A stretch of DNA of 32,176 nt from a virus: IMG/VR virus record IMGVR_UViG_3300028829_000868, positions 1 to 32,176 of that record; one strand, given 5' to 3'. Of this stretch, positions 1 through 32,176 are shown one piece after another (positions within the stretch are counted from its first letter, which is position 1; every line of letters begins with the position of its first letter). The notes beneath the pieces are model-generated. The model did no database searches. It was not told the origin of the DNA and saw only the letters and a list, made by a program, of their open reading frames with translations. The position numbers and the translations under genes were made by a program.

Positions 1-962
1 AGACCGATTTCGCAGCACGGGTTGGTTCCCCAGTCCTTGTCGTTGGACAAGTAGATGCCGGGTTCTCCAGCGTTGGATGCCTCCACTCGCTTCCACAAGT
101 CCAAGAAGAATTCTTTTGTTACTCTGTGCCGCAAAAGTACAGCCGAGTTGTTGGCTCGACCACGCTGTGGGTTGGTCTCCCACCAGTTGCCTGATTTGCA
201 AGAGATCATTTCGTTATCACTTGCCGAGAACAAAGAAATTAGTGCAGCACGACGGATACCGCCAGCCAATACGGCGTCAGCAATATGGCATACAATATCG
301 TGGACCTCAATAGCTGAAAGCTTTTGTCCGTCCTCTTTTTCAGCCAAGACGCCTTCGACCTTTACCAAGCACTCCTTAAGAGGTTGAGGCCCAGGAGCCT
401 TTCCGCCAGAAGTTACAAGGCGAGCACCTTTAGCACGAATATCGCTAAAATCAAATCGTAGCTTTGAGCCACCATAGAAATAGCTGCGGATAAGATGCTT
501 GACGGCATCAGCCCATCCTTCAATACTGTCATTTATCAAATACCTCCTTGATCGGTTAATGTTAGGTTTGTGAATTTCTGGCAGTTCATCAACGTGATGT
601 TGCTGGACAGAATAGCCAACGCCAGTTCCCCCGAGCAACAAAAACATAATCTCACCAAAAACACGCCAGTCATCAACTGGAGCATATGCACAGTTGAAAA
701 CACGGTTAGGTGAAATCTCAATTGGCTTTCCAGCAAACTGCATGGATCGCATAGAAGGTAGCACCTTCTTCTCAAATACATTCTTATATGTCTCTACAAT
801 CTCGCCCTTAAGTTCTGGGTACTTCTTGACGTGCATCTCCATATTTCGAGATACAAGTTCATCCCAGGTTTCTCGTCGCTGCTGCTCAGGCAGATAACGA
901 GCGTATTTCATATACACCGTGATGTCTGATAGGATTTGGGTTGATAGTTGTGTGTTACTCAT
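1..962 (-). CDS. nrdJ: Class II (B12-dependent) ribonucleotide reductase, N-terminal part, cut by window edge
   Basis: Reduces ribonucleotides (probably triphosphates) to deoxyribonucleotides for phage DNA synthesis, using adenosylcobalamin to make the catalytic radical. The reading frame is open from the ATG at 962 to the window edge, 320 codons. The N-terminus reads MSNTQLSTQILSDITVYMKY. It is followed by FNCAY, whose Cys is at about residue 91 and is one of the redox pair, then LLLGGTGVGYSVQ, typical of the monomeric NrdJ/RTPR type. The last visible residues are NPCCEIG (314-320), the N-x-C-x-E active-site loop: Cys316 matches the thiyl-radical Cys and Glu318 the catalytic Glu. The second redox Cys and the C-terminal CxxC would lie beyond the window. 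Its ATG overlaps the helicase stop (ATGA), so translation is probably coupled. Class II rather than class I is inferred from overall similarity and from the lack of any visible small-subunit gene in this window. Confidence 0.85.
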   Translation of the reverse strand, partial: MSNTQLSTQILSDITVYMKYARYLPEQQRRETWDELVSRNMEMHVKKYPELKGEIVETYKNVFEKKVLPSMRSMQFAGKPIEISPNRVFNCAYAPVDDWRVFGEIMFLLLGGTGVGYSVQQHHVDELPEIHKPNINRSRRYLINDSIEGWADAVKHLIRSYFYGGSKLRFDFSDIRAKGARLVTSGGKAPGPQPLKECLVKVEGVLAEKEDGQKLSAIEVHDIVCHIADAVLAGGIRRAALISLFSASDNEMISCKSGNWWETNPQRGRANNSAVLLRHRVTKEFFLDLWKRVEASNAGEPGIYLSNDKDWGTNPCCEIG

Positions 963-2488
963 GCTGTTTTTGTTCCTTGTTCATCTTGTTCAATAACCAA
1001 TTTTTCTTTTAATGCCCGCAGGCTGTTCTTCATATCCGTACTCTTGTCGTGAGTCTCTTTTACCTGTTCCGCTTGTTTCTGTTGAGCGGTTTGAGCCTTC
1101 TTGTCTCGTTGTGCTTTAAACTTTTTATATTTCTGCCGCAAATGTTCGTCTTGCTCTTGCTTGGTCTTTACGACCACCGCATCAATAGATGAGTCTTCGT
1201 CTGGAGGTAGGACCCGAAGATGGACCTTCGCTGTGTTGATCTCCATTGGGAAGACAATGCCGTCAATGCCGTTGCGGTTTTTGGCTACAAACATACGACC
1301 TTTGTTCGCTGTCTTGTCTTCCATTGTGCGGGAGATTGAACAGATAAAGTCAGCCACAAAGCACTTGCTAAATGCTTCACTAATGGATTCCATCGTGATA
1401 ACCTCGGCGTTCAATCCGCTCCGGTTTGTTTGGGAAGCTGTCCATACTGGGATGTCCCATACCTGACCAATGCCTCGAAGCTCCTCATAGATATTACCCA
1501 AGCTGTGACGTAGCTCTTGAGTCTTGAATCCAGAAGCGGTAGGCTTGAGCAGGTCAGCATAGTCAACAATAATCATGTCGGGCTCGATGCCTTTTTGGCG
1601 GAGCTTCTCAAGATGAATACTGATAGTTCTAGTAGAAGCTGACTTGGTTGGGTACTCCTTAATAATAAGTTTCCCTGGAATATGCTCAATCGCTTGCATA
1701 ATAGAATCTTTGTGATTCATTAGTTCTTTTAATTCGATAGCAGTGATGCAGGAGTCATAACGTTGACCCACCACAGTGTCTGCTAGCTCTAGGGTATAAT
1801 GGACTACAGTCTTTCCTTTTATTACCGCCATTGCACCGAGATGGGCTAGAGCCATAGATTTGCCGGCTCCAGTTGGAGCTACAACAACCCCAAGCTCACG
1901 CTTGCCCAGACCGCCTTTGGTAATCAGATCAATCTCATCCCAAGCAGTTGATACTGGGTTTCGCATTTTTAGTTCAAAACGATCGAGAACATCGTCGTGA
2001 TAATCGTGACCGTGGTCGTTATCAGCACCAAGGTTCATGGCGTCATTAATGGTTTTTTGAATCTGTTCGAAGCTTTGGCTCTGGAGCAGTCCCACTGACT
2101 TAAGGATGGCTTCCTTAAGCTTTTGCTTCTTGCAGAAGTCTAGTGACTTCTCCTTGACGTATTCTTGGTCGTCATCGCTGATAGCGTTGGTCTTGATACG
2201 AGCCAAGAAGTCGATGACCTGTTTAATGATACTACTTGAGTAGTCTTCTGTTTGGGTACGAACCACAGAAACCATGGCTTCGTAGGTTGGATGAGGGTAG
2301 TCCTTCTTGTGCTGGAACATTAGGTCCACAAACACTTGAAGGTATTTAAGCTCTAGATAACTGGTGTCCAGTACCTCTTCCATTTGGTTCGCAAAATTGC
2401 GGTCAAAGAGGATAGTTTTTACGAGCTTTTCTTGGAAGGTTTTCCCGAACTTGCTGAAAGTCTCTATATCAACTTGATGCTCAGCCAT
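959..2488 (-). CDS. 41: DnaB-family replicative helicase (T4 gp41-like)
   Basis: Hexameric 5'-3' helicase that unwinds the template at the phage fork. The protein has 509 aa. An N-terminal helical domain (about 1-170) precedes a RecA-like motor. Walker A is APTGAGKS (204-211), Walker B is MIIVDYADLL (305-314), and WTASQTNRSG (349-358) matches DnaB motif H3. The C-terminal 75 or so residues are Lys/Gln/Glu-rich and look like a flexible or coiled tail, which could contact primase or a loader; that is inference. The start at 2488 has an AGAGGT ribosome site six bases upstream. A sigma70-like promoter lies just upstream, and the stop overlaps the reductase start by four bases. No primase is fused to it. 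Confidence 0.9.
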   Translation of the reverse strand: MAEHQVDIETFSKFGKTFQEKLVKTILFDRNFANQMEEVLDTSYLELKYLQVFVDLMFQHKKDYPHPTYEAMVSVVRTQTEDYSSSIIKQVIDFLARIKTNAISDDDQEYVKEKSLDFCKKQKLKEAILKSVGLLQSQSFEQIQKTINDAMNLGADNDHGHDYHDDVLDRFELKMRNPVSTAWDEIDLITKGGLGKRELGVVVAPTGAGKSMALAHLGAMAVIKGKTVVHYTLELADTVVGQRYDSCITAIELKELMNHKDSIMQAIEHIPGKLIIKEYPTKSASTRTISIHLEKLRQKGIEPDMIIVDYADLLKPTASGFKTQELRHSLGNIYEELRGIGQVWDIPVWTASQTNRSGLNAEVITMESISEAFSKCFVADFICSISRTMEDKTANKGRMFVAKNRNGIDGIVFPMEINTAKVHLRVLPPDEDSSIDAVVVKTKQEQDEHLRQKYKKFKAQRDKKAQTAQQKQAEQVKETHDKSTDMKNSLRALKEKLVIEQDEQGTKTA

Positions 2489-2511
2489 TATCTACCTCTT
2501 GGTTGTAAAAC

Positions 2512-2540
2512 ATTATACACAGAAAATAAAAATATGTAAG
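2512..2540 (-). promoter_or_regulatory. Sigma70-like promoter before the helicase gene
   Basis: On the coding strand CTTACA (2540-2535) is followed by exactly 17 bases and then TATAAT (2517-2512), a perfect -10. The start codon is 23 bases further on. It sits in a 61-base gap that is very AT-rich. This would drive helicase and reductase early, independently of the upstream exonuclease. It was found by eye; no transcript data. Confidence 0.45.
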
Positions 2541-2549
2541 AAATCCTCA

Positions 2550-3503
2550 TTATTTTTTATGAGAATTCAACATAAGCATTAGTTCATCTATGTTTAGAGT
2601 ACCAATACCGTCTTTTAGGAGCATTTTTCTAATTTGGGAGCGGTTAAGATCAACCCCGTCGTTCTTAACCGCATATTTAAGCTTCTGTGTCCCTTGTGAC
2701 GATATGGTAGAGGTATATAGCTGCATAATATCGTAATTTGAAGCAATAATTTCTTCGTTGTCCAGAACGTTTTGATAAGCCTTGATTTTAGAACTATTAT
2801 TTTTTGCGTGCGTCATAATGTCCTTGAGCCCATAGTCTTTATTTTCGGAAAGGAAGGAAAATCTTTTGGCTACAGTTGCTAACCCAAGGCCCTTGACGCC
2901 CTCAAGGTTGTCTGATTTGTCGCCAGTGATAGCTCGTGCCCAGGCAAAATTGCGGGGATGAATATTATACTGTTCGAGAACTTTGTTCTGGTTAAGAACT
3001 TCTTCGTTCTTTCCAGGGCGGACAAGCACTGTTTTGTCGTCACAAAGCTGAATGAAGTCTCGATCGTTCGAGATGATCAGCTTTTGCCAGTCAGCGTACT
3101 CACCGCAATGTACCAGCCATGCAATAATATCATCTGCCTCAACGTTCTCTAGTGAAAGCTGAAGTAGTGGGAGATGATCTAGATATTCAGTAAGCCGCAC
3201 TAATTGAGCATACTTGTTCTCTTTCTCCTCCTCGGGGGAATTGAATTCATAAGCTCGGTTTAGCCTTGGAGCTTTGCGACCAACTTTATAGTTTTTGTTC
3301 TTTTCCCTGCGTTTCTGGGAGCCGCCTGGACCTTCCCAGCAGATGACTACTCGGTCGGGCTTTGCTCGGCGGACCTCTTTCTGAAGTGACCGCATAAAAC
3401 CGGTTAGACCGCCAATTGGTTTCCCGTTCACATCTAGCTGTGGGGACATAACGTAGTTCCTGATAAACAGGTTCATTCCGTCAATAATAAGTAACCGCTT
3501 CAT
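2550..3503 (-). CDS. 5'-3' exonuclease / flap endonuclease (FEN, T4 RNase H type)
   Basis: Removes RNA primers and 5' flaps during lagging-strand synthesis. The 317-aa protein has the whole FEN metal-site pattern: LLIIDGMN with Asp8; VEADDIIAW with the Glu/Asp cluster at 122-125; IISNDRDF with Asp147 and Asp149; and GDKSDN with Asp195 and Asp198. The last is followed by the helix-hairpin-helix segment GVKGLG (202-207). It is a free-standing nuclease, as the polymerase in this genome (7326-8546) carries no 5'-3' nuclease domain. Its ATG overlaps the deaminase stop (ATGA), with GGAG just upstream, so the two are translationally coupled. Confidence 0.88.
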   Translation of the reverse strand: MKRLLIIDGMNLFIRNYVMSPQLDVNGKPIGGLTGFMRSLQKEVRRAKPDRVVICWEGPGGSQKRREKNKNYKVGRKAPRLNRAYEFNSPEEEKENKYAQLVRLTEYLDHLPLLQLSLENVEADDIIAWLVHCGEYADWQKLIISNDRDFIQLCDDKTVLVRPGKNEEVLNQNKVLEQYNIHPRNFAWARAITGDKSDNLEGVKGLGLATVAKRFSFLSENKDYGLKDIMTHAKNNSSKIKAYQNVLDNEEIIASNYDIMQLYTSTISSQGTQKLKYAVKNDGVDLNRSQIRKMLLKDGIGTLNIDELMLMLNSHKK

Positions 3504-3931
3504 TTCTCTTCTCCATCAAACTCTAATATACCTGTTCCGTAGTCAGTCGTAAATACTGCTTTCTTAAAACCATATTTACTGATGAGACCTTGGCACATCT
3601 TACAGGGGCAAGACATTCCTGCTTGTTGGTTTCTGCCTTTGCGAGCCACGTAAATGGTCGCACCTTTTAAATGCTCTTTGTTCTTTACCTTGAGAATTGC
3701 GTCCATTTCAGCATGGATAGTTCGAGTGAAAACTTCTCCGTCTTCATCAATGCCCACAGCACCAGGGTGGGTCTTATCTCGATTTCTACCTACTGAAAGG
3801 ACTCGCCCTGCTTTTACAATAACAGCAGCGTGGCGATGCTGAATGCCTTGGCTGTACTCTTCTCCGTCGATGCGGCGTAACGCCAGTCTAAGAAACTTAT
3901 TGCGGATCTCATTCGTCGGGTCGGATTCCAT
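3500..3931 (-). CDS. Zinc-dependent cytidine/deoxycytidylate deaminase
   Basis: Probably converts dCMP to dUMP and so feeds dTMP synthesis; this fits its place among dNTP and replication genes. The protein has 143 aa. The family motif HAE (73-75) gives a zinc His and the catalytic Glu. The SCPCKMC segment gives PCxxC with zinc ligands Cys110 and Cys113. The C-terminus (FTTDYGTGI) is usual for the CMP/dCMP deaminase fold. The sequence alone does not separate dCMP deaminase from a cytidine deaminase or another member of the fold. The start at 3931 has a weak GGGA about 13 bases upstream. It lies between uvsX (14-base gap) and the exonuclease (four-base overlap). Confidence 0.82.
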   Translation of the reverse strand: MESDPTNEIRNKFLRLALRRIDGEEYSQGIQHRHAAVIVKAGRVLSVGRNRDKTHPGAVGIDEDGEVFTRTIHAEMDAILKVKNKEHLKGATIYVARKGRNQQAGMSCPCKMCQGLISKYGFKKAVFTTDYGTGILEFDGEEK

Positions 3932-3945
3932 ACTCGTTGCATTCC

Positions 3946-5016
3946 CTACTTCTTCCCTATTCTATACTCATCTTCGATAATGTCAAGAACTTTATTCTTG
4001 AACTTTTTGTCTTCCAAGAGGGACAGGAATTCTTTAGCTTGGAACTTTTTATCTTCGCCGTCAACATTGATAGTATACCAAGCACCACTACGAGTGCAGC
4101 CGGGTGTATTAGCAATAGCACTAAGCCAGGATCCTTCATCATCAACTCCAACTCGATCGTTTGCAAGATCGAACAATACGTCGAACTGGCATGAGCGAGG
4201 GCACGGACCAAAGCGGGACTTCATAGTCTTAGCACTGGTGTGGAACCCAATCACCTGTTTCTTCTCGTTGAGGATCTGACCGTTGGCTTTGCCCTTGTGT
4301 TGAGTGAGCCAGATACGACTAGAAGCGTGGTAGGGCAAAGCCTTACCACCTGGTTCGACTCGGTTATCCCCAAACATCACGCCGATATTGGTCTTCAGTT
4401 GGTTCGTGAAGACTACAGCGATTTGTTCTTTGCCAAGTGCCTCTGTTACTTTACGCATACCTTTGGCTAGTGCCTTAGCAGTTAAGCCGATTCGACTGTT
4501 GGGGTCATAATCGCCCTCAACCTCTGCTCGAACCGGAGTACCAGCAACACTATCCCAAACGATACAAACCAATCGATCGGGGGCTTTCTCCCTGATAAGA
4601 CCGATAAGTCTCTCAATGTTCTCGAACACCTCTTCAATGGTTCCGGGCTGTACATAAATAAAGTTATTCTTTGTATCGAGCCCTAGTTGTTCCATGAAGT
4701 CAGGGGAGGCTGCATTTTCAGTGTCGATATAGACCGCCAAGCCTCCCATCTTTTGAGTGTTCGCCAGGATCTGGGTGACGATCAAACTCTTACCACTAGC
4801 AGATTCACCTGCAATAGTCGTAAGCTTGCCCACAGGAATCCCGCCATCACGACGATTAGAGATAATATAGTTCAGAAGAGTTGAACCTGTTGAGATCCAA
4901 GTCTTTACGTCTGTTGGGTTTTCCCCATGCAGATCATATGCAATGTTTTCTTTTGCTGCCTTGTTTAACTCGCTACGCAAGTCATTTACAAGACTCTTTT
5001 GTTTTGTACTAGCCAT
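3946..5016 (-). CDS. uvsX: UvsX/RecA-type recombinase
   Basis: Strand-exchange ATPase for recombination-dependent replication and repair; it acts on DNA covered by the single-strand binding protein encoded just upstream. The chosen start gives 356 aa (MASTKQKSLVND). Walker A is GESASGKS (70-77), Walker B is LVCIVWD (149-155), and VVFTNQLKTNIG matches the motif preceding DNA-binding loop L2. The reading frame is open to a TTG at 5076. The ATG at 5016 is preferred because it has GGAG five bases upstream and because the extra 20 residues would read through a GC-rich hairpin. Confidence 0.9.
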   Translation of the reverse strand: MASTKQKSLVNDLRSELNKAAKENIAYDLHGENPTDVKTWISTGSTLLNYIISNRRDGGIPVGKLTTIAGESASGKSLIVTQILANTQKMGGLAVYIDTENAASPDFMEQLGLDTKNNFIYVQPGTIEEVFENIERLIGLIREKAPDRLVCIVWDSVAGTPVRAEVEGDYDPNSRIGLTAKALAKGMRKVTEALGKEQIAVVFTNQLKTNIGVMFGDNRVEPGGKALPYHASSRIWLTQHKGKANGQILNEKKQVIGFHTSAKTMKSRFGPCPRSCQFDVLFDLANDRVGVDDEGSWLSAIANTPGCTRSGAWYTINVDGEDKKFQAKEFLSLLEDKKFKNKVLDIIEDEYRIGKK

Positions 5017-5034
5017 TTTATCTCCAAAGGTGGA

Positions 5035-5058
5035 GAGGCACCTGTAACCCCGTGCCTC
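5035..5058 (-). promoter_or_regulatory. Hairpin just upstream of the uvsX ribosome site
   Basis: On the coding strand GAGGCAC and GTGCCTC form a perfect 7-bp stem around a 10-base loop, in the gap between the ssb stop (5077) and the uvsX start (5016). No T-run follows, so it is not a simple terminator. It may protect the uvsX message, mark a processing site, or set the uvsX level relative to ssb. Confidence 0.5.
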
Positions 5059-5076
5059 CCTGCGGGTAGCGGTCAA

Positions 5077-5862
5077 CTATGCTAAAAGATCGTCGAACGC
5101 TGACTCAATGTCTGAAACACCTTCAAGAGCGTTGCCGCTGTTGGCTGCTGGAGCAGTGGTGGTGTCGTTGTTGTAACGAGTTGTTTCGTTACCACCGTCG
5201 GTTGTTTCAGTCTCACCCAAAGTTTGCATGAGAACCTTTTCACACTGCTCGAAGGTAGTACGTTCGAAGACGTCATCTACTACAGGCAGGGTTTGCAGAA
5301 GAGTGTTGACTTGCTCTTCAGAGTCGGCGAGGGCACTAGTGCGTCGCATTGGACGGATATCGGTAGTTGGGAATGATTGTCCCTGCTTCTTACCGTAGTC
5401 AATGCGAAGGTCAGTACCCTTCTCGGTATCGGTGATATCACCGTATTCTGGATCCAGTACTACATCAAGTAGTGCTTGGTAGGTGGTGCGGGAAAAGCCC
5501 CACCAGCGAACACCCTTGTCCTCTTCGCCACGGACGAGGACGGGAGCAAATACTCGCATCTTAGGCCAGAAACGCTTGGCAGCCTCCTTGGAAGCGTCAG
5601 TGCCTTCGTTCCAAAGCGAAGTGCCGTACTCGGCAATTGGATCATCGTCACCAAAAGTCCGTGGGCTTAGAACGGTCGTGCGACCTTCGGCACCCATTGA
5701 ATAATGGTAGTATGCTTCAAAGAACGGATCACCGCTCTCGGGACAGACAAGACGAAGCTGGTGTGTTCCCTCTTCTGGCTTCCAGAAGTAGTCATTGGTG
5801 TCTCCACCTCGATTGGTTAGGGCAGCGTGTTTTGCCCGCATCTTACTTAAGTCAATACCCAT
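5077..5862 (-). CDS. 32: Single-stranded DNA-binding protein (T4 gp32-like)
   Basis: Coats single-stranded DNA at forks and recombination intermediates and organises the other replication proteins. The protein has 261 aa, a little shorter than T4 gp32 (301 aa). The core is rich in aromatic and basic residues (FWKPEEGTHQLRLVCPE, FFEAYYHYSMG, WWGFSRTTYQALLDVV). A Thr/Asn-rich linker (about 210-240) leads to an acidic tail ending DIESAFDDLLA, the classic protein-docking tail of phage SSBs. The zinc-binding Cys/His cluster of T4 gp32 is not evident. The start has a strong AAGGAG site, and a promoter-like sequence lies upstream. The order ssb then uvsX fits their joint function. Confidence 0.82.
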   Translation of the reverse strand: MGIDLSKMRAKHAALTNRGGDTNDYFWKPEEGTHQLRLVCPESGDPFFEAYYHYSMGAEGRTTVLSPRTFGDDDPIAEYGTSLWNEGTDASKEAAKRFWPKMRVFAPVLVRGEEDKGVRWWGFSRTTYQALLDVVLDPEYGDITDTEKGTDLRIDYGKKQGQSFPTTDIRPMRRTSALADSEEQVNTLLQTLPVVDDVFERTTFEQCEKVLMQTLGETETTDGGNETTRYNNDTTTAPAANSGNALEGVSDIESAFDDLLA

Positions 5863-5898
5863 GGTATTCTCCTTTACTGGTTAGTTGACCTTGATACT

Positions 5899-5926
5899 AT
5901 AGTACCACAGGCTTATACCCTGTAAA
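5899..5926 (-). promoter_or_regulatory. Sigma70-like promoter with internal dyad, before ssb
   Basis: The coding strand shows TTTACA (5926-5921), a 16-base spacer and TACTAT (5904-5899), with an overlapping TATAGT three bases on. The spacer holds an inverted repeat, ACAGG-7 bases-CCTGT (5923-5907), placed where a regulator could bind. It lies in a 121-base gap (5863-5983) and would drive ssb, uvsX and probably the genes after them. The rest of that gap shows only A-rich sequence and a 4-bp hairpin near 5970. Confidence 0.5.
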
Positions 5927-5983
5927 GCTTTTTATTGATGTTTTTTTGTTTCCGCAAGAATTATAGGAGCTTATCGCTCAACT

Positions 5984-6418
5984 TTATTCTTCGGCTGGCT
6001 CTTCTTCAATTTTGAAGATTTTGCTGACCTCAACTGGGTGTGCTTTGAGTTCTTTTCCCGATGTGAGGAGGATAGAATTCTCGTACTGTGTCCAGTCAAG
6101 CTTGAGATCTCTGCCTGTCTTCCCGTCATGCTGGGAAGCGACAGCGGCATTGAGAGCGTTGATAGTGTATAGAGTATTGGTCTGCTTCTTACGATGCATA
6201 CGCATGGTGAAAAGACGAGGGTTGAAGGGCTTACCCTTTTCTACCACGGCGTTATAAGTAATAATCTTCTTTTCGGGATTATCCTTGTCCTCTAGCAAAA
6301 AAATGAGATTGTTAGTAATCTCAATGTTATTGACTATGAACTCAACCTCTTCTTGTATTTTTTGCTCGTCGTCAGTCATCAGAAACGATGCTAGCAAAAC
6401 TCCACGTCTGTTCGTCAT
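5984..6418 (-). CDS. Unknown 144-aa protein of the replication module
   Basis: I do not recognise this protein. It has 144 aa, is soluble and mixed alpha/beta, with no signal or membrane segment. An acidic N-terminal stretch (TDDEQKIQEEVEFIVNN) is followed by a basic centre (TMRMHRKKQTNTLYTINALN) and a conserved-looking LDWTQYENSILLTSGKEL, then an acidic end (IEEEPAEE). The centre suggests nucleic-acid or nucleotide contact, but that is inference. A TATAAT hexamer lies 32 bases before the ATG. The nearest purine-rich site (AGGGGA) is about 14 bases upstream, so initiation may be weak. It lies between the FtsZ-like gene and ssb. Confidence 0.75.
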   Translation of the reverse strand: MTNRRGVLLASFLMTDDEQKIQEEVEFIVNNIEITNNLIFLLEDKDNPEKKIITYNAVVEKGKPFNPRLFTMRMHRKKQTNTLYTINALNAAVASQHDGKTGRDLKLDWTQYENSILLTSGKELKAHPVEVSKIFKIEEEPAEE

Positions 6419-6449
6419 TTGAGAGTGTTTCCCCTATATCTTAAGCTCT

Positions 6450-6455
6450 ATTATA
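6450..6455 (-). promoter_or_regulatory. Possible -10 box before the 144-aa gene
   Basis: A perfect TATAAT on the coding strand lies in the 57-base gap between 6419 and 6475. No convincing -35 element sits 16-18 bases upstream, so this could need an activator or be chance in AT-rich DNA. Confidence 0.25.
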
Positions 6456-6475
6456 TAGTTTCTAATATCGGGTTT

Positions 6476-7333
6476 TTACTTGCCCGCTAGAGCCTGAATA
6501 TTAGAGGAATAGGCTACACAGAGAACCATCATCGTCTCAAGAGTTGTCTCATACACTGAAAAGCTTGTGGATACATCTTCTGTTTTGTAGCCTTTGACGT
6601 GCTCTTTTATGCGTTTAACAAGTGTTGTGTCTTCAGCTAGCTCTTCTTTTGGTACCCCATAAAAGAAGTGGATATCTTTAACATCCTCTATGTTGAAAAG
6701 GAGGTTGATATCTTTTTTATCTTCTTCCAGCGAAGAGACCCCGTAAGTTATGACTCTAGCAATTTCAGGGGGGCTGATTGGATTAGCTAGGACGGGCTTC
6801 GTATGATTGAAGAAGTTTATCATCGCCACTACATAAGCCACAAAATAAGAGATGGTTTTCTCGTACTCATTTACTGGAACGTGACCCGCCAACTCTTCCA
6901 CCTTCAATTTGTCCACCAGAATGATGTTCTCAAAGAGTCCCGAACGAGCGTATTCCTGCAAGATATTGAAGGCTATCTTGTCGTCACGCTTCTGGATCTC
7001 TGATATCATCTGCCTATCAGGGCAAACATAAAGAACATTTAATTTAACGTCTTTTATAGTTTCTAGGATTTTTAAGGTTGCCCCAGAGATAGGATCGCCG
7101 CCCTCTATAATAAGAAGAACTTGATCTTTTTTCTTGATTGACCGCAGATAAACGCTGACCTCATCAATATCAATATTCGCCTCGAATGAAGCCATGTCAC
7201 CGTGCTCGCCGATGGAAAGGCTCCCACGCTCATCAATATCGCCATCAATCTTGTAAATTCTGTATTCAGGGTAGGCCGTTAGCTCTTCTGCGATTGCACA
7301 GCCAAGCTTCCCTAATCCAATAACTTTATCCAA
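6476..7333 (-). CDS. Diverged FtsZ/tubulin-like protein (putative)
   Basis: The 285-aa protein follows the order of elements of an FtsZ/tubulin fold. It opens with a strand and glycine loop, KVIGLGKLG (3-11), comparable to FtsZ VIGVGGGG. Then comes IYKIDGD (26-32), in the place of FtsZ VNTD. LLIIEGGDPISG (73-84) sits where FtsZ has the GGGTGTG signature. A strand-helix-strand unit follows, ending ENIILVDK (135-142), in the place of LIVIPND. A helix NEYEKTISYFVAYVVAMI (155-172) fits the FtsZ core helix. The C-terminal half has strands (DIHFFYG, STSFSV, MMVLCVAYSS) like the FtsZ C-domain. The signature loop is degenerate, so GTP hydrolysis is uncertain. Another Rossmann-like nucleotide-binding fold is the main alternative. 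The start is TTG at 7333, with AAGGA eight bases upstream. It overlaps the polymerase stop by eight bases. Confidence 0.5.
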   Translation of the reverse strand: MDKVIGLGKLGCAIAEELTAYPEYRIYKIDGDIDERGSLSIGEHGDMASFEANIDIDEVSVYLRSIKKKDQVLLIIEGGDPISGATLKILETIKDVKLNVLYVCPDRQMISEIQKRDDKIAFNILQEYARSGLFENIILVDKLKVEELAGHVPVNEYEKTISYFVAYVVAMINFFNHTKPVLANPISPPEIARVITYGVSSLEEDKKDINLLFNIEDVKDIHFFYGVPKEELAEDTTLVKRIKEHVKGYKTEDVSTSFSVYETTLETMMVLCVAYSSNIQALAGK

Positions 7334-8546
7334 GTTGTATATCCTTCATAGAACCCAGAGTTTTACCTCTTTTTATATTTACCATGAAATTCCCGAAATT
7401 CGTGGAACTCATAAGTGTAACCAATGATTTAAGTAGGTGCTCATCCTCTTTTTTCATATCAATTACGATAGCATCGTGGATTAAAAAGGCGATATGAGAG
7501 CCGGCAGACTGCTTTCGTAGGAGGTATTCAAGCTTTAGAGCCTGCTTTAGGGTTAGTTCTGCGGCGGTAGATTGCACCAAATAGTTGAGAGCGTGATGTT
7601 CGCTCGTATCGGGTATTTCCTTCCTAAACGGTGTTCTAACTGTATTGCCGTCCCAGTATTCTTTTAGGAGTCGGTCCTTCTCGTAGAACTCTGCTAGTTT
7701 TAGTACGTCTTGCCTGATGACTGCTGAACGAGAGCCGTATAGCCAGGCAAAAAACGCTATTTTTGCCTTGTCCCTCGTGTGGATGTCTGTGAAGATTTCC
7801 TTAAGGTGGAAGTCATGGACATCTCCCTCTGGTTGTTCCTTGCCGAGAAGACCCAGCAGGGTGCGAACTTCAGCACCGTTAAAATCTAGTTCGATGAAGT
7901 AGTCATTCTGTGGTTTGACGGCTGAACGGAATTCCTTGTTCATTGTGAGGATAGGCACGCAACCCTTTTTAGTTGTAAGGCGACCAGTCTTGGTGCCAAA
8001 CTGATTGTACTTGACGCAGGGGGCTGCCTCTATAATGTTTTTGGCATGATGCTTTAGTTTTGGATCCTGTAGATATGCTGATACTCTCTGCTTATCAACT
8101 GTGACTCTTTTGTGGCTGATATCTTCTAGCATCATTGAGACGTGCTTATAGAAGTCATACCTTACGGGCTTTTCTATGTTCTTTGAGACGTATTCAGTTA
8201 TTTTATTTTTTACCTCGCAAAACTCAACCAAGAACCTTTCGGGAACTAGGTCGAAAAAGCAGTTTTCAGAGGTATCGACCTGCGAGATCGCTAGAGAGCG
8301 TTTGAATGCGAGAACTTTATTGGATACGTCCTCCCAGTCATCCTTTAGGTACTCTGGGATTGCGTCGGCAATCTTGCCGCCCTCAAGATATAACGAAATG
8401 TATTCTATATCCAAGTCCCGTAGGTACGGAGCGTACTTCCAGGTTTGAGTGAGTTCAGGAGGGAACCCCTCTGGGTCGAAGATTAGCTGATTATCGGCAT
8501 AAATGCCGACGCATTCGGTTTTATCGTCAAGAGTCTGAAATAACAA
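7326..8546 (-). CDS. Short family-A DNA polymerase without exonuclease domain
   Basis: Likely the replicative DNA polymerase. The 406-aa protein carries the family-A palm and fingers: TGRLT (187-191), motif A ELDFNGAEVR with catalytic Asp221, motif B RDKAKIAFFAWLYG (258-271) with Arg258, Lys262, Phe266 and Tyr270 in the positions of E. coli Arg754/Lys758/Phe762/Tyr766, NYLVQSTAAE (321-330), and motif C LIHDAIVID with catalytic Asp358. Motif C is HDA instead of the usual HDE. The first 180 residues show no 3'-5' exonuclease motifs and no 5'-3' nuclease. Proofreading, if any, must come from a separate gene outside this window. T4 itself uses a family-B enzyme, so this is a replacement or a separate lineage. 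The start is a TTG at 8546 with GAGG five bases upstream. The gene follows the last virion gene after 10 bases. Confidence 0.85.
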   Translation of the reverse strand: MLFQTLDDKTECVGIYADNQLIFDPEGFPPELTQTWKYAPYLRDLDIEYISLYLEGGKIADAIPEYLKDDWEDVSNKVLAFKRSLAISQVDTSENCFFDLVPERFLVEFCEVKNKITEYVSKNIEKPVRYDFYKHVSMMLEDISHKRVTVDKQRVSAYLQDPKLKHHAKNIIEAAPCVKYNQFGTKTGRLTTKKGCVPILTMNKEFRSAVKPQNDYFIELDFNGAEVRTLLGLLGKEQPEGDVHDFHLKEIFTDIHTRDKAKIAFFAWLYGSRSAVIRQDVLKLAEFYEKDRLLKEYWDGNTVRTPFRKEIPDTSEHHALNYLVQSTAAELTLKQALKLEYLLRKQSAGSHIAFLIHDAIVIDMKKEDEHLLKSLVTLMSSTNFGNFMVNIKRGKTLGSMKDIQLG

Positions 8547-8556
8547 AGTTGCCTCA

Positions 8557-10065
8557 CTAGGAGTCTATTATATCGCCAACAAAGTTTAATGTTAATGGCT
8601 CAACATCAGCCGGTCCAATAAAATCTTCCTGAATCGCCCTTAGGGATCTTAGATATGCCTGGGGCTGATTGGCTCTAATGCTCAAATTATACACATTCAT
8701 TGCTTGTTGTATTTCATGTACTCTCCGCCTCGCAGGAGTATCGGCTCTCCTCTCCATTGTGCGTGCAAGATAAAATGTTTTAAGTTTCCAACGCTCGCCA
8801 TATAAGCTCCGGAATTGTTCTTCGCTAATTGGTTCACGAGCAATAGAAGCAGTTTTAGGAGGACAGTTAGCATTAAAATCTTGTAACGTCTGCACTAGTA
8901 CGTTTGGTCGAGCAGCAACGTAGAAATTGTAGAAATACAAAAGATATTTCTCCAGCATGTCCATGTCTATGCGCCAAGTCTCGATATAATCTGTCTGGAA
9001 CATAGCCGCAAAAGCCTCTGACTGGATTCTCTTGTTAAAGATAGGCTCCCACTGATTGCCGCTTCGAAGTTTATATCTCCTGTAACCTTCCTCAATTTGA
9101 TCGACTCCATCTGCGTCCTTGTATTGGAAAAATGCAACATGTCGTAGAACATCTTCGAAACCAGGAATCTGAGAGAATCCATAAGCCCTAGGCGGAAGCT
9201 CTACATCTCCGACCAGAGGGTCACATTCGTACTCAACATTTTCGCCGGTGATTATGCCCTCAATTGGGACACCCAACATATATTCTAACATAGCTGGGTT
9301 TCTTAAATCTGCGACTAATCTCCAGGGAATATTTTTATCGACAGAGAAGCCATATTGAGCAGCAATATTTGCTACAAAAGAAAAATTACGGTCACCGAAT
9401 TTATAAGCTTTATTAAAGTCGTCATCATAGTTGTCGTTAGATATCTCGATTACAAGTCCTGAAGTATATAATGGTGCATACGAGCCCTCTATGAGCCCAG
9501 ACAGAGTTACAGGACCAGCCTTAATCAAGGTTTGCTCTATAAAGGTATCAACTTGGTCAATAAATGACTTTATGTTTCTAACTTTTTTATTGTGGTCCCC
9601 AAATCCCATAAAGCCATTAAAAAATACAGGATAAACCTCTTCACGCATATACGTGTCGTAGTCATCATTTATGGGAGCCCAAGCTTTCACAACGAAAGGT
9701 TTTGCCCAGGGGCTATCACGAAATATAACGTTTGTGTCTGCAAGATCTCTTATTTTCTTGGCAAAGTCATACCAGGCATCAGCCACAAAGTCAAGAGCAT
9801 ATTGATTCTGAGAGCCTTCTTTTACAAATTGAAGTGTTTTGAGTCGGCGAATTTCAGGATATACAGCATTCCCGCTGGTGTTTATTAAACCATAAAAACG
9901 GTCTGTTGTCCAAGTCTGTATAAAATTATTTGCTATGAACTCAGGGAAAATATAATTATTATATTTTTGGCGCTCAATAAAGATTGACCTTGAACCCAAC
10001 TTGTTAGAGCCATAGGAATACAATTCAGGATTTGTACGTGGGTCTAGTCTTATTTGCCTCGCCAT
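8557..10065 (-). CDS. Unknown 502-aa protein, probably virion/baseplate
   Basis: I do not recognise a family. The N-terminus (MARQIRLDPRTNPELYSYG) looks like that of structural proteins of marine T4-like phages. The rest is rich in aromatic residues (Phe, Tyr, Trp), with no membrane segment, no Cys cluster and no enzyme motif. The C-terminal third is helical and charged (MERRADTPARRRVHEIQQAM). It directly follows the large hub-like gene at 10082 and is the last gene before the polymerase, so a baseplate or tail-tip role is inferred from position only. The start at 10065 is supported by AAGGAG nearby. Confidence 0.7.
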   Translation of the reverse strand: MARQIRLDPRTNPELYSYGSNKLGSRSIFIERQKYNNYIFPEFIANNFIQTWTTDRFYGLINTSGNAVYPEIRRLKTLQFVKEGSQNQYALDFVADAWYDFAKKIRDLADTNVIFRDSPWAKPFVVKAWAPINDDYDTYMREEVYPVFFNGFMGFGDHNKKVRNIKSFIDQVDTFIEQTLIKAGPVTLSGLIEGSYAPLYTSGLVIEISNDNYDDDFNKAYKFGDRNFSFVANIAAQYGFSVDKNIPWRLVADLRNPAMLEYMLGVPIEGIITGENVEYECDPLVGDVELPPRAYGFSQIPGFEDVLRHVAFFQYKDADGVDQIEEGYRRYKLRSGNQWEPIFNKRIQSEAFAAMFQTDYIETWRIDMDMLEKYLLYFYNFYVAARPNVLVQTLQDFNANCPPKTASIAREPISEEQFRSLYGERWKLKTFYLARTMERRADTPARRRVHEIQQAMNVYNLSIRANQPQAYLRSLRAIQEDFIGPADVEPLTLNFVGDIIDS

Positions 10066-10081
10066 ATCATAAGCTCCTTAC

Positions 10082-13000
10082 TCAATTTACCACTCTTAGT
10101 TCAAAAACACAATCTACAGTTGTTTCATAGCCTCGGTTGCTAATCGTGTGACTAGACCTTATGACCCTGTAATAACCACCGATACCTAGTACTGGACCTG
10201 CAAAAGTTCCTAGCGATGGGCGGCTATCTACAAACAGAAGATCTCCATTTTTATGAACTCCATTACCAAACATCTGGATATTCACATTCTGCGGCAAAAA
10301 CAAGGCTTGTATCTGATCTTCGGCATTATTCGACTCAATCAACATTTCTTGAAAGTATTGAGTATCTTGTCGAGAGAAGTTAAAATTCTTTGCTAACCCT
10401 CGGTCAGTCCCTATTACATAGTGAAAAATACCTTCAGATTCATCTTGACGGCGTTTGCCAGTGCGGTTTTTATGTGACGTGCGGCGACTAAAAACACTGT
10501 AAAAATGATGAAACTTTACGCCGCTGCTTTTAAGCGGGTTGATCTCCCCAAGCCCGATTTTACCAAGATTGTCCTCGCCAAGCTTAAAACCCATGTTTCT
10601 ACCTGATGTCTCTGAAGAGACAACTGTGTAATCAAAAGAGATTCTTTCAGCCGTGTCGGGGTTCTGGTTAATCATGCGAGCCACAAGTCCTAATATGTCA
10701 TCCAAGAAGTTCCTAAATGGATATACTTTAAGTTTATTGGCGACTACTCTATTATAAAAATATTGCCCAAAAGTATCAAGAGTTATAGGCAAATCATAAA
10801 GTGAATATTCTGTGCCGCTTTTATTTTGAATATTCCCCAAGATTAGACTTATATCTTCCCTCAAATCAGCATTAGCCATGGCTGATCGGAGGATGTCCCC
10901 AAGTCGCATATAATATACTAGGGTAGAAGAACCTGACTCAGGCTCCAAGTCACCGTCGGGTTTATAGAGACTCACTCCATCCGTGCTCCCATCCCGAGGC
11001 ACCGACATTTGGCGATCTTCTTCCAGTCTTTGGATCTGGGTCGCTCTCTCACGCTCTGTGGCTACGGCGGGATCTAGTACTATTTTTGCCTTTGCGGGCA
11101 ATGTATCACCCACCTCAATTCTAGCCTTATAAACCCCACTGTCGTCAATCATCCTTCGTAGGAACTGCGAATAAAGATCACGAAGACGTAAATTACGAGC
11201 CCTTTCATATAAGAGTACGATATATTCACCTCGGCGGCGGATAGCTGCAACCTTGCGGTCTTCAGGATCCTTCTTTTGTAAGTTAGCCACCTTAAGTTGA
11301 GTCAGGGCTAATTCCTGTGCGGTCTTAAGTCCAGCTAAGGTGACTCGCAAAGTTGGCTCTCCCTGGGTACTTGTACCTCTCCCTACAGTATTAAGGTATG
11401 GGTCTTTAGCTTTTAAAGGGTCAATCTCAAAACCATTAGCTAGCGCCCTTGATACCTCCGCAGCATTAGAGCTACTATTGGAATCAATAATTTTTCCCTC
11501 ATAGTTTATAAAGCCGGCGGTAGAAACCTCTGTTTCTTTATATATCAAAGAGTTGTTTAAATCTTTGTAGTTGTTTGAGCCAAAAATATCAGATCCGCCA
11601 GTAGCCAAGTAGTTATCACTAGATCCAAGATATTTAAGACTTAGAGTCGTTGGACCTTCTTGCTGAAACTCCACATTATAATCATAAAGATTTAAGAAGA
11701 TCGCCCTAGAAGTTGCCTTAATGCCTCGGCGGAAAGCCTCGTATTGCTTTTTATTGTCGAAGGTCTGCATTAGCTGTTTCTGGCTTCCCTGTGGGAGGGA
11801 CCAACCTACTACAACTTTAAGTTGCCTAAACTCTCTTTTCTTGGCTGCGATGTCCTCCTTGAACCCGTCACTTAATGTTCTTATTTTTTTGTTGCCTTCG
11901 GAAAGCACCTCAGCATACTTCGTTACTTTTTCCGTCAATCTATGAAGGGCGTCCTGTTGAGTGTTGCCCCGACCGGTAGATCGCTTTTCTTCTTTTTTCC
12001 GCACGCTCTTTGACTTAGTAGAAATATCTTTAGCTAGATCAGCAGCGCCGCCAGTTGGGAACAAAAATTGCAAATAATTAATATTAGCAAGCTCAGCTAA
12101 GCTACCAAAATACAGTTGCAGGTCAGCCTCAATAATATAATCACCCTCATGCTTATTGTTGTAATTCCAAGTAAATGATTTAATGCCTGCATCGGACCCT
12201 CTTTGATTTCGAGGTTTAAGAAAATCATTGATTGTCCCACCAGCACGTAAGTCTGCTATATCTTTAGCATATTTGCCTGTTGTATAGTCACTAAAGTATA
12301 TCTCATCTTCATTACCTTCTTGGTCAACCATGAAGAACCTCAAGAGGGGCTGCAAATGAGCTAGTTGGGCAGGAGTGGCGTGGATAAACCCTCCCATAAT
12401 TGGGTCGCCATCAGCATTGACTACGCTCTTGCGAGACATGTAATTGCTAAATACGCCGGGGGGGATTTGACCCTGGAGCTTATGGATGTTAACAGAGGTG
12501 TCTCTGTCCAAGTTATCGAAGACTTGCTTAAACTTCTCTATTTCATTAATAAAAAGAGCTTGAGCATTCTCCATATACTTTTTAGTGGCGTCATTAGTTG
12601 GACGCCGACTTTCTTCTGCCTTGAGAAGCTCGTTTTCCCAAAACTTATTATCTTGCACCTGCTGCGTTTCGGCTGCCTGTGCCGATAAAGCCTCATTAGC
12701 CTGAACTGCCCCGATTAATACGCTGGCTTCCTGGGGAGACACTCGGCGACCGTCTGCGTTATAGAACCAGCCTGTTTTTTCGTCCTGGTAGACACCCTCT
12801 ACAATCTGTCGTTTATTGTATTGAACAGGGGCAGAGCCTTTGGTGCGTGCAATGAAAGCCTCTTGTTTTCTTCTATTCTTTTCTATAATGTCTTCCCGCT
12901 GGAGGTCTCTTGGGGGCTCCTTTTCTAGAGCCTCCTTTCGTTCCTTTTCTCTCATTCTTTGCGCCTGAGCTATCTGAGAGCGAGATCGGTCAAGAGCCTC

Positions 13001-13108
13001 CTTGACGAGCCTCTCCCTTTTTGCTTTTAACTTTGCATCAGCTTCAGCCTCGGCCGCAGCCCGAGCAGCTTCAATTTCCGCCATAAGTGGGTCGATATCA
13101 TCAGCCAT
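10082..13108 (-). CDS. Large virion protein with coiled-coil N-terminus and hub-like C-terminus
   Basis: The protein has 1008 aa. The first 75 or so residues are an Ala/Glu/Lys/Arg-rich helix (EIEAARAAAEAEADAKLKAK) that should form a coiled coil. A long middle part has beta-rich pieces (FTWNYNNKHEGDYIIEADLQ) and a helical basic stretch near 370-430. The last 120 or so residues (FNFSRQDTQYFQEM, VNIQMFGNGVHKNGDLLFVD, GGYYRVIRSSHTIS, YETTVDCVFELRVV) read like the end of a gp27/Mu gp44-type baseplate hub, where the final beta domain ends in a 'Y-x-V-x-x-x-x-H' strand and an outer strand. The hub role is therefore inferred. It is much longer than T4 gp27 (391 aa), so it may combine hub and other functions. 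It sits between a LysM-like gene and the 502-aa gene. Confidence 0.7.
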   Translation of the reverse strand: MADDIDPLMAEIEAARAAAEAEADAKLKAKRERLVKEALDRSRSQIAQAQRMREKERKEALEKEPPRDLQREDIIEKNRRKQEAFIARTKGSAPVQYNKRQIVEGVYQDEKTGWFYNADGRRVSPQEASVLIGAVQANEALSAQAAETQQVQDNKFWENELLKAEESRRPTNDATKKYMENAQALFINEIEKFKQVFDNLDRDTSVNIHKLQGQIPPGVFSNYMSRKSVVNADGDPIMGGFIHATPAQLAHLQPLLRFFMVDQEGNEDEIYFSDYTTGKYAKDIADLRAGGTINDFLKPRNQRGSDAGIKSFTWNYNNKHEGDYIIEADLQLYFGSLAELANINYLQFLFPTGGAADLAKDISTKSKSVRKKEEKRSTGRGNTQQDALHRLTEKVTKYAEVLSEGNKKIRTLSDGFKEDIAAKKREFRQLKVVVGWSLPQGSQKQLMQTFDNKKQYEAFRRGIKATSRAIFLNLYDYNVEFQQEGPTTLSLKYLGSSDNYLATGGSDIFGSNNYKDLNNSLIYKETEVSTAGFINYEGKIIDSNSSSNAAEVSRALANGFEIDPLKAKDPYLNTVGRGTSTQGEPTLRVTLAGLKTAQELALTQLKVANLQKKDPEDRKVAAIRRRGEYIVLLYERARNLRLRDLYSQFLRRMIDDSGVYKARIEVGDTLPAKAKIVLDPAVATERERATQIQRLEEDRQMSVPRDGSTDGVSLYKPDGDLEPESGSSTLVYYMRLGDILRSAMANADLREDISLILGNIQNKSGTEYSLYDLPITLDTFGQYFYNRVVANKLKVYPFRNFLDDILGLVARMINQNPDTAERISFDYTVVSSETSGRNMGFKLGEDNLGKIGLGEINPLKSSGVKFHHFYSVFSRRTSHKNRTGKRRQDESEGIFHYVIGTDRGLAKNFNFSRQDTQYFQEMLIESNNAEDQIQALFLPQNVNIQMFGNGVHKNGDLLFVDSRPSLGTFAGPVLGIGGYYRVIRSSHTISNRGYETTVDCVFELRVVN

Positions 13109-13119
13109 AGCCTAGCCCC

Positions 13120-13461
13120 CTAACCTACGTACTCTAAAACCTCGTCTAGAGGGAGCGGAACATAATATTCGTCGCCAACCTTAAACTCAGCTTCGGAAGC
13201 TTTTTGATTGTACCAGGCGATGACCCACCAATATTCAGGGGATCCATAGTACTTTGCCGATACATTGTATAATTTATCTGTGGCTCCCCAAACCATAAGA
13301 AGACTTGTTAGATTTCGAATCTCACTAGGATTTGGGAAAGCAATCTGAGGAGAGTCGTACTGAAAGACTTGCTCCATGTCTCTATTTTTAAAGAAAACGT
13401 TTTTATAGTTTCTGTCGTTGTTGAGGAAAATCTCTCTCCTACTATATCTTGAATAAGGCAT
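13120..13461 (-). CDS. 53: LysM-like baseplate wedge protein (T4 gp53-like)
   Basis: Small tail protein of 113 aa. The C-terminal half, from about residue 60 (GATDKLYNVSAKYYGSPEYW, then VIAWYNQ, then VGDEYYVPLP), has the LysM-type pattern: D.L..ia..yyG....Ww.Ia..N....p..l..G..l.iP. T4 gp53 and many contractile-tail baseplate proteins use this fold to join wedge or hub parts. The N-terminus (SRREIFLNNDRNYKNVFFKN) is arm-like. The ATG overlaps the upstream stop by one base (TAATG), so translation is coupled to the tube-initiator-like gene. Confidence 0.65.
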   Translation of the reverse strand: MPYSRYSRREIFLNNDRNYKNVFFKNRDMEQVFQYDSPQIAFPNPSEIRNLTSLLMVWGATDKLYNVSAKYYGSPEYWWVIAWYNQKASEAEFKVGDEYYVPLPLDEVLEYVG

Positions 13462-14246
13462 TAGTCATTCCCCCCAAAAGGGTCCCGAGCCCTACCGACT
13501 GGATCAGGGGGTCGAGTAGTTTGTTCATTTACTGAGGCTGATTGTCTTGCTGCTTGAATTGCGGCTTTATGGATAGCAAGAGCCTCCTTGCCTCTGGGTG
13601 CTAGACTTGTAGCATAAGGATAATTTGTCTCATCAAGAGCCTTATCTGTAAAAGAAAATGTTTGTCCTTTGCTGCCAGCAGTCCTCTTGAAGCCTAAAGA
13701 ATGCTCATGTAGTACGTTTAGCTCAGTATTAAGTCTGAAAGTCTTTGGGTAGTATTCTACAGGGACGTTTTTTGTGCCCTTCAATGCCTTGGGTTGATTA
13801 TGAAACATACCAAATTCTACAGCAGGGTCAAAGGTAAAACCGTTAGCATACCCCAATAAGCCTCTCCCTGTCTTAGCATTTCTAACAAGATTGCCAAAAC
13901 TTATTCTTATTAGAGGGGATTGGTTAATAGCAGTTGCGCCGGGCGCATCTCCATTACCCGGTTCTTGGTCATAAAGGGGATATAAAAAGCTCATTAGCTT
14001 ATTAACTTTTTCTAGATTTGCCTTAGCATCGTTAAATGAAGTTGCTGGGACATTCCAGGCAAGAGATAGGGAGCGCCTAGTGTTAGTAAATGTAGCTATA
14101 GGGTCCATACGTCCATAAACATCTTCTGCATTCCAGTTTGAGGAATACTGGTCACTAAACATTTCTATGTATGCAGGAAAAGATACCTTCTTGTTTGTAG
14201 GTACGTGTTCTATTACTAACTGCATTTTCTGTGTAGGTAATACCAT
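13461..14246 (-). CDS. Tail tube initiator-like baseplate protein (gp48/gp54 type, putative)
   Basis: The protein has 261 aa. The central part contains ATFTNTRRSLSLAWNVPA, a helix with ANLEKVNKLMSFLYPLYD, then SPLIRISFGNLV, GYANGFTFDPAVEFGMF and KTFRLNTELNVLHEHSLGF. This strand-helix-strand order matches the tube-like domain of proteins that cap the baseplate and start tail-tube assembly (T4 gp48 and gp54). The C-terminal 55 residues are Pro/Ser/Thr-rich and probably disordered. It lies directly after the tape measure gene and before the LysM-like gene, as tube-initiator genes do in many contractile phages. Assignment to gp48 or gp54 cannot be made by eye. No strong ribosome site is visible (AAGGG about 14 bases upstream). 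Confidence 0.5.
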   Translation of the reverse strand: MVLPTQKMQLVIEHVPTNKKVSFPAYIEMFSDQYSSNWNAEDVYGRMDPIATFTNTRRSLSLAWNVPATSFNDAKANLEKVNKLMSFLYPLYDQEPGNGDAPGATAINQSPLIRISFGNLVRNAKTGRGLLGYANGFTFDPAVEFGMFHNQPKALKGTKNVPVEYYPKTFRLNTELNVLHEHSLGFKRTAGSKGQTFSFTDKALDETNYPYATSLAPRGKEALAIHKAAIQAARQSASVNEQTTRPPDPVGRARDPFGGND

Positions 14247-14261
14247 TATTTATTTATTCCC

Positions 14262-16205
14262 TTAATTAGGTCTAACTGGGTCAAGGCGGACGTTCATTAC
14301 TTTTGCGACGGCTTTTCCAAACTTATCCTTATCCATTATAATCTCAGAACGTAAAACTAATTCTTTGACTATGACCTGACCATTCGCACTGGCGATCATG
14401 GCTGCCTCTCTGTTTTGGCTCATTGTAGTATTCATCTCTGCGTTAGTAGTTGAAGGTCCGCTTGGCGCACCGAAGATTGTATCATAAATTCCATGACCGA
14501 TTTCACTGCCGGCTACACCCCCAGTAGCACTTAGACCGAGACCGATTGCGAGACCTGCGCCGCCGGAGGGGATAGCACTAGCGATGCCGCCGATTAAGGG
14601 AAGACCTGCCCCAATTAATCCCCCAACTAAGCCAGCAGCCTTACGACCAAAACCGTCTTCGCCTTTTCCCCTCATCGATGAATACCCCATTGAGCCCAGA
14701 GCACCCACCGCAGCGATCTTTTTAAGCGGAGACATTCTAAGAATTGCGCTGCCGATTCCGCCGGCGACGCCGTGCAGGAGGCTACCGAGTCCTCCTCCTC
14801 CTCCTCTACCTCCTACGGAGAGGAGGCCGCTTATACCTCTAACACCTTTTATAGCAAGAACCGCACCTGCAATTATAGGAACCCACTTCGAGATGACGTC
14901 ATAATTCTTTTTAACGAACTCGGCGATTTTTAAAAGGTGTTCAGATAGTGGTAAGGCTATTTTCTGCATTAGGTTGGTCATCTGCTCCTGCATTTTTACC
15001 ATGTCAGTAATTGTTTTTTCTTCTACCTTTTCTTTTTGGAATCGAGAAATATCCATATTATCGCCCAATAAGCGGGCAGCGGTTTCCTCGTCCTGACCTA
15101 AAATATTGGCTATCATCTGCTTTTGGCGGCGACCCATGGATTCAAAGTTTTTCCCCTGCAACTGGAATTCAGATCGCAATATGTCGAGACGCTCTTCTGA
15201 GCTAGCCTTCATTATTTCTACAGAGTTAAGTTGCAGTCCCAACTGGGCATTTAATCGTCCGGCGATATTCGCAGCGCCTTCAAAAGTATCAAAAAGTTCG
15301 CTGACGTCGAAAGCCTGCTTAGTTGTCAGACCCAGTTCCCTGGCTTGGGTAGCAAGTTTGCGGAATACCTGAATACCCTGCTGACCAAAGCGACCAAGGG
15401 CTGGACCTATATCATTGAGATCCTGAACCACTGAATCGAGGGGTTTGCCTATTTCTGAGGCTAGTCCTTCTAGGTTTTTGCCGGCTTCAGCCGCTGCTTG
15501 ACCTGTAAGACCGAAGGCATAGTTAATTGTGTCTAGGGCTGACCCAAACTCCTTAGAGTCTACGCCGAGTCTCATAAAGCGGGCGCTAATATCTTCTAAA
15601 ACACTTTGTTGAGCGTCTCCCAATGCATTAAACCGAGCCATTCCTGTACTCAGTCCAGAAATAATCTGTGCGGATTCAGTTAAAGAAATGCCTAATGCTG
15701 CATTTCTCTTAGTTAATCCAGTCAGGTTGTCTGCAAAGTCTTTAGTATAGCCCGTTGTTCGAGCAAGCCCAATACTCTGGGACTCTAGGGCAAATGTAAC
15801 ATTGACAATGTTATCGAAAAACCCTTTCATACTCGTAATCGAGGATATGGTAGAGTTGGTAAGTTTATCAAGACCGGCTCGGAAAGTTGCTATTCTTTTT
15901 TCAGTTTTAGCCAACTGCTCTCTTTGAGCTTCAATAGACTCCGACTGTCTCTCTATCTCCTCAGTCATTTTTACCACTTCTTCTTCGGTATTCTCCAAAG
16001 ACGCCCGGTAAATATCAACCCTTTCTTTTAACTCTTCAATGTTGCCAATTCCTGTGCGTTCCGCCAGGGCTAGCTTGTTTTTGGCCTTCAGATACTCCAT
16101 GATCTGACTATTCTCTTCTTTGAGAATTTTCATATAGTCGTTTTTAAGAGCGGTTAACTCTTTTAACTGTTCGGCCTGTTTATTTAGACTTTCTTCATTC
16201 GCCAT
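14262..16205 (-). CDS. Tail tape measure protein
   Basis: Fills the tail tube, sets tail length and leaves first at infection. The 647-aa protein starts with about 115 residues of coiled coil (LKELTALKNDYMKILKEE, then TEEEVVKMTEEIERQSESIE). A long helical, Ala/Gly/Leu-rich body follows (SIGLARTTGYTKDFADNLTG, LGLTTKQAFDV). Hydrophobic, Gly-rich segments lie near 440-460 (WVPIIAGAVLAIKGV) and 520-575 (AAGLVGGLIGAGLPLIGGIA, then AGLAIGLGLSATGGVAG) and may insert into the host membrane. At about 1.5 angstrom per residue the length implies a tail of roughly 95-100 nm, close to T4 (gp29, 590 aa). A GGGGGLGSL stretch lies near residue 475. Confidence 0.85.
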   Translation of the reverse strand: MANEESLNKQAEQLKELTALKNDYMKILKEENSQIMEYLKAKNKLALAERTGIGNIEELKERVDIYRASLENTEEEVVKMTEEIERQSESIEAQREQLAKTEKRIATFRAGLDKLTNSTISSITSMKGFFDNIVNVTFALESQSIGLARTTGYTKDFADNLTGLTKRNAALGISLTESAQIISGLSTGMARFNALGDAQQSVLEDISARFMRLGVDSKEFGSALDTINYAFGLTGQAAAEAGKNLEGLASEIGKPLDSVVQDLNDIGPALGRFGQQGIQVFRKLATQARELGLTTKQAFDVSELFDTFEGAANIAGRLNAQLGLQLNSVEIMKASSEERLDILRSEFQLQGKNFESMGRRQKQMIANILGQDEETAARLLGDNMDISRFQKEKVEEKTITDMVKMQEQMTNLMQKIALPLSEHLLKIAEFVKKNYDVISKWVPIIAGAVLAIKGVRGISGLLSVGGRGGGGGLGSLLHGVAGGIGSAILRMSPLKKIAAVGALGSMGYSSMRGKGEDGFGRKAAGLVGGLIGAGLPLIGGIASAIPSGGAGLAIGLGLSATGGVAGSEIGHGIYDTIFGAPSGPSTTNAEMNTTMSQNREAAMIASANGQVIVKELVLRSEIIMDKDKFGKAVAKVMNVRLDPVRPN

Positions 16206-16215
16206 CTAAGGAACC

Positions 16216-16548
16216 TCAGTTACGAATGGGCCAATTGATTTTGGCCTCCCTCTCAAATCTCTTAATTGCAACGTCAAGCTTAGACTTTTGCTTATAGGTC
16301 ATTGGATCATCAAGACCATATTTCTTGATATAGTCCATATATCTTTTTTCATTGACTAGGGTGTCGGTAAATCTTTCTACTTCTATTCTGTTCCCTTTGA
16401 CACGAACAGGAATTCGGCGACCCTTGTACATCTTGGACAAGAGATACTGAATCCAGGCAGCAAAAACATTTAGAATATTTTCATTGAGTTGCTGCTCCTC
16501 ACGGAGAGCAGTTAAATCAAGAACTTCATTTTCAAAATCAATATTCAT
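16216..16548 (-). CDS. Unknown 110-aa protein upstream of the tape measure
   Basis: I do not recognise it. It is a small, charged, mostly helical protein: acidic N-terminus (MNIDFENEVLDL), central ILNVFAAWIQYLLSKMYKG, a short beta hairpin with basic residues (RIPVRVKGNRIEVERFTDTL) and a basic C-terminus (LDVAIKRFEREAKINWPIRN). Its place directly before the tape measure is where tail assembly chaperones lie, so a chaperone or minor tail role is inferred. It has its own copy of the ACTATTTATT motif 27 bases upstream and a GAGG site. Confidence 0.7.
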   Translation of the reverse strand: MNIDFENEVLDLTALREEQQLNENILNVFAAWIQYLLSKMYKGRRIPVRVKGNRIEVERFTDTLVNEKRYMDYIKKYGLDDPMTYKQKSKLDVAIKRFEREAKINWPIRN

Positions 16549-16575
16549 ATAGGCAAACCTCGTGAATGTGTGCCT

Positions 16576-16585
16576 AATAAATAGT
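16576..16585 (-). promoter_or_regulatory. ACTATTTATT motif, copy 1 (candidate late promoter)
   Basis: An exact ACTATTTATT on the coding strand, in the 52-base gap upstream of the 110-aa gene, 27 bases before its ATG. One of four exact copies, all between genes of the virion module. Confidence 0.45.
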
Positions 16586-16600
16586 TGTTAGGTATAATTA

Positions 16601-16858
16601 TCACTCACTGTATTTAAATGTAGATGGGGATGACATACCTGAAGAATTACTATTCAGAGCGGCATTTTCTTCTTGTTTTTGAGTTACTAGCCTCTGAAGC
16701 ATCCACACCCGAATATTTACCGGCAAGTTATACGCCTCAAAAAAGCTCCATCCTCCGTAATATTTCAGATGGAACAATTGCTCATAGACAGCCTCAATGT
16801 AGTCTTCACTTAGGCCAAAAAAAGTCCACGCCGAGCGGGACCTCCATTTCAGCCTCAT
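16601..16858 (-). CDS. Small tail assembly chaperone-like protein (gp51-like, putative)
   Basis: The frame gives 85 aa from the ATG at 16858 (87 aa from a GTG at 16864). The core, FGLSEDYIEAVYEQLFHLKY, then GGWSFFEAYNLPVN and WMLQRLVTQKQEEN, resembles the short helical proteins of tail gene clusters that end in a 'YNLPv..r.w...rl...' segment, including T4 gp51-like baseplate assembly factors. It overlaps the end of the gp26-like gene by about 50 bases in another frame, and the overlap holds a run of seven Ts. Either it starts independently inside that gene, or it is reached by ribosomal frameshifting as an extension of the gp26-like protein. The residues before FGLSED look like frame-shifted gp26 code (Arg/Ser/Trp-rich), which would fit the second idea. 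Confidence 0.6.
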   Translation of the reverse strand: MRLKWRSRSAWTFFGLSEDYIEAVYEQLFHLKYYGGWSFFEAYNLPVNIRVWMLQRLVTQKQEENAALNSNSSGMSSPSTFKYSE

Positions 16859-17690
16859 GACCACACTCAGTACATTCGAAAGATTGTTGGAGGTCTATAT
16901 TGGGTAATACCTGGTTATATATGGTTCGCAAATGTCTAGCATCCCTAGCAGGCATGGCTTGGATAAAAGACTCTATGGTAAAAGGATTAGTGTCTCCATT
17001 TATCGAGACTAAAAAGGCACGAAAGGCATCTGTAGTCGTAGAAGACTCAATTTTACGTTTTACTTTCCTCTCTGTTTCTTTCACAATACGGGCTTCGTCT
17101 TCGCCATTTAACAAGCGGCACTCTACTACTACTTCAGTCATAGGTAAAGTGATAGAGACGGTTCCCGTAGAACTATACTGAACACCCAACTCTCTGGCTT
17201 TAGATTTAAAATCATTTACAGGGGGAGAAGAAATGTCGAAAGAATGTTCTATAGAGCTTGCACACTGTGGACAAGAAACTGAAGTGGTGTATTCAGGACC
17301 GTACCCGGTGCGCCGAGCAGCTACCAAGAGAGCGTTTTTGTCTCCAATAAGAAGAGAGTTGATATTAAGACTCTTGTCAATTAAAATATTCTGTAGCATC
17401 CTATCAAGAGCCACACCAGCTTTCAAGAGGGACCGAGAAGTTAGAATATCTTCTTCTTTTGCCGTCATATATCGTATTTCAACAGTGGCCTGGTTATGTA
17501 GCGGGTGACCTGGTGGGTAAAACAGTCCCTCGCTTGGTAACTGTACAAATTCTGTAGGAACAGACCAACTAAAACTAGGAGATTCTCCTGCTGATGGTAC
17601 ACCAAGACCTACAGCAGCAGTAGTTGCCGCAGGGGTGTCGTCTTGTGTTGGGTTATCGTCTAGGCCTAATCGCCCCTCATTTCTACTCAT
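16806..17690 (-). CDS. 26: gp26-like baseplate/tail assembly protein with zinc ribbon
   Basis: T4 gp26 belongs to the hub assembly group. The 294-aa protein has a disordered acidic N-terminus (1-45) and then VQLPSEGLFYPPGH (49-62) and IRYMTAKEEDIL (72-83), the usual opening of this family ('LPS.G.fYp....i.vr.mt..de..L'). A central LLIGDKNALLVAARRTGYG (113-131) follows. Two CxxC pairs, CPQC at 140-143 and CTEC at 273-276, should form one zinc ribbon. It sits between the tail tube gene and the tape measure, the place of assembly chaperones in other phages. It is longer than T4 gp26 (208 aa). The C-terminus overlaps the next ORF at a seven-T run. Confidence 0.75.
   Translation of the reverse strand: MSRNEGRLGLDDNPTQDDTPAATTAAVGLGVPSAGESPSFSWSVPTEFVQLPSEGLFYPPGHPLHNQATVEIRYMTAKEEDILTSRSLLKAGVALDRMLQNILIDKSLNINSLLIGDKNALLVAARRTGYGPEYTTSVSCPQCASSIEHSFDISSPPVNDFKSKARELGVQYSSTGTVSITLPMTEVVVECRLLNGEDEARIVKETERKVKRKIESSTTTDAFRAFLVSINGDTNPFTIESFIQAMPARDARHLRTIYNQVLPNIDLQQSFECTECGHEAEMEVPLGVDFFWPK
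16817..16823 (-). other. Seven-T run inside the gp26/small-ORF overlap
   Basis: The coding strand reads GAC TTT TTT TGG CCT AAG TGA in the gp26-like frame, so the run lies three codons before the stop. A +1 (or -2) slip on it enters the small downstream frame at TTT GGC CTA AGT. Programmed slippage between two tail assembly chaperone frames at this gene position is common in tailed phages, but usually in the -1 direction. Confidence 0.35.
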
Positions 17691-17749
17691 ATTATAACCT
17701 TTCTTTTTTATATTGTAACTTGTTCTAACTTAGACGTTAAAACTTTTAT

Positions 17750-18319
17750 TTAACTGCGAGTAGAAGCTGGTACGTTAGCGGAGACACCGCTTCGAGTAAG
17801 CTCAGCCCAATCATAAGTAATTTCAGCGGTCACTTCAGACATCTCGTCTGAGTCGTAAGATAGCGTACCACCAAAGTCAATGTTTGTAATAATTGGATTA
17901 ACAAGCTCCCAGCGTTCTATTTCTTTGCCGGCAGCATCTAGTTGCTTAATTACGACAGAGCCAATAGTATTCTTGAAAGCCTCTTTGCTTAAACTGACTT
18001 TAGAAATAGCAGCAGTATCAGGATACTTGTATCCAGCAGCACCAAGAACGTCAAGGAAGGCAAAGGACAGGTCAGGATTAACCGGATCAACTAGGGTCAC
18101 CGTAATTGGCTGCCAAGTTACACGACCTGGGAAGTTGAATGTGTGGTCAATATATTGGTGAGTGATTGTAGAGATCTGAGCCACTGGTTTAGTGGCTGTC
18201 TTTACGGTCCAGACGGGAATATCCCCTGGTTGATCACCATTTCTAGAAGTGAAACTTAACTCAAACCGAAATTGACGTTTTGGTTCGGCGTTTGCTTGAC
18301 CCCAAAATAGACTTGCCAT
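17750..18319 (-). CDS. 19: Tail tube protein (gp19)
   Basis: Forms the inner tail tube as stacked hexamers. The 189-aa protein shows the usual gp19 order: RQFRFELSFT near the start, IPVWTVKTATKPVAQISTIT, HTFNFPGRVTWQPITVTLVD, a helix in the middle, then VNPIITNIDFGGTLSYDSDE and VTAEITYDWAEL. The length is close to T4 gp19 (163 aa). It follows the sheath gene, as in T4. An ACTATTTATT motif lies 19 bases before the ATG and a GAGGAG ribosome site is between them. Confidence 0.88.
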   Translation of the reverse strand: MASLFWGQANAEPKRQFRFELSFTSRNGDQPGDIPVWTVKTATKPVAQISTITHQYIDHTFNFPGRVTWQPITVTLVDPVNPDLSFAFLDVLGAAGYKYPDTAAISKVSLSKEAFKNTIGSVVIKQLDAAGKEIERWELVNPIITNIDFGGTLSYDSDEMSEVTAEITYDWAELTRSGVSANVPASTRS

Positions 18320-18338
18320 TGCTTACTTAGCTCCTCGT

Positions 18339-18348
18339 AATAAATAGT
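18339..18348 (-). promoter_or_regulatory. ACTATTTATT motif, copy 2 (before gp19)
   Basis: Exact copy in the 41-base gap between sheath and tube genes, followed three bases later by the GAGGAG ribosome site of gp19. If this is a promoter the leader is extremely short; an RNA processing site is the alternative. Confidence 0.45.
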
Positions 18349-18360
18349 TTATAAAGCGGA

Positions 18361-21303
18361 TTAATCTTCAAAAGATGCTCCACTGTTAGTGATAACAAAG
18401 TCGATGGCGAAGAACTCTACTGAACGAGTTGGCTTCACATACAACTTAGCATAAATGATGTTACGATCAATGAGGTCTGGTGTTGTGGTAGATTCGTCTA
18501 GGATCAGACGGAAATCATCAATACCGAACTCGGATTTTACATCACGTAGTAGTGGGTTTGCTTGACCCAAGAATCGATCCCAAGTTGCTTGTGCGTTAGG
18601 CGCAAATAGAAGTCTTGAGGCAATGAATGAAATCTCACGCTTCAAGTAAATCATCAAGCGGCGAACATTGATCCGGTCGAGAGCACTAGCAGTTTGTTGT
18701 AGTGTTTTCTGTCCGAAGATCACGATGCCTTCAGCAGGGAACTTAGCGATTGGGTTAATATTGTTTTCATACAAAGTATCACGATCATCAGATGTTAGTC
18801 TGCGTGATACATCCAATACTGGTACGCCAGCAGCGCCCTCACTCAACCCACCTCGGGTAAATCCAGCAGGCGCAAACCATGGTGCTTGCAACCTATCAGT
18901 GTTGGATAAGACACCCAAGGCGGCTACCGAAGGCGGCGACCACAGGGTCTGGTTAGTGTTGGTATCAAGAATACGTACCCAGGGGTAGTATGTTGCACCA
19001 TAGCTGTTATTGATACTACGACCAGCTAGATTGTTAGCAGCAGCGGTAGGAGTATTACCTTCATTACGGCTTTCCGCAGATCCAAGTCCTTCAGTGTCTG
19101 GTGTGTACGCAAAAGGAATATCAATGATAGCTAGTGTATCAGCACGATCTTCAGCAGTATCGAGAAGGTAGTTAGTCACAGTAGCGTTTGTAATCCCTGG
19201 AATAGTCATTGCATTCATCTGTACATCGTCTGGGTCAGCAACAATATTTATTGCTTGACGAAGAGAGAATAACTCATAGGAATCCTTCTCGTCCGTTGCG
19301 GCACTAAATGCAGAGTTACGGAAGGGATCACGCTCAGTGATATCATAGCCGTCGAAACCACCGTGTAAAGTAGTTGTAAAGCGATCTAGACCGGCAGCAA
19401 GCGAAGCGGTATATGAACTTAGAGCAGTAACACTGGAGCCATCGGCTCGGTAGCTAGAGTTGTAAGCATAGTTCGCAGCAGCAGAGCCAGAAATATTGTC
19501 TAGAGAGAATACCCAAGCAATTTCGTATGCTTGTGATCCGGTGTAGGTTGTAGTCTCCCCAGCAACATCAGCCAAGGTAGTAGAAGGGTCAGGGTTCTGG
19601 TCAAAAGACCGTGGTCTTAGGCAGTCTGCAATTTCAGGGTTAAAGAAAGTATCATTATTTTCCCGACCTGTCCAAGCACCCCAATAAGTGTTACGAAGGC
19701 TGCGTGGGCTACCCCAGGTACTTAAGCGACGAAGCGGGACGCTGGGGAATTGGATAGAGCCGCTGAAGGATGTTCCTCCGACAGCCGCAAGAGAAAGGAT
19801 ATTGTCGTTAGCAGCTAAGTGACCAGCAGTTCCGTAGAACGCAGAGCCGGAGCCATCAAGCATGGTCTGTACAGCGCCTCGTGTCCCAGCAGCAGGAGCA
19901 CCAAGTGATGTACTCCAGCCACTCGACCCACTGACTACAGCAACATCACGGTACTTAAGAGGACCGAAGACACCGAATGGAAGCCAGCGAGTCTCACCAG
20001 AACCAACAGCAACGTCATCATTCATTACAACACGAATGAAGTTAGATTGATTGTCGAATTCTCCGTACTCTACATTGCGTAGTTCGCTTTGGCTATAAAC
20101 TTGATAGCGGTCTCCGATTCTCTTAGCAATGTAGTTTTCAGATGCTGGATTAAGGTTTAGTTCGTCGTAACGTTCTAGGATAATTGGTCTAGCATCTGTG
20201 TCGGTGATATCACGTACCAAGACTGAGAAAGAACCATAATTCTGATAGTCCCCTGTAGGAGCCTTAATGTTAGAGATAGATATTTTTATTTCCCGTTGAG
20301 CCCACTCACCAGCGGTGAGCGCCTCAAGGCGGAATAGCTGCTGCTGAGTGCGAGCGGAGTACGAAGCAGTGTTATCCGACAGATCCTGAGAGATAAACCA
20401 GCCTGTAGTAGCAGCGGTTCCAGCGCCTCTGAAGTTATTCTGCTGGACGCTCGATGTTCCATTTACAGCCATTGGGAGGACAGCAGCGTGATACTTAGTA
20501 GCATCGCCACCAGCCAACAAACCAAAACTAGAACCAGTTGGAGCTATAGAATACTCATAAGACTCGCCGAGCCAGTAAGAACCACTCTGGTAAAAGTTTC
20601 GAGTAGAATCGGTAGTAATACTGGAGTTAGTAATTGTTGCGTTAGTATTTAGTGCTTTTCTGATGAAGTTTTCAGAACTTGGATTAAGACTGACTGTAAC
20701 CTTTTCGTCCGTGCCGCCAGGAGGGGTGAAGACTAGATTAAAGTCGTTCTGAGAAGTGACCTCATATAGAGTAGAGCCATTCTTTGCTCCAACGGCGTCC
20801 TCTAGAAGGACACGCCCAGTACTATAAAATTGTGCAGCAACTGCACCAGAAACTACTGTAGAAGAGTTGATAGAGGCAGAAGGCCATACAACAAGGGCAA
20901 AAACACCACCGTCGTTGCCGTCGTCAGCGGCTGGGACTTCCCAGCCTGCTTTACCAGCATCCGTGGCGTTAGTATCTTGACTACCCAAGGCACGAACGAA
21001 TGTTAGTGGTGAGTTGTTACGAAGCCATGCTTTAGCAGCGTATGCAGCGTAAGTTGGGGCAGTATTGTTGCCCTCACGCCAAGTATCGCCGCCTTCGTTA
21101 CCAGCGACAGGATTGCCGAAAGTTTGAACAAAGTCCGAAAAGGAGCTTACCTGAACGGGTTTGTTTGCGGGACCCTTACGAGATCGACCAATTACTACTG
21201 GTCCTACCTCGGTAGGTGTGGCTGGAAGTTGTGATTGATCGATCTCATCGATGAATACTCCAGGCGAAATGAACTTAAACTTTTTGGAAGAGTTGTCAGC
21301 CAT
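18361..21303 (-). CDS. 18: Contractile tail sheath protein (gp18), enlarged
   Basis: Forms the contractile sheath around the tube. The 980-aa protein starts with FISPGVFIDEIDQSQLPATP, GPVVIGRSRKGPA and VSSFSDFVQTFGN, the conserved sheath N-terminus. The C-terminal 230 or so residues carry the sheath core: YYPWVRILDTNTNQTLWSPP, GIVIFGQKTLQQ, SALDRINVRRLMIYLKREIS and LYVKPTRSVEFFAIDFVIT. T4 gp18 has 659 aa. The extra length lies in the Ser/Gly/Ala/Thr-rich middle (about 130-700), which should be surface-exposed insertion domains. The start at 21303 has GAGGAG about 11 bases upstream, and the leader has both ACTATTTATT and a T4-like TATAAATT. Confidence 0.92.
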   Translation of the reverse strand: MADNSSKKFKFISPGVFIDEIDQSQLPATPTEVGPVVIGRSRKGPANKPVQVSSFSDFVQTFGNPVAGNEGGDTWREGNNTAPTYAAYAAKAWLRNNSPLTFVRALGSQDTNATDAGKAGWEVPAADDGNDGGVFALVVWPSASINSSTVVSGAVAAQFYSTGRVLLEDAVGAKNGSTLYEVTSQNDFNLVFTPPGGTDEKVTVSLNPSSENFIRKALNTNATITNSSITTDSTRNFYQSGSYWLGESYEYSIAPTGSSFGLLAGGDATKYHAAVLPMAVNGTSSVQQNNFRGAGTAATTGWFISQDLSDNTASYSARTQQQLFRLEALTAGEWAQREIKISISNIKAPTGDYQNYGSFSVLVRDITDTDARPIILERYDELNLNPASENYIAKRIGDRYQVYSQSELRNVEYGEFDNQSNFIRVVMNDDVAVGSGETRWLPFGVFGPLKYRDVAVVSGSSGWSTSLGAPAAGTRGAVQTMLDGSGSAFYGTAGHLAANDNILSLAAVGGTSFSGSIQFPSVPLRRLSTWGSPRSLRNTYWGAWTGRENNDTFFNPEIADCLRPRSFDQNPDPSTTLADVAGETTTYTGSQAYEIAWVFSLDNISGSAAANYAYNSSYRADGSSVTALSSYTASLAAGLDRFTTTLHGGFDGYDITERDPFRNSAFSAATDEKDSYELFSLRQAINIVADPDDVQMNAMTIPGITNATVTNYLLDTAEDRADTLAIIDIPFAYTPDTEGLGSAESRNEGNTPTAAANNLAGRSINNSYGATYYPWVRILDTNTNQTLWSPPSVAALGVLSNTDRLQAPWFAPAGFTRGGLSEGAAGVPVLDVSRRLTSDDRDTLYENNINPIAKFPAEGIVIFGQKTLQQTASALDRINVRRLMIYLKREISFIASRLLFAPNAQATWDRFLGQANPLLRDVKSEFGIDDFRLILDESTTTPDLIDRNIIYAKLYVKPTRSVEFFAIDFVITNSGASFED

Positions 21304-21369
21304 CGAAATGTATTCTCCTCGGTCTTATACGGATAGTAAGGTATCTAACAATTTATACTAAATACCAAT

Positions 21370-21379
21370 AATAAATAGT
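21370..21379 (-). promoter_or_regulatory. ACTATTTATT motif, copy 3 (before gp18)
   Basis: Exact copy in the 103-base gap between gp15 and gp18, 66 bases before the sheath ATG. The same gap holds TATAAATT (21357-21350 on the coding strand), one base from the T4 late consensus. So there are two late-promoter candidates here; nothing else in the gap stands out. Confidence 0.45.
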
Positions 21380-21406
21380 AGGGCAGTATTCCAAACTCCT
21401 TGTTCA

Positions 21407-22270
21407 TTATCTTCTGTATTTATCTTTTCTGCCCGCATGGAACTCGGGCTCGTCGCCGAGCACAACTCTTTCACGCCCAATTGTTACTTCAGCGGCGGAT
21501 TCTCGGACAGTTACAGTAGGAACGTCATCGTTTTTGTTGGACCCTATTATATACCCAAGCACTGTAATCGTGGTAGTGCTTTTAAATAGTCTCTCCTCGG
21601 TGCCTAAGCCAGAGTTATTTCCCTCATTAGTGAAGGTTTCATCTCCAAATGCTTCATATACATTGCCTTCGTGTTGGATATTGAAAGCAACAGGAGTAGA
21701 GAAAGTCGCCATGAAGGATTCCATGATCTGGTTCATTTGCTGTTGGTATTCAGAGATTAGCTTTATCTCATAGGCAATCTCTACATAAGTTGGCATTGGA
21801 ACATACAAAGTATCATACACCACCTTTTCATTATCAAAAGGGAAAGTGTTTTGATTAAATCTTTTTTTTGCCGTGAGATTCGCACGTTCTCTTGTTTTCT
21901 CTTGGTTCACACGCCGAGCAAACGGAATTGCGCCACCTTTCTTATAAAAACCATAATAGGGTGGGATATACACACCATACTTTCCTTTGTTCTGAGGATT
22001 GTTGACCAGAGATCCTCGAACAAGGGAAATAAGAGGGTAGTCTAATGTTCTCCCATTAGGTCTTAGATTTGGATCATCTTTAATTGAGAAAGCTCTCTCG
22101 GGAGAAGCGAAGAGAACAGGGACTTTCTTGAAGCCCTCGTTTGTGTCGCAAAAGATATTTAGATCGTCGTTTACGTAGTTAAAAAGGGCGGTATCGATGT
22201 CCTCTAGGGTAGAGGGTCGAAAACCATATGTCGCCTTTAAATCTTGGTTTAACTTTGTTCTTTTAGGCAT
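21407..22270 (-). CDS. 15: Tail sheath stabiliser / tail completion protein (gp15)
   Basis: In T4 gp15 caps the finished tail and joins it to the head. The length (287 aa) is close to T4 gp15 (272 aa). Typical features are KKVPVLFASPERAFSI (about 47-62), LDYPLISLVRG (75-85), YVPMPTYVEIAYEIKLISEY and the following helix with FMATFSTPVAFNI. The C-terminal tail is charged and probably flexible. Gene order gp13-gp14-gp15-gp18-gp19 supports the call. No terminase genes (gp16/gp17) lie between gp15 and gp18, unlike T4. Confidence 0.78.
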   Translation of the reverse strand: MPKRTKLNQDLKATYGFRPSTLEDIDTALFNYVNDDLNIFCDTNEGFKKVPVLFASPERAFSIKDDPNLRPNGRTLDYPLISLVRGSLVNNPQNKGKYGVYIPPYYGFYKKGGAIPFARRVNQEKTRERANLTAKKRFNQNTFPFDNEKVVYDTLYVPMPTYVEIAYEIKLISEYQQQMNQIMESFMATFSTPVAFNIQHEGNVYEAFGDETFTNEGNNSGLGTEERLFKSTTTITVLGYIIGSNKNDDVPTVTVRESAAEVTIGRERVVLGDEPEFHAGRKDKYRR

Positions 22271-22281
22271 CGTTATTTTTC

Positions 22282-22797
22282 CTAGATTCCCTTGCCGGGA
22301 TTAAAGAGTCCTTTGCGTGCCTGTAGGCACTGGGCTTGGACCGAAAATGCAATGCCGTCGGCAAAATTCTTGTCTTGACCGAATAGGAATCTAGCATCCT
22401 CAAACACATCCACAATCTCAAAATACATCATATCATACTGTACAAAGTCGCCAGGACGTACAAACAAATCTTGATCCTCTGATAGACGACGTTTGTGAAA
22501 GTTTATTTTAATGTTAAATAAACTATCAAACCCAAATTCAGTCTGTGTTCTTGTAGAACCCTCGTAGTCTATTAGGGAATAGACACGAATAGGAGGGAGG
22601 AACGTTTTCTCGATTGCTTCCCCATATACATTATTATAATTGGTCCTTTCCCTATCAATCGGGAAATACAGGACCTGCTGACCAACAACGTGTTCAATGA
22701 CCTCATCGTTAATCTGTTTTACAAAATCTCTCTCTGCCCTACCAACAAAAAGCGGCGGTGGAGGAGTAGCTGGTTGTGTCCATCTATTTTGAGCCAT
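22282..22797 (-). CDS. 14: Neck / head completion protein (gp14)
   Basis: In T4 gp13 and gp14 form the neck that joins the filled head to the tail. The 171-aa protein has the gp14 pattern: ERDFVKQINDEVIEHVVGQQ, VLYFPIDRERTN, the YGEAIEKTFLPPIRVYSLID stretch, FGFDSLFNIKINFHKRRL, and RPGDFVQYDMMYFEIVDVFE. It is shorter than T4 gp14 (256 aa). It starts four bases before the gp13 stop region (gap of four) with an AGGA site, so it is cotranslated with gp13. Confidence 0.75.
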   Translation of the reverse strand: MAQNRWTQPATPPPPLFVGRAERDFVKQINDEVIEHVVGQQVLYFPIDRERTNYNNVYGEAIEKTFLPPIRVYSLIDYEGSTRTQTEFGFDSLFNIKINFHKRRLSEDQDLFVRPGDFVQYDMMYFEIVDVFEDARFLFGQDKNFADGIAFSVQAQCLQARKGLFNPGKGI

Positions 22798-22801
22798 TCA
22801 T

Positions 22802-24058
22802 TTATCCTACGTAAATACCCATTGGGATTTTGCCCACAACTTCTTGAAGACTGTTTTGGAGAGCAGCGTCGCCTTCCATTAGAGCACCGTAAGCCATCTC
22901 ATCAAGAACAGTTTTTAGTTCGTCCCGTAAGGCAGTCTGCTCTTCCTTGGCTTCAGATACCAAAGCTGGACCGTTTAGTGTGACTTCATTGCCTGGGATT
23001 GGGATCGATCCAAGTTTCGAGCGTACCTGACCAAGTGTCTCTTTAGCTAGCGATAAAGCAAAGCGCCTTATCCACTGTTTGCCGATGCTATTAATGTTTT
23101 TGTAAGGCATATTGGGGAACGGCAGTGTATTCATATTATTTACACCATCAGCCCCGTATTTACGGTCAGACTCTTCGTAGAATGCGTCCTCTGAGACCCT
23201 AAAATCTACCCAAAATTTAGTTGGAGAGATCCCACTTGGAGTTGGGAATATTCTTAATTTATTATTATTAATTCTGAAAGAGTAATGGGATGCTCTAACA
23301 TGAAGGTCTTCCTTGAACGCATACGCTTGTAGAACGTTCTGCCAGGCAGGAACTAACTCAAATGTACTATCATCAGCATACATTCCATAGGTAGATAAGT
23401 TACCTACAGCGCCGATAGCATAACCCCCGAAGAAATTCCACATACTTTGTGGAGTCTTGTAATAAACTCGTTGAATTGTGATTGCATTAGACCCAACACT
23501 ATTACTAAATGGTGTACCAGCTTGCAATGAAGCACTATAAATAATATCTTGCAAGTCATAATCTTGCTGATCATTAACTGCATCGAAGGAAGCCGAATAA
23601 AAAGTCTGGGCTGCACCAACCCCTGCGTGGAGACTTACACCTCGACCAAGATGTGTAGCATACCCAAGCTGGAATCTTGGGAACTTAAGATTAGGTTTTG
23701 TGTTGATTCCACCAGATCCCGAGTACTCAGTAAATTCACCATCCTGATCGAAGGAGCCCGTAGTATTCCCCAACATATCTGATAAGACATTCTTAGCTTG
23801 ATGAGTGTTGATTAAATAAGAGTACTCTAGGCAAGCCTCTTCGTAGGCATTATACACAATGGCTGGAGTTATTTCTAAGTCTAATACCCTCCCGCCGAGT
23901 TTATTGTAAGTGTAAGCAACTTGGTCAGTAGCACCACTCACAAAGGCATCAGTAGTATAAATCCCGTAGGATAATGAATTTACAACATCATCGCTTGTCC
24001 CTGTTGATGGTAATACAACAGCACTAACGGTGCTAGCTGGTTGGAGATTTGTGGGCAT
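22802..24058 (-). CDS. 13: Neck protein (gp13)
   Basis: Partner of gp14 in the neck. The 418-aa protein is longer than T4 gp13 (309 aa). It contains LEITPAIVYNAYEEACLEYS near residue 60, an inserted Gly/Ser-rich part around 95-190, then HYSFRINNNKLRIFPTPSGI, FWVDFRVSED, the MPYKNINSIGKQWIRRFALS helix (about 315-335) and KETLGQVRSKLGSIPIPGNE. The end has ELKTVLDEMAYGALMEGDA. The last parts are characteristic of gp13 in T4-like marine phages. It is the first gene after the gp23 terminator and has a degenerate late motif and GAGG in its leader. Confidence 0.78.
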   Translation of the reverse strand: MPTNLQPASTVSAVVLPSTGTSDDVVNSLSYGIYTTDAFVSGATDQVAYTYNKLGGRVLDLEITPAIVYNAYEEACLEYSYLINTHQAKNVLSDMLGNTTGSFDQDGEFTEYSGSGGINTKPNLKFPRFQLGYATHLGRGVSLHAGVGAAQTFYSASFDAVNDQQDYDLQDIIYSASLQAGTPFSNSVGSNAITIQRVYYKTPQSMWNFFGGYAIGAVGNLSTYGMYADDSTFELVPAWQNVLQAYAFKEDLHVRASHYSFRINNNKLRIFPTPSGISPTKFWVDFRVSEDAFYEESDRKYGADGVNNMNTLPFPNMPYKNINSIGKQWIRRFALSLAKETLGQVRSKLGSIPIPGNEVTLNGPALVSEAKEEQTALRDELKTVLDEMAYGALMEGDAALQNSLQEVVGKIPMGIYVG

Positions 24059-24077
24059 TTTATATCCTCGCTTATTG

Positions 24078-24087
24078 TATAAGTAGT
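24078..24087 (-). promoter_or_regulatory. Degenerate late motif before gp13
   Basis: The coding strand reads ACTACTTATA, eight of ten matches to ACTATTTATT, 19 bases before the gp13 ATG, the same distance as the copy before gp19. It lies downstream of the gp23 terminator, where a new promoter would be needed. Confidence 0.3.
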
Positions 24088-24118
24088 TTTGGTGTTCCCT
24101 ATTTTGTCCCCTAATAAG

Positions 24119-24145
24119 AAAACCCCGCCACTAGGACGGGGTTTT
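24119..24145 (-). terminator. Rho-independent terminator after gp23
   Basis: On the coding strand AAAACCCCG and CGGGGTTTT form a 9-bp stem (extendable by two pairs) closed by a short loop, followed by TTTTCTTATT. It lies 39 bases after the gp23 stop. Being symmetric with A/T flanks it could also stop transcription from the other side. It separates the capsid operon from the neck-tail operon; the rest of the 125-base gap holds the gp13 leader. Confidence 0.88.
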
Positions 24146-24183
24146 CCAAGAGTTATTCATCTCCGAAGAGATTTATTACTCAA

Positions 24184-25893
24184 TTACACTAGGTCAGCTA
24201 CGACGACCAAGCCGTACATGTCAGGACGAACCATCTTCTTAGCGTAACGAGTCATGACGCCCTTGCGGGGTACGAAGTCCTCGGTACCGAAGATTGTTGG
24301 TGTGACTTGTAGTGGGACATAAGGAGCATAGACATATCCGCTTTCGAGGAAGCTGCTGCCCTTGCGACCGACTAGTAGCAAGTTACGTGTGAAGTAAGGA
24401 TCGACATGAATGTCCATCTTACGGCTGATAGAACCGACGTTCTTGACACCCCAAGAGCCGCTTTCATCATCTACAGCAGCAGCAGCACGGAAGCCACTGG
24501 TGAATTCGAGGATGTTAGCTACTTCTGGAGAGCAAACGAGGAAGTTAGCACCACCACGCAAAGTCTTGCGATGGATACGAGCACTTACGTCATTGACTGT
24601 CTCAAGTAGAGTTTCGTACCATTCAGATACGGTACCTGTGAAGTCTGGGAAGTTAGCACCTGTGATGATAGCACCTGTTTCACGATTCAAGAACTTACCT
24701 GGGTTACGTGACCAGTACAATGTACCAGCAGTTGCACCCTTAACGAGGTCCTCAAGGATCTCTTGGTCAAGTTCTAGAGCAATTTGCTCTGAAAGAATGC
24801 TTGTAAGCTCAACTTCAGCGTCGAGGTTATGATAAGCATTCAAGTCTTGAGCTAGTTCTGGAGACCACTTAGCCTTAAGCTTCTTGGTCAAAGCAGTTAC
24901 AGCTACAGAATCAACCTTGATGTCGATTTCTGGGATAGCCGTTTGGTTCTCAAGACCCCACTCAGCACCACCGACGATAGAGCCGAGAGCACCGCCATCG
25001 GCGAAGTTATCGACGATTGGGTAGGTAAGACCGTCAGTATCTATAACAGATGCACTTAGAGCGTTAGCTGTTGTATTTGCGATACTAGCGAAAGCGAAAC
25101 GCATGGTAGCCTTTGTAGCATCAGTGTACTTGGTCAAACGACGGACTTGTATACCGTTTTCTACGAGACCGCCGGCGGTTGTGCCACTAAGAGTTGTTAC
25201 AGCTACAAGATCATCCTTGTTCTGGTCTGATTGTGTAGCGTGGTCAGCGATAACGTACTTTGTTGTACCAGAAACGAAGATTGGATCAGCCTGTAGGAAT
25301 GAGAAATATGTTCCACCCTCAGAAGTGGCTGTATCACCGAACGTACCTGAAGCCACGATGCTTAACAACGCTGGGAAACCATCAACTGTCCCTGTTGGAC
25401 TAGAGTAACCATTGTTCAATGTGTAAGCAGAAAGCTGACCATTGTTATTAGCCAAGTTGACGCCACCTGTAAGCTGAGCACCAACAACACCGCCGCCAAA
25501 GACAGAAGTATCAGCAGCCTGTGCAAGACGGTTACCATCAGCATCCATTCCACCTTCAGCAGAGAAGGTGAAATCTAGGAAGAAGATTAGACCACTTGGT
25601 AGGGACATTGGTTGTACGGATACAAGATCCTGAGCCAAAAGATTGCCGAATACACGACGAACGATTGGGAATGCAACTGCGGAGAAGCCTTCGACATCCC
25701 CACCAGCCATTGTGCTGGTTTCTTTTAGAAGCTGGGCAGCTTGGTTTTCTAGTAGACGGGACATGTTGCTACGCTGTGTGTCGCCGAGACCTTCTAGAAG
25801 ACCAGTCTTTTCCCACTTCTCTAGTAGAGCTTCACCTTCATTAGCAAGAGAGCGTGCTCTTATGCCTTCGGTGAGTGTGTTTAGTACAGACAT
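24184..25893 (-). CDS. 23: Major capsid protein (gp23)
   Basis: Builds the head shell. The 569-aa protein starts with a helical delta region (LLEKWEKTGLLEGLGDTQRS, then MSRLLENQAAQLLKE) that aligns with the T4 gp23 N-terminus. LLKE at 55-58 fits the prohead protease rule (L/I)-x-E, so cleavage after Glu58 would give mature TSTMAGG... Then come FPIVRRVFGNLLAQDLVSVQ and PMSLPSGLIFFLDF, the conserved HK97-fold start. The C-terminal part has FLVCSPEVANILE, YFTRNLLLVGRKG and YAPYVPLQVTPTI, typical of gp23. A strong AAGGAG site lies at the start, 12 bases after gp22, and a strong terminator follows, as expected for the most abundant virion protein. Confidence 0.95.
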   Translation of the reverse strand: MSVLNTLTEGIRARSLANEGEALLEKWEKTGLLEGLGDTQRSNMSRLLENQAAQLLKETSTMAGGDVEGFSAVAFPIVRRVFGNLLAQDLVSVQPMSLPSGLIFFLDFTFSAEGGMDADGNRLAQAADTSVFGGGVVGAQLTGGVNLANNNGQLSAYTLNNGYSSPTGTVDGFPALLSIVASGTFGDTATSEGGTYFSFLQADPIFVSGTTKYVIADHATQSDQNKDDLVAVTTLSGTTAGGLVENGIQVRRLTKYTDATKATMRFAFASIANTTANALSASVIDTDGLTYPIVDNFADGGALGSIVGGAEWGLENQTAIPEIDIKVDSVAVTALTKKLKAKWSPELAQDLNAYHNLDAEVELTSILSEQIALELDQEILEDLVKGATAGTLYWSRNPGKFLNRETGAIITGANFPDFTGTVSEWYETLLETVNDVSARIHRKTLRGGANFLVCSPEVANILEFTSGFRAAAAVDDESGSWGVKNVGSISRKMDIHVDPYFTRNLLLVGRKGSSFLESGYVYAPYVPLQVTPTIFGTEDFVPRKGVMTRYAKKMVRPDMYGLVVVADLV

Positions 25894-25905
25894 TTTATAT
25901 TCTCC

Positions 25906-26907
25906 TTATGAATTGTTTGTCTTGTTTGTTGTTCCTGCGAGGGTCGCCCAACGGTTGTATGTTGGACTAGACTCGGCAGTGCGTTCCTCTTTACGATTTC
26001 CACTAAGAATAACTGATGATCTTTTTGTTACCGCTTCAGACAATGATTGTGGGGCTTCATTGCTGATTCCCGCCATTGTCTTTTGAAGAGTCTCATAGAC
26101 CATCTTCGCTTCTTCTACCGAGCGTGCTGTAGAAACTAACTCAGCAATTTTTGACTTTTGCTGCTCATTCAAGGAGGAGTCCCCTAGTACACGGTTCGCA
26201 TATAATAGCCTTGCATTTTGCAAGTTTATTTCTTGTAATTTTTCTTTTACTTGCCCGAGGAGTTGCTTGAGATTAACATTCTCCTTCTGTAGGGCTTCGT
26301 TTTGTTCTTCGGATTGGATAAGTGCTTCTGCATCTTCTTTATCCATTCCGTCGGTGTTGGTTGTTTCTGCTTTCTTCTCGTCCTCTTCAACTTGATCTTG
26401 TGTGAGGCTTTCCTCGGCACGATCAAGCTCAACTTGTGGGACGTCAACGACGAGCAGTTCTTTAAACATATTTACAAGCTGACTTTCATCAAGCTCAACT
26501 TCTTCGTCGTCACGGTTAGCAGGCATTTCGTCGTCAAGGGGAAGACCAACTTCATCAGCTACTTCTTCACGATCAAGTTCAACTGCTGGCTCGTCGCCTT
26601 CTTCAGACTCCGCAGCAGCAATAATATCGTCAAGGTCTACAACGACAATATCTTCGTCGTCATCAGATAAATGAGCCATTGGTACTTGTTCCATAGCAGT
26701 GCTATCTACAGCAACGTCTGCTTCTGGTTCCATACCAAGCTCTGGCTCCATGCCGAGACCTAGCTCATCGTCTTGTTCTAAAAGTTTGCTTACAGCATTC
26801 TTTACTTCGTCGTTGTACTTTTCTACAACGGCTGCTTCTGCACTCTTGACGGCAGCTTCACGAAGAGCTTTTGCATCAACGATTGCTTGTTCTAGCATAT
26901 TAGACAT
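25906..26907 (-). CDS. 22: Prohead core scaffold protein (gp22)
   Basis: Forms the internal scaffold on which gp23 assembles and is cut up by gp21. The 333-aa protein is very acidic: helical N-terminus (LEQAIVDAKALREAAVKSAE), an Asp/Glu-rich centre (45-200) with repeats LGMEPE and VELD(R/E) (three times), a coiled coil (EQNEALQKENVNLKQLLGQV, about 205-245), and the conserved end VLGDSSLNEQQKSKIAELVS, then SVEEAKMVYETLQKTM (about 250-285). These C-terminal segments and the position right before gp23 are diagnostic. Its leader has the ACTATTTATT motif and a hairpin. Confidence 0.88.
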   Translation of the reverse strand: MSNMLEQAIVDAKALREAAVKSAEAAVVEKYNDEVKNAVSKLLEQDDELGLGMEPELGMEPEADVAVDSTAMEQVPMAHLSDDDEDIVVVDLDDIIAAAESEEGDEPAVELDREEVADEVGLPLDDEMPANRDDEEVELDESQLVNMFKELLVVDVPQVELDRAEESLTQDQVEEDEKKAETTNTDGMDKEDAEALIQSEEQNEALQKENVNLKQLLGQVKEKLQEINLQNARLLYANRVLGDSSLNEQQKSKIAELVSTARSVEEAKMVYETLQKTMAGISNEAPQSLSEAVTKRSSVILSGNRKEERTAESSPTYNRWATLAGTTNKTNNS

Positions 26908-26922
26908 AAATAATCCCCTTTA

Positions 26923-26942
26923 TTTGATGATATTACATCAAA
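26923..26942 (-). promoter_or_regulatory. Hairpin in the gp22 leader
   Basis: TTTGATG and CATCAAA form a perfect 7-bp stem with a 6-base loop. It starts at the last base of the ACTATTTATT motif and ends just before the GGGGAT ribosome site. It is AT-rich with no T-run, so it is more likely a 5' stabiliser or regulator binding site than a terminator. Confidence 0.45.
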
Positions 26943-26951
26943 ATAAATAGT
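26942..26951 (-). promoter_or_regulatory. ACTATTTATT motif, copy 4 (before gp22)
   Basis: Exact copy in the 82-base gap upstream of gp22, 34 bases before the ATG. It would drive gp22 and gp23 together, up to the terminator at 24119. Confidence 0.45.
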
Positions 26952-26989
26952 AGATTAAAAATGTAAACGACTAGAAATGTTTCTTATCC

Positions 26990-28075
26990 TCAGAAACTTG
27001 TATTATTAATATTGAAATTATAATTTCCTACAGCAAGCCACTTTGAACCATCCCAAACCAAAGAACATCCTGCTCGTTCGAATGATGGTCCTGCTGCTGG
27101 GTTTGAACTAGATAATACAATTTGACCGTTCCCGCCTTGAAGTGGTGGAGAATCAATATTTGATCCAAAAATATTAATTCCTGTAGAGTTTGCTCCGGTG
27201 GAGCCTGAGATAATTAATCCTCTAATTTTCTTTTCTTGCCCTGCAAAAGTTCCGTCTGCTATTGAGAAAATAAGAGTATTATTCACCGCAAGAGATGAAG
27301 AGGCATCAACAAGTGTTAGTCCTGTGTTTGCTGATATTGTGCCGTTAGCAGCGAGAGTTTCAATCGCTGTTGAGCCGAAAGCACCAGAAAAGGCAGCACT
27401 CCCGCTCACTGATAAGGCTTGAAGTGGTGTACCTGTCCCAATACCGACTTTTCCATCATCTTTGATAGTGAGCACATTTCCCGCACCGCCTGGGGCTGTC
27501 CCAAATATTAAATCATCGCCGGCTACACCAGAATATATTTTGGTTGTGCCGCCAGCAGTATCCATATCAAAGATAAGCTTGACTTCAGCGTTTTCTCTAA
27601 ATGAAATATCGCCGCCGGCAGCATTCAGGCGGATATCTCCTCCAGCATCTAATATTAGGTTGCCAGCTTCTCCTGTTGCAACGGTTACCTCACTATTATC
27701 CGCAACAGCTAGGGTTGCAAAACTATCAGCGTCATAAGACCATTTCTGTTGAGTCGTTGTACTGAGAATCTCAATCTTAGAATCGGGATCGGCGACGCCG
27801 ATGCCAACACGGTTATTTATATCGTCGTAGATTAGACCAGAAGCACCGCCAAAAGCACCACCGTTATTGTACTGGATCTGTGTGTCGGAGCCACCAGGGG
27901 TTCCGCCACCACCGCCACCAGTGATCGATGAGCCGTTTAGAGTCAGGGACCCGGTAATATCAACAGAACCTGTAAATTGATGTGTATCAGTATCCTTGTC
28001 GGTACCAGTTGTGGTACTCCCAGGAACGTTGTTTGGTGAGGGGGTAAAGCCGCCTCCGCCACTACCGAAGCCCAT
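26990..28075 (-). CDS. Fibre-like virion protein with Gly-rich N-terminus
   Basis: The 361-aa protein begins with MGFGSGGGGFTPSPN and later has SSITGGGGGGTPGG, flexible Gly-rich linkers. Two copies of the tail-fibre signature follow: NNRVGIGVADPDSKIEI (about 88-104) and DGKVGIGTGTPLQALSVSG (about 207-225). Between them lie short repeating beta strands (LILDAGGDIRLNAAGGDISF) suggesting a trimeric beta structure. The C-terminus ends in CSLVWDGSKWLAVGNY, a common fibre tip. Tail fibre, head fibre or capsid decoration are all possible. Its location between gp21 and gp22, with no tail gene nearby, favours something attached to the head. No membrane or enzyme motifs are present. Confidence 0.75.
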   Translation of the reverse strand: MGFGSGGGGFTPSPNNVPGSTTTGTDKDTDTHQFTGSVDITGSLTLNGSSITGGGGGGTPGGSDTQIQYNNGGAFGGASGLIYDDINNRVGIGVADPDSKIEILSTTTQQKWSYDADSFATLAVADNSEVTVATGEAGNLILDAGGDIRLNAAGGDISFRENAEVKLIFDMDTAGGTTKIYSGVAGDDLIFGTAPGGAGNVLTIKDDGKVGIGTGTPLQALSVSGSAAFSGAFGSTAIETLAANGTISANTGLTLVDASSSLAVNNTLIFSIADGTFAGQEKKIRGLIISGSTGANSTGINIFGSNIDSPPLQGGNGQIVLSSSNPAAGPSFERAGCSLVWDGSKWLAVGNYNFNINNTSF

Positions 28076-28090
28076 TTGACTATCCTCCTA

Positions 28091-28498
28091 TTATTCGTCG
28101 ATACCTGATCCAGTCAATGGAAACATTGCCTGGGGGTTGATCCCTGTTAGTTCAGCAAACATTTCAAATGTAGCGTCGTTGCCTGGAGCAGACAAAAATA
28201 CGCTATTGCACTTAATATTCATTGTTAATGAAGAGTTAAGATCGCCAAGAGTGATATAATGTTCCCCAGCAATAGTTCTAGCTGTGTCCTTATCTTGAAA
28301 ATGCACACGAATATCGTCGTTGGCTGCATCCTTATTGATAATGGTGATAGACCTTGTTACATTTGGAAAGTTGATCTGTACTTGCGAGCCGCCAGTGATG
28401 GTACTCCCTGTCATGAAAGGTGTACCGGCAGCCTGATAAGAACCTACGCTTCCTAATCCAGCCCTTTGGTGTTGGTAATAAACTGTTTGGTCAGCCAT
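28091..28498 (-). CDS. Small virion protein, probable capsid decoration
   Basis: The 135-aa protein is mostly beta: YYQHQRAGLGSVGSYQAAG, then PFMTGSTITGGSQVQINFP, TRSITIINKDAANDDIRVHF, then HYITLGDLNSSLTMNIKCNS and FEMFAELTGI. I have seen this 'GLGsvGSYq.sG.Pf...FP.Vtr...i.N' pattern in small structural proteins of marine phages, where the protein is often listed as structural without exact role. Position in the head module suggests decoration or head-fibre attachment; that is inference. It lies between bS21 and the first fibre gene with gaps of 3 and 15 bases. Confidence 0.65.
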   Translation of the reverse strand: MADQTVYYQHQRAGLGSVGSYQAAGTPFMTGSTITGGSQVQINFPNVTRSITIINKDAANDDIRVHFQDKDTARTIAGEHYITLGDLNSSLTMNIKCNSVFLSAPGNDATFEMFAELTGINPQAMFPLTGSGIDE

Positions 28499-28501
28499 TG
28501 A

Positions 28502-28783
28502 TTACGACCTCCTCTTTTTATATCGATCCCTAGGCTTAAGTAGTTCATCCCTACGTCTATTCACCTTGTTGATCAATCTTTGTCTTTCTTCTTTTTGTTC
28601 CCTGCGTTTCTCGCTGGGTGCCTTAAAGTATCGTCGTTCACGACACTCTTCGATGATTCCTTCCATCTTAACCATCTTGCGGAAACGGCGGATCATTCGG
28701 TCGGCATCGCCGTGATTATCTTCCGCACGTACTGTTACACAGGGTTCGAGTGGTTTATTCTGGTTTCTTCTGTTGTTTCTCAT
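28502..28783 (-). CDS. rpsU: Ribosomal protein bS21 homologue
   Basis: The 93-aa protein has a bS21 core of about 65 residues: VTVRAEDNHGDADRMIRRFR, KMVKMEGIIEECRERRYFK and PSEKRREQKEERQRLINK. This matches the bS21 layout: a beta start, 'aLrRFkr...kagil.e.r.r..yekPs..r......a' and a basic helical tail. bS21 sits on the 30S platform near the mRNA 5' region and helps start translation, so a phage copy could tune host ribosomes toward phage messages. Phage bS21 genes are known, including in marine phages. The ATG at 28783 is chosen: it lies two bases after the TAG of the upstream gene, while a longer reading to 28828 would overlap that gene. It ends three bases before the next gene. Confidence 0.82.
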   Translation of the reverse strand: MRNNRRNQNKPLEPCVTVRAEDNHGDADRMIRRFRKMVKMEGIIEECRERRYFKAPSEKRREQKEERQRLINKVNRRRDELLKPRDRYKKRRS

Positions 28784-28787
28784 TATT

Positions 28788-29189
28788 CTACTTTCTTGTC
28801 GCCGCTGCGACGTTTGACCAGCTTCCAAAGCCGGGAATGTTTGATATATCTACGCCTGGGTCGTTAGGAGAGACACCCGCAAGTGCTCCTTGGCCATTTC
28901 CTTCAACGATTGGTTTAGTGCCCTCGAATAGTTCTGGGTTGGCGAATTTCTGTTTAGCATCTTCATAAGAATTCTTGCCTACCGCATTAAGTATTTGCTT
29001 CTTTGTTTCGGCAAGCTGTCTTCTGGCTGCCGATGAAACTTGTTGCTGTGGTTTGGCTTGCTCTTGTACTAAAGATGCAGTTCCCATACCTTGGACAACT
29101 TCTGAAACGATGCCTGATAGCATACCGTCCTCAAAGATGACCTCACGGACACATTCTTTAATAATATTTTTGAGTTCCGATTTCTTCAT
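28788..29189 (-). CDS. Hypothetical head-module protein with possible gp21 cleavage sites
   Basis: The 133-aa protein starts MKKSELKNIIKECVREVIFE, a basic amphipathic helix followed by SGIVSEVVQGM. This start resembles small hypothetical proteins of other marine myoviruses. The middle is Gln/Ala-rich (VQEQAKPQQQVSSAARRQLA). The C-terminal third is flexible and contains PELFEGTKPIVEGNG, in which LFE and IVE fit the (L/I)-x-E prohead protease rule, each followed by Gly. An internal head or core protein is therefore plausible but not shown. It precedes bS21 with four bases between stop and start. Confidence 0.65.
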   Translation of the reverse strand: MKKSELKNIIKECVREVIFEDGMLSGIVSEVVQGMGTASLVQEQAKPQQQVSSAARRQLAETKKQILNAVGKNSYEDAKQKFANPELFEGTKPIVEGNGQGALAGVSPNDPGVDISNIPGFGSWSNVAAATRK

Positions 29190-29201
29190 TATTTTCCTTT
29201 C

Positions 29202-30239
29202 TTAGCTTACTTGATACCAGGCTGATATAGCACCAGTAGAAATCCATACAAATTCTAATGCTGTCGTACCATCGGTATCACTGAGACTTCCGTAGGAGCC
29301 ATTAATACTTCCGGCAGGCATAATAGTTGTGCTGTTTGTTGTGCTCTGGACTATAAGAGTAAGTCTTTGACCACTTGTCGAGCCATCAGGGACACTCAAA
29401 GTGTGAACCTCAAAGCCGCCCATGTCAACTCCGTTAATAGAGTCAGCATCCAGGAGCATAATCCCGGCGTCTATAGAGAGGGTGCTACTTGTACCAGTTC
29501 CAAGGTCTTGGGAGCCTACTTCAGTGGCATAATGATCTGATTTAGTGGTACCAATAATTTGCAGTTCTGTTGAAGGAGATGCAGTATGAATACCTACATA
29601 TCCATTAGTCCCCTCAAGAGTAATACGAGCAGCGTGTCCGCCGTTGATTGAATCATTGGCCAACTGAAGTGGTCTGGATGTGTTTAGTGAGTTTGGAACA
29701 TGAGCATCCATAAAAAAGACATTATCTAGGGAGTTGGTGAAGGTCGAGCCTGCATTGCCTTCCATAGCTATACTAGCATTTCTTTGGTTTCTGCCCGAGG
29801 CATCTGATTGTCCATCTTGATAAAAGTCTACAAAAGGATTATTATCTTCGCCGCTGGTGTTGTTGTTGCCGGAATCAGCTATAAGCTTGATACCAACCTC
29901 TTTTTTGCTCTTAAGTCTTATGATGGCGTCTTTTTCATGTCCAGAGATAGCATCATATGGGTCTATGATATCTATAACGCATTGTGGGGAGTTGTTCCCT
30001 ATACCGATACGGTTAGAACCGGCGTCGATATATAACATATGAGTGTTATGGTTACTTTCTACCCGAAAATCGGCATCTAGTGAAGCCTCGTTAAATACAG
30101 CAGGCCCATTAACACTAAGAGTGCCAGTAATCTGTGCTATATCATCAGATGTATCACCGATTTTAATGCTTCCATCAGGCTTTACCTGAAAAGCCATGCC
30201 ACCTGAATCGTTGGGTACTCGAAAACCACCGTAAGACAT
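29202..30239 (-). CDS. Second fibre-like virion protein
   Basis: The 345-aa protein begins MSYGGFRVPNDSGGMAFQVK and DGSIKIGDTSDDIAQITGTL. Fibre signatures follow at SNRIGIGNNSPQCVIDI (about 74-90) and NGYVGIHTASPSTELQIIG (about 213-231). The part between is rich in Asn, Ser, Gly and Asp with short strands. The C-terminal 100 residues (LTLIVQSTTNSTTIMPAG, then ALEFVWISTGAISAWYQVS) resemble the closing domain of the first fibre gene at 26990. It probably assembles as a trimer in the virion. Its ATG comes one base after the gp21 stop, so it is made with gp21. Which part of the virion it joins is unknown. Confidence 0.72.
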   Translation of the reverse strand: MSYGGFRVPNDSGGMAFQVKPDGSIKIGDTSDDIAQITGTLSVNGPAVFNEASLDADFRVESNHNTHMLYIDAGSNRIGIGNNSPQCVIDIIDPYDAISGHEKDAIIRLKSKKEVGIKLIADSGNNNTSGEDNNPFVDFYQDGQSDASGRNQRNASIAMEGNAGSTFTNSLDNVFFMDAHVPNSLNTSRPLQLANDSINGGHAARITLEGTNGYVGIHTASPSTELQIIGTTKSDHYATEVGSQDLGTGTSSTLSIDAGIMLLDADSINGVDMGGFEVHTLSVPDGSTSGQRLTLIVQSTTNSTTIMPAGSINGSYGSLSDTDGTTALEFVWISTGAISAWYQVS

Positions 30240-30240
30240 A

Positions 30241-30831
30241 TTAACTTCCTAAAATATCGTTCAACGCTCTGTTGATTCTATCAGCTTTAGTCAAATGTGT
30301 TTTGATTTTATTTTCTGCTACCAAAAAAGCACCAGTTGTGCTTGGTTCTGACACTAGATCAAAACATAATAACTGGAAGTCGTCCTCAACCATAGTAACG
30401 CCGCCTTGTTGGCGGGTAGAGCCAAGACCTCGGCTTGAAATTCCTAATTGAACGCCGCCTGCGACCAATTGTTTAGCAATTTGACCTGCGGGGGTGTCTA
30501 AAATCTTTAGCTTACCCATTACACTGTTGCCTTCCCACCACACTTGAGTTATAAGGTGACTAGCGTTCTTCAAATTGATGACTGACTCATCTGGATGATC
30601 TAGTTCGCCAAGTGAGCGGCACTCCTTAACAAGTTTTCCATAGTTCTTTATTTCTCTCTCAAGGATCCCTTGGGGGTAGACCCGCCCATTGCCGTTCTGC
30701 TCGTTACACATCTGGATCTTGCCAGCCAAGATTAGGTGAGTCCCGTCACGATTCCCTGTACGTTCCTCCTCAGTGAGAAGATCGTCACTATAATCGAGGT
30801 TCATAAATTCTTTTAGTACATATTTATTCAT
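30241..30831 (-). CDS. 21: Prohead core maturation protease (gp21)
   Basis: Serine protease that degrades the scaffold and trims gp23 during head maturation. The 196-aa protein has LAGKIQMCNEQNGNGRVYP, RSLGELDHP with the catalytic His79, WWEGNSVMGKLKILDTPAG, and GVQLGISSRGLGS with the catalytic Ser at 132 (or 133). These match T4 gp21 (212 aa) and the herpesvirus-like assembly protease fold. A GGAG ribosome site lies at the start, right after a strong hairpin. Candidate substrates in this window are gp22, gp23 (after Glu58) and perhaps the 133-aa protein. Confidence 0.9.
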   Translation of the reverse strand: MNKYVLKEFMNLDYSDDLLTEEERTGNRDGTHLILAGKIQMCNEQNGNGRVYPQGILEREIKNYGKLVKECRSLGELDHPDESVINLKNASHLITQVWWEGNSVMGKLKILDTPAGQIAKQLVAGGVQLGISSRGLGSTRQQGGVTMVEDDFQLLCFDLVSEPSTTGAFLVAENKIKTHLTKADRINRALNDILGS

Positions 30832-30846
30832 TTTTGTCTCCTTTGA

Positions 30847-30865
30847 GTGCGGGCGTTACCCGCAC
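30847..30865 (-). promoter_or_regulatory. GC-rich hairpin before the gp21 ribosome site
   Basis: GTGCGGG and CCCGCAC form a perfect 7-bp stem with a 5-base loop in the 41-base gap before gp21. No T-run follows (next bases TCAAAGGAGAC), so it is probably a message-stabilising or processing hairpin, like the one before uvsX. Confidence 0.5.
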
Positions 30866-30872
30866 GATACTG

Positions 30873-31217
30873 CTACCCCTGCAACAATTGGTTACGGGCC
30901 TTAGCATCCACTTCTGTGTCCAAGCTCCCTTTCGTTCGGTATTCAAGTTGGATCCCTCCATCTGTTATTAGCATACACAAAGCGTATGATGTAGCCGATG
31001 AAAGCGATCCTAATAGTAAAGCATTCACCAAACTTACTTTAAATGTAAATAGTTCGGTGCAGGGATTAAGTATCATTAAGAAAACACCAACCCAGAAGCC
31101 AATACACATTGGACATCTAAAAAAGTGGTGTTTGGGGCGTATAAAATCAAATACTTTAGCAAAAGCCAATATCTGGGTTATTCCGTAGGAACACAGAATA
31201 AAATATATGAGGGACAT
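30873..31217 (-). CDS. Small membrane protein with CPMC motif (DUF1360-like)
   Basis: The 114-aa protein has three hydrophobic segments: LIYFILCSYGITQILAFA (about 3-20), CIGFWVGVFLMILN (38-51) and SLVNALLLGSLSSATSYALC (62-81). The stretch HHFFRCPMCIGFWVG carries the C-x-x-C-x-G-F-W pattern of DUF1360-type membrane proteins found in bacteria and phages. The C-terminal 30 residues are charged and soluble. Function is unknown; prohead assembly at the membrane or an effect on the host envelope are possibilities. The ATG overlaps the upstream stop by one base (TAATG). Confidence 0.7.
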   Translation of the reverse strand: MSLIYFILCSYGITQILAFAKVFDFIRPKHHFFRCPMCIGFWVGVFLMILNPCTELFTFKVSLVNALLLGSLSSATSYALCMLITDGGIQLEYRTKGSLDTEVDAKARNQLLQG

Positions 31218-31765
31218 TAGTAGTAGTAGCCGTATCCCGCAAATGTATAGGTTGGGTCAGCCGCATTTGCACGACCTTCTGGAGTATCCTCATAAGGTAA
31301 GACTTCGCCATATGCAGTGGAATCCTTTGCGTCTGGATCCGTAAAGCGGTCTTCTATGTTCTCATCATATTCTTCGGCGACCTGTTCTGCATCAGCAACA
31401 TGCTTTAAATATTCACTGATTCGGTAAAGAACCGCCTGTAAAGTATCTACGTCGCCCTCGGTGGGGTAAGTTGTCTCTACCATTCCGAAAACGGCACCAC
31501 CACGAGGTGCGGCGGCAGCAGTAACACCACCCTTGTAAAGATCGTACATTAAATCTTTTTGATAATCATATACATCTTTTTCGACGTTTGGCTTGGGCAT
31601 CGTTACCACCTTGCCTTCAGCAGGGCTAATAATAATATCAAGATATTTATGGTCATTGATGAGAAGGTTTCCATCAAGTGTCTTCTTGACCTGCAAAGTT
31701 ATCGAAGCTTGAATTGGCTTCTTTTCTTCTTTTGCGGAATCGCCTATCTTAATTGTTATTGGCAT
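31217..31765 (-). CDS. Unknown 182-aa protein of the head module
   Basis: Not recognised with certainty. It has a beta-rich N-terminal half: ITIKIGD, ASITLQVKKTLDGNLLINDH, YLDIIISPAEGKVVTMPK. A helix with DVYDYQKDLMYDLYKGG follows, then TAAAAPRGGAVFGMVE, and an acidic helical segment (YLKHVADAEQVAEEYDENIE). The C-terminus is Tyr/Gly-rich (FAGYGYYY). Its place upstream of gp21, where T4-like phages keep portal and prohead core genes, suggests a head-assembly role. The start lies inside the end of the preceding gene (17-base overlap). Confidence 0.7.
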   Translation of the reverse strand: MPITIKIGDSAKEEKKPIQASITLQVKKTLDGNLLINDHKYLDIIISPAEGKVVTMPKPNVEKDVYDYQKDLMYDLYKGGVTAAAAPRGGAVFGMVETTYPTEGDVDTLQAVLYRISEYLKHVADAEQVAEEYDENIEDRFTDPDAKDSTAYGEVLPYEDTPEGRANAADPTYTFAGYGYYY

Positions 31766-32162
31766 CGGTTTCGTATTCTCTGGCTAATTTTTGGAGCTTT
31801 AAAATCTTTAAGATCTGCTGCTCGTCCAAGTTTGCTACATTAAATTTAGAGATCTGGTCTAGAACCTTTTTCGTGTTTTCGACCATCTCTTCATCTTCCC
31901 TTACATCAGGAAGTTCCAAGGATGCCTGAACACCTTCTTGAATTCTTTTTAACTCTTTTCCTGCATAAAGCTTAAAATCGGCTTCGCTTTCATTGAACGA
32001 GATGATGAATCGATTAAGAAGCTCTTTTTGCTCTGGAAGTAGTTCTGTGTATTCCTTGTTAAACCGCTCCGTGAAGGATTTAACCACTAAACTATCTACT
32101 GGTTGCATTTCTTCTTGTGCTTCTTCTGAAGAAGTTAGAGTTTCAACAATCTTTTGCTCCAT
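31749..32162 (-). CDS. Unknown 137-aa acidic helical protein
   Basis: Not recognised. It is highly charged and almost all helical: VKSFTERFNKEYTELLPEQK, ELLNRFIISFNESEADFKLY, GKELKRIQEGVQASL, then DEQQILKILKLQKLAREYE. It could be a prohead core or assembly protein, like small T4 gp67/gp68, but that rests on position only. The ATG at 32162 has no visible ribosome site in the 14 bases left in the window, so it is probably coupled to the gene upstream, which is out of view (portal gp20 would be expected near). Confidence 0.65.
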   Translation of the reverse strand: MEQKIVETLTSSEEAQEEMQPVDSLVVKSFTERFNKEYTELLPEQKELLNRFIISFNESEADFKLYAGKELKRIQEGVQASLELPDVREDEEMVENTKKVLDQISKFNVANLDEQQILKILKLQKLAREYETDANNN

Positions 32163-32176
32163 AATAACACGATTTT

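Follow-up and report, generated by a model that had tools for sequence, protein, structure and literature searches.

What does the gene beside the DNA polymerase of an uncultivated marine virus encode, and if it encodes a tubulin, what would a tubulin be doing in a replication operon? We analyzed a stretch of 32,176 nucleotides from IMG/VR (record IMGVR_UViG_3300028829_000868; hereafter, the window). An earlier, sequence-only reading had proposed that a 285-residue protein from this window matches FtsZ element by element. We are highly confident that it is a pseudo-tubulin, that is, a shortened, GTPase-dead protein with the tubulin/FtsZ fold, which is encoded in the replication operon of a marine Far-T4 phage and is made with the polymerase.

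A conserved gene that is joined to a DNA polymerase

The interval 6476-7333 is a single open reading frame of 285 codons on the minus strand (the sequence-only reading named no strand). It and its neighbors are as follows.

6476..7333, minus strand: pseudo-tubulin gene, 285 amino acids, TTG start at 7333 (identified from its family, its AlphaFold2 model, and fold and profile matches)
7326..8546, minus strand: family A DNA polymerase, 406 amino acids; its 3' end overlaps the start of the pseudo-tubulin gene by 8 nucleotides
5984..6418, minus strand: orf144, conserved, the next gene downstream of the pseudo-tubulin (AlphaFold2 fold, pLDDT 91.9)
5077..5862, minus strand: gp32-like single-strand DNA-binding protein (SSB)
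3946..5076, minus strand: UvsX-like recombinase
3500..3931, minus strand: dCMP deaminase, between UvsX and the exonuclease
2550..3503, minus strand: 5'-3' exonuclease
959..2488, minus strand: DnaB-like replicative helicase

The TTG start and an upstream ribosome-binding stretch (AAGGA) are retained in close relatives. In IMG/VR, one protein query returned 13 loci and one profile query returned 50, which gave 41 distinct sequences. Thus, the window protein has at least 41 distinct homologues (34-100% identity to it; alignment A2), all of them from uncultivated viral contigs. The pairwise nonsynonymous divergence (dN) is 0.08-0.24, and synonymous sites are saturated or nearly so, which resembles the pattern for the neighboring polymerase; a dN/dS ratio is not reliably quotable because of this saturation in most pairs. 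Low dN with saturated synonymous change implies strong purifying selection. Given the conserved start, the homologues, the low dN, and the linkage to the polymerase, this is a real gene.

The pseudo-tubulin lies directly 3' of a family A polymerase in 45 of 45 loci (a count that includes some contigs fetched twice). The ends of the two genes overlap or abut wherever they were read, usually with the 8-nucleotide overlap. In contigs that extend further, the next genes are orf144 and/or SSB and UvsX, with order and strand kept. The sequence-only reading had placed the protein next to the polymerase of a T4-like replication operon: the adjacency holds, but the enzyme is not T4-like, as it is the family A polymerase of a Far-T4-type phage rather than the family B polymerase of T4. 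No exonuclease domain was recognized in the window's polymerase (7326-8546), so the proofreading part, if any, is encoded elsewhere.

We also made some observations about other genes in the operon. The 144-residue product of orf144, encoded between the pseudo-tubulin and SSB, is highly conserved, with a nearly invariant RKKQTNTLYTINALN core; its AlphaFold2 model is confident and had no significant match in the PDB. A divergent clade (L059; 33% identical) retains the order polymerase, pseudo-tubulin, SSB and has no match to orf144; a different small open reading frame lies in its place, between 6224 and 6598 of L059. The dCMP deaminase was not matched in several relatives (for instance, L033, L038, and L041) and therefore looks like an optional insertion.

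A predicted tubulin fold

Neither the window protein nor the two profiles had a significant match in sequence searches of Pfam, PHROGs, and the PDB. Relatives were likewise missing from 50,697 named phage records, as searched by tblastn. None turned up in a scan of 84,980 prokaryote genomes either, which leaves no link to a host. In RM378, Flavobacterium phage immuto, Microcystis phage Mel-JY01, and two megaphages, a profile search found no homologue of the pseudo-tubulin, and no protein scored above the Tubulin cut-off.

AlphaFold2, run on alignment A2, gave a monomer model of the window protein with a mean pLDDT of 92.9 and a pTM of 0.91. The strands (E) and helices (H) are, by residue, E3-7, H8-20, E25-30, H47-53, H56-62, E71-77, H81-91, E97-104, H112-130, E136-141, H142-149, H154-176 (the core helix), E182-184, E194-200, E218-228, H229-234, H238-247, E255-263, and E269-276. 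This is the order in FtsZ, but the T3 region is shortened, and H8 and H9 are not evident.

6806..6874, minus strand: core helix (equivalent to H7), residues 154-176, from the AlphaFold2 model and the profile alignment

The model was compared to the PDB with Foldseek: the 50 best matches listed were all FtsZ or TubZ and covered both domains, with a best E value of 4e-13, a TM score (normalized by query length) of up to 0.74, and about 310-320 aligned columns for the 285-residue query. A top match to FtsZ, TubZ, or PhuZ across both domains was the test that the sequence-only reading had set. Among viral predicted structures, the best match was to an "FtsZ cell division GTPase" from an uncultured phage (TM score of 0.77), and entry I1VXE4, which we take to be PhuZ, was also found (0.50). 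Thus, the model predicts the two-domain fold of tubulin and FtsZ, with a Rossmann-like N-terminal domain, a long core helix, and an alpha/beta C-terminal domain.

Profile-profile comparison with hhalign points to homology as well, for the N-terminal domain and the core helix; the assignment of the C-terminal domain comes from AlphaFold2. Alignment A2 matched an alignment of TubZ and FtsZ (A4) with a score of 45.0 (E = 2.6e-5, probability 74.8), and the match runs from residue 3 to residue 176, in register through the core helix. The highest score among 60 column-shuffled controls was 21.9, and reversed profiles scored 15.6-15.9. Against these phages' own TubZ (described below) alone, the score was 32.6 (shuffle maximum, 22.1); against FtsZ alone, it was 23.2 (shuffle maximum, 22.7; E = 0.037), which is unconvincing by itself. 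Homology to the tubulin/FtsZ superfamily is thus detectable, above all 60 shuffles, and the protein is nearer to TubZ than to FtsZ in sequence, although FtsZ heads the list of fold matches. Overall, the proposed likeness to FtsZ was borne out: the order of elements matches, and both Foldseek and hhalign go beyond chance.

Loss of GTP-binding and catalytic residues

Three of the nucleotide loops can be placed in the gene.

7298..7318, minus strand: T1-equivalent loop, residues 6-12 (GLGKLGC), from alignments
7082..7102, minus strand: T4-equivalent signature loop, residues 78-84, where GGDPISG replaces GGGTGTG, from alignments
6764..6793, minus strand: T7-equivalent loop, residues 181-190, placed by the order of elements in the AlphaFold2 model

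In the T1 loop, G6, G8, and G11 are invariant across the 41 sequences, and the asparagine of FtsZ's GGGGGN is gone. The T4 signature GGGTG[ST]G does not occur in the family, which has GG[DE]P[IV]SG instead (P81 in 38 of 41). The catalytic aspartates of the T7 loop (D209 and D212 of E. coli FtsZ) are invariant across our FtsZ comparison set, whereas no aspartate is conserved at residues 181-191 of the 41 homologues. The asparagine in T6 that contacts guanine (N165 in FtsZ, N204 in the phage TubZ) aligns with lysine or arginine at position 142 in 35 of 41, and the glutamate in T5 (E170 in TubZ) aligns with a hydrophobic residue, M109, as read from the gapped A2-A4 alignment. Strong conservation is also seen outside these loops, for example in YPEYRIYKI and QEYARSG.

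With these losses in T1, T4, T5, T6, and T7, which are read from alignments, the short T3, and no evident H8 or H9, hydrolysis of GTP by the window protein is very unlikely, and canonical binding of GTP is doubtful. The earlier suggestion of a degenerate signature and possibly no hydrolysis is strengthened, as the T7 aspartates are missing from all 41 sequences too. The suggestion of a nucleotide sensor is weakened by the loss of the guanine-contact residues.

A Far-T4 phage

The remaining recognized genes in the window are structural genes of the T4 type: the gp23 capsid protein, the tail sheath, the baseplate hub, and the prohead protease. By tblastn, the best matches of gp23 were Mel-JY01, LR756508, LR756511, Flavobacterium phage immuto, and RM378; cyanophages ranked lower. 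This ranking groups gp23 with RM378 and not with T4 or the cyanophages, which places the phage in the Far-T4 group. The Far-T4 group has been described as widespread in aquatic environments, and its predicted hosts are Bacteroidetes/Flavobacteriales (PMC7198788, PMC13037479). Neither tubulin nor FtsZ is mentioned in three papers on Far-T4 phages (PMC4360716, PMC7198788, PMC13037479), in a search that did not extend to subscription journals or preprints. In six related contigs of up to 190 kb, we found no member of the chimallin family (phrog_4795) by a search that detected the control, 201phi2-1, and that would miss a very diverged shell.

A second, TubZ-like tubulin in the same phages

A search of long related contigs with Pfam's Tubulin model identified another tubulin.

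L076:3001-4137: TubZ-like tubulin, 378 amino acids (also in L073, L074, L075, L101, L126, and L134)

This protein scores above the curated cut-offs for both PF00091 (Tubulin) and TubZ-like_C, and the window protein matches neither. It matches TubZ of B. cereus in the PDB (4ei7; E = 8.6e-12) and is related to gp138 of Bacillus phage G (20.6% identity, E = 8e-6) and to plasmid TubZ proteins. The glycines of T4 are kept, and the pair of aspartates in T7 (D248 and D251) is invariant, so it is apparently an active GTPase. At least 80 contigs encode it (84-100% identity), and it is the best-conserved gene of its block (median of 94%, versus 81% for the large terminase, TerL). The gene order TM109-TubZ-TM127-Zn138-orf188-TerL is kept almost without exception: after TubZ and its flanking protein come a cysteine-rich protein, orf188, and the T4-type large terminase.

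Other features of this region, again in the coordinates of L076, include the following.

L076:2658-2987 and L076:4139-4522: two small proteins, each with hydrophobic stretches, on either side of TubZ in nearly all loci
L076:1439-2068: upstream of TubZ, a domain like 2-thiouracil desulfurase (PF04463) fused with DUF5522, in 25 of 80 loci

The two flanking proteins are probably membrane proteins. They could be membrane anchors for filaments of TubZ, or they could be lysis proteins.

The two tubulin genes are in separate operons. In all 12 of the checked contigs that carry both, they are on the same strand, and TubZ is 28-33 kb (28.5-32.6 kb) upstream; contigs with both include ones of 190.5, 178.6, and 171.9 kb. 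Where a checked contig carries the pseudo-tubulin alone, it always ends less than 30 kb upstream of that gene. The window has just 24.8 kb upstream of the pseudo-tubulin, so the absence of TubZ from the window is expected. We infer that the window's own phage encodes TubZ at a place that falls outside the window.

Comparison to known tubulins

The window protein shares with FtsZ the fold of both domains, the order of elements, the glycine-rich T1 and T4 loops, and the core helix. Unlike FtsZ, it has no Pfam match, it has GGxPxSG in place of GGGTGTG, it lacks D209 and D212, its T3 is short, H8 and H9 are not evident, it has no C-terminal tail, and its gene belongs to a phage replication operon. 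TubZ, from the type III partitioning systems of Bacillus plasmids and phage c-st, is its nearest family by profile-profile comparison, and the second tubulin of these phages is TubZ-like. However, the window protein lacks the GTPase residues of TubZ, is about 90 amino acids shorter than the phage TubZ, and is encoded with a polymerase, whereas TubZ sits beside a TubR-type gene. With PhuZ, from jumbo phages that form a nucleus, it shares the tubulin fold and the fact of being phage encoded. It does not match the PHROG for PhuZ (phrog_4733), and the listed families of the 41 members do not include this PHROG either. In contrast to the phages with PhuZ, the contigs analyzed here are of up to about 190 kb, encode a T4-type capsid, and show no match to chimallin. 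Phage G's FtsZ-like gp138 is a relative of the second tubulin but not detectably of the window protein.

What might the pseudo-tubulin do?

We think that the most likely role of the pseudo-tubulin, with a probability of about 0.4, is as a non-hydrolyzing partner that links replication to filaments of the phage's own TubZ. The TubZ-like GTPase, whose gene lies in the packaging operon and is flanked by those of two probable membrane proteins, would form a dynamic filament. Via the longitudinal interface of tubulins, and without hydrolyzing GTP, the pseudo-tubulin would stack on, cap, or decorate TubZ; it would also tether the filament to the site of replication, that is, to the machinery along with which it is translated. 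Replicated genomes would thereby be positioned and delivered for packaging. We infer that the pseudo-tubulin may contact TubZ, the polymerase, or SSB, and that polymerization and positioning may be involved. The predicted fold, the loss of the catalytic residues, the coupling to the polymerase, and the presence of TubZ in every contig checked that is long enough all favor this partnership. Some findings count against it: the two tubulins are in separate operons, and the neighbors of TubZ may be lysis proteins. Also, the two have evolved at very different rates (84-100% identity for TubZ and 34-100% for the pseudo-tubulin), which does not favor an obligate one-to-one interface.

The strongest competing explanation is that a tubulin fold was repurposed as a monomeric or dimeric accessory of the polymerase, with a processivity, loading, or regulatory role; it would form no filaments, and its only link to TubZ would be shared ancestry. 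We consider this somewhat less likely. The gene's invariable place after the polymerase, the translational overlap, the lack of a recognized exonuclease domain in the polymerase, the disappearance of the nucleotide-contact residues, and the strong conservation away from the nucleotide loops (YPEYRIYKI and QEYARSG) would all fit. A mere accessory would not need a fold that is tubulin-like over both domains, however, and TubZ is present in the same phages. It is quite improbable that the pseudo-tubulin instead forms a stable, non-hydrolyzing filament or scaffold by itself and organizes the replication site independently of TubZ. Mutants of FtsZ or TubZ without the catalytic aspartate form stable filaments, as a tubulin fold without the T7 aspartates might, but canonical assembly of tubulins requires GTP bound at the interface. 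In the pseudo-tubulin, T3 is shortened, the contact residues in T5 and T6 are replaced, and the C-terminal domain has no clear H8 or H9.

The sequence-only reading had also offered a decoy for the host's FtsZ, a mimic that would insert into or cap its filaments and so block division during infection. FtsZ does top the list of fold matches, and another phage protein, Gp0.4 of T7, forms a complex with the host's FtsZ (PMC13423816). Nevertheless, we found no support for a decoy, and we rate its chances as slim: the gene lies in the replication operon, after the polymerase in every locus examined, and is conserved like the polymerase, which suggests a core role in replication and not an accessory role in host takeover. 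The sequence is also nearer to TubZ: the profile E value was 2.6e-5 with TubZ included (the TubZ/FtsZ alignment) versus 0.037 for FtsZ. As for a plain Rossmann or dehydrogenase-like protein with a superficial likeness to FtsZ, the GxGxxG near the N terminus resembles a dinucleotide-binding loop, and a few homologues have weak matches to TrkA_N or NAD_binding_2 (E = 0.04-0.14). But the profile match to TubZ continues through the core helix, and the 50 best fold matches listed include no dehydrogenase, with FtsZ matched across both domains at E = 4e-13. This explanation is essentially refuted.

Implications

The phages known to have tubulins are chiefly jumbo phages that form a nucleus (PhuZ) and plasmid-like phages (TubZ). 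PhuZ and TubZ are also the ones covered in reviews (PMC7950403, PMC7824862). Here, a widespread but uncharacterized group of marine T4-like viruses of bacteria proved to carry a pseudo-tubulin that is joined to the polymerase and, as an apparently new finding, a second, TubZ-like tubulin near the terminase. The pseudo-tubulin offers a cytoskeletal protein in the form of a natural pseudo-enzyme, and a simple, non-jumbo phage may have a two-part tubulin system. A more specific picture is possible, though we hold it only tentatively: in these abundant, non-jumbo marine phages, which have T4-type capsids and lack the known nuclear shell, a TubZ motor flanked by membrane proteins and a polymerase-coupled pseudo-tubulin that tethers replicating DNA to it would form a track, much like a spindle, that leads from replication to packaging. 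More broadly, with a GTPase-dead tubulin attached to the polymerase gene and a nearly invariant TubZ beside the terminase, one could ask how replicating DNA is positioned and handed over to packaging in a phage that lacks the known nuclear shell.
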